The position numbers and the translations under genes were made by a program. A DNA stretch of 64,000 nt from the NCBI RefSeq assembly GCF_947492555.1, contig NZ_CANLNE010000001.1, positions 1,240,001 to 1,304,000 of the forward strand. The letters are read 5' to 3'. Origin of the DNA: an uncultured Roseobacter sp. Lineage in GTDB: Bacteria; Pseudomonadota; Alphaproteobacteria; Rhodobacterales; Rhodobacteraceae. Shown here piece after piece: positions 1-64,000 of the stretch. Position 1 is the first letter of the stretch. Every line of letters begins with the position of its first letter. The notes beneath the pieces are model-generated. The model did no database searches and had not been told where the DNA came from. It saw only the letters and a program-made list of their open reading frames with translations.

Positions 1-1239
1 GCCGTGCTGAATGCCGGGGAGGCCGGGCAAGGGTTCATGAACGTCGCCTCTGCCGCTGCAGGCCGGCTCAAGGGCGGGGCGGCAAAAGTCTCCGTGCTCT
101 CCTCCGCGTTTTTCGGCTCGATCTCCGGGTCCGCCTCCGCCAACGTTGCCTCCACCGGGGCGATCACCCTACCCGCGATGACACGTTTGGGATACCCCAA
201 GCGACTGGCAGCAGCGGTTGAAGCCGTTGCGTCCTCTGGCGGACAGATCATGCCGCCCCTGATGGGCGCTGGCGCCTTTGTCATGGTCGAACTGACAGGC
301 GTTCCCTACACTTCCATCATGGCGGCGGCGCTGCTCCCGGCCGTGCTCTACTTTCTGGCCGTCTGGGTGGGTGTGGATGCCTATGCCGCGCGCGAACACC
401 TCTCTGGCATCGACAAAAGGGATCAACCGCCCGCACGGGATGTGATCATCACATCCGCGTTTTTTGCCGTGCCCTTCACCGTTCTGCTGGTGGGCATGTT
501 CTGGATCAAGGTGACGCCGCAATACGCGGCAAGCCTCGCCATTCTCACGGGCGTTCTGCTGCTGTTTTTCAACACCAAAGGCCTGGGATCGTGGCCGGAA
601 ACGCGGGACCGCATCGAAACTGCGGCCCTGAATGCCGCGCGTCAGGTGTCATTGATCGCCGCCATCATCATCTGCGCCTCTATCATCATCGGCGTTCTGT
701 CAATCACCGGGTTGGGGGTCAAGATCACATCCCTGATCCTCTCGGGGTCAGGCGGCAGATTGTGGCCTGCACTGTTACTGACGGCGCTCGCCTGCCTGAT
801 CCTCGGCATGGAGGTGCCCACCACCGCGGCCTACGTGATCTGCGTATCCGTTGCCGGACCGGCGCTGATCCAACTGGGGCTGGAACCGTTGCAGGCACAT
901 CTCTTTGTCTTCTGGTTCGCGCTTCTCTCGACCATCACACCCCCGGTCTGCGGTGCAGTATTCATCGCGGCGGGCATGATCGGGGAAAACTGGCTGAAAG
1001 TGGCGCTCACGGCCATGACTCTCGGCTTTGGCCTGTACATCATCCCGCTGGCGATGATTGCAAACCCGGCGCTGATCAAACTGCAATCCGTGCCGACACA
1101 AGCACTGTTGACGGCGGTCCAGACCGGGCTTGGCCTGACGCTGATATCCTTCGCACTCATTGGCGCGCGCTCTGGCATCTTGCGCGCCTGCTCCTTACTT
1201 GGCGGAGGGCTGATCATCTTCTTTCCGCTGTTGCTCTGA
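1..1239 (+). CDS. TRAP-TAXI transporter fused permease, 3' part (partial)
   Basis: This is the large membrane subunit of a TRAP-type solute importer, which uses an ion gradient together with a periplasmic TAXI-family binding protein. The frame is open from the first base, so the start and the amino-terminal helices lie outside the window. What remains is about 412 residues with many hydrophobic helices. Early segments resemble the DctM core: GSISGSASANV near residue 40, then the SSGGQIMPPLMGA loop near residue 80 that is typical of TAXI-linked permeases. No binding-protein gene lies downstream, so it is probably upstream, outside the window. The substrate cannot be told. The family call is secure; the exact subclass (fused DctQM) is inferred. 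Confidence 0.88.
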   Translation, partial: AVLNAGEAGQGFMNVASAAAGRLKGGAAKVSVLSSAFFGSISGSASANVASTGAITLPAMTRLGYPKRLAAAVEAVASSGGQIMPPLMGAGAFVMVELTGVPYTSIMAAALLPAVLYFLAVWVGVDAYAAREHLSGIDKRDQPPARDVIITSAFFAVPFTVLLVGMFWIKVTPQYAASLAILTGVLLLFFNTKGLGSWPETRDRIETAALNAARQVSLIAAIIICASIIIGVLSITGLGVKITSLILSGSGGRLWPALLLTALACLILGMEVPTTAAYVICVSVAGPALIQLGLEPLQAHLFVFWFALLSTITPPVCGAVFIAAGMIGENWLKVALTAMTLGFGLYIIPLAMIANPALIKLQSVPTQALLTAVQTGLGLTLISFALIGARSGILRACSLLGGGLIIFFPLLL

Positions 1240-1396
1240 CCCCCGGTGTCATTGCTGAACAATTAGTTTCCGCAGGCCCCTTTTCGCGCCCGCAATCTCA
1301 CTGGCAGGATCAGCGTATTCTTTGGCACAGCCAAGGAATTGCCACATCCACCCGAGGTTCATACCTCCATCTCAGAAAACAGGTGGAGACAGAGAA

Positions 1397-1843
1397 ATGC
1401 ACTCAATTCCAACCCCGGCAAACGGCCCCTCACCCATTTTATCGGGAGCTCAGGCGGCTCAGGCTGTTCAAACAGCGCTCAGCAACGGTACAGCCCCCTT
1501 TGGATTGCCCGCCGCCATCATGCGCAAGCATGGCACAATGACCATGTTTTTCTACACGCCGGAGATCGAAGACCACCAGCCTGTACATGAACAGGATGAG
1601 GTCTATGTTGTAGTGCGCGGTCAGGGGCATTTCGTCATCGGGGATCATGAAAACCTGCTGCACAGATTCCCATTCAAATCAGGCGATGCAATTTTCGTTC
1701 CTGCTGGCGCAATACACCGTTTCGAGGAATTTTCGACTGACTTTGCCACATGGGTCGTCATGTTCGGTCCGGAGGGGGGCGAAGCGCAAAAAAACAGTGT
1801 GGCTGCCTTTGAGCAACAAGCGGATGCGCCGGAGGAAAGATAA
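1397..1843 (+). CDS. Small cupin-domain protein (148 aa)
   Basis: This is a single-domain cupin, a small beta-barrel that usually binds a divalent metal. The metal motif is visible: PVHEQDEVYVVVRG around residues 60-75 gives His and Glu ligands, and VPAGAIHRFEEF near residue 110 gives the second-motif His. The ATG at 1397 was chosen because GGTGGAG lies about nine bases upstream; a longer in-frame extension to 1322 has no ribosome site. It stands alone after the TRAP permease gene, from which it is separated by 157 bases. Cupins of this size include dioxygenases, isomerases and sensors, so no reaction can be assigned. Confidence 0.82.
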   Translation: MHSIPTPANGPSPILSGAQAAQAVQTALSNGTAPFGLPAAIMRKHGTMTMFFYTPEIEDHQPVHEQDEVYVVVRGQGHFVIGDHENLLHRFPFKSGDAIFVPAGAIHRFEEFSTDFATWVVMFGPEGGEAQKNSVAAFEQQADAPEER

Positions 1844-2055
1844 GATCATTCCTATCAATGAAATCAATGTTTTAATTTGTCATTGAGCCCCATGTCTGGC
1901 TGCCAGGTTCAAGAGCGCCTGCACCTGGCGCTCCAAATTTGACACGGATGATTGCTTTCCGCTGCTCAAAGCGGACAGAGAAGATATGAGAGAGCCTGAT
2001 CTATCGGCGCTCGATTACCCCTTCACAACGCGCAATCATGCATGCAAAGCACAGA

Positions 2056-2475
2056 TCATTTACCAAGAAAATCCACGGCCTTCAGCTCGACATCCGCGAG
2101 CGTCTGCGCATCTAGAACCGTAAAAAATGCGTCCATCGCGCGGGTCAATACAGCTGGAAGCCGACAATCGCCCGTCAGCACGCATTGGTTGCCCGTGCGC
2201 ATGCATTCGACCACGCCAAAGTCATTTTCGGTGTGACGCAAAAGCTTGCCAAGGTTGATCTCGCGCGGTGCAAGCGCCAGTCTTAGACCCCCAGCGCGCC
2301 CGCGCACCGGCTCAAGAAATCCATTTGTTGTCAGATTGTGCACGACTTTCATCAACTGCCCACGTGACGTGCCAAAGACAGAAACCATCTCGTCGATCGT
2401 AACAAGGCGATCGGTATGCGCTGCCGCGAACAAAAGCACGCGCAGCGAAATGTCCGAGAAGTTGGTCAATCGCAT
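2056..2475 (-). CDS. nsrR: Rrf2-family repressor, NsrR-like (nitric oxide sensor)
   Basis: This is a 139-residue Rrf2 transcription factor with an amino-terminal winged helix (residues 1-60, recognition region GTSRGQLMKVVHNL). Three cysteines at 91, 98 and 104 match the position and spacing of the iron-sulfur cluster ligands in NsrR proteins, which release DNA when nitric oxide attacks the cluster. IscR-type proteins space their cysteines differently. A palindrome sits just upstream of the start and may be its own operator. The neighbours (truncated haemoglobin, cbb3 oxidase, DUF1971) fit a nitrosative or low-oxygen role. The NO-sensing function is inferred from the family and not tested. Confidence 0.82.
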   Translation of the reverse strand: MRLTNFSDISLRVLLFAAAHTDRLVTIDEMVSVFGTSRGQLMKVVHNLTTNGFLEPVRGRAGGLRLALAPREINLGKLLRHTENDFGVVECMRTGNQCVLTGDCRLPAVLTRAMDAFFTVLDAQTLADVELKAVDFLGK

Positions 2476-2492
2476 GATGATCTTCCCTGCAT

Positions 2493-2513
2493 AGATGTAG
2501 TTGTCTTACATCT
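2493..2513. promoter_or_regulatory. NsrR-like palindromic operator
   Basis: This is a perfect inverted repeat with 7-bp arms, AGATGTA and TACATCT, and a 7-bp spacer. It lies 18 bp upstream of the nsrR start and about 165 bp upstream of the rightward DUF3817 gene. The half-site resembles the GATG/CATC-containing half-sites known for NsrR. Assignment to the adjacent regulator is inference from position and symmetry. Confidence 0.55.
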
Positions 2514-2676
2514 TTTTTCTGTCCGGTCATTGAAACTATGCATCTCTTCTCCTCATGGAGTGTTGGAAAATGGCTTTCCCGCCAACAGCTCTTGGCGGGA
2601 TTGCATCATTTTTGGCACCGATGAACAAGCCAAATGACTGGGGCGTCCCCCCGTCGATGCCTAAACTGCGCCGGAC

Positions 2677-3012
2677 GTGAAAAAACGCTCGCGGGGAGAC
2701 TTCGTGATCACATCACCTCTAGGCAGGCTCAGAATTGCGGGATGGGTTGAGGGCACAACCCTGATACTTTTGCTGTTTTTGGCGGTGCCACTCAAATACT
2801 TTTCGGGCTGGGAAACACCGGTGTCTCTCCTCGGTCCGATACACGGTGGATGCTTTTCTCTCTACCTGATGCTAGCCTGCGCCACGATTTTTGATGGCAC
2901 TTGGGAACGGCTTCATATCGCACGGGTTCTCGGGGCGGCAGTTCTACCTTTTGGCACCTTCGCAAATGATCCGTTTTTGGCGGCAAGGATGCGGGAGGCG
3001 ACCGTTGGTTGA
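2677..3012 (+). CDS. DUF3817-type small membrane protein
   Basis: This 111-residue protein appears to have three hydrophobic helices. It carries features of the DUF3817 (YdzA-like) family: GRLRIAGWVEGTTLILLLFLAVPLKY near the start, then a GPIHGGCFSLYL segment with a conserved-looking His. The function of the family is not known; it is a small inner-membrane protein. A GTG start at 2677 is used. Its stop overlaps the start of the HemJ-like gene, so the two are probably translated together. It is the first rightward gene after the NsrR-type operator and may belong to that regulon. Confidence 0.7.
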   Translation: MKKRSRGDFVITSPLGRLRIAGWVEGTTLILLLFLAVPLKYFSGWETPVSLLGPIHGGCFSLYLMLACATIFDGTWERLHIARVLGAAVLPFGTFANDPFLAARMREATVG

Positions 3013-3415
3013 GATCATCAAGGCCCTGCACGTCACGGGTGTCATCCTGTGGATGTCCGCCATGCTGGCTGCACCCGCGCTTTTGCTGCTGACAGCCGGA
3101 AGCCCCGCCGCAAAGGGCACGCGATTGTATTTTCGCGTGGTGTCTGGCACCGGAATTTTTCTGACCTGGGGTTTCGGTCTCTGGTTGGTAACCACGACGG
3201 GCCAGATCAGGGAGCCATGGATGATTGCCAAACTTGTGATCGTCCTATTCCTGTCCGGGGCACAAGGTGCATTTGCCGCCCGGTTTCGCACGGCGGAAGA
3301 CGCGACGGACAAACATCAAATCGCGATTTCCGCACATAAAGCCATCGCGTTGATCGCCGGGCAGGCGACCCTGATTGCGCTTATTGCCATGCTGGTCTTG
3401 GTCAAACCCATTTAA
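3005..3415 (+). CDS. HemJ/CopD-like membrane protein (136 aa)
   Basis: This is a four-helix membrane protein resembling HemJ, the oxygen-independent protoporphyrinogen IX oxidase, and the related CopD fold. It opens with EIIKALHVTGVILWM, matching the helix-1 His of HemJ, has a TWGFGLWL segment, and ends in VLVKPI much like HemJ. The TTG at 3005 is chosen because GGGAGG lies six bases upstream, and it overlaps the previous stop by eight bases; longer in-frame extensions into the DUF3817 gene are improbable. Whether it oxidises protoporphyrinogen, moves copper or does neither cannot be decided. Haem or copper supply would suit the nearby oxidase. Confidence 0.62.
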   Translation: MVEIIKALHVTGVILWMSAMLAAPALLLLTAGSPAAKGTRLYFRVVSGTGIFLTWGFGLWLVTTTGQIREPWMIAKLVIVLFLSGAQGAFAARFRTAEDATDKHQIAISAHKAIALIAGQATLIALIAMLVLVKPI

Positions 3416-3575
3416 TGGCCGGTAGTGGGTCACTTGAAAGCTTGGCAAGGGCACAGACGACTGTAGCTGTCGTCCGACGCGCACCCGATTGCTTTGCCCA
3501 ATCATCAGGCATTCCAGTCGGCTTTCGTCATATAGACCATTTGGCAGGATGCATACAAACTGATAGAATCCTGCC

Positions 3576-4547
3576 ATGCGCAAAACGACTCGTATCTTCT
3601 TCGCGGTATTCGATGGATTTGAGCCTTTGGATCTTTCCGGGCCCGCCTGCGTCTTTCAGGCCGCCAATCTGCAAGCGGAGATGCCACTCTATGATGTAAT
3701 CCCCATCACTCCGCGCGGGGGGCTGGTACGTGGCAGCGCGGGCTTTGCAATTGACAGCAAACCATCGTCAAATTTTTCATTCGGACAGGATGATTTTCTG
3801 ATCGTGGTCGGCGCGGAACGCGATCCTCTATTTTCCGCTGCCGAAAACTCAACTTACGTGAGTTGGTTCGCCGGCCTGGGGCGGCGTTGCGGGCGGGTCG
3901 GGTCCGTATGCAGTGGGGCCTATGTTCTGGCCTGCTCCGGCCTCGCGGATGGCCACACGATTTCGTCTCACTGGGGTATCTGCGCCTTTCTGGCAGACCG
4001 GTTCCCAGCTGTCAGAGTAAACGGTGACAGCATCTACACCAAGGACAGCAATCTTTGGACGTCTGCAGGCGTCACCACCGGCATCGACATGGCCCTCGCA
4101 ATTCTCGAAGAAGATCACGGCCCTCAGCTCAGCGCAGCGGTCGCCAAGCGAATGGTAGTTTTTTCACGCCGACAAGGTAATCAAAGCCAGTTCAGCTCGT
4201 TCCTGGAAGCACAATCCCGCGCCGCATCCCGCGAAGTGCGCGGTGCGGTTGAGTGGATGCTGGACAACCCCGCGCAAGACGTGAGCGTTGGCATGCTGGC
4301 AAGGATCGTCGGCATGACAGAACGCACATTTTACCGCAAATTCGAGGCGGCGATGGGTATTTCACCAGCGAAATACCTGGAGCGCATGCGCCTTGATCTG
4401 GCCAAAACCCTCCTGGAAGAGGGGGTTGTGACCAAGGAAGTGGCAGGCCGGGTGGGGTTTCGTTCGTATTCGGGATTCAGGGTGGCATTTCTGCGTACGT
4501 TCGGTCTATCTCCAAGCGCGCACCAGCGGCTGCATGCACGGAGCTAA
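3576..4547 (+). CDS. GlxA-family transcriptional regulator (DJ-1/PfpI + AraC HTH)
   Basis: This is a 323-residue regulator with two domains. Residues 1-170 form a DJ-1/PfpI-like amidotransferase fold (FDGFEPLDLSGP start, VCSGAYVLACSG nucleophile-elbow motif with a Cys). Residues 220-320 form an AraC-type double helix-turn-helix (VGMLARIVGMTERTFYRKF and a second helix ending in the GLSPSAHQR motif). Family members act as activators of catabolic genes such as those for quaternary amines or arginine; the ligand here is unknown. It runs convergently with the truncated haemoglobin gene and has no obvious partner operon downstream. Confidence 0.88.
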   Translation: MRKTTRIFFAVFDGFEPLDLSGPACVFQAANLQAEMPLYDVIPITPRGGLVRGSAGFAIDSKPSSNFSFGQDDFLIVVGAERDPLFSAAENSTYVSWFAGLGRRCGRVGSVCSGAYVLACSGLADGHTISSHWGICAFLADRFPAVRVNGDSIYTKDSNLWTSAGVTTGIDMALAILEEDHGPQLSAAVAKRMVVFSRRQGNQSQFSSFLEAQSRAASREVRGAVEWMLDNPAQDVSVGMLARIVGMTERTFYRKFEAAMGISPAKYLERMRLDLAKTLLEEGVVTKEVAGRVGFRSYSGFRVAFLRTFGLSPSAHQRLHARS

Positions 4548-4592
4548 GATAGCACCTCCCTCAGACCACTTACGGCAACAAACACTCCGGCG

Positions 4593-5063
4593 TCACCCGG
4601 CGAGGTTGGGCGGTGTACTCCCGTTTCGCTCAGCCGCCAGTCCATAAGACAGTCCCCGGCCGATCCGGTCCGCAAGCGCCGAAATGTTCGCAGCACGATC
4701 TGCCGGCAACACATCAGAAGCCACCCGGCGAAAAAGGTCTAGCCAGATCGGGAAGTGCTCGATCTTTATCTCACTATTGGCGAGGTGCTTCATCATCGGA
4801 TTACCACGATACCCTCGATCCATCAGCACCGCATTGCGCCAGAATGATGCGATCTTGGCCTCATGAAATTGCCAGGATAGCCGATCCTTTCCAATGGCGT
4901 TGATGAAAACCGGGCCAAGCACGGGGTGCACACGGATTTCCGCATAGAATGCTTTCATCAACTGGTCGATCTCGGCAGCAGTAATTGGAAACCGCTGCAT
5001 CATATGTGATTGCGACGGTTTGGGGAGATCACTTGTCGGGTCTTGCATCGGTCCATCTTTCAT
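4593..5063 (-). CDS. Group III truncated haemoglobin
   Basis: This is a small 2-on-2 globin of the group III class (ctb/trHbP type), 156 residues with the longest start. The B-helix Tyr is at residue 40 (LMKAFYAEIRVHPVLGPVF), and a class-typical GYRGNPMMKHL segment near residues 84-94 precedes the likely proximal His103 in IEHFPIWLDLF. Such globins bind oxygen or nitric oxide and are often linked to nitrosative stress. Starts at Met6 or Met21 are also possible, since no strong ribosome site precedes Met1. An AT-rich stretch (5070-5100) lies upstream. Its position in the NsrR/cbb3 neighbourhood fits NO handling, which is inference. Confidence 0.85.
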   Translation of the reverse strand: MKDGPMQDPTSDLPKPSQSHMMQRFPITAAEIDQLMKAFYAEIRVHPVLGPVFINAIGKDRLSWQFHEAKIASFWRNAVLMDRGYRGNPMMKHLANSEIKIEHFPIWLDLFRRVASDVLPADRAANISALADRIGRGLSYGLAAERNGSTPPNLAG

Positions 5064-5130
5064 ATTGCTTATTAGATATATATTATTTATATATTAAATC
5101 GCGAAATGACCAGAAGCAGACTTTGAGAAA

Positions 5131-5883
5131 ATGAACACATGCGAAAGAATCCGCCCGGATCGATCAACATCCGATCTTGCGACGGTTACGGCATGGCTTG
5201 CCAAGGGGTTTGACGACCTCAAGGCCAGTCCCTCTGCGTGCATCACCCACGGTCTGCCTGTGGTTCTACTCTCATGGGCAACTCTTCTGGCGCTTTCAGG
5301 TTTCGGCCTATCCTGGATGATCCCTCCCACCGTTGCGGGCGCGCTTCTGGTCGGTCCAATGACATCACTGGGTCTCTTCCGAATATCGCGCCGCCGCCAA
5401 GGGCGCGGCGGTCAGGGTGTGGCCTCTCCGGGACAATTCGTCATCGTGGGTGCTGTGCTGGCTCTGCTGTTTCTGGGTTGGCTGCGGGCGGCAACGATCC
5501 TCTTTGCGCTTTACTACGGTCTGACACCCTTTCCGGGCGCCGCCGAGGCGATGCTACAGATGGCCACAACACCGCACGGTATTGCAGTCCTTGCGGGGGC
5601 ATTGCTGGCAGGCGCAGTCTTCGCCGCCTTTGCATTTGCCGTCTCGGCCTATTCGCTGCAGATGATGCTGGATCGGGAAATCGATGCCTTCTCCGCCATG
5701 GGCAGAAGCCTCTCGCATTGCGGAACGCATATCGCGCAATCGATGGTCTGGGGAAGTCTTATCGGCGTCGCCGCACTGACCATCCTTGTCACAGGCTTTC
5801 TGGCCGCCATCGTGCTATTCCCGCTGATGGGCTTTGCCAGCTGGCATGCATACAGCGAGCAGTTGGGCACCAAAGCGCTATAG
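5131..5883 (+). CDS. DUF2189 integral membrane protein
   Basis: This 250-residue membrane protein belongs to the DUF2189 family. It has a short polar start, then about six hydrophobic helices from residue 45 onward, with the family-like GFDDLKASPSACITHGLPVV entry segment and GPMTSLGLFRISRRR loop. The biochemical role of the family is unknown. Its genes often sit near respiratory or nitrogen-oxide genes in Rhodobacterales, and that is the setting here: globin on one side, DUF6522 and cbb3 oxidase on the other. It is divergent from the globin gene with a 67-bp AT-rich gap. Confidence 0.78.
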   Translation: MNTCERIRPDRSTSDLATVTAWLAKGFDDLKASPSACITHGLPVVLLSWATLLALSGFGLSWMIPPTVAGALLVGPMTSLGLFRISRRRQGRGGQGVASPGQFVIVGAVLALLFLGWLRAATILFALYYGLTPFPGAAEAMLQMATTPHGIAVLAGALLAGAVFAAFAFAVSAYSLQMMLDREIDAFSAMGRSLSHCGTHIAQSMVWGSLIGVAALTILVTGFLAAIVLFPLMGFASWHAYSEQLGTKAL

Positions 5884-5950
5884 CACTGCAGGGGCCGGTC
5901 GTGAGATAGTAACGTCAGACCAAGGCTGACATCAGGAATATGGACACACA

Positions 5951-6259
5951 ATGAAACTTGAACCCGGCGAAAACGGCTTCGTTATCGATGTGAACGATCT
6001 CGCGCCATTGCTGGAAATCGCGCCGGACGAAGTGCAGAATCTGATGCGCGACAAGAAAATCTTCACCCAGTCCGAAACCGGTATCGACGAACATGCAGGC
6101 ACGCAGCGTCTGACCTTTCGCTACAATGGCATCTCGGTACGGCTAACCGTGGACGACAACGGCCGCGTGTTAAAGCGCAGCAAAACGAAGGTACCGCGTG
6201 GCACCGGGCTCTATTCCTTCCTTGACGCGCCAGCTGCGCCCAAAGACGAGCGGGAATGA
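5951..6259 (+). CDS. DUF6522-like small cytoplasmic protein
   Basis: This 102-residue soluble protein has no membrane segment. Features include a short helical lead (DVNDLAPLLEIAPDEVQNLM), a middle strand region (QRLTFRYNGISVRLTVDDNGRVL) and a charged tail. The pattern matches what I recall of the DUF6522 family, a group of unknown function seen near denitrification and cbb3 genes in alphaproteobacteria. It follows the DUF2189 gene by 67 bases in the same direction and runs convergently into ccoS with a 15-base gap. The family name is a recollection and should be treated as likely. Confidence 0.65.
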   Translation: MKLEPGENGFVIDVNDLAPLLEIAPDEVQNLMRDKKIFTQSETGIDEHAGTQRLTFRYNGISVRLTVDDNGRVLKRSKTKVPRGTGLYSFLDAPAAPKDERE

Positions 6260-6274
6260 TTCCGCCCGCGCTCG

Positions 6275-6421
6275 CTATTCAAGTTCATCTGGTTCAAAAA
6301 TCCGGTACTTATTGCCTTCCGGGTCGGACAGTTGGCCGTCCCGGGTCAACCAGGCAAAGATCAGCACACCGCAAATGCCCGACAAGATCGAGACCGGCAC
6401 GAGGATCAACAAGGCATTCAC
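6275..6421 (-). CDS. ccoS: cbb3 oxidase maturation protein CcoS
   Basis: This is a 48-residue single-helix membrane protein needed for cofactor insertion into cbb3-type oxidase. Its first 25 residues form the helix (ALLILVPVSILSGICGVLIFAW), followed by DGQLSDPEGNKYRIF, a close match to the CcoS/FixS pattern in which an Asp-Asp/Glu-Pro motif follows the helix. The GTG start at 6421 overlaps the ccoI stop by four bases (GTGA), so translation is probably coupled. It is the last gene of the cbb3 operon. Confidence 0.92.
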   Translation of the reverse strand: MNALLILVPVSILSGICGVLIFAWLTRDGQLSDPEGNKYRIFEPDELE

Positions 6422-8499
6422 GACCGAATCCTCTGCGCATTCAGCATTACCGCGATCGAGGATGACGCCATAAGAATTGCCGCGGCAAATGGTGTGATGA
6501 ATCCACAAAGCGCGAGCGGCAGCGACAGCAGATTGTAGATGGTGGAGAACGCAAGGTTCTGCCCAATGATCCGACGGCAGCTCCGCGACACTTCGAAAAT
6601 CGGTATCAGCTTTGCAAGGCTTTCTCCGATGATAATAAAATCGGCAGCGTCCTGCGATATCGCGCTCCCATCTGAAAAGGAGACGGACACATCTGCCGCT
6701 GTGAGCGCCGGCGCGTCATTAACACCGTCGCCGACCATCGCGACAATGGTATCCGGCGACCCGCGCAAGCCATCGATGAAATCCGCCTTTGCCACTGGTT
6801 TGACATTGCCCTGCGCAGAAGTAATGCCGATCTCATCCGCGATGGTTTGAACCACATCATCACGATCTCCCGACTGGATGTGCAGATGCACACCAGCCCG
6901 CTGGAAATGGCAAACGGTGTCCGTTGTATCGTTGCTCAAAACTTCCTTGAAAGGCACTTCATATAGATCTCCAGATTTGGATTTAAAGAAGCTGGCAGTG
7001 ACTGGCCCAGTGACCTGAAGGCCGAACATCTCTGCCGAGCCCAAAGCTGAGCCGTCCGCCCCGCGCAGCCCTTCCCCTGGCTTTTCCATAGCAGGGGTGA
7101 TGCTATCGACCCGCGTCTCCCCAACCAGCGCGCGGGACAAAGGGTGCGCGCTGTTCGCTGCAAGCCCCGTCATCGCGCGCGCTACATCCGTCGGCAGACC
7201 GCGGCGGACAGTTTGAACCGGGCGCGTCAGGGTGCCGGTCTTATCGAACACGATATGGGACGCACGGGAAAACGCCTCCAAGGCGCGGCCGGAGCGCACC
7301 AGAACTCCCTGGTTCAGCAGTTGATTGGTTGCTCGCGCCACCGTCGCCGGGGTGGCCAGCCCAGCCGCACAGGGGCAGGTCACCACCAGCACCGCCACCG
7401 CGATCATTGTGGCCTCGGCGAGGGATGCGTCCAGCACGAAAAACCAAAGGGCAAAGCCGAAGATCGCACCGCCGATCACCATTGGCGCATAGGTTGCGGC
7501 AAACCGGTCGGCGAGGATCTGCGCCCGGCCCTTCCGGTCCTCGAAAACCCGCATCATCTGTGCCATCTGGCCCACCGATGCCGCCTCCCCAACCGCCGTG
7601 ACGTTGATCTCCAGCGCCCGCTGCAAGACTTTGCTGCCCGCAAGGATCAGATCGTCCGCCGCAACAGCCACCGCATCGCTTTCCCCGGTGATCAGACTGC
7701 GATCGATACGCCCGCCCGGAGACCGCAGCCGCCCGTCGACCGGCACGGTCTGGCCGGGACGCACCAGAATCCGGTCGCCGCACTGCAGATCGGCGGCGGA
7801 GACATCGACCAGCCTGCCATCCGGTGCCAGCCTCGCAAAACGCCCAACCACGAGGGCCTGCAGGTTCCTTGCCGCCCCAAGGGTCTGACGCCGCACCTTC
7901 TGGTCCAGAACCCGCCCGATCAGCAGCAAAAAAATCAGCGACACCACTGCGTCGAAATAGCCCTCCTCCGCCAGCCCGAGCGGGGCGAGAAAACTGGCCG
8001 CAAGCGTCGCAAGGATCGCAAGGCTGATCGGCAGGTCCATCGACACCCGGCCCCGCCGCAGGTCCCGCAGCGCAGGCTCAAAGAACACCCGGCCCGCAAA
8101 TCCGGTCACCCCAAGCGCCAAAAGCGCGGAGGCCAGATGCATCGCCTGCCGGGTGGCGGGCCCCATGTCGATCCCGGCCCAGACCGAGACGGAAAAGGAC
8201 ATCACATTGGCCATGCCGAACCCGGCCACGGCCAGCGGGATCACCAGGTCTGGCTCTCGCGGCCCGCCCTCCTGCGCGGCCGATTGCACCGGGTGTCCGG
8301 CGCGCGCGGCGGCTGCGATCAGCGCGGCTTCGCTCAGCACGCCGCGGTCATACTCGGCCCGCAGCCGATGCGTGGTTGCGTTCACCACCACGCGGCGCAT
8401 GCCCTCCAGACCGGCCAGCTGCCGCTCCAGCCGCAGCGCGCAGGCCCCGCATGTCAGGTTCTGCACCACGCCGTGGAAAGATGCGCCCGGCCCGCTCAT
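6418..8499 (-). CDS. ccoI: Copper-transporting P1B ATPase CcoI (FixI) for cbb3 oxidase
   Basis: This 693-residue heavy-metal ATPase exports copper for the CuB site of cbb3 oxidase. It has an amino-terminal metal-binding domain with CGAC (Cys17, Cys20), a transmembrane CPC motif at 375-377, the phosphorylated Asp419 in DKTGTLT, and the GDGVNDAPAL hinge near residue 590. Length and motif order match CcoI/FixI and CopA2-type pumps. It starts with an ATG overlapping the stop of the small upstream gene by four bases and overlaps ccoS downstream. The context within the cco operon favours the CcoI role over a detoxifying CopA. Confidence 0.94.
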   Translation of the reverse strand: MSGPGASFHGVVQNLTCGACALRLERQLAGLEGMRRVVVNATTHRLRAEYDRGVLSEAALIAAAARAGHPVQSAAQEGGPREPDLVIPLAVAGFGMANVMSFSVSVWAGIDMGPATRQAMHLASALLALGVTGFAGRVFFEPALRDLRRGRVSMDLPISLAILATLAASFLAPLGLAEEGYFDAVVSLIFLLLIGRVLDQKVRRQTLGAARNLQALVVGRFARLAPDGRLVDVSAADLQCGDRILVRPGQTVPVDGRLRSPGGRIDRSLITGESDAVAVAADDLILAGSKVLQRALEINVTAVGEAASVGQMAQMMRVFEDRKGRAQILADRFAATYAPMVIGGAIFGFALWFFVLDASLAEATMIAVAVLVVTCPCAAGLATPATVARATNQLLNQGVLVRSGRALEAFSRASHIVFDKTGTLTRPVQTVRRGLPTDVARAMTGLAANSAHPLSRALVGETRVDSITPAMEKPGEGLRGADGSALGSAEMFGLQVTGPVTASFFKSKSGDLYEVPFKEVLSNDTTDTVCHFQRAGVHLHIQSGDRDDVVQTIADEIGITSAQGNVKPVAKADFIDGLRGSPDTIVAMVGDGVNDAPALTAADVSVSFSDGSAISQDAADFIIIGESLAKLIPIFEVSRSCRRIIGQNLAFSTIYNLLSLPLALCGFITPFAAAILMASSSIAVMLNAQRIRS

Positions 8500-8666
8500 T
8501 TTGCACGCAGCTCCAGAAGCGGCGCCTCAATGGCCTGCCCGTCATAGGCCTCCAGCGCCAGCATGATGTGCCCCGCCTTGAGCCCGCCGTAACACAGCAG
8601 CAGCACCAGCAGACCACCCAGGGCCACGCGCTGCGCACGCCGTTCGCGATCAGCTGCCCTGCGCAT
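8496..8666 (-). CDS. 56-residue single-helix protein at the ccoH position
   Basis: This short reading frame lies between ccoP and ccoI. The product has a basic start (MRRAADRERRAQR), one clear transmembrane helix (VALGGLLVLLLCYGG) and a periplasmic-type tail of about 25 residues. Its start lies 17 bases inside the 3' end of ccoP and its stop overlaps the ccoI start by four bases, which is the coupling seen across the operon. In most cbb3 clusters this slot holds ccoH/fixH (about 150-170 residues), usually after ccoG. I see no convincing FixH domain, so it may be a reduced or unrelated assembly protein. The ribosome site is weak. Confidence 0.55.
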   Translation of the reverse strand: MRRAADRERRAQRVALGGLLVLLLCYGGLKAGHIMLALEAYDGQAIEAPLLELRAK

Positions 8667-9459
8667 CCGCCACACCGATCAGGTAGTCCGCCAGCTCCTC
8701 AATCTGACGGTCGTTCAACCGGCCCTCCCACGCGGGCATCACGCCGCGCCGACCCGCGTGCAGGCTCTCCAGAATGGCCTCGATGCTGCCGCCGTAGATC
8801 CACTGCGCGTCGTCCAGCCTCGGCGCACCGGTGCCCTCCATGCCGCTGCCCCGCGCCCCGTGGCAGGCGCTGCAATTGTCCTCGAACGCCAGCGCCGCCG
8901 CACTGTCGTGATCCGGTGCCGGGCCGGACAGGCGCGCGACATAGTGCGCAATCGCCTCCAGCTCGGGTTTTGGCAGCATCCCGTCGCGGCCAAAGGCAGG
9001 CATCTCGCTGTAGCGCGCCGCGGGGTGGTCGGTGTTGATGCCATAGCGGATGGTTGCAATGATCTCCGCGCGCGTGCCGGACCAGAGCCACGCCGCGTCA
9101 GTCAGGCTGGGAAATCCGGGCTGACCGGCCAGATCATAGCCGTGGCAGGCGGCGCAGTTATCTGCGAACAGGATGCTGCCAAGCGGGCGCATACTCGTCT
9201 GCGCCGGAGCCTGTTGGCGCAGGGCTTCGGCCTCTTCGACACCTTCCAGAACGGTTGTACGTGACGAATACCCCAGCACGCCGGGCCAGATGTCCCGCAC
9301 CCCCGGCCAGCTCGGCAGCAGCACCCACATCAGGATCGAGATCAGGACGGTCAGCACATAGGACAGCTTGAAAATCCGCGGCACCGGGTTGCGGAACTCG
9401 GTAATGCCATCCCATTCGTGCCCGGTGGTCTCGGGCGGTTGATCCTGGGGCTCAGTCAT
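8650..9459 (-). CDS. ccoP: cbb3 oxidase di-haem subunit CcoP
   Basis: This is a membrane-anchored dihaem cytochrome c of the cbb3 oxidase, 269 residues. The start at 9459 is the one overlapping ccoQ; a longer frame exists but runs through ccoQ. A short cytoplasmic part containing EWDGITEFRNPVPR, the conserved CcoP entry, is followed by one helix (residues 33-52). Two CxxCH haem sites follow: CAACH in the first domain and CSACH in the second. Each haem domain has a likely Met ligand (SEMPAFG, GVMPAW). It transfers electrons to CcoO and CcoN. Confidence 0.96.
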   Translation of the reverse strand: MTEPQDQPPETTGHEWDGITEFRNPVPRIFKLSYVLTVLISILMWVLLPSWPGVRDIWPGVLGYSSRTTVLEGVEEAEALRQQAPAQTSMRPLGSILFADNCAACHGYDLAGQPGFPSLTDAAWLWSGTRAEIIATIRYGINTDHPAARYSEMPAFGRDGMLPKPELEAIAHYVARLSGPAPDHDSAAALAFEDNCSACHGARGSGMEGTGAPRLDDAQWIYGGSIEAILESLHAGRRGVMPAWEGRLNDRQIEELADYLIGVADAQGS

Positions 9460-9616
9460 CGCGGCAGGCCTCGTCCTGCAGCGGCCACTCAGCTGCCTTT
9501 TCATAGGTCTTCCTGCGCCGCGGCCAATAGACCCAAGCGGTTGCAATCAGGAAAAACACCAGCAGATAAATCGCGCCATATGTCTTTGAAAAGACAAGGA
9601 CCGTGTCGTGTGTCAT
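9452..9616 (-). CDS. ccoQ: cbb3 oxidase small subunit CcoQ
   Basis: This short reading frame encodes 54 residues with one transmembrane helix (YGAIYLLVFFLIATAWVYW) followed by a basic, hydrophilic tail (PRRRKTYEKAAEWPL). That is the usual layout of CcoQ/FixQ, which stabilises the oxidase complex. Its ATG overlaps the ccoO stop by four bases and its end overlaps the ccoP start, giving the classical ccoO-Q-P order. The length is normal for the family. Confidence 0.92.
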   Translation of the reverse strand: MTHDTVLVFSKTYGAIYLLVFFLIATAWVYWPRRRKTYEKAAEWPLQDEACRDD

Positions 9617-10344
9617 CGGGCAATCTCCGCCGGGTCCAGCGCGTCGAAATCCACCAGCGTGCCGAGCATCTGCAGATAGGACACCAGCGCATCCATTTCC
9701 GTCAACCGGTCGGGCTGGCCGTCAAAGTCGCGCAGCTGCACGGTCTCGCCGTAAAGCGCGCGCAGCTCATCCTCGTATTCCGCCTCCGGGTCGGCCTGCC
9801 AGGCGGCATGGCGGGGCGCGTCGCGCACCTGTTCCGCGCCATAGGGATCGCCCGCAAAGCGCAGCGCCCGCAGCGCGCTTTCCAGATAGCCGGGATCCAG
9901 CCGCGTCTGGCTCAGGAATGCATAAGACGGCATGACAGATCCGGGCACCAGCGCCCCGGGGTCCTGCAGATGCGCCACGTGCCATGCATCGGAGTATTTC
10001 TGCCCGACGCGGGCGAGGTCCGGCCCGGTGCGTTTCGAGCCCCATTGGAAGGGTCGGTCATACATGCTTTCCGAGGCGAGGCTGAAATGCCCGTAGCGTT
10101 CCACGTCCGAGCGCAGGGTGCGGATCATCTGGCTGTGGCAGGCATAGCAGCCTTCGCGCACGTAGATGTCGCGCCCGGCCAGTTCCAGCGGCGTGTAGGG
10201 CCGCATACCCTCGACCTCCTCAATGGTGTTCTCGATGGTGAAGAGCGGCGCAATCTCCACCAGCCCGCCCAGCGAGGCCACGAAGAGGATCGCAAGGGCA
10301 AAACCTATGGAATGCCGTTCCAGTTTTGCATGGGCGTTCTGCAT
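9613..10344 (-). CDS. ccoO: cbb3 oxidase mono-haem subunit CcoO
   Basis: This 243-residue membrane-anchored cytochrome c has one amino-terminal helix (residues 13-32), a single CYACH haem site in REGCYACHSQMIRTL, then the FQWGSKRTGPDLARVG signature and the axial Met in PGSVMPSYAFL. It passes electrons from CcoP to the catalytic subunit CcoN. It lies three bases after ccoN and overlaps ccoQ by four bases. Length and motifs are fully typical. Confidence 0.97.
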   Translation of the reverse strand: MQNAHAKLERHSIGFALAILFVASLGGLVEIAPLFTIENTIEEVEGMRPYTPLELAGRDIYVREGCYACHSQMIRTLRSDVERYGHFSLASESMYDRPFQWGSKRTGPDLARVGQKYSDAWHVAHLQDPGALVPGSVMPSYAFLSQTRLDPGYLESALRALRFAGDPYGAEQVRDAPRHAAWQADPEAEYEDELRALYGETVQLRDFDGQPDRLTEMDALVSYLQMLGTLVDFDALDPAEIAR

Positions 10345-10347
10345 GGC

Positions 10348-11946
10348 TCACTCCGCGGCCACGACCTGGCGGGTGACCTGCGCGGGCCCCCGGATGGTCA
10401 GGTAGATGTTCCACGCGCCGATCCCGGCGCCGATCAGGTAGAGCAATCCGCCGATGGCACGGATCACGTAATAGGGGTGCATGGCAATCACGGTGTCCAT
10501 GAAGGAATAGACGAAATAGCCCTGCGCATCGTAGGTCTGCCACATCAGCGACTGGGTGATGCCGCTGTTCCACATCGACACGACGTAGAGAAACGTGCCC
10601 GCCAGCGCCAACCAGAAGTGCCAGGCCTCCAGACGCTGCGAATAGGTCCCCTCGCGCTGCCAGACCCAGGGCACCATCTTGTAAAAGGCGCCGAAGCTGA
10701 CAAAGGCGACCCAGCCCAGCGCACCGGCGTGCACATGCCCCACGGTCCAGTCGGTGTAATGGCTCAGCGTGTTCACCGGCTTGATGGCCAGAAACGACCC
10801 TTCGAAGGTCGCCAGCCCGTAAAACAGCACCGCCACCATCATGAACCGCACCGCCGGGTCGGTGCGCACCTTGTCCCAGGCGCCGTTCAGCGTGAAGATC
10901 CCGTTGAAGACCGAAGCCCAGCTCGGCACCAGCAGAATGATCGACATTGACATGCCCAGCACCTGCACCCAATCCGGCAGCGCGGTGTAATGCAAATGGT
11001 GCGATCCGGCCCAGAGATACAGGAACGTGATCCCCCAGAACCCCACGATCGACATGCGGTAGGAATAGATCGGCCGCCCCGCCGCCTTGGGCAGGAAGTA
11101 ATAGAGCATGCCCAGAAACCCGGCGGTCAGCAGAAAGCCCACGGCATTGTGCCCGTACCACCACTGGGTCATCGCGTCCTGTACGCCGGTGAACAGCGAA
11201 TAGCTCTTGGGATAGGCAAAGGACAGCGGCACCGCGAGGTTGTTGACCACATGCAGCATCGCGATCACCACGATGAAGGCCATGTAGTACCAGTTGGCGA
11301 CATAGATATGCGCCTCCACTCGCCGCGCCAGCGTGCCGAGGTAGACGCCGAAATACCCCAGCCAGGTGATGAGCAGCACCAGATCGGCATACCACTCGGG
11401 CTCGGCATATTCGCGCGACTGGGTGATGCCCGCGGGGTAGCCGGTGACTGCCAGCAGCACGAAGAGGTTGAAGAACCCCACCACCAGTTCAGGCCCAAGC
11501 TCGCCGTAAAGCCGCGCGCGCGACGTCCGCTGCACCACGTAAAAGGAGGTCGCGATCAGCGCGTTGCCGCCAAACCCGAAGACAACCGCCGTGGTATGCA
11601 CCGGGCGGATGCGGCCAAAATTCAGCGCCCCCGCCTCGCCGTTCAGTTGCGGAAAGGCCAGCTGCCAAGCCAGCAGGTCACCCACGCTGAAACCCAACAA
11701 CGCCCAGAATCCGGCGGCGACGACGGCCCATTTGATCGGACGATCATTGTATCCCTTTTGCACTGCGGGCGCCCCGTCTTCGAACCGATCCAGCAAGGCT
11801 TTGGCGCCGATCACAACGGCGACGAAGATCATCCAACCATGTAAGGCGAACATCTCGTCCCGTGCGAAACCCAGAATCGCGATTCCCAGGAAACCCGCCA
11901 AGGACAGAGCAACAAGCGCGAAGCCGCGTTCAATCGTGAGGGTCAT
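10348..11946 (-). CDS. ccoN: cbb3 oxidase catalytic subunit CcoN
   Basis: This is the haem-copper oxidase subunit I of the cbb3 class, 532 residues with about twelve or more helices. Haem and CuB histidines lie in RPVHTTAVVFGFGGNAL, in WAGSHHLHYTALPDW and in VGHVHAGALGW; the MTQWWYGHNAVGF segment holds another. The start at 11946 was chosen because it gives the family-like MTLTIERG beginning, whereas the longer frame would run through the DUF1971 gene. Its start overlaps that gene by 17 bases. The complex reduces oxygen at very low concentration and is often induced by low oxygen. No FNR-type box was found directly upstream. Confidence 0.96.
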   Translation of the reverse strand: MTLTIERGFALVALSLAGFLGIAILGFARDEMFALHGWMIFVAVVIGAKALLDRFEDGAPAVQKGYNDRPIKWAVVAAGFWALLGFSVGDLLAWQLAFPQLNGEAGALNFGRIRPVHTTAVVFGFGGNALIATSFYVVQRTSRARLYGELGPELVVGFFNLFVLLAVTGYPAGITQSREYAEPEWYADLVLLITWLGYFGVYLGTLARRVEAHIYVANWYYMAFIVVIAMLHVVNNLAVPLSFAYPKSYSLFTGVQDAMTQWWYGHNAVGFLLTAGFLGMLYYFLPKAAGRPIYSYRMSIVGFWGITFLYLWAGSHHLHYTALPDWVQVLGMSMSIILLVPSWASVFNGIFTLNGAWDKVRTDPAVRFMMVAVLFYGLATFEGSFLAIKPVNTLSHYTDWTVGHVHAGALGWVAFVSFGAFYKMVPWVWQREGTYSQRLEAWHFWLALAGTFLYVVSMWNSGITQSLMWQTYDAQGYFVYSFMDTVIAMHPYYVIRAIGGLLYLIGAGIGAWNIYLTIRGPAQVTRQVVAAE

Positions 11947-12232
11947 CGTCCGATTCCAGTGCCTTTTGTAAGAATTCAATGTGGAAAACGGCGTCCTCGG
12001 AAAGGGCAACGCGATGCCGAAGCATTGGAGCCACCAGGTATTTTTCCCCAGACGAGAGTTCATGCATCTGTTCGACGTCATCATCCACGATATGCAGGGA
12101 AATCCTGCCGTCCGTGACGCAAACACATGCCCAGACACCTTCTTTTGTCGCGTGATCCCTTAGCAGGCTTGGCGGGACATCATCTGCCGTGAAAGGCGGT
12201 GTTTCGCGGTACTTCTGCAATCCTTCAGGCAC
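11930..12232 (-). CDS. DUF1971 small cupin-like protein
   Basis: This 100-residue protein is of the DUF1971 family (TehB/YeaR-like cupin fold). Characteristic stretches are TPPFTADDVPPSLLRDHATKEGVW near the start and LVAPMLRHRVALSEDAVFHIEFLQ near the end. The GTG at 12232 is used, overlapping the upstream membrane-protein stop by eight bases; its end overlaps the ccoN start. E. coli YeaR is induced by nitrate and nitric oxide, which suits this neighbourhood. The biochemical function is not established. Overlaps on both sides suggest one transcript from 12686 to 6275. Confidence 0.8.
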   Translation of the reverse strand: MPEGLQKYRETPPFTADDVPPSLLRDHATKEGVWACVCVTDGRISLHIVDDDVEQMHELSSGEKYLVAPMLRHRVALSEDAVFHIEFLQKALESDDDPHD

Positions 12233-12686
12233 GGGACTTCACTTTTCCGGCTGTAGCGCGTTGGCGTGATCGGGTTGCTTTTGTGGCCGCCATACCGACC
12301 CAAATTAGTAGGGCGATTTTTGCAATATCCATTGCAACGTAAATCAGATGCAGGTGACCCTCGGCCCTTTGGCCGGTTTCGAAAAACCGATCTGTTCCCA
12401 GATGCAGTGCAGGCGCGACAAAGAGGTGCTGGCACGCGAAGACTATAGCCGGTGCCAACAGCATCGGATTGCGCGCGCGCCCTTGTAACAAGGCACTGAA
12501 CAGCAGCGTCAGGCAGAACGCCAATTCGACGATTCCCAGCCATTCAAACTGTGCCCGACCGATGCGCACAGCATCCTGAAAATCAACGTCGGCCACGCTG
12601 AATTTGGCTGGTGCAACCACGATGGAGCCGCCAAGTACGAGCCCTGCCCACAGCAGACAGGTCATGCGAGAGAGATTGCTTGTCAT
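12225..12686 (-). CDS. Four-helix membrane protein of unknown function
   Basis: This protein of about 153 residues has four hydrophobic helices and a basic tail. Recognisable features are the opening SRMTCLLWAGLVLGG helix, a GRAQFEWLGIVELAF segment, and a HLHLIYVAMDIAKIALL final helix. I do not recognise the family. It is the apparent first gene of the cbb3 transcript, before DUF1971 and ccoN. The start at 12686 is a judgement; 12710 or 12776 are also in frame and no strong ribosome site decides. Upstream (12690-12780) is an AT-rich promoter-like region with two TGACATC copies. Confidence 0.68.
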   Translation of the reverse strand: MTSNLSRMTCLLWAGLVLGGSIVVAPAKFSVADVDFQDAVRIGRAQFEWLGIVELAFCLTLLFSALLQGRARNPMLLAPAIVFACQHLFVAPALHLGTDRFFETGQRAEGHLHLIYVAMDIAKIALLIWVGMAATKATRSRQRATAGKVKSRA

Positions 12687-12838
12687 TTTCAGATACGCCT
12701 TCGATTGCATGACAACGATTTGACTCAAGTGATGACATCTCTTTAAAATATATTTTATATATTTCTTATGTGACATCCCGTCTCAGGGCACGGACAGGAA
12801 ACCGGCGTTTGATCAGGCTCTGATTGAGATGGTCGGTT

Positions 12839-14083
12839 CTACCGCGTGGCAAAGCGATTTGGAGTGTACACGCCTAAATCGATATTCGGAGAACGCCCGG
12901 TGAGCATTTCCGCAACCAGGCGACCGGTTTTGGGGCCGCCAGTAAGGCCAATGTGGTGATGCCCAAAGGCAGTCATCACACCCCTTTGTCCGATTTCCCC
13001 AATCAGCGGCAGGCTGTCAGCAGGCGCCGGCCGGTGTCCCATCCACTCCTCTTCGCGGGAATGTGTCAGGGCCGGGTAAGCCTCTTTGATTTTGCGACGC
13101 AGCAAGGCAAAGGGTGCCTTGGACGGGCCTGCCTCAAGCCCGCCGAACTCCACAACCCCGGCGCAGCGCAAACCCGCCGCCATCGGGGTCGCCACGAACT
13201 TGCCACTGGCCACCATGGTCGGTGCGCGCGGGCCATTCTCTGCCCCTTCAAAGACGATGTGATAGCCCCGTTCGCTTTCCAGCGGCACGGAGATACCGAG
13301 TTTACGCATGAGCGGTTTGGACCACACCCCGGTTGCCAGCACGGCGGTATCGCACGGCATGGGTCCGTCCCTGGTGAGCACCGCCTTGATCCGCCCACCC
13401 GAGAGATCGAAATCCACCACTTCCGTGGTGACGATCTTCCCGCCCATCTGGCAGAATTCCTCGGCCAGCGCCGCCACATACGCCCCCGGATCGCGAATAA
13501 ATCCGTGATCCTTCATTGTGGCCAGACATCCAATGGCGGACGAGAGGTTCGGCTCCTTGTCCTGGACCCCGGCTCCTTCCGACAGGATCGGCTGAAAGCC
13601 GGCAGCCTTGCGCAATGCCCAGGTGTAGCCATCCGCGTCGAAGGCCGCGCGGCTCGCATAGGCGAAATGGTAATCGCTGTCCGTTACCCAATGCGCCGCA
13701 CCGGTCTGATCGGTCAGCGCCTTATGCTGTTCGACCGCGTCGGCAACGATGGGCGTCAGGTCCCGCGCAATCCTGCGGGTATCCGCATCATTCGCATTGC
13801 CCAGATACTTCATCAGCCAGGGCACCAGCTTTGGCAAATACGCCCACCGGAGGAACAGCGGAAAATCCCGGTTCAGAAGCATCCCCGGCGCCTTGCTGAT
13901 CAGGCCCGGTCCAGTGACCGGCACCATTGAGCAGGCTGCCAGTACACCTGCGTTGCCGTATGACGTGCCCTGACCCGGCGCTGCGCGATCGACAAGCGTG
14001 ACGTCCGCCCCGAACCGTCGCAACCAGATGCCGGTGGACACCCCAACGATACCCGCCCCAATGACGATAACCTGTTGCGACAT
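12839..14083 (-). CDS. D-amino-acid dehydrogenase-like FAD oxidoreductase
   Basis: This 414-residue flavoprotein of the DAO/DadA family probably oxidises a D-amino acid or secondary amine and passes electrons to the respiratory chain. The FAD-binding Rossmann motif GAGIVGVSTGIWLRR is at residues 9-23, followed by a GQGTSYGNAGVLAACS segment and a C-terminal FGHHHIGLTGGPKTG flavin-contact motif. The ATG at 14083 is preceded by GGGAGGAAC. It is divergent from the racemase-family gene (about 190-bp gap), which suggests joint control and stereochemical interconversion before oxidation. The substrate is unknown. Confidence 0.88.
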   Translation of the reverse strand: MSQQVIVIGAGIVGVSTGIWLRRFGADVTLVDRAAPGQGTSYGNAGVLAACSMVPVTGPGLISKAPGMLLNRDFPLFLRWAYLPKLVPWLMKYLGNANDADTRRIARDLTPIVADAVEQHKALTDQTGAAHWVTDSDYHFAYASRAAFDADGYTWALRKAAGFQPILSEGAGVQDKEPNLSSAIGCLATMKDHGFIRDPGAYVAALAEEFCQMGGKIVTTEVVDFDLSGGRIKAVLTRDGPMPCDTAVLATGVWSKPLMRKLGISVPLESERGYHIVFEGAENGPRAPTMVASGKFVATPMAAGLRCAGVVEFGGLEAGPSKAPFALLRRKIKEAYPALTHSREEEWMGHRPAPADSLPLIGEIGQRGVMTAFGHHHIGLTGGPKTGRLVAEMLTGRSPNIDLGVYTPNRFATR

Positions 14084-14275
14084 TGTTCCTCCCACCAATT
14101 GCGGATCACCTTGCCCGCCGGGTGTCCGGGGTCAATTGGTTTCTGCATCAAATAGGCGGAATAGTGGTCGCTGACTGACGCTCAATCGCATTGGTTGTGG
14201 TCAGAAAGTCCACTAGGGATGCGGGACCTTGCATGCTATGCCAAGAGTGTCTGAGGCCTAGTGTGGAGATGTTAC

Positions 14276-15019
14276 ATGAGTATTCAGTCAGGCGGTAAAA
14301 CCATCTACGGCGCAACGGTAGGCATCTTGATGCTGGAAACCCGCTTTCCCCGCATTCCCGGCGATATTGGCAATGCGTTCACATGGCCTTTCCCCGTTCA
14401 CTACCGTGTCGTGGACGGTGCAACACCTGACCGGATCGTGCTGCAGGACGCGCGCGCCATGCGCGACGCTTTCATTAATGAAGGGCGCGCGCTGGTGCGC
14501 ATGGGCTGCGATGGGATTGTGACCAACTGTGGTTTTCTGTCGGTCTTGCAGAATGATCTCAAGGCCGAACTGGAGGTGCCCGTCGCAAGTTCGGCGCTCA
14601 TGCAGGTACCGATGATTGCCCAGACCCTGCCGCCGGGCCAGCGGGTGGGTGTTTTGACCATCGCAAAGGACAGCCTGACCCCCGATCATCTCTATTGCGC
14701 AGGCGTGCCGCCCGACACGCCGATCATGGGAACGGACGGCGGGCGCTGCTTTTCGCAAGCGATTCTGACGGATCAGCCGGAAATCGATTTCGAGGCGTGC
14801 CGTCTGGATATGCTGGAGGCGGCGCAGGCACTTGTCCGCGAATATGAGGGGATAGGCGCCATCGTACTGGAATGCACCAACATGATCCCTTATGCGCGCG
14901 ACATCAGGCGCATGACCGGGCTGCCGGTCTATTCCATCTACACGCTGGTCACCTGGTTTCAGGCCGCTCTCCTGCCCCGCGCCTTCCCGGCAGAGCTGGA
15001 TGACCCGCGCCACGTCTAA
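14276..15019 (+). CDS. Aspartate/glutamate racemase-family protein
   Basis: This 247-residue protein is related to the Asp/Glu/hydantoin racemase superfamily. The two catalytic-cysteine regions appear as IVTNCGFLSVLQ (Cys near residue 87) and IVLECTNMIPYA (Cys near residue 202), which would suit a two-base racemase or a maleate-isomerase-type enzyme. The start at 14276 is preceded by GGAG at a spacing of seven bases. It is divergent from the DadA-like gene and its end overlaps the convergent saccharopine dehydrogenase-like gene by four bases. The substrate is unknown; a role in racemising the DadA substrate is inference. Confidence 0.82.
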   Translation: MSIQSGGKTIYGATVGILMLETRFPRIPGDIGNAFTWPFPVHYRVVDGATPDRIVLQDARAMRDAFINEGRALVRMGCDGIVTNCGFLSVLQNDLKAELEVPVASSALMQVPMIAQTLPPGQRVGVLTIAKDSLTPDHLYCAGVPPDTPIMGTDGGRCFSQAILTDQPEIDFEACRLDMLEAAQALVREYEGIGAIVLECTNMIPYARDIRRMTGLPVYSIYTLVTWFQAALLPRAFPAELDDPRHV

Positions 15020-16092
15020 GCTGAAAAAGCGCCTTCTGCAGCATAAGCCGATCCGGTGCGGGTTGCCAGAAAGGCAGCGAGGGGGACATCTTCCTGTTTC
15101 AGAAAACCGGCACGGGGCAAGCTGCCATCGCGCACCATTTCAATCACCCCCACCACCGAGGAGGCCGTTGTCCAGGCGATGGCTGTACGCCGCCGCCCCG
15201 CCAGGTCAATGGGTTTGTACCCACGCACGAACTCACGCCGGGCCAGTTTGCCTTCGATCATGCCTTCGGCAGAAACGTGTACATAGACAATGTCATCCTC
15301 CACTGGTGGTTTCGCGTGCACGAGGATTTCACCCGCCTCTGTGCGCCGGTCCCGCATCAGCAGTTCGTGGAAAAAGAAATTCATCAAATCCACATGTCCG
15401 GGGTAGCGCATGGTCTTATAATCAATGTTAGGCACGCGCCCGAGATAGGTCTCGCACATCGTGCCAAGTCCGCCAGAGGTGGTGAAGGCTTCCAGTTCCG
15501 TCCCGTCGATGTAGAGCTTTTCGATCCATTCCATCGGTGAGACGGATTTGATCTGCCCATCTTCCAGCACTTCGCAATCGTTGAGATATTCATTGACCAC
15601 GCCTTCGGGGGACCAGTTGAAGGAATACCCCATCAGGCCGGTCGGGTGCTGCGGCAAGGCCCCCACGCGCATCTTGCAGGCGCGGCAATCGTCAAACTGG
15701 CCGATCAGATCCGCACCGACAATCCCCACGAACCCCGGCGCCAGCCCACATTGCGGGGCCATCAGACCTTTGGAGGTCTTTGACAACTCCAGAATCGCCT
15801 TGGTGGTCGGGACATCCTCGGTCAGGTCAAAATAGTGCAGGTCGGCGGCATGCGCAGCTTCTGCAATGCCTGTGTTCAAATGGTAGGGCAGACAGGAGAG
15901 CACCGCCTCCGCCCCTTGCAGAGCCGCGGAGAACTGCGCCGGATCAGCAAGATCGCAAATCTGCGTTTCGAAGGGCAAATCGTCTGACTTTCCGAGCGCG
16001 TCGATTCCGGTGACGGCAAAACCCGCCTCATGCAAAAGCTCACCCGCCAAGGTGCCGACCTTGCCCATCCCCAAGACTACGATGCGTTCCAT
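15016..16092 (-). CDS. Saccharopine dehydrogenase-like NAD(P)-dependent enzyme
   Basis: This 358-residue protein has an amino-terminal Rossmann domain (VVLGMGKVGTLAGELL, residues 5-20), a substrate domain containing APQCGLAPGFVGIVGADLI, and a C-terminal strand region. It belongs to the saccharopine dehydrogenase / carboxynorspermidine-type family, whose members form or break secondary amines of amino acids such as lysine. Together with the flavin oxidase and racemase-like genes it outlines an amino-acid breakdown module, probably controlled by the GntR gene next to it. The precise substrate is not visible. Confidence 0.83.
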   Translation of the reverse strand: MERIVVLGMGKVGTLAGELLHEAGFAVTGIDALGKSDDLPFETQICDLADPAQFSAALQGAEAVLSCLPYHLNTGIAEAAHAADLHYFDLTEDVPTTKAILELSKTSKGLMAPQCGLAPGFVGIVGADLIGQFDDCRACKMRVGALPQHPTGLMGYSFNWSPEGVVNEYLNDCEVLEDGQIKSVSPMEWIEKLYIDGTELEAFTTSGGLGTMCETYLGRVPNIDYKTMRYPGHVDLMNFFFHELLMRDRRTEAGEILVHAKPPVEDDIVYVHVSAEGMIEGKLARREFVRGYKPIDLAGRRRTAIAWTTASSVVGVIEMVRDGSLPRAGFLKQEDVPLAAFLATRTGSAYAAEGAFSA

Positions 16093-16233
16093 ACCATCCC
16101 CTTTGAAACTCGCGCGGCGACTCGTCTGCGCCGGTCAGCCTATGCAAATCGCCTTCGACGCGCAGGTGCAATCGAGATCTTCGCCACCAACGAAATATCG
16201 CGGCGCAAGGGTCAGAAAGCTAGTTGGATGGTG

Positions 16234-17001
16234 TCACCTTGTGACAAAGCGACGCCGCAGCTCTGCGTTCTGGGACAGCATTATCGCCTCTTCGGCCAGT
16301 ATATGCTCCAGCATCACCTTGCGTGCATCTCCGGGGGATCCCTCACGCAATGCGATCAACAGGCGTTTGCGGCATGACCCTCCCTTGCGCCAGAGCGCTG
16401 CTGCGGCATGCTCCGCACCGCCTCGGCAGACTGTAAGCTCCGACAGAACGGTCGTCAGAAAACCAATCACGAAACCCAACAATTCATTCTGCGCGAAAGA
16501 GGCCAGCCGCACATGAAACTCAAGCGATCCGATGTGATATGCACGCTCATCTTCAGTAGTATGCGGCGGGTTGGGGAATCGCTCGGAAAGCTGTTCCAGC
16601 TCGGTCAATTGATCCTCGTTTAAACACCCCGAGAGAGAGGCCACCAATTCAGGTTCCAGCAAGCGGCGCAACTGATACACCTCTACAAGCTTTACATCCT
16701 TAAAATAGAAGTAGTTGCCCAGCAATGAGCGCGCCCGCTCCGCTGAAGGCTCCGCAACGAAACTACCGCCCCCCGGACCCGTGCGGGTCTCGACCAATCC
16801 CTGCGCCTCCAGGATGCGCATTGCCTCTCGAATGGTGCTCTTGGCCATCCCGAAGCTATTGATCATTTCGGACTCTGCTGGCAGGCGATCACCGCGCTTG
16901 AGATCCCGCGCCATGACCAGCTCTTTGATCGTGTCGGCAACACGCATTGGACGGCTGCGCCGCGAAGCGGGTTGCGGAGAGCGAGGTGGAGACGGAAGCA
17001 T
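16234..17001 (-). CDS. GntR-family regulator, FadR/FCD type
   Basis: This 255-residue repressor type has an amino-terminal winged helix (VADTIKELVMARDLKRGDRLPAESEM, then GMAKSTIREAMRILEAQGLVETR, residues 20-80) and a C-terminal FCD ligand domain (residues 105-245) with candidate metal-binding histidines, including HVRL near 160. FadR/FCD regulators respond to carboxylates and amino-acid derivatives. It lies 141 bases upstream of the saccharopine dehydrogenase-like gene on the same strand and most likely governs that module. A start at Met19 is also plausible. Confidence 0.88.
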   Translation of the reverse strand: MLPSPPRSPQPASRRSRPMRVADTIKELVMARDLKRGDRLPAESEMINSFGMAKSTIREAMRILEAQGLVETRTGPGGGSFVAEPSAERARSLLGNYFYFKDVKLVEVYQLRRLLEPELVASLSGCLNEDQLTELEQLSERFPNPPHTTEDERAYHIGSLEFHVRLASFAQNELLGFVIGFLTTVLSELTVCRGGAEHAAAALWRKGGSCRKRLLIALREGSPGDARKVMLEHILAEEAIMLSQNAELRRRFVTR

Positions 17002-17253
17002 TGTGGAAGCTTTCTGAAATCGGTCAGCACTGCATTTCTACAACGCAAAATGAGGAGATTGAACATAATCCAAAAAAATATTCGGCCTTCAAACGAAAAT
17101 ATTCAACCGGCGTCACAACACGGCAGTGCCTGCGACACAAAAGCTGACCAACGAGATTCAGGCCGACCGCAATCTAAACTAGAAAAATGTGCCGTTTTAG
17201 TGTGAAGTGGTCGGTATTTTACAAAGTCATTTAAATAGTGCCGGAGGATTATC

Positions 17254-19254
17254 ATGGCAACCGACAGTGCGCAGCAGCGCAAAACCCTATTGACAGCAAC
17301 CTGTTTCATCATTGGCGCGATCGTCGTCTATCACACGATGACGCATGCAACACAGTTCCCTGGTGAGGGCGCACGCCTTTTGTTGGTGCCCGTTTTTCTG
17401 GGATGCCTGTATGGCATTTATCGCATCTGGCGCGACGAACAGGAAGGCTGGTGGATTTTCACCGGGCTTAGTGTCTTTGCCGGTCTCTGGTCCGTATATG
17501 CCCTCGATCTCCCCTGGTCGCGTCAGCTGTGGTTCATTCTTGTCTTTCCCGCGATCTTCCGGGTTTTTTACGGCGGTATGAAGAAAAGCCGCCGTGTAGA
17601 GCTGACAAAACGGCGCATTCTTGGATGGCTCGGGAACAAGGCGATGGGATTGCTGAACGTGCAGTGGATCGTCGATCTGATCGCGAAAATCCCACCGCTT
17701 GACGCATTGATCAACCGCATTGTCATCAACCGCATCGTCAATCAGGTGCGCAACCGGCCGCATCCCTTCTCCACCAAGAGCGATTACACGTCCTGGTCCA
17801 GTCTTACAGATACGGAATGGAGCGCCCGCCATCTTGGCCCGTCCCCCATCGACCCTGAAAGCCTGCCGCCATGGGATGACATCCAACATCTGTTTGCGCG
17901 GACGGGGGACACGCAACGCCTCTGTCCTAAATCGACCTGCCTTTTCCCCTCCTTCGCGCAGTATCTGACGGACGGGTTTATCCGCACCACAACGGATGAA
18001 AAGGACCCCGACCGCCTGAAGCGGAACACGTCGAACCACAATATCGACCTTTGCCCGCTCTATGGACGAACAGCGGCACAGACGGCGGCCTTACGGGTCG
18101 CCTCCCCGGCGCCGGAGGATCGCGGCAAGTTGAAAAGCCAGATTCTGGATGGCGAAGAATTTGCACCCTTCCTCTTCGAGGGTAACGACATCAAGCAGGA
18201 GTTCGACATCCTCGACAAACCCCTGGGCCTGGACAACCTGAACGCGGCAATAAAATCAGGCACGCCGGAAGTGGCCGCACGGGTACGCGAGAAACGCGGC
18301 AGGCTGTTCGCCTTTGGCGGCGACCGGGCAAATTCGGTGCCACAAACGGCGATGATCAACACGGTGCTCTTGCGCGAACACAACCGGCTTGCATCTGAGC
18401 TTGGGCGGCGTAACCCCGACTGGGATGATGATCGCGTTTTCGAGACAGCACGCAACATCGTCGTCGTGCAATTCATCAAGATCGTGGTTGAGGACTACAT
18501 CAACCACATTGCGCCCACCGCCTTCCGGATCAAGGCGGACCCAAAGGCGGCCTGGGGCGCGAAATGGAACCGGCCCAATTGGATCACGACGGAATTCAGC
18601 CTGCTCTACCGCTGGCACGCGCTGATCCCGGATCAGATCACCTGGGGCGAGACCACGCATAAGGTCAGCCCGTCCTACTTCATGGAAAACAAGCCGCTGA
18701 TCGACATCGGGCTGGGGCGCGCCTTTGAAGACATGAGCGCACAATCTGCGGGCGAAGTTGGCCCCCGCAACACCACCAAGTCACTGATGCATGTGGAGGA
18801 AGCCTCTGTCGCACAGGGGCGATTCTGCCGCCTGCGCCCCTTCACGGACTATCTGGAGTACCTGCAGCGCCTGCCAATCACCGAGATGTCGCAGATCAGT
18901 TCGAACCGGGGCGTTGCGAAACTGCTCAAAGACACATACGGCGACGTGAACCGGGTCGATTTTTTTGTAGGCTTGTTTTGCGAAGACCGGGTCAAGAACG
19001 CCCCGCTGCCGCAGACAATCCTGTCCTTCGTGGCCCTGGACGCCTTTTCGCAGGCCCTGACAAATCCACTACTGTCGGAGCACGTCTTCACGCCCCCCGA
19101 AGACCCGGCACAGGAGCACCCGACCTTTTCCAAATATGGCTGGGAGCAGATTGCCGCCTGCGGGTCGATGCGTGACCTGGTACTGCGCAACATCCCCGCA
19201 CCGGAAAACCTCGGGTTTGTCGGCATGACCCAGACCGGGTGGGTCCGGGAGTAA
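17254..19254 (+). CDS. Membrane-anchored cyclooxygenase-type haem peroxidase/dioxygenase
   Basis: This 666-residue protein belongs to the animal-type haem peroxidase superfamily and is closest in style to prostaglandin G/H synthase and fatty-acid dioxygenases. Residues 1-110 hold about four hydrophobic helices. The catalytic part starts near 170. FSLLYRWHALIPD places the radical-forming Tyr at 452 and the proximal haem His at 455; TVLLREHNRLA is the usual helix around residue 372. In the distal helix (FAQYLTDGFIRT) Gln236 is kept, but the residue expected to be the distal His is Asp240. GGAGG precedes the ATG. The likely reaction is oxygenation of an unsaturated lipid; substrate and activity are inferred, and the missing distal His casts doubt on ordinary peroxidase turnover. 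Confidence 0.85.
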   Translation: MATDSAQQRKTLLTATCFIIGAIVVYHTMTHATQFPGEGARLLLVPVFLGCLYGIYRIWRDEQEGWWIFTGLSVFAGLWSVYALDLPWSRQLWFILVFPAIFRVFYGGMKKSRRVELTKRRILGWLGNKAMGLLNVQWIVDLIAKIPPLDALINRIVINRIVNQVRNRPHPFSTKSDYTSWSSLTDTEWSARHLGPSPIDPESLPPWDDIQHLFARTGDTQRLCPKSTCLFPSFAQYLTDGFIRTTTDEKDPDRLKRNTSNHNIDLCPLYGRTAAQTAALRVASPAPEDRGKLKSQILDGEEFAPFLFEGNDIKQEFDILDKPLGLDNLNAAIKSGTPEVAARVREKRGRLFAFGGDRANSVPQTAMINTVLLREHNRLASELGRRNPDWDDDRVFETARNIVVVQFIKIVVEDYINHIAPTAFRIKADPKAAWGAKWNRPNWITTEFSLLYRWHALIPDQITWGETTHKVSPSYFMENKPLIDIGLGRAFEDMSAQSAGEVGPRNTTKSLMHVEEASVAQGRFCRLRPFTDYLEYLQRLPITEMSQISSNRGVAKLLKDTYGDVNRVDFFVGLFCEDRVKNAPLPQTILSFVALDAFSQALTNPLLSEHVFTPPEDPAQEHPTFSKYGWEQIAACGSMRDLVLRNIPAPENLGFVGMTQTGWVRE

Positions 19255-19266
19255 CGCACGGGTTTA

Positions 19267-20016
19267 TCAGGGATCCGGCATCGCCGCAAAACGCTCCACA
19301 AGCCGGGCAACCGGATCCCCATACCCTTGGTAGTTTGCGCTCTGGCGCAGCTCTGCATAGCCTTTGAAGTACGTCCAAAAGGATGAAACTTCGAGATCGA
19401 AATAGGCGCGCAGCACCTCCGCGTTGCAAAGCTCCGACGCAATGCAGATTTCCATCTGCGCAAAGAATAGCATCAGCCGGTCGATATCGCGCTCAATCTG
19501 CCTGTCTTGTGGCGCGCTGCTGTCTCGTAAAGCAGCCGTCCACGCACGACCCAGGTTGGCTTGCGCATCGGGCAAAGCCTCTGGCGATAAAACCTGTAAC
19601 TGTGCCTTTAACGTGGGCTCTGTGACTTTACTCTCAACAAATTCCTGAACAGACGTATATCGCTGGACATTCGTTTCTGCTTGCCAATCCCGCACGATCT
19701 CAAGCGAGCGCTCGCGTCGGTTGTCTTCATTGGCGTTGGAATACTCGATAACCCCGAGGATGGCAGCGGCCGCTACGCCCAGACTGGCCGCGATGCGCAT
19801 CAACTGCTCTGCACGCGTCAGGAGGGTCGAACGCTCTGCGTTATCTTTGCCCGGTTCGATCGGACGGCGGGTCGGCGGTGCATGTCCCTCTTCATCGATG
19901 TCGCGGTCATTGGCGCCCTCAACATCGACATCAAGGTCGGGCGCAGGCTCCGCCAACACCTCGTTCATCATCTCGTGCGAGAGGGTCTTGCGGGACTTAC
20001 CGCGCTTCGCAGTCAC
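19267..20016 (-). CDS. Membrane-anchored protein of unknown function (DUF4760-like)
   Basis: This 249-residue protein has an acidic, proline-containing cytoplasmic lead (residues 1-70), one helix (AASLGVAAAAILGVIEYSNA, about 80-100), then an all-helical domain. Motifs such as RRERSLEIVRDWQ, LMLFFAQMEICIA and FKGYAELRQS resemble the DUF4760 pattern, though I cannot confirm membership. The GTG at 20016 is preceded by GAGG six bases upstream and overlaps the upstream gene by 20 bases; a longer frame to 20100 lies inside that gene. It faces the cyclooxygenase-like gene tail to tail with a 12-base gap. Confidence 0.68.
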   Translation of the reverse strand: MTAKRGKSRKTLSHEMMNEVLAEPAPDLDVDVEGANDRDIDEEGHAPPTRRPIEPGKDNAERSTLLTRAEQLMRIAASLGVAAAAILGVIEYSNANEDNRRERSLEIVRDWQAETNVQRYTSVQEFVESKVTEPTLKAQLQVLSPEALPDAQANLGRAWTAALRDSSAPQDRQIERDIDRLMLFFAQMEICIASELCNAEVLRAYFDLEVSSFWTYFKGYAELRQSANYQGYGDPVARLVERFAAMPDP

Positions 20017-20392
20017 GCCGGACCTCGAAGGTTTTGATCGGATCAGGCGACCAGGTCGCAGCTTGCAGCTCAGATGCGAGGCAGCGCAAACCGGCGGCAT
20101 CCATCAGAAAACTCAGATCGGGTTTCTTCTCACCGGGACTGACACCCGGCAGGGTCGACGTGCCGCGGGTAGCGGTTTCCGCACCATCGCAGGAAGCCAG
20201 GTTGATTAACTGGGCGGGCAGGTTCGCTTCCAGCATCTGGTTGATCTCCACATCGACGCGCTGCAGGTAGCATTCCGCCAGCTCCGATGTCAGTGTGACC
20301 TCCGCCGAACAGTAGTCACAGGCCAGCACGGGGGGCCCTAACCCGACCACAAGTGGCAAAACATATCGCATTTTGAGCATCTGAACCCCCAT
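19997..20392 (-). CDS. Exported cysteine-containing protein of unknown function
   Basis: This 131-residue protein has an apparent signal peptide (KMRYVLPLVVGLGPPVLAC, cleaved near residue 25 or lipidated at the Cys). The mature part holds several cysteines (CDYC, ECYL, SCDG, RCLA, DCEA) that could form disulfides in the periplasm. I do not recognise the family. AGGA lies upstream of the ATG at 20392. It is the first gene of a two-gene unit with the membrane-anchored protein that follows, with which it overlaps by 20 bases. Confidence 0.62.
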   Translation of the reverse strand: MGVQMLKMRYVLPLVVGLGPPVLACDYCSAEVTLTSELAECYLQRVDVEINQMLEANLPAQLINLASCDGAETATRGTSTLPGVSPGEKKPDLSFLMDAAGLRCLASELQAATWSPDPIKTFEVRRDCEAR

Positions 20393-20469
20393 CAGATTCC
20401 TGCGATCATCTTTTCAGGTGTCAGTGCGCATTTCAAGAAATCCCGTCAGCGCCCGTTGAGTTTCTTCCT

Positions 20470-21357
20470 TCAAGGCGATTCTGGCAGCGCATTGAACTCT
20501 CTGACCAACCAGTCAAAAACCAACCGCACCCGTCTGCTGGAATTCACTTCACGGTGCGCCACCAGCCAAACATCAAACGCAAATGCGTCAAACCATGGCA
20601 TAGCTCGGCGCACCAACCGGTCGGCATCACCCACGCGCGACAGCATCGCCCCGATACCCAGACCTTGCCGAACCATTTGCCACTGCGCCAAATGCGATGC
20701 GGTGCGCACCGGGAATTGGTGTTCCGACAGTCGCAACCCCCGCGCGTTCAGGGCCTCGATAAACGGGTTGTTCTCATCAAAGCCCAAAAAGACCGCCGTC
20801 GACATCGCCTCCGGCCCGTCAAAGGGTCCGTTTTGGTCAAGATAGTCACCGCTCGCATAGAGATGCGCAGTTTCAGAGGGTAATTTGCGCGCAATAAGCT
20901 GTGGGTCTGTTGGACGTACCGTTCGGATCGCGATATCCGCCTCGCGACGCCGCAAATCCCGCAGGTGGTTCGTGGCGACAACTTCAACTTCGATACCCGG
21001 ATGTTGCTGCCGCAAACGCACTATCATCGCGGGCAGGACATAGGCCGACGCCACCTCTGTCGCGGTAATCCGCACGGTGCCTTCCACCGAGGTCGATTGC
21101 CCCGATGCGGTCATCGAAACATGGCTGGCTGCATCCCCCATCGCCCGCACGTGATCCACCAGTTCCAACCCGTTCGCAGTCAGCTTCAGGCTGCGGCCCA
21201 CACGGTCGAACAGCAGCACACCCAACTCTTCCTCCAGCGCCGTCACCTGCCTGCCCAGCGTTGGTTGCGTCATCCCCAGCGCGCGTGCTGCTGCCGAGAG
21301 CGACCCCTCCTCCGCGGTGATCAGAAAAGCCCGCGCGTGGTTCCAGTCAAATTTCAT
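20470..21357 (-). CDS. LysR-family transcriptional regulator
   Basis: This 295-residue regulator has an amino-terminal winged helix (ARAFLITAEEGSLSAAARALGMTQPTLGRQVTALEEELG within residues 7-45) and a periplasmic-binding-protein-like effector domain (residues 88-290). The start at 21357 gives the family-typical short lead; the longer frame adds nine residues. It is divergent from a SAM-dependent methyltransferase gene with a 109-bp intergenic region, the classical LysR arrangement, so that gene is a likely target. The effector is unknown. Confidence 0.9.
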   Translation of the reverse strand: MKFDWNHARAFLITAEEGSLSAAARALGMTQPTLGRQVTALEEELGVLLFDRVGRSLKLTANGLELVDHVRAMGDAASHVSMTASGQSTSVEGTVRITATEVASAYVLPAMIVRLRQQHPGIEVEVVATNHLRDLRRREADIAIRTVRPTDPQLIARKLPSETAHLYASGDYLDQNGPFDGPEAMSTAVFLGFDENNPFIEALNARGLRLSEHQFPVRTASHLAQWQMVRQGLGIGAMLSRVGDADRLVRRAMPWFDAFAFDVWLVAHREVNSSRRVRLVFDWLVREFNALPESP

Positions 21358-21466
21358 CGAACGCCAATCCATACAAAAATGCATATCAGGAAAGCAAAAT
21401 TGGTCAATTTATTTGCGATCCATGCAGATGTAAGAAGGCGTCATCTCTATTCGAAGGTGAATACAT

Positions 21467-22120
21467 ATGACCTATGCCGCCCCATCCCAGATATCGAATG
21501 CACGCGAATCGCGTTTTTGGGACCGCGTTGCGCCGGGCTACGCCAAACGCCCGGTTGCCGATCAGGCGACCTATGAGCGCAAGCTGGACATCACGCAGTC
21601 ATTCCTGACCCGCGACATGGATGTACTCGAATTCGGATGCGGCACGGGCACGACCGCGCTCATCCACGCGCCGCATGTCAATCATGTGCTGGCCTTCGAC
21701 TTTTCAGCCGAGATGATCTCCATTGCCGAGCACAAGGCGCAGGATCAAGGCATCGACAACGTCTCCTTCGTGCAGAATCGGATAGAGGACTTCGAGCCGC
21801 CAAGCCATCGGTATGACGCGGTGCTGGCGATGAGCATTCTGCACCTTCTCAAAGATCCCCGCGCGGCAATTGCCAAGAGTTTCGACATGCTGAAACCGGG
21901 CGGGATGATGTTTTCGAGTACCGTTTGCCTCGGCGACGGGATGAGATGGTTCAAACCGATTGCCATGGTTGGCGGGGCGCTGAGGCTGCTACCACATATC
22001 CTTTTTGTCAAAGGCTCGGAGCTGGAGGAGATGTTCAGGGATGCAGGGTTCGAGATCGACCAGTCGTGGCGTCCTGGCCCGCGCAAAGGCATCTTTATCG
22101 TTGCGCGCAAGCCCGGCTGA
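21467..22120 (+). CDS. Class I SAM-dependent methyltransferase
   Basis: This 217-residue methyltransferase has a clear SAM-binding motif (DVLEFGCGTGTTAL, residues 52-65), motif II region (HVLAFDFSAEMISIAE) and a VLAMSILHLLKDPR motif-IV-like stretch. The C-terminus carries a hydrophobic segment (MVGGALRLLPHILFV). It resembles UbiE/Methyltransf_11-type enzymes acting on small molecules or lipids; the substrate is not evident. It is controlled plausibly by the divergent LysR gene. Confidence 0.88.
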   Translation: MTYAAPSQISNARESRFWDRVAPGYAKRPVADQATYERKLDITQSFLTRDMDVLEFGCGTGTTALIHAPHVNHVLAFDFSAEMISIAEHKAQDQGIDNVSFVQNRIEDFEPPSHRYDAVLAMSILHLLKDPRAAIAKSFDMLKPGGMMFSSTVCLGDGMRWFKPIAMVGGALRLLPHILFVKGSELEEMFRDAGFEIDQSWRPGPRKGIFIVARKPG

Positions 22121-22171
22121 CGAATCCCCGATCAGCAATTTCTTGACGAGCGGGCCCGTTTGATCTTAGCG

Positions 22172-22201
22172 TCTGGACAGTACTGTACATCACTGTCCAG
22201 A
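22172..22201. promoter_or_regulatory. 30-bp palindromic operator of the methylamine operon
   Basis: This perfect inverted repeat has arms TCTGGACAGT and ACTGTCCAGA (10 bp each) around a 10-bp spacer, and the left arm runs into a second, nested palindrome ACAGTACTGT. It sits 31 bp upstream of the flavin dehydrogenase start, downstream of a TTGACG -35-like element at 22143. The likely binder is the TetR regulator encoded at the end of the same operon. This is inference from position and symmetry. Confidence 0.6.
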
Positions 22202-22232
22202 GCTGACGCAACGATCATCGGGAGGATCTGCC

Positions 22233-24635
22233 ATGAAGTCGCATTACCGCGTTGTCGTGATCGGGGGCGGTGTTGTCGGCGCCTCCGTCTTGTATCATCT
22301 GGCCAAGCTTGGCTGGACGGATGTCTGTCTGATCGAACGCTCGGTGCTGACTGCGGGCTCAAGTTGGCACGCGGCGGGGGGCATTCACGCGCTGAACGCC
22401 GACCCGAACATTGCGCAGCTGCAGGCCTATACCATCGACCTGCTCAGCGAGATCGAGGCGGAAAGCGGCCAGAACATCGGGCTGCACATGACCGGCGGTT
22501 TGACCATGGCGGGCACGCCTGATCGCTGGGAGTGGCTACAGTCGGCCTATCGCACCTTTCAGTCCATTGGGATCGACGATTGCAGGCTGGTCAGTGTTGA
22601 AGAAGCGGTTTCGCTCAACCCCATCATGTCCGGCGAGGGGCTGCTCGGCGGCATGTGGGCCGACCGCGAGGGGTACATCGACACAACCGGCACCGTGCAC
22701 GCCTATGCAGGCGCCGCCAAAAAACGCGGGGCCGAAGTGATTGAGCACAACCGGGTGCTGGAACTGAACCAGACCCTGCAAGGCTGGGAGGTCGTGACCG
22801 AAAAGGGCACCGTCACCTGCGAGCATGTGGTCAATGCCGCCGGTCTCTGGGCCAAGCAGGTCGGGCGCATGGCAGGCATCGAGTTGCCTGTCTCGCCGCT
22901 GAATCACCACTACCTGATCTCCGACACGATCCCGCAGCTGGAACAGCTCGACTTCGAGGTGCCGATGACTGTGGATCTGGAGGGCTTCACCTATCTGCGG
23001 CAGGACCAGAAGGGCGTGCTGCTGGGCATCTATGAGATCAACCATCAGCATTGGATGATGGATGGCGCGCCGTGGGAATACGGCTTCGAGCTGCAGCAGG
23101 AGGACCCGGACCGGATCGAGCAAGAATTGACGCTCGGCTTTGAGCGCTACCCCTGCCTGCAGGAGGTGGGCGTCAAAACGTGGGTCAACGGTGCCTTCAC
23201 CTTCTCGCCCGACGGTAACCCGCTGGTGGGCCCTGTGCCGGGCAAGCGGGGCTATTGGTCCGCCTGCGCGGTGATGGCGGGTTTCCTGCAGGGCGGCGGG
23301 GTCGGCAAAAGCCTCGCCGAATGGATGATACACGGCACGCCAGAGGCGGATGTCTATGGCATGGATGTGGCCCGCTACGGGGTATGGGCCGAGAACAAGC
23401 AGTACATAAAGGAGACCACGGGCCAGTTCTACACCCGCCGCTTCGTGATGACCTATCCGAACGAACAATTGCCCGCCGGCCGCCCGCTGAAGACCGCTGG
23501 GGCTTATGCGGATATGACCGCCGCGGGCTGTCAGTGGGGCCAAAGCTGGGATCTGGAAGTGCCGCTCTACTTTGCCGAGCCGGGGTTCGAGGAAACACCC
23601 TCGCTGAAACGCTCCAACGCGCATCTCATCGTGGCCGACGAATGCCACGCCGTGCGCAATGGTGTCGGCCTGCTGGACATCACCGGCTTTTCCCGCTTCG
23701 AGGTCACGGGCCCCAGCGCCGAAAAATGGCTCGATCGGGTCATGGCGTCGAAATTGCCCAAACCAGGCCGCGCCAAGCTCGCGCCCATGCTGGCAGAAGA
23801 CGGACGCCTGAAAGGCGATTTGACCGTCTTCAACTGGGGGGACGGAACCTGGTGGATCATGGGCAGCTACTATTTGCGCGCCTGGCACATGCGGTGGTTC
23901 AATGACCACATGGAAGATGGGGTGACTGTCCGAGATCTCGGTGACGAGATGGGCGGCTTCTCACTCTCCGGTCCCGCATCAAGCAAGGTCATCGAAAAGC
24001 TGACCGAGGGCCCGGTGGGCGATCTGCCTTTCATGGGCTGCGGCGCCTTCGACATCGGGCTTCTGCGCTGCAAGGTCGGGCGGCTGTCGGTCACAGGTGA
24101 ACTGGGGTACGAAATTCACTGCCGGGCAGGCGATCATGCCACCCTGCGCCGCATCCTCCTTGAGGCTGGCGAAACCGAAGGTATCCGCGAGGTCGGCTTC
24201 AATGCGCTGCTGAGCCTACGGATCGAGAAGAGCTTCGGCATCTGGAACGCGGAATTCACACAAGGTTACACGCCCGGCATGACCGGCATGGACCGTTGGA
24301 TCGACTGGAGCAAGGACTTCGTCGGCAAATCCGCCGCCTTAGCCGAGCGGGACGGAAACGGCCCTGCCCAAATCCAGGTCACGCTGGAGATTGACGCTGA
24401 GGATGCGGATGCCAGCGGGTACGAACCCATCTGGGCAGGCGAGGAGAAGATCGGCTTCGTGACCTCCGGCGCCTATGGGCACACGACCGGCAAATCGCTC
24501 GCCATGGCGCTGGTGAACACGGAGCACGCGCAACCGGGCACCGCGCTCAGCGTGCATGTGGTGGGGGTGGAACGTGCGGCCAAGGTCATCCCGCCCTCGC
24601 CCTATGACCCCCAGGGCAGGGCCATGCGGGCATGA
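22233..24635 (+). CDS. Dimethylglycine/sarcosine dehydrogenase-like FAD + GcvT protein
   Basis: This 800-residue flavoenzyme has two parts. Residues 1-390 form a DAO-type FAD domain with VVVIGGGVVGASVLYHLA at 7-24 and the SSWHAAGG segment near 43-50, typical of covalent-flavin dimethylglycine dehydrogenases. Residues 430-790 form a GcvT-like folate domain (GLLDITGFSRFEVTGP, GELGYEIHC, SLRIEKSFG) that would capture the released methyl as methylene-tetrahydrofolate. The probable reaction is oxidative N-demethylation of a methylated amine; the exact substrate is unknown. GGGAGG precedes the ATG. It overlaps the MttB gene by four bases (ATGA). Confidence 0.9.
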   Translation: MKSHYRVVVIGGGVVGASVLYHLAKLGWTDVCLIERSVLTAGSSWHAAGGIHALNADPNIAQLQAYTIDLLSEIEAESGQNIGLHMTGGLTMAGTPDRWEWLQSAYRTFQSIGIDDCRLVSVEEAVSLNPIMSGEGLLGGMWADREGYIDTTGTVHAYAGAAKKRGAEVIEHNRVLELNQTLQGWEVVTEKGTVTCEHVVNAAGLWAKQVGRMAGIELPVSPLNHHYLISDTIPQLEQLDFEVPMTVDLEGFTYLRQDQKGVLLGIYEINHQHWMMDGAPWEYGFELQQEDPDRIEQELTLGFERYPCLQEVGVKTWVNGAFTFSPDGNPLVGPVPGKRGYWSACAVMAGFLQGGGVGKSLAEWMIHGTPEADVYGMDVARYGVWAENKQYIKETTGQFYTRRFVMTYPNEQLPAGRPLKTAGAYADMTAAGCQWGQSWDLEVPLYFAEPGFEETPSLKRSNAHLIVADECHAVRNGVGLLDITGFSRFEVTGPSAEKWLDRVMASKLPKPGRAKLAPMLAEDGRLKGDLTVFNWGDGTWWIMGSYYLRAWHMRWFNDHMEDGVTVRDLGDEMGGFSLSGPASSKVIEKLTEGPVGDLPFMGCGAFDIGLLRCKVGRLSVTGELGYEIHCRAGDHATLRRILLEAGETEGIREVGFNALLSLRIEKSFGIWNAEFTQGYTPGMTGMDRWIDWSKDFVGKSAALAERDGNGPAQIQVTLEIDAEDADASGYEPIWAGEEKIGFVTSGAYGHTTGKSLAMALVNTEHAQPGTALSVHVVGVERAAKVIPPSPYDPQGRAMRA

Positions 24636-26173
24636 CCCTTGCGGAAAAAACCGGGCGGCGGCGCACGCGCCGCGGTGGAGGTGGCCCGCCGGTCAAGCGG
24701 CAGGTGGATTATCGCAATCTGCGCAACCCCTTCCCGCCCATGTCGGTTTTCTCTGACGACCGGATCGAAGCGATCCACGAGGCCGCGCTTGATGTGCTCG
24801 AACGGCTGGGCGTCAAGGTGCTGCTGCCCGCCGCGCGCGCGGCCTACAAGTCCGGCGGCGCGACGGTGCATGACGACACCGAGATGGTGCACATCGGGCG
24901 GGAGATGGTTGAGGCGGCACTGGCCGGCGCGCCCCGCGCCATCCCCGTGCGCGGCGCTGTCCGTGACCGCGATATCACGCTGGAACTCGGCAATCTGGTC
25001 TTCCAGCCCGGCGCGGGCGCGCCGCATGCCACCGACCTCGAACGGGGTCGCCGCCCGGGCACCGAGCGCGACTTTCGCGAGTTGGTGCAACTGACCCAGC
25101 ACTTCGACGTCCTGCACATGGTCCCGCCCCTGATAGAACCGCAAGACATCCCGATGCACCTGCGCCACTACGCGACGCTGGATGCGCAGCTATCCCTGTC
25201 GGACAAGGTGCCCTTCATCTTCTCGCGTGGCACACCGCAGGTGACGCAAAGCTTCGAAATGCTGCGCGACTTTCGCGGTCTCTCCGACGCAGAGTTCACA
25301 GCAGAAAGCCACTGCTACACGATCATCAACACCAATTCGCCCCGCACCCTCGACATCCCGATGGCGCAGGGGCTGATGGATTTCGCCAAGGCCGGGCAAG
25401 TCAGCATCGTGACCCCCTTCACCCTTATGGGTGCAATGGCACCGATCACCGTGGCCGGTTCGATGACGCTCAGCCATGCCGAAGCCCTTGCTGCGATCAC
25501 CCTAACGCAACTTGTCCGCCCCGGCGCGCCGGTCTGCTATGGCACCTTCACCTCAAACGTCGACATGAAATCCGGCGCACCTGCCTTTGGCACGCCCGAG
25601 CATTTCAAGGCCAGCCTCGCCGCCGGACAGCTGGCGCGCAAAATTGGCCTGCCCTGGCGTTGCGCCTCCGGCTCGGCGGCGAACCTCGGCGACGTACAGG
25701 CCGCCAATGAAACGCAATTCGGCACTTGGGGGTGCCTACTCGCAGGCGCGACTGTTGTGATCCACGCCGCCGGTTGGCTTGAAGGGGGTTTGACCGTATC
25801 CTACGAAAAGCTGATTACCGATCTGGAAGTCCTTCAAATGGTTGCAGAGCTTTGCACGGAAACACCAGCGGACGTCGCCGATATCGGTCTGGAAGCGCTG
25901 GAAGAAGTGCAACCGGGCGGGCATTTCTTTGGTGCGGCCCATACGATGGAGCGATATCAGACCGCCTTCTACGAACCGCTGATCGGGGACCTCTCAAATT
26001 TTGGCACATGGCAGGAGCGCGGAGGCAAGGATGCAACCACCCGCGCGACCGATATGTGGAAACAGATTGTGGCAGAGGCTGCGGGGCCGCGCGTGGATGA
26101 AGCCGCCCTCGGCCACCTGCGCGACAACATCCGCCGGAAATCCGCTGCGGGCGGTGCGCCACCGGAAAGCTAA
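24632..26173 (+). CDS. Non-pyrrolysine MttB-family corrinoid methyltransferase
   Basis: This 513-residue TIM-barrel protein of the trimethylamine methyltransferase (MttB/MtgB) superfamily moves a methyl group from a quaternary or tertiary amine to a corrinoid protein. There is no in-frame amber codon. By eye, Gly347 in RCASGSAANLGDVQ falls where MttB has pyrrolysine, so it belongs with the non-Pyl group that includes glycine betaine methyltransferase. Other family stretches are PFTLMGAMAPIT and AAGWLEGGLTVSYEKL. The amino terminus is basic (residues 1-25). No corrinoid-protein gene is present in the window. It is coupled to the flavin dehydrogenase gene upstream. Confidence 0.88.
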   Translation: MTLAEKTGRRRTRRGGGGPPVKRQVDYRNLRNPFPPMSVFSDDRIEAIHEAALDVLERLGVKVLLPAARAAYKSGGATVHDDTEMVHIGREMVEAALAGAPRAIPVRGAVRDRDITLELGNLVFQPGAGAPHATDLERGRRPGTERDFRELVQLTQHFDVLHMVPPLIEPQDIPMHLRHYATLDAQLSLSDKVPFIFSRGTPQVTQSFEMLRDFRGLSDAEFTAESHCYTIINTNSPRTLDIPMAQGLMDFAKAGQVSIVTPFTLMGAMAPITVAGSMTLSHAEALAAITLTQLVRPGAPVCYGTFTSNVDMKSGAPAFGTPEHFKASLAAGQLARKIGLPWRCASGSAANLGDVQAANETQFGTWGCLLAGATVVIHAAGWLEGGLTVSYEKLITDLEVLQMVAELCTETPADVADIGLEALEEVQPGGHFFGAAHTMERYQTAFYEPLIGDLSNFGTWQERGGKDATTRATDMWKQIVAEAAGPRVDEAALGHLRDNIRRKSAAGGAPPES

Positions 26174-26176
26174 AAC

Positions 26177-26863
26177 ATGAACGCCCCGCGAAAACCCGGC
26201 CCGCCCCCGGACGTCTCCGAGACTGAAGCCCCCCTCGTAGGCAATATCAAGGTGACCCGGCAAGACTGGCTGGACGCGGCGTTGGAAGCGTTGCTGGCTC
26301 ACGGCGTGGAGGGTGTGAAAGTTCAGCTCATCGGGGAGAAACTGCAGGTCTCCCGCTCCAGCTTCTACTGGTACTTCAAATCGCGGCAGGATTTGCTGGA
26401 TGCCCTGCTTGACCACTGGCAGAAAACCAACACCGCCGCCCTTGTGGCCAAGGCGCAGGCCCCGGCAAACACCATCACCGAAGCTGTCGGCAATGTCTTT
26501 CGCTGCGTGATCAACCCGGCGCTTTTCAGCACGCGGCTCGATTTTGCCATACGGGACTGGGCACGCCGGGCACCGCGCGTGCGCGAGGTTTTGCATGCCT
26601 CCGAGGCCGAGCGGCTGGAGGCGTTGCGCGCGATGTTCGCCCGGTTCGGATATCCCGATCTGGAAGCCGTCGCGCGGGCGCGCATCCTCTACTACATGCA
26701 AATCGGGTACGACGACGCGCAATTGAATGAGCCGATGGAGGCACGCAGCCGTCTGGTGTCCAGTTATCTGCTGGGATTTACCGGGCAAGAGCCGCTTGCC
26801 GAAGAAGTCGATGCCCTCATCGCCTATGCGCGTGACCTTGAATCGGGCAAAGCACCGGAATAA
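26177..26863 (+). CDS. TetR-family regulator of the methylamine operon
   Basis: This 228-residue regulator has a TetR-type helix-turn-helix (residues 32-80: TRQDWLDAALEALLAHGVEGV, then LQVSRSSFYWYFKSRQDLLDALL) and a helical ligand domain. The amino-terminal 25 residues are proline-rich. It follows the MttB gene by three bases in the same operon, so it is presumably an autoregulated repressor acting at the palindrome at 22172-22201. The inducer could be the methylated amine substrate; this is not visible in the sequence. Confidence 0.88.
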   Translation: MNAPRKPGPPPDVSETEAPLVGNIKVTRQDWLDAALEALLAHGVEGVKVQLIGEKLQVSRSSFYWYFKSRQDLLDALLDHWQKTNTAALVAKAQAPANTITEAVGNVFRCVINPALFSTRLDFAIRDWARRAPRVREVLHASEAERLEALRAMFARFGYPDLEAVARARILYYMQIGYDDAQLNEPMEARSRLVSSYLLGFTGQEPLAEEVDALIAYARDLESGKAPE

Positions 26864-26979
26864 TCTGAGTGATCACTGGAATTTGCAGGTGCGTTTGCGC
26901 GCCAAAGTGGTATTTGACTGCTGCAGGACTTACCTAAGTCCCAGCCCTACCGCCTGCGTCAGGCACAGAAAGCATATCC

Positions 26980-28107
26980 ATGAGTATAAATCCGTTTCCG
27001 AATCTGCTGCGTTCTTTGCTTGTGACCGGTGTTCTTCTGGCGACGGGCAGCACGGTGGCCGCGCAAGGCGGGCCTGCTGCCGTTGGCGTCGAAACCGTCG
27101 AAGTGCAATCCATCGCGGAAACGGTGCCGCTCTTTGCCGAGGTGGTCACCTCCCGCGAAGGGACCGTAGCCAGCCGTATCGCAGGGACCGTAGAAAAAGT
27201 TCATGTGCTCGAAGGAGTTACCGTAACCGAAGGGGATATCCTCGCCGAACTGGATACCGAGCTTCTGGAAATTCTCGCACGTCAGGCAGATGCAGGATTG
27301 TCCGAAACGCGGGCTGGCATCGCAACGGCCAAATCCCGTGTTGACCGCACGACAAAAGCGCTGGCGCGGATTGAAGGTTTGCGCGGCACCACCTCCTTCT
27401 CATCCAGCCGTTTCGACGAGGCCCAAAGTGATTTCTTCGAGGCTCAGGGACAGTTGGCCGAGGCCGAGGCACGGGTCCAGACCGCCGAGGCCAATGCGGC
27501 CGAGGCCCGCTATCAGTTGGACCGCGCCCGCATCACCGCGCCGTTTTCCGGAATCGTGCTGGAGGTCAACACCAACCCCGGCGAATTCATCAGTTCCGGT
27601 GCGCCGGTCGTGTCGCTGCTGGACACGCAATCCTTCGAGATCGAAGCCAGCGTACCTTCAAAATACATCCGCGTGCTGGAGCCCGGACTTGAGGTCAGCG
27701 GCATCACGGAAGCAGGTGAGGAGCTTGCCCTGACGGTACGGGTGCTGCTGCCGGTCGAGGACACCGCAACCCGGACACGACCGGTACGCTTTTCCTCGCC
27801 GCTTCTGATCGACATGAAAACCGTCGCAATCGGTCAATCGATCACCGTGTCCATCCCGATCAGTGAACCGCGCGAGGTCTTGTCCGTGCCCAAGGATGCG
27901 CTTGTCCAGGCGCGCGGTGGCTGGACCGTTTTCGTCGCTGCGGACGGACAGGCGCAACCGCGCACGGTGGAAATCGGCGTCGCACTCGGGGACCGGTTCG
28001 AAGTGCTGGGCGGGCTGCAGGAGGGCGAGGTTGTCGTCACCCGCGGCAATGAGCGTCTGCGCCCCGGACAAGCCATCGCGCCCATGGGCGCCAGCAACGG
28101 AGGCTGA
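26980..28107 (+). CDS. RND efflux periplasmic adaptor (membrane fusion protein)
   Basis: This 375-residue HlyD/AcrA-type adaptor has an export signal (LLRSLLVTGVLLATGSTVAAQ, residues 9-29), then the biotinyl-lipoyl half motif (IAGTVEKVHVLEGVTVTEGDILAELD near 67-92), a coiled-coil hairpin (about 95-180, with an Ala/Glu-rich stretch), and the second lipoyl half (RITAPFSGIVLEVNTNPGEFI). It joins an inner-membrane RND pump to an outer-membrane channel. One base separates it from the pump gene. No outer-membrane factor gene follows. Confidence 0.94.
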   Translation: MSINPFPNLLRSLLVTGVLLATGSTVAAQGGPAAVGVETVEVQSIAETVPLFAEVVTSREGTVASRIAGTVEKVHVLEGVTVTEGDILAELDTELLEILARQADAGLSETRAGIATAKSRVDRTTKALARIEGLRGTTSFSSSRFDEAQSDFFEAQGQLAEAEARVQTAEANAAEARYQLDRARITAPFSGIVLEVNTNPGEFISSGAPVVSLLDTQSFEIEASVPSKYIRVLEPGLEVSGITEAGEELALTVRVLLPVEDTATRTRPVRFSSPLLIDMKTVAIGQSITVSIPISEPREVLSVPKDALVQARGGWTVFVAADGQAQPRTVEIGVALGDRFEVLGGLQEGEVVVTRGNERLRPGQAIAPMGASNGG

Positions 28108-28108
28108 T

Positions 28109-31100
28109 ATGGATTTCATCCGGTTCGCCATTGATCGCCCCGTCGCCGTCATGGCCGCGGTCGTGATGGCCGTCCTGTTCGGTGTCATTGCCGTTACCCG
28201 TATTCCGATCCAGTTGGCGCCTGACGTCCGCAAACCCATCGTCGTGATCAGCACGAACTGGCCCGGCGCCGCCCCCTCGGAGATCGAACGGGAAATCATC
28301 AACCGGCAGGAAGAGGCCTTGCGCGGGCTGGAAGGGCTCGACGTCATGACCTCGCGCGCCCAAACTGGCGAGGCATCGGTGACGCTGGAATTCGGCATCG
28401 GCACGGATATGAGCCAATCGCTTCTGCTTGTCTCGAACCGTCTGGATCGGGTGGGGGATTATCCCGATGAGGCGGGTGAGCCGTCGCTGGACACCTCTGG
28501 ATCAGATGACAGCCCGATTGCCTGGGTCCTGCTGACCGCGCAGGAGGGCAACACCCAATCCATGCCGACCTATGGCGATTTTGTCGAAGACATCATCAAG
28601 GACCGGGTCGAACGGATCGAAGGGGTCTCTGCGGTGAATGTCTTCGGCGGGGTGACCCGCGAATTGCAGGTCGTGGTCGATCCGAGGCAGTTGGCCCGTT
28701 TTGACCTGACGGTGCCGGACGTGGTGAACATCCTGCGCAACGAAAACATTTCCCTCTCCGCCGGGGATGTCGAAGAGGGCAAACGCCGCTACGTGGTCCG
28801 CGCCGAGGGTAACCTCAACACGGTCGCCGCCATCGAAGAAGTCGTGCTGCGCTCCGAGCTTGGCAATGGCGGGTCGGGTCGCGTGCGGGTCGGTGACGTG
28901 GCAGAGGTCGGTTTTGCCTATCAGGAACCCGGGGCCCGGTTGCGTTTCCGCGGCGAGCCCGGGCTTGCCTTCAACATCGTGCGCGAACCCGGCGCCAATG
29001 TCATCGAGACCATGGAATCCGTGCGCGCGGTGCTGACCGAACTGGACGAAGGCCCCGTTTCCGATGCCGGTCTGCAGATGCGTCAGGTCTATGATGAAAC
29101 TGTCTATATCAACGGGGCCATCGATCTGGTGACACAGAACATCTGGATCGGCGGTGCGCTGGCTGCTGCGGTCCTGCTCGCCTTTCTGCGCAGCCCCCGA
29201 GCCACGCTGGTGGTGTCGCTGGCCATCCCGGTCAGTATCGTGGCCACCTTTGTCGCCATGGCCGCCACCGGTCGTACGCTGAACGTGATCTCGTTGGCCG
29301 GGATTGCCTTTGCCGTGGGCATGATCGTCGATGCGGCCATCGTCGTGCTGGAAAACATCTACCGCTTGCGCGAACAGGGGATGACCCGGCGCGAGGCGGC
29401 TTACAAGGGCGCCAAACAGGTCTGGGGGGCGATCCTCGTCTCCGCCCTGACCACCGTGCTGGTCTTCATCCCGATCCTGATCATGCAGCTCGAAGCCGGT
29501 CAGCTCTTTCGCGATATCGCTGTTGCGATTTCGGTCTCCGTGCTCCTGTCGCTCGTCGTTGCGGTCACAGTCATTCCCGCCCTTGCCAGCCGCCTGCTGA
29601 AACAGGGCGAACAGGTCACCATGAAAATCTGGGGGCTCGATCATCTGGCCCATGGGTTCCACGGCCTGGTGATGCGCTATGTGCGCATGACAGTGCGGTT
29701 CCGGGCCATTGGTCTGATGATGGTGGCCGCCATTGCGGGCGGTGCGGCCATTGCCAGCGTCATCTTTTTGCCGCGCCTTGAGTATCTGCCGGAAGGCAAT
29801 CGAAACCTGGTGTTCGGCCTGATCATCCCGCCCCCCGGATACAACCTCGACACGACCCAGACAATCGCGCAGCGGATCGAAGGCGTGGCCCGCCCGCTCT
29901 GGGAAGCCGCCCCAGCGCCCCAGATGGAAGACGGAACACCGACGATCGAGAATTTCTTCTTCGTGGCAACGCCGGGCAACAGCTTTGTGGGGGCCGCCGC
30001 CGTTGACGGCGCCCGCGCGGGCGAGCTTATCCCGGTGCTGTCAACGCCGATATTCGCAGAGCCCGGGACCTTTGGGTTCATGACGCAACCCTCGCTTTTT
30101 GGGCGCGGTGTTGGCGGCGGTCGCACCATCGAGCTCAACATCTCCGGGCAGGATCTGGATGAAATTCTGGCCGTTGCCGGTCAGGCGGCAGGCACAATCG
30201 CAGGCCTGCTGCCCCGCGCTGAAGGCCATCAGTTCCGTCCGATCCCGGGGTTGGAGCTTGGCGCCCCCGAGGTTCGGCTGGTGCCCAACCGGCTGCGGCT
30301 GGCCGATGCCGGGCTCAGCGCGTCTGATCTGGCCCTGACGGTTGATGCCTTCAATGACGGGCTGCGCGTGGCTGAGATCACAGTCGGTGCAGAGCGGTTG
30401 AACCTGATGCTGAAAGGCGATCCGGGCCTGCAGGTCGCCCAGCGGACGCAGGACATCGGCAACTACCCGGTCGTGACGCCCTCGGGGCAGATCGTGCCGG
30501 TCACCGCACTGGCCGATGTTGTCGTCACCGCCGGTCCGACCGAGATCAGGCACCGCGACCGGCTGCGCACCGTGACGCTGGAGGTGCGCCCCTCCGACGC
30601 TCTGCCGCTCGAGGCAGCGGTGGAACTGCTGGAAACCGAGGTCGTCTCGGTTCTGGAAGAGCAAGGGCTGCCCAACGGCATCCGCGTCAGTGTGTCCGGC
30701 ACCGCCGATCAGCTCAGCCAGACCTGGGATGCCATTCAGATCAACCTCGCCGTGGCGCTGATCATCGTCTTTCTGGTTATGGCGATCCTCTTTGAGAGTT
30801 TCGTTCTGCCGCTGGTGATCCTGATCTCTGTGCCGGTCGCTGCAGCCGGCGGGGTTGGCGGGCTCGCCCTGCTGAACACCTTCCAGAGCCAACCTCTGGA
30901 TATGCTGACCCTCCTTGGCTTCATCATTCTGGTCGGGATCGTGGTGAATAACGCGATCCTGATCGTGCACCAGACACTCTACCACCTCCGCGATGAAGGC
31001 ATGGCCCCCATTGCCGCCATCGAAGAGGCGACCAGCAACCGCATCCGGCCGATCTTCATGTCGACGCTGACCTCGGTCTTCGGGATGCTGCCGCTGGTGC

Positions 31101-31273
31101 TGATCCCGGGCGAAGGATCAGAACTTTATCGTGGTCTCGGCGCTGTTGTCGTCGGGGGACTGTCGATGTCCGCTTTCCTGACGCTGCTCACGGTGCCGCC
31201 GCTCTTGCGTCTTTGTGTGCGGGCACCGCGCCCGGATGAAGAGGCTGCTCTGACCGGACGGCCCGCCGAATAG
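28109..31273 (+). CDS. RND-family efflux pump, inner-membrane permease
   Basis: This 1054-residue proton-driven pump of the AcrB/HAE type has twelve expected helices and two large periplasmic domains. The start at 28109 is preceded by GGAGG. Helix 4 carries the proton-relay Asp408 in VGMIVDAAIVVLENI; helix 10 has the matching GIVVNNAILIVHQTL region. The FIRFAIDRPVAVMAAVVMAV opening is typical. Only one of the two adjacent Asp residues of AcrB is present in helix 4, as in many HAE-2-like pumps. The substrates cannot be inferred. It pairs with the adaptor gene upstream. Confidence 0.94.
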   Translation: MDFIRFAIDRPVAVMAAVVMAVLFGVIAVTRIPIQLAPDVRKPIVVISTNWPGAAPSEIEREIINRQEEALRGLEGLDVMTSRAQTGEASVTLEFGIGTDMSQSLLLVSNRLDRVGDYPDEAGEPSLDTSGSDDSPIAWVLLTAQEGNTQSMPTYGDFVEDIIKDRVERIEGVSAVNVFGGVTRELQVVVDPRQLARFDLTVPDVVNILRNENISLSAGDVEEGKRRYVVRAEGNLNTVAAIEEVVLRSELGNGGSGRVRVGDVAEVGFAYQEPGARLRFRGEPGLAFNIVREPGANVIETMESVRAVLTELDEGPVSDAGLQMRQVYDETVYINGAIDLVTQNIWIGGALAAAVLLAFLRSPRATLVVSLAIPVSIVATFVAMAATGRTLNVISLAGIAFAVGMIVDAAIVVLENIYRLREQGMTRREAAYKGAKQVWGAILVSALTTVLVFIPILIMQLEAGQLFRDIAVAISVSVLLSLVVAVTVIPALASRLLKQGEQVTMKIWGLDHLAHGFHGLVMRYVRMTVRFRAIGLMMVAAIAGGAAIASVIFLPRLEYLPEGNRNLVFGLIIPPPGYNLDTTQTIAQRIEGVARPLWEAAPAPQMEDGTPTIENFFFVATPGNSFVGAAAVDGARAGELIPVLSTPIFAEPGTFGFMTQPSLFGRGVGGGRTIELNISGQDLDEILAVAGQAAGTIAGLLPRAEGHQFRPIPGLELGAPEVRLVPNRLRLADAGLSASDLALTVDAFNDGLRVAEITVGAERLNLMLKGDPGLQVAQRTQDIGNYPVVTPSGQIVPVTALADVVVTAGPTEIRHRDRLRTVTLEVRPSDALPLEAAVELLETEVVSVLEEQGLPNGIRVSVSGTADQLSQTWDAIQINLAVALIIVFLVMAILFESFVLPLVILISVPVAAAGGVGGLALLNTFQSQPLDMLTLLGFIILVGIVVNNAILIVHQTLYHLRDEGMAPIAAIEEATSNRIRPIFMSTLTSVFGMLPLVLIPGEGSELYRGLGAVVVGGLSMSAFLTLLTVPPLLRLCVRAPRPDEEAALTGRPAE

Positions 31274-31275
31274 TT

Positions 31276-31512
31276 CTATTTTCGCCAGTGAAAGGGCACG
31301 ATGATCAAGGCGCCGATGGAAGAGGCAATTGCGTTTAGACCGGGGCTGGAAAAGCCAAAGCCAAACATCAGCCGAATGAAGTAAAACAGAAACGCACCGC
31401 CCACGCAGATGATGATGCTTTGCAGATAGCCATTGTGAGTAAACCCGGTTTTTTCACAGAGATAGCCGACAATCCCGGCAATCACGACGGTGCCGATCAG
31501 CGTTGGAAACAT
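31276..31512 (-). CDS. GlsB/YeaQ/YmgE-family small membrane protein
   Basis: This 78-residue protein has three hydrophobic segments, the Gly-rich GTVVIAGIVGYLCEK first helix, a IIICVGGAFLFYFIRLMFG middle helix and a SIGALIIVPFHWRK end. This matches the transglycosylase-associated / GlsB-like stress membrane proteins. The ATG at 31512 has GGGAGAAGG upstream. It follows fmt by 13 bases on the same strand and is probably the last gene of the def-fmt operon. Its end faces the RND gene with only two bases between. Confidence 0.78.
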   Translation of the reverse strand: MFPTLIGTVVIAGIVGYLCEKTGFTHNGYLQSIIICVGGAFLFYFIRLMFGFGFSSPGLNAIASSIGALIIVPFHWRK

Positions 31513-31525
31513 TGCGCCTTCTCCC

Positions 31526-32431
31526 TCAAAGCTGCTTTCCCGCAGCCATTGGCCAACCATGCAGGAAGTCCTGCGCATCCTGCGCAGCTTTGCCCGCGCG
31601 CTGCAAGCAGGTGAGTTCGACGGCGCCGTCCTGACAGACAACCCGCAGTGGATCCAGAAGAACGGTACCGGGCGAGCCCTGCCCTTCCGCAAGACGCGCG
31701 CCGAGCAGTTTGATGCGCGTATCGCCATCCATGATCCAGGCACCCGGAAACGGGGACAGCCCCCGGATCAGGCGGTCCACATGCTCTGCGGGCTGGTGCC
31801 AGTCCACGCGGGCTTCAGATTTGTCGATCTTGTCGGCGTAGGTCACTCCGGTTTCGGGCTGAGGCTGCGGGACCAATTGGCCGATCTGGGCCAGCGCGTC
31901 CACAACCAGCGCAGCCCCCATCGCACTGAGCCGGTCGTGCAGCGTGGCCGTGGTCTCCTCCTCACCGATTTTTGTGGCGTCTCGCAACAGCACCGGCCCC
32001 GTGTCCAATCCGGCTTCCATCTGCATGATACAAACACCTGTCTCCGCGTCGCCGGACATAATCGCACGGTGGATCGGCGCAGCACCACGCCATCTTGGCA
32101 GAAGACTGGCGTGAATGTTCAGGCACCCCAGTTTCGGCATATCGAGAATAGCCTGTGGCAGGATCAATCCATAGGCGACGACAACCGCCACATCCGCGTG
32201 GAATGCCCGAAATACTTCCTGCGCGTCTGCATCTTTCAAAGAGACCGGCGTCAACACAGGCAATCCCATCGCCAGCGCACGTTTGTGCACGGGGCCGGGT
32301 CGCTCTTTCTTGCCCCGTCCAGAGGGCCGAGGCGGCTGCGCGTAAACGCAGGCGATCTCGTGTCCCGCCGCCACCAAGGCATCAAGGACGGGCACCGAAA
32401 ATTCAGGTGTCCCCATAAAGATCACGCGCAT
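31526..32431 (-). CDS. fmt: Methionyl-tRNA formyltransferase
   Basis: This 301-residue enzyme formylates initiator Met-tRNA using 10-formyl-tetrahydrofolate. The amino-terminal Rossmann domain starts [14 protein letters not shown]; the folate-binding and catalytic signature [15 protein letters not shown] carries the Asn and His, with the catalytic Asp region [11 protein letters not shown] following. The C-terminal OB domain is present. The start at 32431 has GGAGATGG upstream; a longer frame would run into the inverted repeat. Fmt and deformylase functions are coupled in the same operon. Confidence 0.96.
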
Positions 32432-32450
32432 TTTCCATCTCCTGCAAAAG

Positions 32451-32523
32451 GTGGCCTGAAAGCCCACCCTACCTGCTACCACATCCCTTTGCTCCTAGCA
32501 GGTAGGGTGGGCTTTCAGGCCAC
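32451..32523. repeat. Long perfect inverted repeat (28-bp arms, 17-bp loop) between def and fmt
   Basis: Arms at 32451-32478 and 32496-32523 are perfectly complementary over 28 bp. The left arm begins GTGGCCTGAAAGCCC and ends TACCTGCTA. The repeat starts one base after the stop codon of the def paralogue and lies just before the fmt ribosome site. In RNA it would form a very stable hairpin that could terminate, attenuate or protect message. Part of the arm recurs after the chorismate mutase gene (58544-58570), again starting at a TAA stop, so it is a dispersed palindromic element. Confidence 0.9.
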
Positions 32524-32524
32524 T

Positions 32525-33022
32525 TTAGTTTTGTAGCTTGCGGGCTTTACGCAGCAGCATGTCACGTTTGACCTTGCTGAGACGGTCAAAGTACATGCGT
32601 CCCTGCAAATGATCGATCTGGTGCTGAACGCTTGTCGCTTCTAGCCCAACGAAATCACGCCGGACGTAGAGCCCGGTCTCATCCATGAACCGCACCGCAA
32701 CCCCTCTGGGCCGCGAGATCGTGGCAGAGACCCCCGGCAGATTTGGGCTGGCTTCCTCATGCAGGTTCATGATGGCCGAGGCGTCCAGTATTTCCGGATT
32801 GGCCATCCGAATGCGCCGATCTCTGGCATCCGAGGCATCCACCACGGCGACCTGTAGCATGACCCCGATCTGCGGTGCCGCCAGCCCGACCCCCGGCATT
32901 GCATCCATCGTTTCGATCATGTCATCCCAAAGGGTCCGAATGTCGTCCGTAACTTCGTCAATAACGGCGGCTTTGGTCCGCAATCTGGCATCGGGCCATT
33001 TCACGAAAGCCCGCAGGGTCAT
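32525..33022 (-). CDS. Peptide deformylase paralogue, probably catalytically inactive
   Basis: This 165-residue protein has the deformylase fold. Motif 1 is intact (GVGLAAPQ, residues 44-51). Motif 2, normally EGCLS(I/V)P with the metal-binding Cys, reads EASPNLP at 90-96, with Ser92 at the Cys position. Motif 3, normally HExDH, reads HQIDH at 134-138, with Gln135 in place of the catalytic Glu. Both changes should abolish ordinary metal-dependent hydrolysis. The frame is otherwise intact and its start overlaps the upstream def gene by four bases, so it is kept as a gene. A regulatory or substrate-binding role is conceivable. Confidence 0.85.
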   Translation of the reverse strand: MTLRAFVKWPDARLRTKAAVIDEVTDDIRTLWDDMIETMDAMPGVGLAAPQIGVMLQVAVVDASDARDRRIRMANPEILDASAIMNLHEEASPNLPGVSATISRPRGVAVRFMDETGLYVRRDFVGLEATSVQHQIDHLQGRMYFDRLSKVKRDMLLRKARKLQN

Positions 33023-33522
33023 GCCAGAGCCTCCGCATAATCGGCTTCTACGGACGCGCGTGCCGCCTCCGTCAGATGGTCCAACGTCACGATGCCATTC
33101 AGATGATCCAGTTCGTGTTGCACACAGGCAGCCGCAAACCCGGAAAACACACGCCGCGTCTCCTGCCCCGCCAAATCCGTCCAGCGCAGCGTGACCTCAG
33201 CAGGTCGGGACACTTCCACCGTGACACCAGGGATGGAAAGACACCCTTCGCTTTGAGCCGATTGTACCGCGCTGCGTGTCTCGATCTCTGGGTTGATGAA
33301 GACCATCGGCGCAGGTGAGCCTTCTTTCCATTCCGTATCCATGACGAATATTCTTTGCATGGCGCCAACCTGCGGGCCTGCCAACCCGCGCCCCGGCGCG
33401 TCATACATCGTCTCCAGCATATCGCTGGCCAAGGTTTCAATTTCCGGTGTGATTGCCGCAATCCGGGCACAGAGCTCTGTCAAGCGCGTGTCCGGCCAAA
33501 GCACAATGTCGCGCACCGTCAT
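33019..33522 (-). CDS. def: Peptide deformylase (second paralogue)
   Basis: This 167-residue deformylase removes the formyl group from new proteins. The metal and catalytic residues are present: Cys94 in EGCLSIP and His136, Glu137, His140 in HELDH. Motif 1 is slightly altered (GRGLAGPQ, with Gly for the second Ala), so activity is expected but may differ from the main enzyme. It lies between the two other paralogues with four-base overlaps on each side, a translationally coupled triple. Confidence 0.93.
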   Translation of the reverse strand: MTVRDIVLWPDTRLTELCARIAAITPEIETLASDMLETMYDAPGRGLAGPQVGAMQRIFVMDTEWKEGSPAPMVFINPEIETRSAVQSAQSEGCLSIPGVTVEVSRPAEVTLRWTDLAGQETRRVFSGFAAACVQHELDHLNGIVTLDHLTEAARASVEADYAEALA

Positions 33523-34046
33523 GCGCGGGCCAGTTCCCGCTTCATCTTGACCATTTTACGGGTGATCATCTGACGCTTCAGCGGCTTGAGGTAGTCGATG
33601 AAAAGCTTGCCATCCAAGTGATCAATCTCGTGCTGCGCGCAGGTGGCCCAAAGGCCATCAAACGTCTCTTGCATCTCTTTGCCGTTCTGGTCGATCCAGC
33701 GCACCTCGACCTCCGCAGGGCGGGTGACATCAGCAAACTGTTCCGGGATTGACAGGCAACCCTCTTCGTAGACGTTCATCTGGTCAGAAGAGGAAACGAT
33801 TTCCGGGTTGAACATGATCAGCGGTCGCGGGCGCTCATTCTCGCCTTTTACGCAATCCAGCACCACAAGCCGCTGCAGAATACCCACCTGCGGCGCCGCG
33901 AGCCCGACACCGGGCGCATCATACATCGTTTCCAGCATATCATCGGCCAATGCACGCAACTCATCGCTCAGATCAGCGACGGGAGCTGCCTGTTTTTTCA
34001 GCCGTGGGTCAGGATGTAACAGAATATTTCTCTTCATGGGTTTCAT
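33519..34046 (-). CDS. def: Peptide deformylase (main copy)
   Basis: This is the most canonical of the three deformylases, 175 residues. All three motifs are intact: GVGLAAPQVG, EGCLSIPEQ and HEIDHLDG. It has the longer C-terminal helix (LKPLKRQMITRKMVKMKREL) of type-I bacterial enzymes. The start is placed at 34046; Met four codons in (34037) is equally plausible, and the longer frame to 34118 lacks support. It is the first gene of the def-def-def-fmt operon and divergent from the aminotransferase gene. Confidence 0.95.
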   Translation of the reverse strand: MKPMKRNILLHPDPRLKKQAAPVADLSDELRALADDMLETMYDAPGVGLAAPQVGILQRLVVLDCVKGENERPRPLIMFNPEIVSSSDQMNVYEEGCLSIPEQFADVTRPAEVEVRWIDQNGKEMQETFDGLWATCAQHEIDHLDGKLFIDYLKPLKRQMITRKMVKMKRELARA

Positions 34047-34135
34047 GTAAGCCAGCATCACAGCGGCTGCAACACACGCGGGCTTGCGGCCCGCGAAATT
34101 CCCGCTAGCTTGCGGCATGTAACAAGGAGATCCTG

Positions 34136-35329
34136 ATGAGCCTCGACACCCCTCATGACACCCGGTTCGATACCCTGATTGATCGGCGTGGCACCGATTG
34201 CTGCAAATGGGACAGCATGCAGCAAACCTATGGGGTCTCCGCCGATCAGGGTCTCGCCATGTGGGTCGCCGATATGGATTTCCGGCCCCCGGAGTGTGTT
34301 CAGCTGGCGCTGAAAGGCATGCTTGATCACGGCGTGTACGGATATTACGGCAGCGAAGACAGCTATCGCGAAACCATCCAGTGGTGGATGAAGGAACGCC
34401 ATGGGTGGCGGGTGGAGAAAAACTGGATTTTCAACACCCACGGCCTGGTGAATGGCACCGGCCTGTGCATTGACGCCTTTACCGACCCTGGCGATGGCGT
34501 GATCCTTTTTACCCCCGTCTACCACGCCTTTGCCCGCGTCATCGATGCCGCTGAACGCAAGATCGTGGAATGCCCGCTGGTTCAGATGGATGGCCAGTAC
34601 CAGATGGATTTTGACGCCTATGACGCCCAGATGACCGGCGCAGAAAAGATGATAATCCTGTGCTCTCCGCATAATCCGGGCGGACGGGTCTGGACGCGGG
34701 AAGAGCTGCAACAGCTGACGGATTTCGCCCGTCGCCACGACCTGATCCTTGTCTCCGACGAAATCCACCATGATCTGGTGATGCCCGGCCATTCCCACAT
34801 ACCCGCAGCCCTTATCGATGGGATCACCGACCGTCTGATCATGATGACGGCGACGAGCAAGACCTTTAACCTCGCAGGGCACCACACGGGCAATGTGATC
34901 ATCGAAGACCCGGACCTGCGTGCGATCTTCTCCCGCCGGATGTCCGCTCTCGGTCTTTCGGCAAACTCATTCGGGCTGGTGATGGCCAAAGCAGCCTATT
35001 CTCCGGAAGGCGCGGCCTGGGTAGATGATTTGACCGAATATCTCGACGGCAATCGCCGGCTTTTCGACACAGCGGTTAATGCGATCCCCGGCCTGTCCTC
35101 AATGAACCTTGAAAGCACTTATCTTGCGTGGGTGGATTTCAAAGACACCGGGATGGAAACCGGAGAAATCGCCCGGCGTGTGCAGGAAGATGCGCAAATC
35201 GCGGCCAACCACGGATCCAGCTTTGGCACAGGCGGCGAAAGCTTCATGCGCTTCAATCTCGGCACGCCCCGGTCGCGCGTCAAAGAAGCCTGCGAACGCC
35301 TCGCAACCGCCTTCGGCGACCTTCAATAG
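34136..35329 (+). CDS. PatB/MalY-type PLP-dependent C-S lyase or aminotransferase
   Basis: This 397-residue fold-type I PLP enzyme resembles PatB/MalY cystathionine beta-lyases. The PLP lysine is in TATSKTFNLAG, with the SDEIHHDLV and CSPHNPGGRVW signatures before it and a C-terminal RFNLGTPRSRV arginine region. The beginning (FDTLIDRRGTDCCKWD) is typical of this subgroup. Family members cleave cystathionine or other cysteine conjugates, some in DMSP- or methionine-related metabolism. AAGGAG precedes the ATG. It is divergent from def. Confidence 0.9.
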   Translation: MSLDTPHDTRFDTLIDRRGTDCCKWDSMQQTYGVSADQGLAMWVADMDFRPPECVQLALKGMLDHGVYGYYGSEDSYRETIQWWMKERHGWRVEKNWIFNTHGLVNGTGLCIDAFTDPGDGVILFTPVYHAFARVIDAAERKIVECPLVQMDGQYQMDFDAYDAQMTGAEKMIILCSPHNPGGRVWTREELQQLTDFARRHDLILVSDEIHHDLVMPGHSHIPAALIDGITDRLIMMTATSKTFNLAGHHTGNVIIEDPDLRAIFSRRMSALGLSANSFGLVMAKAAYSPEGAAWVDDLTEYLDGNRRLFDTAVNAIPGLSSMNLESTYLAWVDFKDTGMETGEIARRVQEDAQIAANHGSSFGTGGESFMRFNLGTPRSRVKEACERLATAFGDLQ

Positions 35330-35334
35330 GCAGT

Positions 35335-35685
35335 TCAGCGGGCGTCCTCGATCAGACCGACGGGGGCGTCCTCACCAATCTCGAAATCCACAGCGGGTTT
35401 TTCCGACACGGCCGTGGCGCGTTTGAACTCATAGCGCCGCTCACCCTCTTCGTCGTAGCTGGTGACAATCAGGCACTGGAAAAGATGCAGGCTGCCATCG
35501 TAGAGATCCACAAATCCGCGCAGGCTCGGCGTGTCCGCCTCCAGCGCAAAACCGGTCTTCCACATGCGCAGCACCGGTAGGATGTCGCCGTCCACATTTA
35601 CCCGCAGCCGCGACGACCGTTTTAATGCCTCCACCCGCGCCTGATCCAGACCAGCTTGAATTTCCTTGGAAAAAATCGATTCCAT
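35335..35685 (-). CDS. Conserved small protein of unknown function (116 aa)
   Basis: This soluble protein has a helical lead (ESIFSKEIQAGLDQARVEALKRS) and a beta-rich middle (RLRVNVDGDILPVLRMWKTGFALE, then RGFVDLYDGSLHLFQCLIV). I recall similar proteins in Rhodobacterales annotated as hypothetical; no function is known to me. The start at 35685 is preceded by GGGAG and avoids a longer frame without a ribosome site. It faces the PLP enzyme gene tail to tail. Confidence 0.72.
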   Translation of the reverse strand: MESIFSKEIQAGLDQARVEALKRSSRLRVNVDGDILPVLRMWKTGFALEADTPSLRGFVDLYDGSLHLFQCLIVTSYDEEGERRYEFKRATAVSEKPAVDFEIGEDAPVGLIEDAR

Positions 35686-35865
35686 ATCGTTACTCCCTAC
35701 ATCACCCGACGACAGCATGATGGACACGTCCCCTAAAAATCAAGTTAAGTTTTTATGTCAGCAACCGTGCGTTGTGCGCGGATGCAGGGGGGCTGCGCGC
35801 GGTGTGCTCTGTGATGTACGAAAGGCCTGCCTTAGGATTCACCCCGGAACAATAGGAGTTTGAAG

Positions 35866-36840
35866 ATGGGGCTTTTGATCGACGGGGTGTGGCACGATCG
35901 CTGGTACGATACGAAGTCCACAGGCGGCAGCTTCAAACGGGCTGATGCGCAGTTTCGCAACTGGATTACGGCAGACGGCGCCCCGGGGCTTAGCGGCACG
36001 GGAGGGTTCACACCCGATTCGGGCCGCTATCACCTCTATGTCAGCTACGCGTGCCCCTGGGCGCACCGAACCCTCGTTTTCCGCAAACTCAAAGCCTTGG
36101 AAGAGCATATCTCTGTCTCCGCGGTGCATCCTGACATGCTGAGCGATGGCTGGACCTTCGAGGCGGATAATTCGGGTGCCACGGGTGACACGCTCTACAA
36201 CCTCCCTTTTGCACGTGACCTTTACACCAAGGCTGACCCGGTCTTTTCCGGTCGGGTCACGGTGCCGATCCTCTGGGACAAGTCGCGCGAAACCATCGTG
36301 TCCAACGAAAGCTCCGAAATCATCCGCATGTTCAACGGGGCGTTCAACGGCCTGACGGGCAACACCGATGACTTCTGGCCAGAGCCCCTGCGCGATGCCA
36401 TCGCCCCGGTGAATGACCGCATCTACGACACCGTCAACAACGGCGTCTACAAGGCCGGGTTTGCCACCACGCAAGCGGCTTACGACGCAGCGGTCATGCC
36501 ACTTTTTGACACGCTGGACTGGCTGGAAACGCGCCTGTCGGACACCCGTTACCTGATGGGGGACCGGCAGACAGAAGCCGACTGGCGGCTTTTCACCACA
36601 CTGGTGCGCTTTGACCCGGTGTATCACCTGCATTTCAAATGCAATCGAAGGCGGCTGATCGATTACCCCAACCTCTGGGCCTATACCCGCGATCTCTTTC
36701 AGACACCCGGCGTGTCAGAGACCGTGAATTTCCAGCACATCATCCGGCACTACCACTACAGCCACGAAAGCATAAATCCGCACCGGATCGTGCCCGTCGG
36801 GCCCGATCTGGATTTCATGGCACCGCATGGCCGCGGTTAA
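35866..36840 (+). CDS. Glutathionyl-hydroquinone reductase (xi-class GST, YqjG-like)
   Basis: This 324-residue enzyme reduces glutathionyl-hydroquinones using glutathione. The thioredoxin-like domain has the catalytic Cys63 in YVSYACPWAHRTLV, followed by the family stretch SVSAVHPDMLSDGWTF; the helical C-terminal domain contains YLMGDRQTEADWRLFTTLVRFD. The ATG at 35866 is used with AGGAG seven bases upstream; the TTG two codons earlier is less likely. It is a stand-alone gene, probably for quinone or redox detoxification. Confidence 0.93.
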   Translation: MGLLIDGVWHDRWYDTKSTGGSFKRADAQFRNWITADGAPGLSGTGGFTPDSGRYHLYVSYACPWAHRTLVFRKLKALEEHISVSAVHPDMLSDGWTFEADNSGATGDTLYNLPFARDLYTKADPVFSGRVTVPILWDKSRETIVSNESSEIIRMFNGAFNGLTGNTDDFWPEPLRDAIAPVNDRIYDTVNNGVYKAGFATTQAAYDAAVMPLFDTLDWLETRLSDTRYLMGDRQTEADWRLFTTLVRFDPVYHLHFKCNRRRLIDYPNLWAYTRDLFQTPGVSETVNFQHIIRHYHYSHESINPHRIVPVGPDLDFMAPHGRG

Positions 36841-36873
36841 CTCTATTTGATTTTTAACGTCGTCCCCACGCGG

Positions 36874-37254
36874 TCAGGCCGCACCGGAATGCTGTGTTGG
36901 TGCTCCGTAGTGTTCGACCATTGCCGCAAGATCTTCGGGAGGTGTTGCACTCTGCACAAAGGCGCAGGCATTGGTTGCATGCGAGAAAATCGAGCCATCC
37001 GAGAAGAACGAGGTGTTGGTGACAAAGATCACCTTTGCCTCGGGCAGCCGATAGCTTGCGTAATCCGCAACCGCCAGGGCGGACCCCTCATTCAGGACAA
37101 GGTCCATAATGATGATATCCGTTTCATGTGTGCTCAGGTGGCCAATCGCATCCGATTGCCCGGATGCGCTCGCGACATCCATACCCATGCGCTCGAGATG
37201 TCTTTGCCAAATTTTAGCCAGATCGTTTTGGCTCTCAACAATCAGAACCTTCAT
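36874..37254 (-). CDS. Stand-alone receiver-domain protein with altered active site
   Basis: This 126-residue single receiver domain has no output domain. The phospho-acceptor Asp is present in IIIMDLVLNEG (near residue 51), and a Thr lies in VIFVTNTSFF. However, the acidic pocket at the start is reduced (LIVESQND, with Glu but no Asp pair) and the usual Lys-Pro near residue 105 is replaced by Gln-Ser in AFVQSATPPED. Such changes usually weaken or abolish phosphorylation. No histidine kinase gene is nearby. It is divergent from cobC. Confidence 0.8.
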   Translation of the reverse strand: MKVLIVESQNDLAKIWQRHLERMGMDVASASGQSDAIGHLSTHETDIIIMDLVLNEGSALAVADYASYRLPEAKVIFVTNTSFFSDGSIFSHATNACAFVQSATPPEDLAAMVEHYGAPTQHSGAA

Positions 37255-37452
37255 CTGTCCTCCATCCCGGTAAACGCCGGAATTGTTTCACACCGTAACA
37301 TCTGTCGTGTGCCTCAAAGGTTAACAAACCATTAAGCAATCAACGACATCTTTATCAATTCTGATCACACTTGAATAACCGGCCAGTTTCCGCTTTTAGC
37401 AACGGGCAAAGCTGCGGTTTTGCGCCACGTTTCTCGGTTTTGGAGCATATTG

Positions 37453-38406
37453 TTGACGAAACGCGAACGCGATCATGGGGGCGGGCTGGATGCTGCAATT
37501 GCACGGTTTGGGGGTAGCCGAATCGGCTGGATTGACCTGTCGACGGGTATCAATCCGCATCCTTACCCGCTCAAGACACTCCCCCCGGACTGCTGGACCG
37601 CTCTGCCCGACAAGAACGCCCTTGCCGATGTGATTGCGGCCGCCCGTGCCTTCTGGCAGGTACCTGACGGCGTCGGGTTGATGGCTGCATCCGGGGCATC
37701 CGCGCTGATCGCGCAGACCCCACAGCTTGCCGCCAGAGGTGCGGTCTGCATCCCCAGGCCGACGTACAATGAACATGCGGCAGCCTTTCGCGCTGCGGAC
37801 TGGCGCGTCACGAATGCCGCACCGGCAGAGGCGCAGGTCGTCGTGCACCCCAACAACCCCGATGGCAAGATATGGACGGCAGAGACATTACCCTGCCCCG
37901 ACGCAGCGCTTACCATCATCGATGAAAGCTTTTGCGACGTGGCACCGACGCAATCGCTGATCTCTCTCTCCGCGCGGCCCGGTACGCTGGTTCTCAAGAG
38001 CTTTGGCAAATTCTGGGGGCTGGCGGGTCTGCGACTCGGCTTCATCGCAGGTGATCCCGCCCTTGTCGCGCGGCTAAGCGATGCGGTAGGACCCTGGGCC
38101 GTGTCAGGGCCCGCCCTACATGTGGGCGCGGCTGCGCTGGCCGATGCGGAGTGGGCCCGCGCCACCGGGGCGCGCCTGGCCGAAGACGCCGCGCGATTGG
38201 ACGCGCAGATGGAGAGTGCAGGGGCGCGGGTGCTGGGCGGGACCACCCTGTTCCGGCTCTACGAGGTAGAGGATGCCGTCGTCTGGCAAACCCGGCTTGC
38301 CCACCACAGGATCTGGAGCCGCGTCTTTCCATACAACCCGCACTGGCTGCGCCTTGGTCTGCCACATGCGCTGCACTGGCCGCGGGTTGCGGCGGCCCTT
38401 GCATGA
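37453..38406 (+). CDS. cobC: Threonine-phosphate decarboxylase (cobalamin synthesis)
   Basis: This 317-residue PLP enzyme makes (R)-1-amino-2-propanol phosphate for the lower loop of cobalamin. The beginning [15 protein letters not shown] and [11 protein letters not shown] are characteristic; the PLP Lys is in [20 protein letters not shown] start at 37453 was chosen because GGAG lies seven bases upstream; TTG at 37450 or 37420 is also in frame. Its stop overlaps the cobD start by four bases. No cobalamin riboswitch was recognised upstream. Confidence 0.92.
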
Positions 38407-39308
38407 GCACTGCAGCCGTCCTGATCTGTGCCCTGTGCCTCGACGCTCTTCTGGGGGAGCCCCGCTGGCTCTGGGACCGCGTCCCGCATCCCGCCGTTAT
38501 GATGGGGCGTCTCGTTGGTTTGCTGGATAATCGGTTCAATACCGGAAACAACAAACGCCGCAACGGAATCCTGTGCACAATGGCCCTCGTGATTGTGGGG
38601 GGCGTGTTGGGGTACCTGCTCAGCACGGCGGGTCCGCTGGTCGAGATTGTCGTTGCCGCCATGCTCCTTGCGCAAAAGTCGCTCGTGCAACATGTGGCCG
38701 CCGTCGCGGATGGATTGCGGATGTCGCTGCTCGAAGGTCGGCGCATGGTCGCCCGCATCGTCAGCCGCGATACCAGCGCAATGGACGAAACCCTCGTGGT
38801 CCGTGCCGCCCTCGAAAGTGCGGCGGAAAACCTCTCTGACGGGGTGATTGCCCCGGCCTTCTGGTTTCTGATCGCCGGGTTGCCGGGGTTGGTAGTCTAC
38901 AAGCTGATCAACACCGCAGACAGCATGATCGGCTACCGAACCCCACGCCATGAAACATTCGGCTGGGCCGCGGCACGGCTTGACGATGTGCTGAACCTGA
39001 TCCCGGCCCGGCTCACCGCAGCTCTGCTGGCCCTGCCTGCCCGCTGCTTTGACCTCGCGGGCATCCGCGCAGACGCAGGTCGCCACCGCTCTCCCAACGC
39101 CGGCTGGCCCGAAGCGGCGCTTTCCCGCGCGCTTGGCGTCGCGCTGGCCGGACCCCGCGCCTATGATGGTCAGATGCATGATTTTCCTTACGTTAACCCG
39201 GAAGGCCGCAGTATCCTCACACCGGTAGACATTGACGCCGGTATCGCGATGCTGTGGAAAGCATGGGGCGGGTTTCTCGCGCTCTGTGTTCTGCTTGTTT
39301 TGATGTGA
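38403..39308 (+). CDS. cobD: Adenosylcobinamide-phosphate synthase CobD/CbiB
   Basis: This 301-residue membrane enzyme joins aminopropanol phosphate to adenosylcobyric acid. Family motifs are [22 protein letters not shown] near the start, [17 protein letters not shown] near residue 140, [11 protein letters not shown] and [13 protein letters not shown]. It is coupled to cobC, so the two adjacent steps are made together. It ends with a hydrophobic helix. CbiB is the name in the anaerobic-pathway nomenclature. Confidence 0.95.
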
Positions 39309-39328
39309 CCTGAACGCGGAGATTTGTG

Positions 39329-40492
39329 ATGCGCCTTCCCCTTCTTGCCCTTTGTCTGTCTGCCCTGCCTTTTGCTGCCCAGGCTTGCGGTGGATCGTTT
39401 AGTAGTTTCGTGAACGACCTCAAGGCCGAGGCGGTTGCAAAGGGACATGGTAAATCCGCCGTTGAGCAGTTCTTTTCAGGCGTCCGACAGGAGCCGAGCG
39501 TGATCAAGGCAGACCGCGCGCAGGGCGTTTTCCAACGCCCGTTTCTCGATTTTTCCAAACGCCTGATTTCCGCGGATCGTCTGAAACGCGGCCAGAGCAA
39601 TGCCCGGAAGTATGATGCGATCTTTGATCAGGTCGAACAGAGATATGGCGTGGACCGTGGTGTTTTGCTGGCCTTCTGGGCGTTCGAGACGGATTACGGC
39701 GGTTTTCAGGGGGATTTCAACACCGCCAATGCGCTGGTCACCCTGTCACATGATTGCCGCAGGCCTGAGCTCTTCCGGCCACAGGTCTTTGCCGCTTTGG
39801 AACTTTTTGAACAGGGTGCCTTTGATCCCCGCACCACCACGGGTGCCTGGGCCGGGGAAATCGGCATGGTGCAGATGCTGCCGCGCGATATCCTCGAAAA
39901 TGGCGTTGACGGCGATGGCGATGGTAAGGTTTCATTAAAAACCTCGCCTGCAGATGCCCTGATGTCTGGCGGCAAGATGCTGCAAAACCTCGGCTGGCGC
40001 GCGGGTGAGCCGTGGCTGCAAGAAGTGCAGGTCCCGGCCCAGTTCGACTGGTCGCAAAGCGGTCTGAACGTGGTGAAATCCACCTCCGCCTGGGAAGGTT
40101 TGGGCGTTCGTGCGCGGCAGGGCAGTTTGCAGCGGGGCCTCAAAGCCTCTTTGATCCTGCCCCAGGGCCATAAGGGCCCTGCCTTTATCGCATACCCCAA
40201 TTTCCGCGTTTATTTTGAATGGAATCAAAGCTTTACCTATGTTCTGACAGCGGCCTACTTTGGCACGCGCCTGCAAGGGGCGCCGGTCTATGACGCCGGA
40301 TCGCCCGAGCAAGGGCTAAACGGCGCGCAAACCAAGGAGCTACAGCGCAAGCTGCAGGCGCGCGGACACAATGTAGGAAAGGTCGACGGCATTCTGGGCG
40401 CGCGCACCCGCGCGGCCGTTCAGGCAGAGCAGAAAAGACTGGGCCTGCCAGCCGATGCATGGCCCACGCCCACCCTGCTTGCGCGGCTTTGA
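39329..40492 (+). CDS. Lytic murein transglycosylase, MltB-like with peptidoglycan-binding domain
   Basis: This 387-residue exported enzyme cleaves peptidoglycan glycan strands. It has a signal peptide (LPLLALCLSALPFAAQAC, possibly a lipobox-like Cys), a catalytic SLT_2 domain with the likely Glu120 in LLAFWAFETDYGG and the GEIGMVQMLPRDIL stretch, and a C-terminal peptidoglycan-binding module (residues 325-385: QTKELQRKLQARGHNVG). The ATG at 39329 is supported by GGAG; a GTG codon directly before it is an alternative. It lies 20 bases after cobD. Confidence 0.92.
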   Translation: MRLPLLALCLSALPFAAQACGGSFSSFVNDLKAEAVAKGHGKSAVEQFFSGVRQEPSVIKADRAQGVFQRPFLDFSKRLISADRLKRGQSNARKYDAIFDQVEQRYGVDRGVLLAFWAFETDYGGFQGDFNTANALVTLSHDCRRPELFRPQVFAALELFEQGAFDPRTTTGAWAGEIGMVQMLPRDILENGVDGDGDGKVSLKTSPADALMSGGKMLQNLGWRAGEPWLQEVQVPAQFDWSQSGLNVVKSTSAWEGLGVRARQGSLQRGLKASLILPQGHKGPAFIAYPNFRVYFEWNQSFTYVLTAAYFGTRLQGAPVYDAGSPEQGLNGAQTKELQRKLQARGHNVGKVDGILGARTRAAVQAEQKRLGLPADAWPTPTLLARL

Positions 40493-40573
40493 CGTCCTCG
40501 CCGTTTACTTCTTTTTAGCGGCAAATTCTTAATTTCTCAGGCGAAACATACATTCAGGTTTGTTTTTACCTTT

Positions 40574-40602
40574 GACCCTGCGCGCCCTTGTGCCGCAGGG
40601 TC
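40574..40602. terminator. Hairpin terminator after the transglycosylase gene
   Basis: Perfect 9-bp arms GACCCTGCG and CGCAGGGTC surround an 11-base loop and are followed rightward by TTCTCT. The U-run is weak, so termination is probable rather than certain. It lies between two convergent genes and could serve either strand. Confidence 0.6.
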
Positions 40603-40606
40603 TTCT

Positions 40607-40975
40607 CTATTCCGCACTGCGCGCACGTATTGGAAACCGTTCGCCTTTCTCGGTCAGCATCACGATCCGCGTGCCGCTCTCCACATACCTGTCACATCGC
40701 GCAAAACCATTGCGATAATCGATACACACCGTGCCATCAGGTTTCACGCGGTACCGTCCAAAGGCGGATTCGCCACTGGCGTAGGTATAGGAATAGGCGC
40801 CGCCGGATGAAAATTTCGATTGGCCTTCATCGAAGAACACAAGCGTCTGGCCTTCAGTCAACGCCATAACCTCTGCATGATCGAGCGCCCGGTCGCCATC
40901 GCGAAACTGCCAATCCTGTGCAAGAACGGTCAGGGGAGAGATGAGCAATACAGTTAAAAAGAGAAATCTTTTCAT
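40607..40975 (-). CDS. Exported protein of unknown function (122 aa)
   Basis: This small secreted protein has a clear signal peptide (RFLFLTVLLISPLTVLAQ, cleaved near residue 20). The mature part contains a helix (DHAEVMALTEGQTLVFF) and a strand-rich region ending in VCIDYRNGFARCDRY and RIVMLTEKGERFPI. The arrangement of a threshold helix followed by a Cys-containing beta domain is reminiscent of DUF995-like proteins, but I cannot confirm this. It lies 84 bases after smc's stop on the opposite reading side of a terminator. Confidence 0.65.
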   Translation of the reverse strand: MKRFLFLTVLLISPLTVLAQDWQFRDGDRALDHAEVMALTEGQTLVFFDEGQSKFSSGGAYSYTYASGESAFGRYRVKPDGTVCIDYRNGFARCDRYVESGTRIVMLTEKGERFPIRARSAE

Positions 40976-41059
40976 CCTGTCACTCTATCTCTGAATGCAA
41001 AAGACCCAAGACACGATCGGGTGATCCTCGCGCCTTCACCACCCACAGAGGAAAGATTG

Positions 41060-44000
41060 CTAGGCGACCAGCGTTTCCGCCTTCTTGAGATCAACGGACA
41101 CCAGCTGGCTCACCCCCTGTTCAGCCATGGTGACACCGAACAGCCGGTCCATGCGCGCCATCGTCACCGCATGGTGCGTGATGATCAGAAACCGCGTTTC
41201 GGTCTGGCGGCACATCTCGTCCAGCAGGTCACAGAACCGGGTCACATTTGCGTCGTCCAGCGGCGCATCCACCTCGTCGAGCACGCAGATCGGCGCCGGA
41301 TTTGCCAGAAAGACCGCAAAGATCAGCGCCATTGCCGTCAGCGTCTGTTCCCCCCCGCTGAGCAAGCTCAGGGTGCTGAGTTTCTTGCCCGGCGGCTGGC
41401 ACATGATTTCCAAACCCGCCTCCAGCGGGTCGTCGCTTTCCACCATCACCAGATTGGCTTCGCCGCCGCCAAAGAGATGGGTGAAGAGCATGGAGAAATT
41501 CGAATTCACCTGCTCAAACGCCGTAAGCAAACGTTCACGGCCTTCGCGGTTCAGGCTGGCAATCCCAGCCCGCAACGTTTTGATGGCCTCTTCCAGATCG
41601 GCCTTTTCGCCCGTCAGCGTGTCGTACTCTGTCTGCACCTCAGAGGCATCTTCCTCTGCGCGCAGGTTCACCGCACCCAGGGCGTCGCGTTGCCGCTTCA
41701 ACCGGTTAACATCCGCTTCAAGCGCATCTGCAGCGGGCATGGCATCTGGTGTGACGTCCAATTGGCCCAGAAGCTGGTTGGGCGTGACTTGCGCCTCATC
41801 CGCGATGCGCTCGGCCGCCAGCGCCACGGTCTCGCGTGCCGCATCGCTACGCGCCTCTGCCCGGGCCCGCGCCTCGCGCGCCTCCGACGCCACCCGTTCC
41901 GCGTCCCGCTCTGCCTGCGTTGCTGTGCGCAAAGCGCCCTCTGCGGTCGAGAGCGCGTCCGAGCTTTGTGCCTTGCGCGCTTCGGCAATGGTGATCGACG
42001 TGCTCATTTCGGCACGTTTCTCGGCGATCTCTTCGGGTGCCGCACTGGCGAGTGCCAGTTCTTCTTCGGTAGCTGTCTTGCGCGCCACCAATTCCGCACT
42101 GCGTTTCTCTGCCGTCTCCAGACGGTGCCGCCAGCCACTGATTTCCTTGGTCACCTCCTGCGCGCGTTTGGTGCGCGCCTCCCCTTCGCGGCGCAACTCG
42201 TCATGGGCAGACCGGCGCGACATCATGGTGATCCGCGCTGCTTCCACTGCCATGCGCACGGTCTCGACCAACGCGCGGGCTTCATCGAGATCGCCAAGCT
42301 CTTCCAGCGCGCGCTCCGCTTCCTTGAAACGGGTGCGCGCCGCCATCGCTTCTTCCTCGTGGCGCGCCACCGCCAGCCCAAGCGATTCAAGCTTGCCCTC
42401 TGCCAGATTGCGGTCCGCTTCCGCCCGGCTGAGACGACGCCCGGCGTCGGCCATCAGCTTGTCCGCCGCCCGCCGAGCCTCGCGCGCCAAGGCATCCGCC
42501 TTGGTCAGCTCTGCCAATCGCGCACCCAGCATTTCGTGCGCCGCCTGCGCTCCTTCGGCGCGCTGCGTAGCCACTTCCAGATTTTGCTTGAGCTCTTCCA
42601 GCCGGTTGAGTTGTTGCAACCGCAATGCTGCAGCAGAGGGCGCATCTTCGGCCCAGGCGCGGAACCCGTCCCAGCGCCACAAGTCTCCCTCGGATGACAC
42701 AAGCCGCTGACCCGGGCTCAAGGCAGCCTGCAAACGCGGCCCTTCGTCCGCCTCAACCAGACCGATCTGGCTGATCCGCCGGGACAGAACCTCAGGGACA
42801 TCAACAAAAAGCGACAGCGGCTTTACCCCCTCGGGCAGGGCCTGATGACGGTCATACGCAGGCAGTGCCGCCCAGCCGGATGGGCCATCTGCTGCCACTT
42901 CCGGCGCGCGCAGATCATCCGCCAATGCTGCCCCCAGCGCCTTTTCGTACCCCGATTTCACGTGCAGTTGGTCAAGCACCTGACCGCCCTCGGCAGTATC
43001 CCTATCCACCAGTTTGGCCAGCGCGCCGGCCTCCGCGCGCAGCGCATTCATCTCGCCTTCGGCTTCGGAGCGTTGTGCCCGCGCCTCGGCTTCACGCGCC
43101 TGGGTTTCCGCCCGCGCCTCTTCTGCCTCGATCAGCGCCGCATCCGCCTTTTCCGCCGTCGCAACCGCCTCTTTTTCGGCCGCTTCGGCGGAGGCAAAAT
43201 CCACGCCCGCCTGTGCCAGCGCCGCCTTACTCACCGCGACGGCTTCACGCGCTTTGACGGCTTCCGCTTCGGATTTGTCCTGCGTTTTCCGGCTGTCTTC
43301 CAGCAATCGCTGGGCCGAGCCGTGCCGTGCAGACAAACGCGCCATATCTTCGGTCTGTTGCGACATGTCGTCTTCGCGGGTCTGCAACACTGCCGCCGCC
43401 TCGCGTGCCGCCTCCGCGGCTTCGGCCAGCTTTTCCTCATGGCCTTCGGTGGCCTTGGCCAGCTCGCCCGCTTCCCACTCCAGCCGTTCGATGGTCTCGC
43501 CCGCGTCCCGGTTCAACCCGCCTTCACGCTCGATATCATGGCCCAGCTGCGCGATCCGACCAGTGAGCGTTTCGATCAGCGCCAGAGCCCGCGTTTCCTG
43601 ATCGTTCAGCGTGTCACGTTCCACCGTCAGGCGCTGCAAAACGGCAGCTGCAATCGCCTCCTCTTCACGCAGCGAGGGCAAGGCGTTTTCAGCTTCTTCC
43701 CGCACCTTGGCCGCCTGCCGCACAGCCGCCTCAGCTTGCGCTGCTTCGGTGACGCGCCCGCGCAGGCTCTCTTCGCCAACAGCCCGTGCCTCATCCGCCT
43801 CGCGCCAGCGACGATAGAGCAACATGCCTTCGGCCCGGCGCAACTCATTGCCGATCTCGCGATACCGCGCCGCTTGCCGTGCCTGGCGCGCCAACTGGCT
43901 TAGCTGATTGGCCAATTGCTCGATCACATCATCAACACGCGCCAGATTCGTCTCAGCGCCTTTCAACTTCAGTTCAGCCTCATGCCGCCGCTGGTACAGC

Positions 44001-44515
44001 CCGCTGATCCCGGCAGCTTCCTCCAGAATGCGGCGCCGGTTCTTCGGCTTGGCGTTGATCAGTTCGGCAATCTGACCCTGCCGCACCAGCGCGGGGCTGT
44101 GCGCACCGGTGGAGGCGTCGGCAAAAAGCATCTGCACGTCGCGAGCGCGTACATCCTTGGCACCGACCTTATAGGCGCTGCCGACATCGCGGGTGATCCG
44201 GCGCACGATCTCCAACTGATCCGCGTCGTTGAAACCGGCAGGCGCCAGGCGATCCGAGTTGTCGATATGCAGGGCAACCTCGGCAAAGTTGCGCGCGGGC
44301 CGTGTGGCGGCACCGGCAAAAATCACGTCCTCCATGCCGCCGCCGCGCATCGCCGTGGGACGGTTTTCGCCCATGACCCAGCGCAGCGCCTCCAACAAAT
44401 TGGACTTGCCGCAGCCGTTTGGCCCCACCACGCCGGTCAGACCATCCGCGATGATCAGATCGGTGGGATCCACGAAGCTTTTAAAGCCCGTCAGTCTGAG
44501 TTTGGAAAAGCGCAA
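41060..44515 (-). CDS. smc: Chromosome segregation SMC ATPase
   Basis: This 1151-residue structural-maintenance-of-chromosomes protein compacts and segregates DNA with ScpA and ScpB. Walker A (GPNGCGKSN) is at residues 32-40; long coiled coils flank a central hinge (about 500-620); the C-terminal head has the signature LLSGGEQTLTAMALIFA and the Walker B ICVLDEVDAPLDD. The beginning FSKLRLTGFKSFVDPTDL is diagnostic. Length is normal. No scp genes are nearby. Confidence 0.97.
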   Translation of the reverse strand: MRFSKLRLTGFKSFVDPTDLIIADGLTGVVGPNGCGKSNLLEALRWVMGENRPTAMRGGGMEDVIFAGAATRPARNFAEVALHIDNSDRLAPAGFNDADQLEIVRRITRDVGSAYKVGAKDVRARDVQMLFADASTGAHSPALVRQGQIAELINAKPKNRRRILEEAAGISGLYQRRHEAELKLKGAETNLARVDDVIEQLANQLSQLARQARQAARYREIGNELRRAEGMLLYRRWREADEARAVGEESLRGRVTEAAQAEAAVRQAAKVREEAENALPSLREEEAIAAAVLQRLTVERDTLNDQETRALALIETLTGRIAQLGHDIEREGGLNRDAGETIERLEWEAGELAKATEGHEEKLAEAAEAAREAAAVLQTREDDMSQQTEDMARLSARHGSAQRLLEDSRKTQDKSEAEAVKAREAVAVSKAALAQAGVDFASAEAAEKEAVATAEKADAALIEAEEARAETQAREAEARAQRSEAEGEMNALRAEAGALAKLVDRDTAEGGQVLDQLHVKSGYEKALGAALADDLRAPEVAADGPSGWAALPAYDRHQALPEGVKPLSLFVDVPEVLSRRISQIGLVEADEGPRLQAALSPGQRLVSSEGDLWRWDGFRAWAEDAPSAAALRLQQLNRLEELKQNLEVATQRAEGAQAAHEMLGARLAELTKADALAREARRAADKLMADAGRRLSRAEADRNLAEGKLESLGLAVARHEEEAMAARTRFKEAERALEELGDLDEARALVETVRMAVEAARITMMSRRSAHDELRREGEARTKRAQEVTKEISGWRHRLETAEKRSAELVARKTATEEELALASAAPEEIAEKRAEMSTSITIAEARKAQSSDALSTAEGALRTATQAERDAERVASEAREARARAEARSDAARETVALAAERIADEAQVTPNQLLGQLDVTPDAMPAADALEADVNRLKRQRDALGAVNLRAEEDASEVQTEYDTLTGEKADLEEAIKTLRAGIASLNREGRERLLTAFEQVNSNFSMLFTHLFGGGEANLVMVESDDPLEAGLEIMCQPPGKKLSTLSLLSGGEQTLTAMALIFAVFLANPAPICVLDEVDAPLDDANVTRFCDLLDEMCRQTETRFLIITHHAVTMARMDRLFGVTMAEQGVSQLVSVDLKKAETLVA

Positions 44516-44767
44516 AACGTGCCTGACATTGATTCCTATGGTCCACTAGACTGTGGGGGACAGCAGGGCCTGTCAACCAAAACACCCTACAAGGTGGGTA
44601 GTAGGCGGAGTTATCCACAAGATATTGTTGCGCCACGTGATGAAAGGTTCTGTATCCACGCCAACCCGACTGGTCGTATCCATATCGCGAAACTCGCGAA
44701 CGATACTGGGTAGCCACGGCTGAAAGACGCTGTGGAGTGAGGAAAAGAGTTTACCCTCAGGTAGAAG

Positions 44768-44786
44768 TGGTCATATAATTTGACCA
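44768..44786. promoter_or_regulatory. Palindromic operator overlapping a -10-like element
   Basis: The inverted repeat TGGTCA and TGACCA surrounds a 7-bp spacer that itself reads TATAATT, a near-perfect -10 box. It lies 13 bp upstream of the GntR gene, so binding there would block the promoter. Autoregulation is inferred. The half-site differs from the classical AATTGGT of PdhR but has the TGGT core. Confidence 0.55.
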
Positions 44787-44799
44787 AAATGGAGCCCCA

Positions 44800-45570
44800 A
44801 TGCCCTTTCGACCGGTACAGTCTGAAAAGCTCTCTTCGGCCGTGGTCCGTCAGATCGAAGAGCTGATCCTGCGCGGCATTCTGCGGCCGGGCGAACGGCT
44901 GCCAGCAGAACGCGAGTTGGCCGAGCGGCTGCACGTGTCCCGCCCCAGTCTGCGAGACGCCATCGGCACCTTGCAGGATCAGGGGTTACTGACGGCCCGA
45001 GCAGGTGCCGGCGTCTATGTGGCGGATGTGCTGGGCTCCGCCTTTGCACCTGCGCTGGTTCAGCTGTTCGCCCGTCACGATGAGGCGGTTTTCGACTATC
45101 TCTCTTTTCGCCGGGACATGGAGGGGCTGGCGGCGGAACGCGCGGCACGATTGGCCTCTGACACTGATCTGCGCGTGGTGCAGGCCGTTTTTGACAAGAT
45201 GGAAGCCGCCCACGCCAAACGTAATCCGGAAGACGAGGCGCGGCTGGATGCGCAGTTTCACATGGCGATCATCGAGGCCAGCCACAACGTGGTCATGTTG
45301 CACATGATGCGGTCCATGTACGAACTACTGCGCGAGGGCGTGTTCTACAATCGGCAGATCATGTTCAAACAGCGCGCTACCCGGGGCATGCTGCTTGACC
45401 AACACAGAGCCATCAACCAGGCACTGCAGGTGCGCGATCCCGAGGGCGCGCGGGCCGCTGTCGAGGCGCATCTCGACTACGTCGAGGTTTGCCTTCAGGA
45501 CCAGATCAGGGCCAGCCGAAACGAAGAGGTCGCTAAGCAGCGTCTAGACCACGAAGTGCAGAAACACTGA
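44800..45570 (+). CDS. GntR-family regulator, FadR/FCD type (PdhR/LldR-like)
   Basis: This 256-residue FadR-type regulator has a winged helix at residues 10-75 (VVRQIEELILRGILRPGERLPAERELAERLHVSRPSLRDAI region), then an FCD domain (90-235) with metal-ligand candidates DAQFHMAIIEAS and the QHRAINQAL histidine. This architecture fits pyruvate, lactate or glycolate sensing. GGAG precedes the ATG. No target operon is adjacent on the same strand; the nearest genes are smc and the ATP synthase operon, so its regulon is probably elsewhere. Confidence 0.9.
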   Translation: MPFRPVQSEKLSSAVVRQIEELILRGILRPGERLPAERELAERLHVSRPSLRDAIGTLQDQGLLTARAGAGVYVADVLGSAFAPALVQLFARHDEAVFDYLSFRRDMEGLAAERAARLASDTDLRVVQAVFDKMEAAHAKRNPEDEARLDAQFHMAIIEASHNVVMLHMMRSMYELLREGVFYNRQIMFKQRATRGMLLDQHRAINQALQVRDPEGARAAVEAHLDYVEVCLQDQIRASRNEEVAKQRLDHEVQKH

Positions 45571-45671
45571 TCTGCGTGGGACAGATGCCGCGCGCCAGTA
45601 TTATACATCATGACGGTGCGCCAAACCTGCAACTCCATGTCCGCCAGGCCCCTCTGATCAGTACCTTTGTC

Positions 45672-45691
45672 ACCAACTCTCGTTGGTTTTT
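45672..45691 (+). terminator. Possible terminator after the GntR gene
   Basis: ACCAAC and GTTGGT form a 6-bp stem with a four-base loop, followed by five T residues. It is short but has the layout of an intrinsic terminator, about 100 bases after the gene end. Confidence 0.45.
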
Positions 45692-45802
45692 GAGAGAGAG
45701 ATTTAGGGGAAAGACTGATCCAAGAATACGAAGAAAAGCATGGCGGGTTTAATCTGGCCAATCTTGGTATGCCATTTGAGTTTTGCATGACGGGCTGGAC
45801 AA

Positions 45803-45830
45803 AAAAACCCGGCCTTAAAGCCGGGTTTTT
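45803..45830. terminator. Strong intrinsic terminator of the ATP synthase operon
   Basis: AAAAACCCGGC and GCCGGGTTTTT form an 11-bp perfect stem with loop CTTAAA. The A/T ends give a U-run in either direction. It lies 24 bases after the leftward atpF stop, so it probably ends the atp transcript and also blocks readthrough from the GntR side. Confidence 0.85.
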
Positions 45831-45853
45831 CGACGCTTTTTGTGAAGTGCCAA

Positions 45854-46426
45854 TCAATGCAGCTTGGCATCTACCTCGGCAATTGCACTATCGATCAGGC
45901 TGTTGCCTTGCGCGGCCGTCATCTGTTTGGCAATCACTTGCCGCGCCACGGACATCGCGACCGTCACGGACTGGTCACGCACTTCCTTGATGGCGGCGGT
46001 TTGCGCATTTTCAATCTGCTCCTGCGCGGCGGCCATCCGCCGTTCAAGAGAGACGGCGAGATCAGCGCGCGCCTGCTCTGCCGCGACGGTGGCCTCTTCC
46101 TTGGCCGCGGCAACGATGCGATCCGCTTGTTCCTGCACCTCGCGCTGCTTGCGCTCGTAGCTGGCCAACAGCGATTGCGCCTCGTCGCGCAAAGCGCGGG
46201 CCTCGTCCAGTTCGGACTGGATGCCGTCGGCGCGTTTGTCCAGCATGCCCCCAATCATCGAGGGCACTTTGAAGTAGATCAGGATCGCAACGAAGACGAT
46301 CAGACCCAAAAGCACGACGAAATCGGTATTCTTCAGGGAGAAGAAGGGACCGCTCGCTGCGGCAGCGGGGCCAGCGGTGAGCAGCGCTAACAGTGTAAGT
46401 CCGGTCAACTTCCGCATGTCGCTCAT
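45854..46426 (-). CDS. atpF: ATP synthase Fo subunit b
   Basis: This 190-residue stator subunit has an amino-terminal hydrophobic, signal-like stretch ([18 protein letters not shown]) and a second helix ([19 protein letters not shown], about 34-52), then a long charged coiled coil that reaches to F1 ([23 protein letters not shown] region). It is the second of two b-type subunits, coupled by four bases to the b' gene. It forms part of the peripheral stalk in the membrane. Confidence 0.95.
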
Positions 46427-46950
46427 CCTTTCAGCCGGGCATCAACAGCCGCTGTGATAGCTTTGCCATCAGCTTTGCCACCCATGGCACTAACGATTTC
46501 CTGCGCCGTTTCAGTGGCAACATCCTTGACCGCTTCCATCGCGCCCGCGCGAATTTCGGCAATCGCCTTTTCGGATTCAGCGGATTTGGCCGCGATTTCA
46601 GCATCCGCCTTGGCAATTGCCGCGTCCAGATCATCCTGGATTTCGGCCTTGGCTTCGGCAACGATGCGGTGCGCCTCGGCACGGGCGTCAACCAGTGCTT
46701 TCTCATAGGTGGCTTCCGCCTCCTTCGCCTTCGCCTTCAGGTCTTCGGCTGCAGCCAGATCACTTGTGATTGTCCCCTGACGTTCCGCCAAAATGGCCGC
46801 AATGCGGGGCAGAGCCACGCGCGACAGCACAAAATAAATAACGATGAGCGTGAGCACCAACCAGAAAATCTGGTTACCCCAGGTCGAGAAATCGAGCTGT
46901 GGCATGCCCCCGGAGGAAGCCGCGTCCGCGCTGTGTGTTTCGGTTGCCAT
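46423..46950 (-). CDS. atpF2: ATP synthase Fo subunit b'
   Basis: This 175-residue b' stator subunit is typical of photosynthetic and related alphaproteobacteria, which use a b-b' heterodimer. The membrane helix is at about 25-45 ([19 protein letters not shown]) and is followed by a long Ala/Glu/Lys-rich coiled coil. It lies 86 bases after atpE and overlaps atpF by four bases. Some annotations call this gene atpG or atpX. Confidence 0.94.
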
Positions 46951-47036
46951 GTTGGTCTCCTTCGAACCGCCCCATTACATCGGGCAGCGGTGCCAATCAC
47001 CGCCGCCCGACCGTAAGGAATGTCGTCGTAGACGTC

Positions 47037-47261
47037 TTAGACGGCGAACATCAGCAGCAGGGCGACGAGGAATGCGAAGATCCCCAGCGCTTCTGCGAAA
47101 GCGATACCGATGAAGAGTGTTGCTGTTTGCGATGCAGCAGCGGATGGGTTGCGCAAAGCGCCTGCCAGGTAGTTGCCGGCCACGTTGCCAACCCCGATTG
47201 CGGCGGCACCAGACCCGATTGCTGCCAGACCTGCGCCGATGTGTGCGAGTTCGCCTTCCAT
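47037..47261 (-). CDS. atpE: ATP synthase Fo subunit c (proton-binding ring)
   Basis: This 74-residue two-helix hairpin protein forms the rotor ring. Helix 1 is Gly/Ala rich ([17 protein letters not shown]), the loop has the conserved ALRNPSAAA Arg-Asn-Pro motif, and helix 2 carries the proton-binding Glu58 in [12 protein letters not shown]. Length and motifs are standard. It sits between atpB and the b' gene as usual. Confidence 0.97.
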
Positions 47262-47319
47262 GTGAATTCTCCTTACGATTGGAAGTTGAGTATTTGGACG
47301 GGTGTAAAAGTCGCCCGAA

Positions 47320-48063
47320 TTAGTGATGCGGATGCAGCGCGTCCTTGAGATACACGCATGTGAGGATGGTAAAGACGTAGGCCTGGATAAAGGACACCAG
47401 CACCTCCAGCCCGTACATCGCGGTGATGCCGAGCACAGCCACGGGGCTGACCGCCGCGATGGCGGCGAAGCCTGCGAACACCTTGATCACCGCGTGGCCC
47501 GCCATGACGTTGCCTGCCAGACGAATGGAGTGGCTCACGGGGCGCACGAAATAGGAAATGATCTCAATGATCGCCAGAACGGGGCGCAGCGCCAGCGGCG
47601 CGGACGACACCCAGAAGAGGCTCAGGAAAGCCGCGCCATTCTTGACGAAGCCCAGAATAGTGACAGTGATGAAGACCGCAAGCGCCAGCACGACCGTGAC
47701 CGCAAAATGCGAGGTCGGCGTGAACGACGTCGGGATCAGCCCGAGGAAATTCGCGCAAACGATAAACATGAACAGCGTCATGATATAAGGGAAATACCGC
47801 AGACCTTCTTTGCCGCAGATGTCTTCGACCATCTTGTAGATGAAGCCGTAGGCAAGCTCGGCAACCGATTGCGACCGGCTCGGCACGATGGCGCGGTGAC
47901 GGCTGCCCAGAACCAGCAGGACGATAATGGCGACAATCGACAGGCCCATCCAGAAAGCCGTGTTCGTTGGCGTGTACCACATGACCTCACCGCCAAAGAG
48001 CGATTTGATCTCGAACTGCTCCATGGGTTTGAAAACCAAACCGCCGCCTTCTGCTTCCGCCAT
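47320..48063 (-). CDS. atpB: ATP synthase Fo subunit a
   Basis: This 247-residue membrane subunit forms the proton half-channels with the c-ring. The essential Arg lies in [18 protein letters not shown], and a C-terminal helix contains [18 protein letters not shown]. The amino terminus (residues 1-30) faces the periplasm. It starts two bases downstream of the atpI stop and precedes atpE. The F1 genes are not in this window, as is usual for alphaproteobacteria with split operons. Confidence 0.97.
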
Positions 48064-48064
48064 C

Positions 48065-48394
48065 TCAGGCTCCCTCGTCCTTTTCGGCCTCTTCGGCCAA
48101 CTTCTTCTCCTGCACCTCTTGCGCCGACCGCAGCATCGTCTTGATGCCCGCCGCGAGGCCCAGCAATGTAAAGAGCACCAGAAAGATCGGGAGAGTCCCG
48201 AGCAGGCTGTCGAGCCCGTATCCGATGCCGAAACCGATCCCGAGACCGGCCACCAATTCGATCACCATGCGCCAGGCCAGTTGCGCCTGGGAATAGTGCT
48301 CATCCTGACGAGGTTTGGGCGCCTGCCCCTGTTTTGCCGCCTCGATCCGCGCTTCGAGCTGCGCCAGTCGCTGCTGTTCGTCCGGGTCCGTCAC
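48065..48394 (-). CDS. atpI: ATP synthase accessory protein AtpI
   Basis: This small protein (109 residues from the GTG at 48394) has a hydrophilic, coiled amino terminus and two helices ([24 protein letters not shown] and [17 protein letters not shown]). It belongs to the AtpI/AtpZ group that assists c-ring assembly or ion loading. The start is uncertain: the GTG gives a sensible length, while the longer frame to 48490 lacks support. It is the first gene of the Fo operon. Confidence 0.86.
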
Positions 48395-48600
48395 GTGCAA
48401 AACACCCCACTGGATGGTTGCGCCGTTGCTATTGTGCGGAACGATGCGAGTCAAGCGGCCCGCGCATGGTCGGATTGCCAGTTCAAGCACTTGTTTTTAT
48501 GCATATTTTTGGAACAATGAAAGGCGATCTTCATGTGTGCTACATGCGCGGCATGCGTATTTGCGTCGTTTCTCTCATTCAACCATTTGGTTGATCTTTT

Positions 48601-49494
48601 TCAGATCGGCTGTCCACGATGTGGTGCGCTGGCGGTCAGCAGCCAGTCACGAAAGAGCCGGACAGGTTTGCGGCGCAGCGCGCCTTCACCGAGCAGCATG
48701 TAGTAACCGCCCTCGCGAAATCCGATGTCGGAGAGGCGCTGTAACCGACCCGCCGCCACATCAAGCGATGTTACTTCATCGGACGTCAGATAAACGCCCT
48801 GCCCGGCCAGGGTCGCCTCGTAAGCCAGATGCGATCGCATGCGCCAGCCTGGTGCCGGTACGATCTCCGGGTCCCGCTCGCCTGCCAAAGCAAACCAGAC
48901 GCCCCATGTGCCACTTGACCGGTCCCGAAACAAGGTATGTTGCACCAAATCACGCGGTTCAGACAGGGGCAGGTCGACGAGACCCGGCACCGCATAGGGA
49001 TAGAGCGGTGCATCACTCAGCAAAATGCCATCCGGGTTGGACCCAGGGGTTTTGAGGAATCGAATGGCTACATCCGCCTCATAGCGGTTCACATCAGCCA
49101 ACCACCGCGATCCTTCCAGCCGAATTTCGATATCCGGGTATGCTTCATGGAAGCTCGATAGCCGCGGGATCAGCCATTTGCTGGCAAAAAGCGGCTCGCT
49201 GTTGACCATAATCACGCCAGCGGGGCGCTCGATCACCCGCTCAGTCGCCTCGGCAATGGCGTCCAGAGCGGGTGTGATCCGTCCAAGGTAAGCGGCCCCG
49301 TCTGCCGTCAGTTCGACGCCCCGGGACAGATCCCGAAAGAGCCGTGTGTTCAGGCGATCTTCCAGTCCACGCACATGTCGGCTGATTGCGGAGTGGCTCA
49401 CTCCAAGCTCCTCCGCAGCCCGCGAAAAACTCTCGTGCCGGCCTGCCGCCTCAAAAGCCCGCAGCGCGTTCAGTGGGGGAAGTTGTCTCATCAT
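48601..49494 (-). CDS. LysR-family regulator, GcvA-like
   Basis: This 297-residue LysR regulator has an amino-terminal motif (QLPPLNALRAFEAAGRH, then FSRAAEELGVSHSAISRHVRGLE) that is typical of the GcvA subgroup, which controls glycine cleavage, beta-lactamase or other genes. The effector domain (residues 90-290) contains RLEGSRWLADVNRYEADVAI. The start at 49494 is adjacent to a second ATG (49491). It is divergent from the DUF1127 gene with a 103-bp gap. Confidence 0.9.
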   Translation of the reverse strand: MMRQLPPLNALRAFEAAGRHESFSRAAEELGVSHSAISRHVRGLEDRLNTRLFRDLSRGVELTADGAAYLGRITPALDAIAEATERVIERPAGVIMVNSEPLFASKWLIPRLSSFHEAYPDIEIRLEGSRWLADVNRYEADVAIRFLKTPGSNPDGILLSDAPLYPYAVPGLVDLPLSEPRDLVQHTLFRDRSSGTWGVWFALAGERDPEIVPAPGWRMRSHLAYEATLAGQGVYLTSDEVTSLDVAAGRLQRLSDIGFREGGYYMLLGEGALRRKPVRLFRDWLLTASAPHRGQPI

Positions 49495-49597
49495 AAGAAT
49501 ATGTGCATTTTTTGCACAGGTTACGTCAAGCAATTGATTTTGAAATCAAACGCCATCTGATGCATCTTAGTGGAAATCCTTATCAAGAGTATGCCCC

Positions 49598-49819
49598 ATG
49601 ACAGATATGACGCGTCCGCGCGCAAGGTTGAGCTTTGGCGGAATGTTAGAAAAAATCACAATCAGGCGCTGTCTGAAATGGTTTCGACCACGCCGGAAGG
49701 GCTCGCATATCGGCCAGATCAGCGACCACTTGGCCCGTGATATAGGGTTATCTGAGGCCGACCTGGAGCGCCATAGGATAAGGTTGCCCTCGCAGACCGA
49801 GCATCACCCGCGCGGCTGA
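49598..49819 (+). CDS. DUF1127 small protein (YjiS-like)
   Basis: This 73-residue basic protein contains the DUF1127 core near the C-terminus: LEKITIRRCLKWFRPRR, then ISDHLARDIGLSEADLERHR. DUF1127 proteins are small, Arg-rich and stress-related; some alphaproteobacterial members bind RNA or affect phosphate and carbon balance. The function here is unknown. The divergent LysR gene may control it. Confidence 0.85.
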   Translation: MTDMTRPRARLSFGGMLEKITIRRCLKWFRPRRKGSHIGQISDHLARDIGLSEADLERHRIRLPSQTEHHPRG

Positions 49820-49858
49820 CGGGCTTTTCCTGCTGATCTGCGGGCGTTATGAAGAGGG

Positions 49859-50191
49859 ATGACACGTGACCTCGATCAGGCCTTCGCAGCACTGGCGGAT
49901 CCGACGCGCCGGACCATTCTGACGATGCTATTGGAAGACGACATGGCCGTCACGGATGTGGCGGAGCCATTCGAGATGTCACTGGCAGCCATCTCCAAAC
50001 ACCTTGGTGTTCTTACCGCGGCAGGATTGATTTCTCAGGAAAAGCGAGGCCGCGTAAAGTGGTGCAAACTGGAACCGGATGCTTTGCGGGCAGCTTCGGT
50101 CTGGATGCAAGGCTTCGGGCAGTTCGAACCGGTGAACCTAGACGCATTTGAGAGGTTCCTCGCAACCGAACTACCCGAAGAAAGCGCATGA
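49859..50191 (+). CDS. ArsR/SmtB-family winged-helix regulator
   Basis: This 110-residue regulator has the ArsR-type start LDQAFAALADPTRRTILTML and recognition helix FEMSLAAISKHLGVLTAAGLI, then a basic wing (EKRGRVKWCKLEP). There is no clear metal-binding cysteine pair (only one Cys, in the wing), so it may not sense metal. Such short ArsR proteins often control an adjacent SRPBCC/AHSA1 gene; none is present here. It follows DUF1127 by 39 bases. Confidence 0.87.
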   Translation: MTRDLDQAFAALADPTRRTILTMLLEDDMAVTDVAEPFEMSLAAISKHLGVLTAAGLISQEKRGRVKWCKLEPDALRAASVWMQGFGQFEPVNLDAFERFLATELPEESA

Positions 50192-50215
50192 GCGCTTAAG
50201 CTTCTGTCGGAACAC

Positions 50216-50284
50216 TCAGGTTGCGAGATTGATCACCGCCATAACCACAACCACAAGTCCGACAAGATAAATAATACTACGCAT
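50216..50284 (-). CDS. 22-residue hydrophobic micro-protein
   Basis: This very short frame starts ATG at 50284 and stops at 50216. It encodes a short basic lead (MRSI) and a single helix (IYLVGLVVVVMAVINL). A purine-rich ribosome site, GAGAGGAACCGGAA, precedes the start. I recall similarly short proteins with an MR..IIY(L/V)VGL start in Rhodobacterales, but cannot verify this. It lies 33 bases downstream of the EamA transporter stop on the same strand, so it could be the last gene of that operon. Function unknown. Confidence 0.5.
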   Translation of the reverse strand: MRSIIYLVGLVVVVMAVINLAT

Positions 50285-50317
50285 TTCCGGTTCCTCTCAT
50301 TGAGTTTTGTCAGGAGA

Positions 50318-51235
50318 TCAACGCGCCTGTCGCAGTTCTTGTTCCACAGGTCGGGCGCCGTCATCGCGTAAAAGCAGTGCAAGCGCGACAATGGTCAACA
50401 CAACACCCCCAAGCACCAAGGGATGCGGAACGCTGTTGCCAAAGGCGATTTCCCAAAGAATCACCCAGCTCGGCGTCAGGTAGGTATAAGCCATGACCTT
50501 GGCGCTCGGCAGACGCAGTGTCGCGAATTGCAGCAACACGAAGGTGGCCGCAGACGCAAATACGGCGATGTAGATGAGTGTGATCCATACGATGGCTGGC
50601 AGGCCCGTCCACTCCGTCGCGGCAATGTCTGACCATGAATAAAGCGTCAACAGCAGAGCGCCCGCGACCAACATGCCAAAGGTGAAAACCACCGCTGGCT
50701 CCCCCCGGTTCAGCTTGCGCACCATGGGCGTGTAGATCGCGTGGGCCACGCAGCCAAAGAAGTAGATCGCTTCGCCGCGCCCAATCTCAAACGCGCGCAA
50801 TGCTTCTAGATCGGCCCGGAAGATTACCCAGAGCGCTCCTGCTGCACCGATGCTAAGTGCCAGCGCCATACGCGGCGTCGTGATCTGGCGCAGCAGCACC
50901 CAACCGAAACCCGCTGCCATCACCGGGGTCAGGGTAAAGACTGCCGCCGCACTGACCGGGGCAGCGGTCTTTAACCCTTCGAACATCAAGACGAAATAGA
51001 TGGCAAAGGTTCCCCCCAGCAGCGCATACCGCCATGGTGCCTGGAAGGCGGTGCGCGGCAACCCTGTTGTCACCGCTGCTGCCACCCCGATCACCAGTGC
51101 TGCCAGCGCGAAGCGTGCGGCATTCAATACAGCCGGGTCAATCTCGTTCGCGGCCTGTGCGCCGAGGGAAAACGAACCGGCAACCAATGCGGAGAAAGCC
51201 AGCATGGCCAGATGACCCTGCGCGCCCGGCGTCAT
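50318..51235 (-). CDS. EamA/DMT-family transporter
   Basis: This membrane protein of about 305 residues has ten helices and two EamA repeats (residues 5-135 and 150-285), the drug/metabolite transporter architecture. Stretches such as NAARFALAALVIGV and SAAAVFTLTPVMAAGFGWVLL mark the first repeat; MAYTYLTPSWVILWEIAFG marks the second. The start at 51235 overlaps the LysR gene's stop by four bases, so the two are cotranslated. It probably exports a small metabolite, identity unknown. Confidence 0.88.
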   Translation of the reverse strand: MTPGAQGHLAMLAFSALVAGSFSLGAQAANEIDPAVLNAARFALAALVIGVAAAVTTGLPRTAFQAPWRYALLGGTFAIYFVLMFEGLKTAAPVSAAAVFTLTPVMAAGFGWVLLRQITTPRMALALSIGAAGALWVIFRADLEALRAFEIGRGEAIYFFGCVAHAIYTPMVRKLNRGEPAVVFTFGMLVAGALLLTLYSWSDIAATEWTGLPAIVWITLIYIAVFASAATFVLLQFATLRLPSAKVMAYTYLTPSWVILWEIAFGNSVPHPLVLGGVVLTIVALALLLRDDGARPVEQELRQAR

Positions 51236-52110
51236 ACATCCCAGCCTTTCGCCTGTTCTTTGAGATAGCTTAAAAAGGCCTGCACCTTTGTGGTGCGATG
51301 AAGGTCCACATGGGTGACCAGCCACAGGGGTGCGGACCAATCCTCCTGACGTGGGAAGACCTCGACAAGATCAGGATTTTCGCGCGCCTCCAGCACCGGG
51401 ATAAACCCAATGCCAGCGCCCGATTTCACGGCGATCTCGAGCGCACGTGTATCAGTTGACCGGAACGTCAGCACGCAAGCGGGAATGTGCGCGCGCAGCC
51501 AGCGGTTAAACGGGGCGCGACTGTCATCACTGTCATGGCCGACAAAGCGGTGACCCTTGACGTCTTCGATAGACTTCGGCGTGCCATGCGTCCTGAGATA
51601 CTCCCGCGTGGCGTAAAGCCCCATATGCTGATGGTGAAATGCCTGAACGACATTGTCCGGCTGCTCTGGCACGGTACCCGCGCGAATGGCCACATGCGCC
51701 TCGCCATATTCAAGCCGGAAGAGTCGTTCGCCCGTCAGATAACGCAGAACTACATCCGGGTAGAGCGTCTGGAACTGTGACAGCAAGGGCACCATTCTCG
51801 GTGCCAGGCTGATCAACGAGGTGATCACCAGATCGCCTGAAACCTCGTTGCCAAGCCCCTTGATGCGACCGGCCAATTGACTGAACTGATCATCCGTCGC
51901 CTGGGCAACCTGCAACAGATCCTGCCCGGCCTCGGTGGCCGTGTAACCACGCGCATGGCGCTGAAACAGTTTGACGCCAAGACGTCCCTCAATCGCATCG
52001 ATATGGCGGATCACCGTCGCATGATGCACGCCCAGCACATCGGCCGCACCGCTGACGGTTCCCATGCGTGCTACCTGATAGGCAGTCTTGATCTCGTCCC
52101 AGTTATCCAT
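51232..52110 (-). CDS. LysR-family regulator next to azoR
   Basis: This 292-residue LysR regulator has its helix-turn-helix at residues 5-60 (EIKTAYQVARMGTVSGAADVLGVHHATVIRHID region) and an effector domain in the remainder. The start at 52110 was chosen over the longer frame for its typical short lead. It is coupled to the EamA transporter gene and divergent from azoR across a 133-bp region, so both may be targets. The effector is unknown; quinone or dye-type electrophiles would suit azoR control. Confidence 0.9.
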   Translation of the reverse strand: MDNWDEIKTAYQVARMGTVSGAADVLGVHHATVIRHIDAIEGRLGVKLFQRHARGYTATEAGQDLLQVAQATDDQFSQLAGRIKGLGNEVSGDLVITSLISLAPRMVPLLSQFQTLYPDVVLRYLTGERLFRLEYGEAHVAIRAGTVPEQPDNVVQAFHHQHMGLYATREYLRTHGTPKSIEDVKGHRFVGHDSDDSRAPFNRWLRAHIPACVLTFRSTDTRALEIAVKSGAGIGFIPVLEARENPDLVEVFPRQEDWSAPLWLVTHVDLHRTTKVQAFLSYLKEQAKGWDV

Positions 52111-52243
52111 ATCGCACCACTGCCCCACTGATGTGCAACGTCGCACACTTCATGTGAAATATCATCAATTGCGTTCAAAATTGCAACATCCATATTTGAT
52201 GCACGAAGAAAGAAATCTGATCTATTCATGAAGGACATCCCAA

Positions 52244-52822
52244 ATGACACAGACCATTCTGCACATTGATGCTTCCGCCCGCTTTGCCGGATCGACCACC
52301 CGCCAGCTGACCGCCTCCATCGTCGAAAAACTCGGCGGCACCGTGATCCGCCGCGATCTGAGCGAGGCCGTGCCCCAGATCACCGAGGCCTGGGTCAGTG
52401 CCAATTTCACCCCCGCCGCTCAACGCAACCCGGCGCAAAAAGATACGCTCGCGCTCTCCGACACGCTGGTGCAGGAGGTCACGGCGGCGGATGTGCTGGT
52501 GATCGGCGTGCCGGTCTACAACTTCGGGGTGCCTGCTGCGCTCAAGGCCTGGATCGACCAGATCGCCCGCGCGGGCCTGACCTTCAAATACACCGAAAAT
52601 GGCCCCGTCGGCCTGCTGGAGGGCAAACGCGCGGTGATCGCGCTAGCCACTGGCGGCACTCCGGTCGGGTCTGACATCGATTTCGCTTCGGGCTACATGC
52701 GGCACATCATGGGGTTCGTCGGGATCACCGACGTGGACTTCGTGACCGCCGACCGAGTGATGGCCGATGCAGACAAGGCCATCGCCGATGCCAATGCGCA
52801 GATCGACGCGCTTGCCGCCTGA
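52244..52822 (+). CDS. azoR: FMN-dependent NADH:azoreductase/quinone reductase
   Basis: This 192-residue flavodoxin-like enzyme reduces azo compounds and quinones by two-electron transfer from NADH. Features are the FMN-phosphate loop (IDASARFAGSTTRQL near the start), the VIGVPVYNFGVPAALKAWID stretch and the ALATGGTPVGS flavin loop. Length is usual. It is followed by a good intrinsic terminator and is divergent from a LysR gene that is the likely regulator. Confidence 0.94.
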   Translation: MTQTILHIDASARFAGSTTRQLTASIVEKLGGTVIRRDLSEAVPQITEAWVSANFTPAAQRNPAQKDTLALSDTLVQEVTAADVLVIGVPVYNFGVPAALKAWIDQIARAGLTFKYTENGPVGLLEGKRAVIALATGGTPVGSDIDFASGYMRHIMGFVGITDVDFVTADRVMADADKAIADANAQIDALAA

Positions 52823-52846
52823 CCATCTGGTCCGGTGACCACTGCG

Positions 52847-52879
52847 TGGCGCAGGGCTTGGACTCTGCGCCATTTTTTT
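52847..52879 (+). terminator. Intrinsic terminator after azoR
   Basis: TGGCGCAG and CTGCGCCA form an 8-bp perfect stem with a 10-base loop, directly followed by seven T residues. It lies 24 bases after the azoR stop. Confidence 0.9.
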
Positions 52880-52928
52880 GTGCCGAATCTGCCCTGAATC
52901 CACCACCTTCCCCGGGTGTCATGACGCC

Positions 52929-53420
52929 ATGAGAATCCTGACGGACACCCCGGACCGGCTGGTGATCGAACACCGGCCTCTCCTGCTGGCGCTGGCGCTT
53001 GTGGCGCTGACACTGCTGCTGCTCTACGCGGCCATGGCCTCCTATGCAGAGGGCGACACGGGCAAGGCGCTCTTTGTCCTTGCCGTCACGCTCCTTCTGA
53101 TGGGACCCTCGTTCTGGTTCGCGGTCGAGCGGGTGCAGGTCATCTTTGACCGCCGCGCCCGCACCTACACCCTGAGAAAGCGGCGCCTTGCCGGGGACCA
53201 GTTCGAAACCCACCCGCTCGACACGGTGACCCGGGCCATGGTCCAGACCCACAAGGGAAACCATGAAGACCCCGACTGCCACCGCGTTGCCCTCGTTCTG
53301 GGTGCCGACCGGTTGGAAAACCGCCACGGGCTGACCCACAGCTACCGCAGCGGTCAGCAGGCCAGACAGGTTGTTGGCCGGATCAACGCCTGGCTTGACT
53401 CCGCCCGGTCCACAGCCTAA
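52929..53420 (+). CDS. Two-helix membrane protein of unknown function (163 aa)
   Basis: This protein has two adjacent hydrophobic helices (LLLALALVALTLLLLYAAM and ALFVLAVTLLLMGPSFWF, residues 18-70) followed by a soluble beta-rich domain (VQVIFDRRARTYTLRKRR, then DTVTRAMVQTHKG). The layout recalls small PH-like membrane proteins, but I do not recognise a family. The ATG at 52929 gives a sensible amino terminus; no strong ribosome site is visible. It ends before a terminator hairpin upstream of ffh. Confidence 0.7.
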   Translation: MRILTDTPDRLVIEHRPLLLALALVALTLLLLYAAMASYAEGDTGKALFVLAVTLLLMGPSFWFAVERVQVIFDRRARTYTLRKRRLAGDQFETHPLDTVTRAMVQTHKGNHEDPDCHRVALVLGADRLENRHGLTHSYRSGQQARQVVGRINAWLDSARSTA

Positions 53421-53493
53421 ACGCCATCCGAACATCCGGAAGCTTCGATCTTCCGGTCCCGGCCTTTGCGGGATCGCCCTCCGTCAGCGCGTT

Positions 53494-53513
53494 GCGCCCA
53501 CGGGGGCGCTTTT
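53494..53513 (+). terminator. Intrinsic terminator upstream of ffh
   Basis: GCGCCC and GGGCGC form a 6-bp GC-only stem with a 4-base loop, followed by four T residues. It lies about 75 bases after the preceding membrane-protein gene, so ffh probably has its own promoter in the following 90 bases. Confidence 0.65.
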
Positions 53514-53604
53514 CGTTTCAGGCCCGGCCGGGCATTTGTGCAAGACCCGCGGACCTCCTACATCAGGAGCATCCCGCAACCGACATCGAAAGGGGCCATG
53601 GCCC

Positions 53605-55110
53605 ATGTTTGAAAATCTGTCCGAACGCCTCTCCGGCGTCTTTGACCGGCTCACGAAACAGGGCGCGCTGTCTGAGGACGACGTGGCCACCGCCCTGCGC
53701 GAGGTGCGCGTGGCGCTGCTGGAGGCTGACGTCTCCCTGCCCGTTGCCCGCGATTTCGTAAAAGCCGTGCAGGAGAAGGCCACCGGACAGGCGGTCACCA
53801 AATCGATCACGCCCGGCCAGCAGGTCGTCAAGATCGTGCATGACGCGCTCATCGACGTGTTGAAAGGTGAAGGCGAACCCGGCGCGCTGAAAATCGACAA
53901 CCCGCCCGCACCGATTCTCATGGTCGGCCTGCAGGGCTCCGGTAAAACCACCACCACCGCGAAACTGGCCAAACGTCTGAAAGACCGGGACGGCAAGCGC
54001 GTGCTCATGGCCTCGCTGGACGTGAACCGTCCCGCCGCGATGGAACAACTCGCCATCCTCGGCACCCAGATCGGCGTCGATACCCTGCCCATCGTCAAGG
54101 GCGAAGACCCCGTCGCCATCGCCAAGCGCGCCAAGACGCAGGCGGGCCTGGGGGGCTACGATGTCTATATGCTCGACACTGCCGGTCGGTTGCATATTGA
54201 TCAGGAGCTGATCGCCCAGGCCGCCGCCGTACGCGACGTGGCCAACCCACGCGAAACGCTGCTGGTGGTCGATGGCCTGACCGGTCAGGACGCGGTCAAC
54301 GTGGCCACGGAATTCGACGACAAGATCGGCGTGAGCGGCGTCGTGCTGACCCGGATGGACGGTGACGGGCGCGGTGGTGCTGCGCTCTCGATGCGTGCCG
54401 TGACTGGCAAGCCGATCAAATACGTGGGCCTTGGCGAAAAGATGGACGCCATCGAGACCTTCGAGCCTGAACGCATCGCGGGCCGAATTCTCGGGATGGG
54501 CGACATCGTGGCGCTGGTGGAGAAGGCGCAGGAAACCATCGAGGCCGAGCAGGCCGAAAAGATGATGAAGCGCATGGCCAAGGGTCAGTTCAACATGAAC
54601 GACCTCAAGATGCAGCTGGAACAGATGCTCAAGATGGGCGGGATGGAAGGCATGATGGGCATGATGCCCGGCATGGGCAAGATGGCCAAGCAGGTCGAGG
54701 CGGCGGGGATGGATGACAGCATCCTCAAGCGCCAGATTGCACTCATCCAGTCGATGACCAAGAAGGAACGCGCCAACCCGCAGATCCTGCAGGCCTCCCG
54801 CAAAAAACGCATCGCCAAGGGCGCAGGGCTCGAAGTTTCCGAGCTCAACAAACTGCTCAAGATGCAGCGTCAGATGGGCGATATGATGAAGAAGATGGGC
54901 CGCATGGGCAAAGGCGGCATGCTGAAACAGGCGATGAAGGGCATGATGGGTAAAGGCGGAATGCCGGGCATGGACCCATCTCAGATGGACCCGAAACAGC
55001 TTGAGGCCGCAGCGAAGGCCATGGGCGGCAAGCTGCCCGGTGGCCTCGGTGGGATGGGCGGCGGTATGCCCCTGCCCCCCGGCCTGTCAGGATTTGGTAA
55101 AAAGAAATGA
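53605..55110 (+). CDS. ffh: Signal recognition particle GTPase Ffh
   Basis: This 501-residue protein targets inner-membrane and secreted proteins co-translationally. The N domain is at residues 1-95, the G domain at 95-295 with P-loop GLQGSGKTTT (from residue 108) and DTAGRLHID, and the Met-rich M domain at 325-460 binds the SRP RNA and signal peptides. The C-terminal tail is unusually rich in Gly and Met (residues 430-500). Its stop overlaps the first of a chain of GNAT genes by four bases. No SRP RNA gene was recognised nearby. Confidence 0.97.
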   Translation: MFENLSERLSGVFDRLTKQGALSEDDVATALREVRVALLEADVSLPVARDFVKAVQEKATGQAVTKSITPGQQVVKIVHDALIDVLKGEGEPGALKIDNPPAPILMVGLQGSGKTTTTAKLAKRLKDRDGKRVLMASLDVNRPAAMEQLAILGTQIGVDTLPIVKGEDPVAIAKRAKTQAGLGGYDVYMLDTAGRLHIDQELIAQAAAVRDVANPRETLLVVDGLTGQDAVNVATEFDDKIGVSGVVLTRMDGDGRGGAALSMRAVTGKPIKYVGLGEKMDAIETFEPERIAGRILGMGDIVALVEKAQETIEAEQAEKMMKRMAKGQFNMNDLKMQLEQMLKMGGMEGMMGMMPGMGKMAKQVEAAGMDDSILKRQIALIQSMTKKERANPQILQASRKKRIAKGAGLEVSELNKLLKMQRQMGDMMKKMGRMGKGGMLKQAMKGMMGKGGMPGMDPSQMDPKQLEAAAKAMGGKLPGGLGGMGGGMPLPPGLSGFGKKK

Positions 55111-55649
55111 CATCCCCGGTCGCTGATACCCCGGTGCTGGAAACGACGCGCCTTATTCTCCGCATGCCCTGTGCTGCGGATACAGCGCTTTATGCTGCCT
55201 TCTTTGATGCGCAAACGGGTGACGGTTACTTCTACGGCGGCCCCCTGCGACCGGATCAGGCCAGCGTGCGTCTGGCGGCGGACATCGGGCATTGGCACAT
55301 GAAGGGCTTCGGCAAATTCGTGATGGTCGACCGCGAAACAGATGCACCCATCGGTGGCTGCGGCATCGTGCATTGGGACGGCTGGCCCAGCCATGAGCTG
55401 ACGTGGTGGCTGCTCGGAACCGCGCGCGGCAAAGGCTTTGCCACCGAAGCGGCCCGTGCGGTGTTGGTTTACGCGCGGGACACGCTGGGATGGACGGTCG
55501 TGGAAACACATGTCCGCGACACAAATGCTGCAGCCCTGCGTCTCGTGGACCGTCTGGGCGGCATGAAACTGCGCCGCGACAGCTTCCCTGACGGGCACAG
55601 CCGCGACGTCTTCGGCTTTGAACTGGCGCAGCAGGGGGAGGTCGCATGA
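55107..55649 (+). CDS. GNAT acetyltransferase 1 of ffh-linked array (RimJ/RimL type)
   Basis: This 180-residue acetyltransferase has the GNAT fold. An ETTRLILRMP start typical of the RimJ/RimL group is followed by the acetyl-CoA binding motif in GTARGKGFATEAARAVLVYA and a VETHVRDTNAAALRLVDRLGG motif B region. Substrate unknown: ribosomal-protein amino termini, aminoglycosides or small amines are all possible for this group. Its ATG overlaps the ffh stop and its end overlaps the NIPSNAP gene start by four bases. Confidence 0.9.
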   Translation: MTSPVADTPVLETTRLILRMPCAADTALYAAFFDAQTGDGYFYGGPLRPDQASVRLAADIGHWHMKGFGKFVMVDRETDAPIGGCGIVHWDGWPSHELTWWLLGTARGKGFATEAARAVLVYARDTLGWTVVETHVRDTNAAALRLVDRLGGMKLRRDSFPDGHSRDVFGFELAQQGEVA

Positions 55650-55981
55650 TCACCTGTTTCCTGAAATACGAAATCGACCCGGCGAAAGTGGCGGATTTTG
55701 AAATCTACGCCAAAGCGTGGATTCACAACGTCACCCGCATGGGCGGCACGCATCACGGCTACTGGCTGCCCTCCGAAGGGCCCTCCGATCTGGCCTGGTG
55801 CGCCTTCAGCTTTCCCTTGCTCGCCGCCTACGAGGCCTATCGCACCGAGATGGCAACGGACCCCGCCTGCATCGCGACCTATGCGCACGCCGAACGCACA
55901 CAGTGCATCCGCCGCTATGACCGCCACTTCACCCGCCCGGTGCTGGAAGGCGAAAGCCCGGCTGGTCTGGGATTGATGTAA
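55646..55981 (+). CDS. NIPSNAP-family small protein
   Basis: This 111-residue dimeric alpha-beta barrel type protein has a MITCFLKYEIDPAKVADFEIYAKAWI beginning, an invariant-looking GGTHHGYWLP stretch and a C-terminal YDRHFTRPVL. NIPSNAP-like proteins are of uncertain function. It sits inside the GNAT array with four-base overlap upstream and one base before the next gene, so it is co-expressed with ffh and the acetyltransferases. Confidence 0.78.
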   Translation: MITCFLKYEIDPAKVADFEIYAKAWIHNVTRMGGTHHGYWLPSEGPSDLAWCAFSFPLLAAYEAYRTEMATDPACIATYAHAERTQCIRRYDRHFTRPVLEGESPAGLGLM

Positions 55982-55982
55982 C

Positions 55983-56501
55983 GTGACCCCGATCCCCGTC
56001 ATCACCACGGATCGGCTGATCCTGCGCGCGCCCACAGAAGGCGACGTCGCTGCCTTTGCGGAGTTTTACGCCAGCGAGGCGGCGCAGTTTGTGGGCGGCC
56101 CGATGAAGGATTTCGAGGTCTGGCGGTATACGGCCGAAGTGCTGGGCCATTGGCAATTGCGCGGTTTCGGGCGCTGGATGGTCGAACGCAAGGACACGCC
56201 CGGCGCCATTGGCCTTGTGGGGCTGCATGCGCCGCTGGACTGGCCGGAACCCGAGGTCGGCTGGATGCTGTGGGGCGGCAACGGCAAGGGTTACGCCAGC
56301 GAAGCCGGACGCGCCGCGCGACACTTTGCCTATGACACGCTGGGCATGACCACGCTGATCAGTCAGATCGCGCCGGGCAACGCGGCTTCCGTCCGGGTGG
56401 CCGAACGCATGGGGGCCACACGCGAGATGCCGGACAACGTGCACCCGGTCTACGGCACGCTGCAGGTCTACCGCCACCCCGGTCCCGAGGCCGCGGAATG
56501 A
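55983..56501 (+). CDS. GNAT acetyltransferase 2 of ffh-linked array
   Basis: This 172-residue RimJ/RimL-type GNAT starts with GTG (VTPIPVITTDRLILRAP). The CoA-binding region is GGNGKGYASEAGRAARHFAYD, followed by TTLISQIAPGNAASVRVAERMGA. It is a paralogue of the flanking GNAT genes; the middle of the protein (GHWQLRGFGRWMVERKD) resembles copies 1 and 5. It overlaps copy 3 by four bases. Substrate unknown. Confidence 0.9.
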   Translation: MTPIPVITTDRLILRAPTEGDVAAFAEFYASEAAQFVGGPMKDFEVWRYTAEVLGHWQLRGFGRWMVERKDTPGAIGLVGLHAPLDWPEPEVGWMLWGGNGKGYASEAGRAARHFAYDTLGMTTLISQIAPGNAASVRVAERMGATREMPDNVHPVYGTLQVYRHPGPEAAE

Positions 56502-57001
56502 CACGGCCAGCCCCAACCCTGCAGACCGACCGTCTGATCCTGCGCCCGCACGTCATGGACGACATGGAACCCTTCTGGACGTTCTATCAATCCCCGCGCG
56601 CACGATACATGGACCAACCCCGCAACCGCACGCATTTCTGGTACGGCTTCGCGTCCGAAGTCGGAAGCTGGGCCCTGATGGGCATGGGCGGCTGGGCCAT
56701 CGAAGTGGACGGACGGATCGCCGGTCAGGTCGCCGTCACGCAGCCGCCGCATTTTGCCGAAACCGAACTGGGCTGGCTTCTCTTTGACGGTTTCGAAGGG
56801 CGCGGTATTGCCTTTGAGGCGGGTGAACTGGCGCTGGGCTACGCACGGCAGCAGATCCAGCCGACGTCTCTGGTAAGCTATATTCATCGCGACAATACCC
56901 GTTCCATCGCGCTGGCCAAGCGGTTGGGTGCCGCGCACGATCCGGCGGCCAAGGCCCATGACGCGGAAGATCTGGTCTACCGCTACGAGGTCACGCCATG
57001 A
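56498..57001 (+). CDS. GNAT acetyltransferase 3 of ffh-linked array
   Basis: This 167-residue paralogue has the opening PTLQTDRLILRPHVMDDM, the CoA region DGFEGRGIAFEAGELALGYA and LVSYIHRDNTRSIALAKRLGA. The SYI-x(3)-N motif is shared with copies 4 and 5 but not with 1 and 2, which suggests stepwise duplication. Four-base overlaps join it to both neighbours. Substrate unknown. Confidence 0.9.
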   Translation: MTRPAPTLQTDRLILRPHVMDDMEPFWTFYQSPRARYMDQPRNRTHFWYGFASEVGSWALMGMGGWAIEVDGRIAGQVAVTQPPHFAETELGWLLFDGFEGRGIAFEAGELALGYARQQIQPTSLVSYIHRDNTRSIALAKRLGAAHDPAAKAHDAEDLVYRYEVTP

Positions 57002-57555
57002 AATTTGGATGCGAAACACCCTCGACCGGTGCTGCGGCCGCCTTTGCGCTTGCGCTGCAAGGCCAGTTGCCGCTGCTGGTGACCGACCGCCTTGTGTTGC
57101 GCGCGCCGAAGGTCGAAGATTTCGACGCTTTTGCCCGCATCGCTTGCACAGATCGCGGCGCGTACTTCGGTGGCCCGATGACGCGGGAGGAGGCCTGGGC
57201 CGACTTCACCCAGATGACGGCCACCTGGCTGTTGCACGGCCACGGCGTCTGGACCATTGGCGCGGCAGGCGACATCGCAGGCTTCGTCCTCTTGGGATTT
57301 GAACCCGGTGATCTGGAACCCGAACTGGGCTTCCTCCTGTTGCCCGAGGCCGAGGGGCAAGGCATCGCCTTTGAGGCGGCAACAGCTGCCCGGGCGCATG
57401 CCTTTGATACACTGGGCTGGACAACGCTGGTCAGCTACATCGATCCCGAAAACGCCCGCGCCGCCCGTTTGGCATCGCGGCTTGGGGCGGTGCGGGACGG
57501 CATGGTCGATGACGCCCAGGTCTGGCGTTACAGCACAGGAGGCGCGCACGCATGA
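56998..57555 (+). CDS. GNAT acetyltransferase 4 of ffh-linked array
   Basis: This 185-residue paralogue has a longer lead (about 20 residues) before LLVTDRLVLRAPKVEDF. The CoA-binding stretch is PEAEGQGIAFEAATAARAHA and the following motif is LVSYIDPENARAARLASRLGA, very close to copy 5. It overlaps both neighbours by four bases. Substrate unknown. Confidence 0.9.
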   Translation: MKFGCETPSTGAAAAFALALQGQLPLLVTDRLVLRAPKVEDFDAFARIACTDRGAYFGGPMTREEAWADFTQMTATWLLHGHGVWTIGAAGDIAGFVLLGFEPGDLEPELGFLLLPEAEGQGIAFEAATAARAHAFDTLGWTTLVSYIDPENARAARLASRLGAVRDGMVDDAQVWRYSTGGAHA

Positions 57556-58157
57556 CCGGCACCTCCATTCCACGCCTCGAAACCGGGCGGCTGATCCTGC
57601 GCGGGCCGGAGCCCGAGGATTACCCGGACTTCAAGGCCACCTTCACCAGTTACCGCGCCCGTTTCATGGGCGGGCCGCTGAACGCCTATGAAGCATGGAT
57701 GCTCTATGCCGCCGAGATCGGTCATTGGCAGATCCGCGGCTATGGCATGTGGATGATCCACGACAAGGCCTCCGATGAAACGCTGGGCATGGCGGGCGGG
57801 TGGAAACCCGCAAAGTGGCCCGAAGCGGAAATCGCCTGGGTGATCTGGCCGGACAAGGCCGGGAAAGGCTATGCGCTGGAAGCGACGCATAAGGTGCGCG
57901 ACTATCTCTACCGGGAAAAGGCCTGGGATGCCGCGGTCAGCTACATCGATCCCAAGAATCTCGACAGCATACGGCTGGCCGAGCGCTTGGGTGCGGTCAA
58001 AGACCCGGCGGCGGCAACGATTGACGGCAATGACGCAGTCTATCGCCATCCATCCGCGGCTGATTTGCAGGGCTCCCAACTGGCCCATGGGATCGAGATG
58101 GAGATCGGCCACTATGCCGACCCGCTCTTTAAACCGAAAGGATGGGCCATTGACTGA
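57552..58157 (+). CDS. GNAT acetyltransferase 5 of ffh-linked array
   Basis: This is the last and longest member, 201 residues: PRLETGRLILRGPEPEDYPD start, CoA motif PDKAGKGYALEATHKVRDYL, then AVSYIDPKNLDSIRLAERLGA. A C-terminal extension of about 35 residues (HPSAADLQGSQLAHGIEME) is absent from the other copies. It is followed by a 92-base gap before chorismate mutase, which may hold a new start of transcription. Substrate unknown. Confidence 0.9.
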   Translation: MTGTSIPRLETGRLILRGPEPEDYPDFKATFTSYRARFMGGPLNAYEAWMLYAAEIGHWQIRGYGMWMIHDKASDETLGMAGGWKPAKWPEAEIAWVIWPDKAGKGYALEATHKVRDYLYREKAWDAAVSYIDPKNLDSIRLAERLGAVKDPAAATIDGNDAVYRHPSAADLQGSQLAHGIEMEIGHYADPLFKPKGWAID

Positions 58158-58249
58158 TCCATATCTTGCAGTATCTGAGGCGCCGGCTGTGACCCACCGT
58201 GGTCTGGCGTCCGGAATTTGCGTCGCTGACGCCCATGGGAAGTTTTAAG

Positions 58250-58546
58250 ATGACCGATGCCGTAACCCGTGCCGCAGAGGTGCTGAAAGAGCACCGCGCT
58301 TCTATCGACCGTCTCGATGCAATCCTCGTCTATACGCTGGGCGAGCGGTTCAAGCACACGCAGGCCGTGGGGAAACTCAAGGCCGCACACGACCTTCCCC
58401 CGTCCGATCCCGCGCGCGAAGCGGCGCAGATCGAGCGGCTTGAAGATTTGGCGAACCGGGCCGATCTGGACCCCGAATTCGCCAAGAAGTTTCTCAACTT
58501 CATCATCGCTGAAGTTATTCAGCACCATCAACTCCACCAGACATAA
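58250..58546 (+). CDS. Chorismate mutase, AroQ type
   Basis: This 98-residue all-helical enzyme converts chorismate to prephenate for phenylalanine and tyrosine. The beginning [34 protein letters not shown] carries the substrate-binding Arg and Lys residues at family positions; a second helix has [17 protein letters not shown]. The ATG at 58250 is preceded by GGGAAG. It lies between the GNAT array and rpsP. Its TAA stop is the first part of a dispersed repeat. Confidence 0.87.
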
Positions 58547-58570
58547 GGTGGCCTGAAAGCCCACCTTACC
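58544..58570 (+). repeat. Dispersed repeat copy anchored at the chorismate mutase stop
   Basis: This stretch of 27 bases starts at the TAA stop and matches the minus-strand sequence that starts at the TAA stop of the degenerate def gene (from 32527 leftward) at 25 of 27 positions, including GTGGCCTGAAAGCCCACC. Here only one arm is present, which can itself fold into a small imperfect hairpin (AAGGTGG with CCACCTT). It lies between chorismate mutase and rpsP. Confidence 0.75.
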
Positions 58571-58596
58571 CACTGAACTCAGAAGGAAATACTATA

Positions 58597-58983
58597 ATGG
58601 CTATGAAAATTCGTCTCGCCCGTGGCGGCTCCAAGAAACGCCCTTTTTACCGGATCGTCGCAGCGGACAGCCGCATGCCACGCGATGGCCGCTTCATCGA
58701 GAAGCTGGGCACTTACAACCCGCTGCTGCCGAAAGACAGCGAAGAGCGTGTGAAAATGGACGTCGAGCGCGTTCAGCATTGGCTGGGTCAGGGCGCACAG
58801 CCCACGGACCGTGTTGCACGCATGCTGGAAGCTGCTGGCCTGAAAGAGAAAACCGAGCGCAACAACCCCAACAAAGGCACACCGGGCAAGAAAGCGCAGG
58901 AACGTGCTGAAGAAAAAGCCGCAAAGGCTGCTGAGGCCGCCGCGCCTGCTGAAGAGGCCCCGGCGGAAGAAACTGCAGAGTAA
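58597..58983 (+). CDS. rpsP: 30S ribosomal protein S16
   Basis: This 128-residue S16 has the standard core: [24 protein letters not shown] at the start and [15 protein letters not shown] following. The C-terminal tail (about 90-128) is a long Lys/Ala/Glu-rich extension common in Rhodobacterales. AGAAGGA lies upstream of the ATG. It is the first gene of the rpsP-rimM-trmD-rplS group. Confidence 0.97.
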
Positions 58984-59091
58984 GCTGGCGGTTTTTGGGC
59001 CGTCGCCGCTGCGACCGCCCTGCCTTTCCAAACCTGCAGGGGCCCGCGATTCTGCGGGCTCTTCGCTGTCTCATTCCTGTCCGGGCACGCA

Positions 59092-59235
59092 ATGTTCAGG
59101 CCAATCCGCTCTTTGATGCTCATCACGTTCGCTTTTCTGGCGGGAATTTTCTTTGAGCGGGCTAATCAACGAGACACATGTCTTGATCGCGGCGGCGCAA
59201 TTTCCGAAGGTTTGTGCGTAGGAGTGGAAGAATGA
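59092..59235 (+). CDS. 47-residue single-helix protein between rpsP and rimM
   Basis: This short reading frame encodes a basic lead (MFRPIRS), one hydrophobic helix ([14 protein letters not shown]) and a small polar tail containing two cysteines ([15 protein letters not shown]). The stop TGA overlaps the rimM start (ATGA), so rimM translation is probably coupled to it; GGAG before rimM lies inside this gene. I recall comparable small frames at this position in related genomes but cannot check. The two cysteines after the helix suggest a periplasmic disulfide. Function unknown. Confidence 0.6.
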
Positions 59236-59738
59236 CGGCGGAAAAAGTCTGTGTCGGTGCCATTGGCGGCGCGTACGGTGTACGGGGTGAGCTGCGCATC
59301 AAGAGCTTTTGTTCCGTTCCAGAAGACATCGAAAGCTACAGCCCGCTGGCCACTGAAGACGGCAGTCGGATGTTCCATCTGGCGCTCGTACGCCCGATCA
59401 AGAATGGCTTTGTCGCGCGTATCGTCGAGGTCTCCACAAAAGAAGAGGCCGACGCGCTGAAAGGCACACAGCTTTTCGCCACCCGTGACCAGCTACCGTC
59501 TCTGCCGGACGATGAATACTATCACACTGATCTCATTGGCCTTGAGGTGCTGGACACGGGTGGCACCTTGCTGGGCCAGATCAAAACTGTTCTGGACCAT
59601 GGCGCAGGGGATTTGCTGGAAGTACAACGTCCGACCTCTTCGGAAACTGTACTCCTCCCCTTCACACTGGCCGCCGTCCCTACAGTTGATCTTGCAGCGG
59701 GCCGCATTATTGCAGACCCGCCCGACGGGCTTTTTTAA
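59232..59738 (+). CDS. rimM: Ribosome maturation factor RimM
   Basis: This 168-residue 16S rRNA processing factor binds S19 and helps assemble the 30S head. The amino-terminal domain starts [21 protein letters not shown], the diagnostic stretch; the PRC-barrel domain follows with [20 protein letters not shown] and ends LDLAAGR-like [17 protein letters not shown]. The ATG at 59232 has GGAG upstream and overlaps the preceding short gene. Confidence 0.96.
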
Positions 59739-59741
59739 AGA

Positions 59742-60524
59742 ATGCTGGAACAGATTGTTTTGCACCCGGGATTCCACAAAACCGGTACGAGCAGCCTGCA
59801 ACAGACGATGGATGCCAACAAGAAAAGACTGCCAGACCGTTTTGGCGTACTGTTGCGCCCCCAATTGGTGCAACTGTCAAAAGCAGTGTTCAGGTACGCC
59901 CAATCACGTGACGATGCAGCGCTTGCGGTCATCCGACGCGAAGCTGGCGCGCTTGCTGCCAATCATTCTGACCGGATCAAAACGTTATTGATCAGTGAGG
60001 AAAACCTCAGCGGTCCGATGCCCGGTCGCGCAGGTGCGCACAACTATGGCGCGACGCGCTCTATTCTCCAGGCTATGACCGAAGGCATCCTGCACACCAG
60101 CCCTGACTGCCGCATCTGCGTGTTTTTCACCACGCGCCACCCGGGGCCATGGCTGAAAAGCTGCTATTGGCAATGCATGCGACGCGGCCGCGTTGGCATG
60201 TCCGAGGACGCCTTTGCCGAGCGCTATCAAAAGGCGGCGAACCTGGCGGAGGTTGTCGCCGAGGTGACCGATGCCTTGCCGGAACATCTTGTGGTCAGCA
60301 CCTCGCTGGAGGACTGCACGCAACGACGTCTCGGCCCTCTGGATGCTTTGCTGGACTTAACCGATATTCCAAACGGTCGCCGCGCCCGGATTGTGGCCCG
60401 CCCCATAGCGCATAAGATGCCACCTCTCGAAATTCAAAAGCAGTTGATCAAACTGGATCAGTCCGATTTGTCCGACAAAGACTTGGTGGTCGCAAAACGG
60501 GCGCTCATTGATGCGCAGTTCTGA
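59742..60524 (+). CDS. Sulfotransferase-like P-loop protein
   Basis: This 260-residue protein is similar to the sulfotransferase family. The start VLHPGFHKTGTSSLQQ is the PAPS 5'-phosphosulfate loop (Lys and the GTSS element), and FFTTRHPGPWLKSCY near residue 128 resembles the 3'-phosphate loop (Arg before HP, then Ser). The C-terminal part is less typical. The acceptor is unknown. It lies three bases after rimM and 84 before trmD, which is an unusual insertion into the conserved ribosomal order. Confidence 0.72.
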   Translation: MLEQIVLHPGFHKTGTSSLQQTMDANKKRLPDRFGVLLRPQLVQLSKAVFRYAQSRDDAALAVIRREAGALAANHSDRIKTLLISEENLSGPMPGRAGAHNYGATRSILQAMTEGILHTSPDCRICVFFTTRHPGPWLKSCYWQCMRRGRVGMSEDAFAERYQKAANLAEVVAEVTDALPEHLVVSTSLEDCTQRRLGPLDALLDLTDIPNGRRARIVARPIAHKMPPLEIQKQLIKLDQSDLSDKDLVVAKRALIDAQF

Positions 60525-60608
60525 CCGCAAAGGCCCTGCGATCAAAGCTTGCGCATCGGGCGCCAAACCGCGCATATGCACCGCGCAGCCCCTGCGAAAC
60601 GAAGCATC

Positions 60609-61400
60609 ATGAGTGAAACACCAAAATCTTTTGGTCGAAAAACGATCCGCCCGGCAGCACAGCCGCGCGATCTAATGTCCGGTGACGAAGAACTGGCAGG
60701 CGTGTGGCAGGCGCGGGTCGTGACACTTTTCCCCGACGCGTTTCCCGGAACACTTGGTCTTTCCCTGACCGGCAAGGCCCTGCAGGAAGGTCGCTGGCAA
60801 CTCCACACACATGATCTGCGTGATTTTGGCATTGGGAAACACCGCAATGTGGATGACACGCCAGCAGGCGGTGGCGCGGGGATGGTGCTGCGGGCTGACG
60901 TCGTTGGTCCGGCGATCGAAGCAGCGCAACACCATGCGACAGGGCGCTGGCCGATCCTTTACATGTCACCTCGCGGACGCCGCTTTGATCAGGCCATGGC
61001 CAGGGATCTCGCGCGTTGCGATGGTGTTACCCTGCTCTGCGGGCGTTTTGAGGGCGTGGATGAGAGGGTCTTGGAGCACTACCAGATCACAGAAGTCTCA
61101 TTGGGCGATTTCGTCATGACCGGGGGTGAGCTGGCCGCTCAAGCCGTGATCGATGCCACTGTCCGACTCCTCCCCGGGGTGCTTGGCAATGCGCAAAGCA
61201 CAGTCGATGAAAGTCATTCCCAAGGGCTTTTGGAGCATCCGCAATACACGCGTCCGGCCGTATGGATGGAACGCGAAATTCCACCTGTTCTGACATCTGG
61301 CAACCATGGAGAGATTGGAAAATGGCGACGTGCTCAATCGGAGAATCTAACACGAATGCGCCGACCTGATCTTTGGAAGGAGTTCGAAACGAGCGACTGA
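60609..61400 (+). CDS. trmD: tRNA (guanine37-N1)-methyltransferase
   Basis: This 263-residue SPOUT methyltransferase modifies G37 next to the anticodon. The core begins WQARVVTLFPDAFPGTLGLSLTG after an extra lead of about 32 residues; the HRNVDDTPAGGGAGMVL loop and the knot sequence SLGDFVMTGGELAAQAV are present. The C-terminal RRPDLW follows. The longer amino terminus is the only oddity; an internal start is possible but none has a better ribosome site. Confidence 0.95.
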   Translation: MSETPKSFGRKTIRPAAQPRDLMSGDEELAGVWQARVVTLFPDAFPGTLGLSLTGKALQEGRWQLHTHDLRDFGIGKHRNVDDTPAGGGAGMVLRADVVGPAIEAAQHHATGRWPILYMSPRGRRFDQAMARDLARCDGVTLLCGRFEGVDERVLEHYQITEVSLGDFVMTGGELAAQAVIDATVRLLPGVLGNAQSTVDESHSQGLLEHPQYTRPAVWMEREIPPVLTSGNHGEIGKWRRAQSENLTRMRRPDLWKEFETSD

Positions 61401-61531
61401 TCACAACCTTTCGAATTGCATGACGCGTCACCAACTGCCCGATTCTCGCCTCAAACCGTGGGGCATTTGGCTAAAAATTGCCAGAATTTCAATCGAAGAT
61501 GGTCGCAAGTGTAAATCAGGGGTGATGTCAC

Positions 61532-61834
61532 ATGATGAAATTTTTGGAAGCACTAGGCACTTCCGCCAAAAAGCAGCCCGCCCATGGCGCGGATATGAGA
61601 TACACGCGTTTCAATTACCACAAGACGCGCGAAACATCGGCATCGAAACAGGTAGAACAGCCAAACCACGTGCGGCGAACCTCTATGCCGGTTGCGGCCC
61701 ACCGCCCTGCATCCAATGCCGCACGCGCTCAGAAACCTAAGTTTGACGAGAACGCTCAGCTTTATTCAGAGGCACACATTTCGGTCAGCGTTTTACGGAA
61801 CGCCCTGCCGATGCGATTTGCTGTGATGGACTAG
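61532..61834 (+). CDS. Hypothetical protein, weakly supported (100 aa)
   Basis: This is a frame between trmD and the hypothetical gene on the other strand. A GGGGTG ribosome-like site lies eight bases upstream of the ATG. The product is basic, without a membrane segment, rich in Ala, Lys and Arg (SAKKQPAHGADMRYTRFNYHK), and matches no family I know. It could be a small accessory gene or a chance frame. Confidence 0.38.
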   Translation: MMKFLEALGTSAKKQPAHGADMRYTRFNYHKTRETSASKQVEQPNHVRRTSMPVAAHRPASNAARAQKPKFDENAQLYSEAHISVSVLRNALPMRFAVMD

Positions 61835-61879
61835 TCCGCTGGACGCCTCTGGCGTAGCATTCATATCACTGGTTCTGTT

Positions 61880-62437
61880 TCAGCTTTGACCACCGTCCAG
61901 GCAATCATGCCGCCATGAACGTGGTACGGCATCAATATCCCTCTGATGCAGGATATAGGACTTGGGACGTGCCCTGCTCTTCACGTCATAGGCGGGCGGT
62001 TCGCCAAACTGCAGCAATTGCCCGTTCTTGTCCGTAAAAGCCCAGCGAGCCGCGACGAGTTGATATGTACCAGTCTCATTGCCGTCACTGTCGCGCCAGA
62101 ACTGCTGCCGCCACGCGCCCTTAATCTTGACGGGCAAGCGAATGTAATCTGGACCGGGATGCGGTCGCTGCACAGTCGCCGCAGCATGGCGTGCGCGATT
62201 GTCTAGCCACTTCAAATGTGCTGATAGTGGCCCGGTATCCAAAGTACGACGACCGGAAAAGACAACGGATATCTCTGTTGTTTTTTTGAAGAATGCACGT
62301 ATCAGGAGATCTTGCGCAGCGGTGCGGCTGACCTGCGGCAAAAGCTCAACCTCAATTGGCCCACCATAGGTTTTGAAGAGCGCCCGGTCTTCTTGTTCCG
62401 GAGAGGGTTCGGGGGCATGTCGGCGCGAGAATGACAT
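61880..62437 (-). CDS. Hypothetical protein, uncharacterised (185 aa)
   Basis: This is the minus-strand frame between trmD and rplS. From the ATG at 62437 the product is about 185 residues, starting MSFSRRHAPEPSPEQEDRAL, with EVELLPQVSRTAAQDLLIRAFFKK and a Trp/Gly-containing QFWRDSDGNETGTYQLVAARW region. No signal peptide or membrane helix is seen. I do not recognise a family. The frame is open further upstream to 62680, but no better start is apparent. Its orientation against its neighbours suggests a separate insertion. Confidence 0.5.
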   Translation of the reverse strand: MSFSRRHAPEPSPEQEDRALFKTYGGPIEVELLPQVSRTAAQDLLIRAFFKKTTEISVVFSGRRTLDTGPLSAHLKWLDNRARHAAATVQRPHPGPDYIRLPVKIKGAWRQQFWRDSDGNETGTYQLVAARWAFTDKNGQLLQFGEPPAYDVKSRARPKSYILHQRDIDAVPRSWRHDCLDGGQS

Positions 62438-62850
62438 TTGCAAATCTGTCCACAAACTAAGATGCAGGCCTGCCTCGCCCCCGAAAACACGCCTTTGGCA
62501 TGAAGGTACAGTGCCATTTCTTAACAAAGCGTTGAAACAACGGGCCTGACACCGGAATACGACTTGGGACGCTTGATAAGGCTTGATCCGCAGTGGCTTC
62601 CCCCCTATACCGCGCGAGTTCGGAATCGCTTTTGTGGTCCGGATCCGTTGTTGTTGAATTGGGGTGCTTCTTTCTGTCATCCACCACTACACAGCGGCTA
62701 TCAAAAGAAACGACGTTTGAACTCTCCCGGCGGGCGCGAAACGCAGACCCGATGACGGACCGGAAGCTCTGAGACGCGCCAAATGTTACGCGACACACTG
62801 CGTGCAAAACCTTCGTGGAGCAAACCACGAGCACTAGAGGAGACGATCAG
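62438..62850. other. Gene-free interval upstream of rplS
   Basis: No convincing gene was found in these 413 bases; all frames here are short and without ribosome sites. The interval presumably holds the rplS promoter and the leader of the hypothetical gene on the minus strand. I see no clear hairpin or riboswitch. Confidence 0.6.
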
Positions 62851-63234
62851 ATGGATCTGATTGCAGAAATTGAAGCGGAGCAAATCGCCGCTCTTGGGAA
62901 AGACATCCCTGACTTTCGCGCGGGCGACACCGTCCGCGTCGGGTTCAAAGTGACCGAAGGCACACGCACCCGTGTGCAAAACTACGAGGGTGTGTGCATC
63001 GCACGCAACAATGGCAAGGGGATTGCCGGGTCCTTCACAGTTCGCAAGATTTCCTTTGGCGAGGGTGTAGAACGGGTTTTCCCATTACATTCGACGAACA
63101 TCGATAGCATCACGGTCGTGCGCCGCGGCCGCGTGCGTCGCGCCAAACTTTACTATCTGCGCAGCCGTCGCGGCAAGTCCGCACGGATCACCGAGAATTC
63201 CAACTACAAGCCGCTCGCGGCAAAAGACGCGTAA
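62851..63234 (+). CDS. rplS: 50S ribosomal protein L19
   Basis: This 127-residue protein lies at the 30S-50S interface. Diagnostic stretches are [32 protein letters not shown] and the [14 protein letters not shown] end region. AGAGGAG lies upstream of the ATG. A longer frame from 62815 lacks support. It is followed 11 bases later by rpmE. Confidence 0.97.
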
Positions 63235-63245
63235 GGAGCATTTCG

Positions 63246-63467
63246 ATGAAAGCAGATACACATCCCGAATATCACGTCATCGATGTCAAAATGACAGATG
63301 GTACCGTGGTGCAGATGAAATCCACTTGGGGCAAGGAAGGCGACCAGTTGTCGCTTGATATCGATCCCTCTGTGCATCCGGCATGGACTGGCGGCTCATC
63401 GCGCCTGATGGATACAGGTGGCCGCGTTTCCAAGTTCAAAAACAAATACGCAGGTCTGGGTTTTTAA
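63246..63467 (+). CDS. rpmE: 50S ribosomal protein L31 (zinc-free type)
   Basis: This 73-residue L31 has the sequence [19 protein letters not shown] near its start and [21 protein letters not shown] at its end. There is no Cys in the protein, so it is the C-minus, zinc-independent form. TAAGGAG precedes the ATG. It closes the rplS-rpmE pair and is followed by a terminator. Confidence 0.95.
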
Positions 63468-63487
63468 ACCTTGAGCTCTTGTAAAGA

Positions 63488-63522
63488 CACAAAAGCCACG
63501 CTGTTACGGCGTGGCTTTTGTG
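63488..63522. terminator. Bidirectional-type terminator after rpmE
   Basis: CACAAAAGCCACGC and GCGTGGCTTTTGTG form a perfect 14-bp stem with loop TGTTACG. The T-run is within the stem (CTTTT), so it can act on either strand between rpmE and the convergent chemotaxis gene. Confidence 0.85.
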
Positions 63523-63589
63523 CATTTAAGACAATTGCTCAACTCTCATCAAACGTAAGGGGCGGCCAGTTCAAGCCGAGCAATAGGGA

Positions 63590-64000
63590 TTAGAATTCCT
63601 CCCACCCGGATCTTTCCAAGTCTTCATCTTGCAGCGCAAGCGCGGCATTTCCATCAAATGTATGGGCCGTGGCCGACGAAGTGGCATTCAACACGGGCTG
63701 TTCGTTTCGTGGCGATGAAGAGAGGGCCGAACCCCGTTGTGTCACAGAAGGCTCACTTCCAATAGTGAAGCGCGCCATGGCCTGCTTGAGCCGTTCCGCC
63801 TGCTCTGCAAGCGACTGAGTTACAGCATTGGTTTCCTCAAACATAGCGGCATTTTGCTGCGTGACATCTTCCAGCTGCTGCATCGCTTCATTTGACTCGG
63901 AAATACTCATGGATTGTTCCGCCGCTGCCGCTGCAATGACCGAGACATATTCAGCAATCTCTTCCACGGCGCCATTGATGCTCCGTAAAGCAGTGCCCGC
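63590..64000 (-). CDS. Methyl-accepting chemotaxis protein, C-terminal part (partial)
   Basis: The frame is open to the right edge, so only the last roughly 137 residues are seen. They include the end of the signalling coiled coil (ALRSINGAVEEIAEYVSVIAAAAAEQ, then NAAMFEETNAVTQSLAEQAERL) and an unstructured tail ending SGWEEF. The final WEEF-type motif resembles the tether that recruits CheR and CheB in longer receptors. The sensor domain and membrane segments, if any, lie outside the window. Confidence 0.88.
   Translation of the reverse strand, partial: AGTALRSINGAVEEIAEYVSVIAAAAAEQSMSISESNEAMQQLEDVTQQNAAMFEETNAVTQSLAEQAERLKQAMARFTIGSEPSVTQRGSALSSSPRNEQPVLNATSSATAHTFDGNAALALQDEDLERSGWEEF

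Follow-up and report, generated by a model that had tools for sequence, protein, structure and literature searches.

We analysed a 64,000-nucleotide stretch of DNA from an uncultured Roseobacter sp. (the window), in which a gene for a 666-residue protein (here the dioxygenase gene, after its likely function) lies between a divergent regulator gene and a gene for a 277-residue protein (Table 1). The protein matches the animal haem peroxidase family (PF03098, An_peroxidase; E 4e-37, 128.4 bits against a cut-off of 25), the sole Pfam family above cut-off, and this significant match places it in the peroxidase-cyclooxygenase superfamily; an NCBIfam scan of the protein gave no match. Its closest named relatives come from Roseobacter records L022, L023 and L027. 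Several Roseobacter relatives have a similar GGAG 5' of the dioxygenase start, and in 5 of the 13 genus loci read (L098, L022, L023, L099 and L100) the dioxygenase gene stands next to the GntR/FCD regulator cluster. The cluster of the 277-residue neighbour is found beside the dioxygenase gene in the window and in the two nearest Roseobacter genomes. The dioxygenase gene of R. cerasinus (L027) is split into two frames, and that of another Roseobacter, G014 (L014), has decayed to a 137-residue remnant that still reads TDGF.

Table 1. Features of the dioxygenase locus, with positions in the window
Feature	Position	Strand	Basis or remark
GntR/FCD regulator gene, divergent	16234..17001	-	Pfam run on window copy only
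A+T-rich intergenic region	17002..17253	.	42.5% G+C vs 60% in the window; separates dioxygenase gene and divergent regulator
GGAGGA, likely ribosome-binding site	17243..17248	+	Ends five bases 5' of ATG
Gene for COX-like, probable haem dioxygenase	17254..19254	+	666 aa, ATG start, stop included
Membrane domain at the N-terminus (aa 1-109) with about four predicted helices	17254..17580	+	AlphaFold2, hydropathy, alignment A5
COX-fold catalytic domain (predicted), aa 133-666	17650..19251	+	AlphaFold2, COX-2 fold match, profile
Distal-helix motif FPSFAQ236YLTD240GF242	17944..17979	+	COX alignment, relatives alignment
Arg358, aligned with COX-1 Val291 and with the myeloperoxidase-type peroxidase Arg	18325..18327	+	Alignments
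Tyr415, at COX-1 Tyr348 (central Tyr)	18496..18498	+	Relatives alignment
Tyr452-Arg-Trp-His455, putative radical Tyr and proximal haem His	18607..18618	+	COX alignment, relatives alignment
Terminal channel motif LSFVALDAFSQAL	19021..19059	+	Val593 at COX Gly526, Ala597 at aspirin Ser530
Gene for 277-aa protein, next to dioxygenase gene	19270-20100	-	DUF4760 match below threshold

The catalytic domain is predicted to adopt the cyclooxygenase (COX) fold. AlphaFold2, run on this domain with 28 sequences, gave a model with a pLDDT of 89.9 and a pTM of 0.91 (the full-length model, from 18 sequences, has a pLDDT of 77), which compares with COX-2 at TM scores of 0.83/0.80. Among the best 50 of 140 Foldseek matches, COX-1 and COX-2 chains take the top 35 places (24-25% identity, TM 0.82-0.84 by query, rmsd 2.4-3.0 A), followed by alpha-dioxygenase and animal-type peroxidases; the fold of dye-decolorizing peroxidases (DyP), which is unrelated to the COX fold, is absent from these 50. 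In sequence, too, COX-1 and COX-2 are the protein's closest relatives of solved structure (E 7e-48).

The sequence-only reading had described a cyclooxygenase-like protein with Asp in place of the distal haem His, and the alignments confirm this observation. In phmmer, the window segment FAQYLTDGFIRT aligns without gaps to COX-1 FAQHFTHQFFKT, so that Asp240 faces His207, and 7 of the 16 residues near Asp240 are identical to COX-1. Across the catalytic domain, a profile of 27 relatives and human COX-2 align with the register unchanged (E 6e-102); the gapless motif and this whole-domain register exclude a shift that would place another residue at the distal site. Gln236 (CAG, 17959-17961) and Asp240 (GAC, 17971-17973) correspond to COX-1 Gln203 and His207, and both lie in a single helix, residues 230-242, in the catalytic-domain model. 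The Tyr452-x-x-His455 motif noted in the sequence-only reading falls on Tyr385 and His388 (Tyr452, TAC, 18607-18609; His455, CAC, 18616-18618). Further equivalents are Arg358 for Val291, Tyr415 for Tyr348, Thr422 for Tyr355, Phe571 for Tyr504, Val593 for Gly526 and Ala597 for Ser530, the COX-1 numbers, other than those of Gln203, Tyr355 and the neighbours of Val291, being those used in a review (PMC13049297). For Arg120, the carboxylate binder of COX, the phmmer alignment to the window protein is ambiguous in that helix. Arg358 stands 16 residues before an REHN motif, and an aligned Arg is found at the same spacing in a classical bacterial peroxidase and in myeloperoxidase, where it is presumably the catalytic Arg239.

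No other His is seen at the distal site in the alignments. The four clade-invariant His residues (His262, 376, 418 and 455, in 44/44 aligned rows) all stand at positions other than the distal one, which argues against any of them as the distal residue. COX-1 also has His opposite residues 262, 376 and 455; opposite His418 it has Gln, where COX-2 has His. His193, kept in 41/44 rows, also lies away from the distal alignment position.

Asp at position 240 is present in all 43 distinct proteins of the clade, window protein included, as it is in smaller sets of 18, 27 and 28 sequences, and the distal His of Q-x-x-x-H, a usual but not universal mark of the superfamily, is absent from all 43. These are the distinct frames above 250 bits with differing last 400 residues among the loci fetched; together with a trimmed window row they make up the 44 aligned rows. 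Of the two pieces of the split R. cerasinus gene, they include the first, which lacks the C-terminal columns, but leave out the second (213.6 bits); also left out is the G014 remnant, which carries Asp as well. The lowest intact member scores 512 bits, the R. cerasinus pieces 418 and 214, and the next protein 128. Members include proteins of Roseobacter, other Rhodobacterales, Erythrobacter, another sphingomonad, Ramlibacter, Rhizobium, Sinorhizobium, Paracoccus, Methylobacterium, Ruegeria and the cyanobacterium Acaryochloris. Among weaker superfamily matches, Q-x-x-x-H, mostly in the form GQFxDHD, was read in 13/14 and 8/12 of two sets, the remainder being unread; a third set of weak matches shows Q-x-x-x-H in several proteins and a distal motif that is unreadable in many. 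No Asp at the distal position was seen among non-members with a readable motif. As far as the alignments reach, the distal Asp is a clade-wide family trait, and its presence in 43/43 proteins rules out a species-specific oddity. By alignment, neither of the outcomes that the sequence-only reading had named as refuting has appeared.

Other positions are conserved to differing degrees. The catalytic Tyr and Trp, the proximal His and the distal Gln and Asp are invariant in 44/44 rows, as is the central Tyr415. Arg358 is kept in 38/44 rows and replaced by His or Asn in 6/44, and the COX Tyr504 position (Phe571 in the window protein) is Tyr in 11/44, so that neither mark is universal in the clade. 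The replacements of Arg358 occur in the divergent members L062/L113, L147, L148, L094, L095 and L146; since Asp is constant there, the distal pocket varies while the Asp stays. At the Ser530 position Ala is found in 43/44 rows, and at the Gly526 position Val or Ile in 43/44, with one gap each; the Tyr355 position, Thr422 in the window protein, is Tyr in 5/44.

Genome scans covered samples of larger groups. In the near-relative scan 16/99 genomes match, counting weak matches and the window genome, and in the class scan 31/385 have an An_peroxidase match; three (G000, G242 and G269) of the 30 class-scan loci read belong to the Asp clade. The phylum scan gave matches in 18/398 genomes, four of them strong, and the order scan in 46/390, with 17 above 500 bits, where both scans scored at most three candidates per genome. 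One of 43 genomes in the order of G269 matches. Twenty-six plasmid records carry a match, and the 10 fetched comprise 8 members and 2 weak matches.

About four membrane helices at the N-terminus, as the sequence-only reading had proposed, are likely from the structure model and hydropathy. AlphaFold2 places helices at residues 2-33, 44-59, 63-82 and 88-103, with 10-residue mean pLDDT values of 79-91 beyond the first ten residues. On a Kyte-Doolittle scale with a 19-residue window, one N-terminal segment exceeds 1.6 and four regions within residues 1-109 exceed 1.2. In alignment A5 the window protein shares the domain with seven relatives (29-64% identity), among them Ramlibacter and genome G269. 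A profile of the domain matches 12/43 members at E 1e-11 or better, whereas the remaining 31 give E 0.5 or worse, or no match. The eight rows with the domain form one clade in the tree (support 94/93, just below the starred level), which suggests that it was gained once or is a single part that was retained. The hydrophobic N-terminal segments of L062 and L148 are of other kinds. An acyltransferase identity for the domain was rejected, as Acyl_transf_3 matches 2/8 members with a best score of 22.7 bits against a cut-off of 31; no PDB relative of the domain was found at E 1. In Ramlibacter (L025:3361-7950) two dioxygenase genes stand in tandem, of which a single one includes the membrane domain.

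Compared with COX-1 and COX-2, the window protein has the same fold and the equivalents of Tyr385-x-Trp387-His388, Tyr348 and Gln203, but differs at His207 (Asp), Val291 (Arg), Gly526 (Val), Ser530 (Ala) and Tyr355 (Thr). It also differs in its predicted polytopic membrane domain, COX being presumably a monotopic membrane protein.

A closer counterpart is the linoleate 10S-dioxygenase (10S-DOX) of Nostoc punctiforme. According to a 2026 review (PMC13049297), the residue at the place of the distal His207 is not the same in COX, 8R-DOX and 10S-DOX, the distal helix reading F205-thqF in COX-1 and F143-tdsF in Nostoc 10S-DOX, and DOXs carry Arg at COX Val291. The review gives the Nostoc enzyme 542 residues, Phe at Tyr504, Ala487 at Ser530, Ile483 at Gly526 and the motif DAFxQA, and states that it yields 10S-hydroperoxides of oleate and linoleate, the linoleate product being convertible by a catalase-related lyase from a separate gene. 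By this account, the Nostoc enzyme (UniProt B2J5P4) and the window protein share the distal Asp, the catalytic Tyr, the proximal His, T-D at COX T206-H207, Arg at Val291, Phe at Tyr504 (window Phe571), the Y-I-x-x-I-x-P central motif, the DAFxQA terminal motif and Ala at Ser530. They differ in that the window protein has 666 residues and about four predicted N-terminal membrane helices, in that Phe143 and Ile483 of the Nostoc enzyme are Leu238 and Val593 in the window protein, and in that the window gene has no adjacent catalase-related gene. The kinship is judged from the motifs printed in the review and from an Acaryochloris relative, which falls on the family side of the tree (support 82/77) and shows 39% identity to the window protein across 72% of its length. 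Since the Nostoc enzyme has Asp and forms 10S-hydroperoxides, a distal Asp is compatible with dioxygenase activity; with tdsF in a characterised enzyme it is already on record, and the novelty that the sequence-only reading had implied for it falls away.

The fungal 8R- and 10R-DOX of linoleate diol synthases and the mushroom 10S-DOX are also COX-fold dioxygenases, but the fungal 8R-DOX and mushroom enzymes have a distal His in contrast to the Asp of the window protein. The hydroperoxides of fungal DOXs can pass to a fused P450, again by the review (PMC13049297); as a counterpart in separate genes, three Rhizobiaceae relatives here have an adjoining P450 gene. DyP has the same pairing of distal Asp and Arg, a resemblance that would be convergent. 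In one DyP the distal Asp takes the proton from H2O2, and Compound I forms about a thousandfold more slowly in the D143A and R232A variants. Papers drawn on beside the review were PMC9579011, PMC11719350 and PMC6153280. Searches for a bacterial COX relative with a distal Asp led to the review and otherwise to papers on DyP, globins, alpha-dioxygenase and other subjects. Among open-licence papers, we found none on the Roseobacter family, its membrane-anchored form or partner swapping.

Taken together, we consider it probable that the gene encodes a haem fatty-acid dioxygenase, a bacterial COX relative resembling Nostoc 10S-DOX and anchored in the membrane by the extra four-helix N-terminal domain. 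In the proposed cycle, His455 would hold the haem iron, and a hydroperoxide would oxidise the haem to a ferryl species with Asp240 serving as acid-base in the role of COX His207, assisted in this step by Gln236 and the usually kept Arg358. The simplest reading of the residues is that these form the peroxide-activating group. Tyr452 would then work as in COX: as a radical it would abstract hydrogen at an allylic position of an unsaturated acyl chain, and addition of one O2, in an 18-carbon chain most likely close to C10, would leave a hydroperoxide of the fatty acid; prostaglandin endoperoxides would not be the expected product. Since the C18 acids of roseobacters are mainly monounsaturated, a likelier substrate than arachidonate would be vaccenate or oleate, either as the free acid or within a lipid.

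Neighbour genes in relatives bear on this proposal. A hydroperoxide-type partner gene lies within 5-6 kb of the dioxygenase gene in 13/41 loci, as expected of hydroperoxide-using partners. By kind, 10 loci have catalase-related genes (weak matches in L025 and L173), 5 have genes for di-haem cytochrome c peroxidase and 3 have P450 genes, where one locus may carry two kinds. The catalase-related profile was built from L091, L093-L095 and L109, the di-haem profile from L091, L025 and L109, and the P450 profile from L088-L090, so that matches at those loci arise by construction; independent matches are those of L169, L170 and L171, weak ones of L173 and of pieces in L025, and the set in G479, which is on another contig than its dioxygenase gene (L174). 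In L091, L169 and L170, all outside the window's genus, the order is di-haem peroxidase, catalase-related protein, dioxygenase, and L109 and L025 also have this set, which looks like a lipid-peroxide pathway. Pfam names PF00199 in L093, L169 and L174 and gives no family for the catalase-related proteins of L091, L094, L109, L171, L173 and L025. The record annotation of the L091 and L093 neighbours is 'catalase family protein', and NCBIfam assigns the di-haem proteins to CytoC_perox, some below cut-off. On Rhizobium and Sinorhizobium plasmids (L088:4745-7662, L089 and L090), a P450 gene with HHECLG (3/3) is directly 5' of the dioxygenase gene; the two frames overlap in two of these loci, by about 50 bases in Sinorhizobium.

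Within the window's genus, no hydroperoxide-type partner was found near the dioxygenase gene in any of the 13 loci, the window's included. The catalase-related profile finds nothing in the window genome but matches 6/23 genomes; in the genus these are G011 and G013, both with the match away from the dioxygenase gene. Six P450 matches in five frames of the window genome are likewise away from it. The 13 genus loci lacking a partner and the window genome lacking a catalase-related match count against a reading modelled on Nostoc 10S-DOX, as do Leu238 and Val593 in place of Phe143 and Ile483 and the variation at Arg358 and at the Tyr504 position within the clade; the rows without the Arg also weigh against the proposed mechanism. 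A catalase-related partner is a feature of the Nostoc case rather than of this kind of enzyme.

The role of the Asp can be read otherwise. The sequence-only reading had suggested an oxygenase independent of classical peroxide activation. On that view Asp240 would be no acid-base catalyst, the peroxidase step would be crippled and Tyr452 would be oxidised by other means. The review (PMC13049297) lends this some room, as the H203Q exchange in a fungal 8R-DOX merely lowered catalysis, making the distal His partly dispensable, and as by its account DOX peroxidase activity is little documented. We nevertheless think it unlikely: Gln236 is invariant, Arg358 is mostly kept (38/44 rows), an Asp found in 43/43 proteins is presumably kept for something, and the distal Asp of DyP is a competent base. 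Of the earlier interpretation, then, the protein type, the Asp and its conservation, the membrane part and, as likely from the sequence, the lipid oxygenase are retained, and peroxide independence and novelty are not.

Two other functions would change the product. If the protein were no dioxygenase but a peroxidase of the membrane, which would oxidise small donors or detoxify lipid hydroperoxides, this would fit the Arg retained as in classical peroxidases and the other peroxide-handling haem proteins next to some relatives. This function is made quite unlikely by the invariance (44/44 rows) of the central Tyr415 and of two residues of the COX dioxygenase centre, Tyr452 and Trp454, a site at which A(F/Y)RFGH is found in several classical bacterial peroxidases, and by the dioxygenase activity that the review reports for the Nostoc homologue (PMC13049297). 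That the protein is a true bacterial cyclooxygenase forming prostaglandin-like endoperoxides appears highly improbable, despite COX-1 and COX-2 chains being its 35 top fold matches, at 24-25% identity, and despite the invariant equivalents of Tyr385 and His388. Asp240, Ala597, Val593 and Thr422 stand at His207, Ser530, Gly526 and Tyr355, and the loss of Ser530, Gly526 and Tyr355 argues against prostaglandin synthesis. Bulk at COX position 526 would hinder ring closure.

COX is the enzyme blocked by aspirin. The peroxidase activity of its dioxygenase relatives, on which the role of the distal residue bears, is little documented according to the review (PMC13049297). The Asp-bearing bacterial enzymes, with and without the membrane domain, offer a natural test of whether a distal His is needed to form the Tyr radical. 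The newer parts of the present picture are the clade-wide Asp, the four-helix membrane domain of one subclade and the exchangeable neighbour genes in relatives. Swapping among P450, catalase-related and di-haem peroxidase neighbours points to oxylipin pathways in bacteria that could be tested, some of them encoded on plasmids of root-nodule species. A wider and doubtful extension of the fatty-acid dioxygenase reading would be an 'Asp-type' COX branch, in which a distal Asp, mostly with the Arg known from classical peroxidases, would activate peroxide in convergence with DyP; the enzyme of the Roseobacter clade, as an integral membrane protein, would oxygenate acyl chains of membrane lipids in place, and elsewhere the product would feed interchangeable partners (P450, catalase-related protein or di-haem peroxidase). 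Separately, in the window's family, a class I peroxidase gene adjoins a short dioxygenase gene at L111:7690-9957 (identified by Pfam) and at L112:3666-5852 (by cluster).
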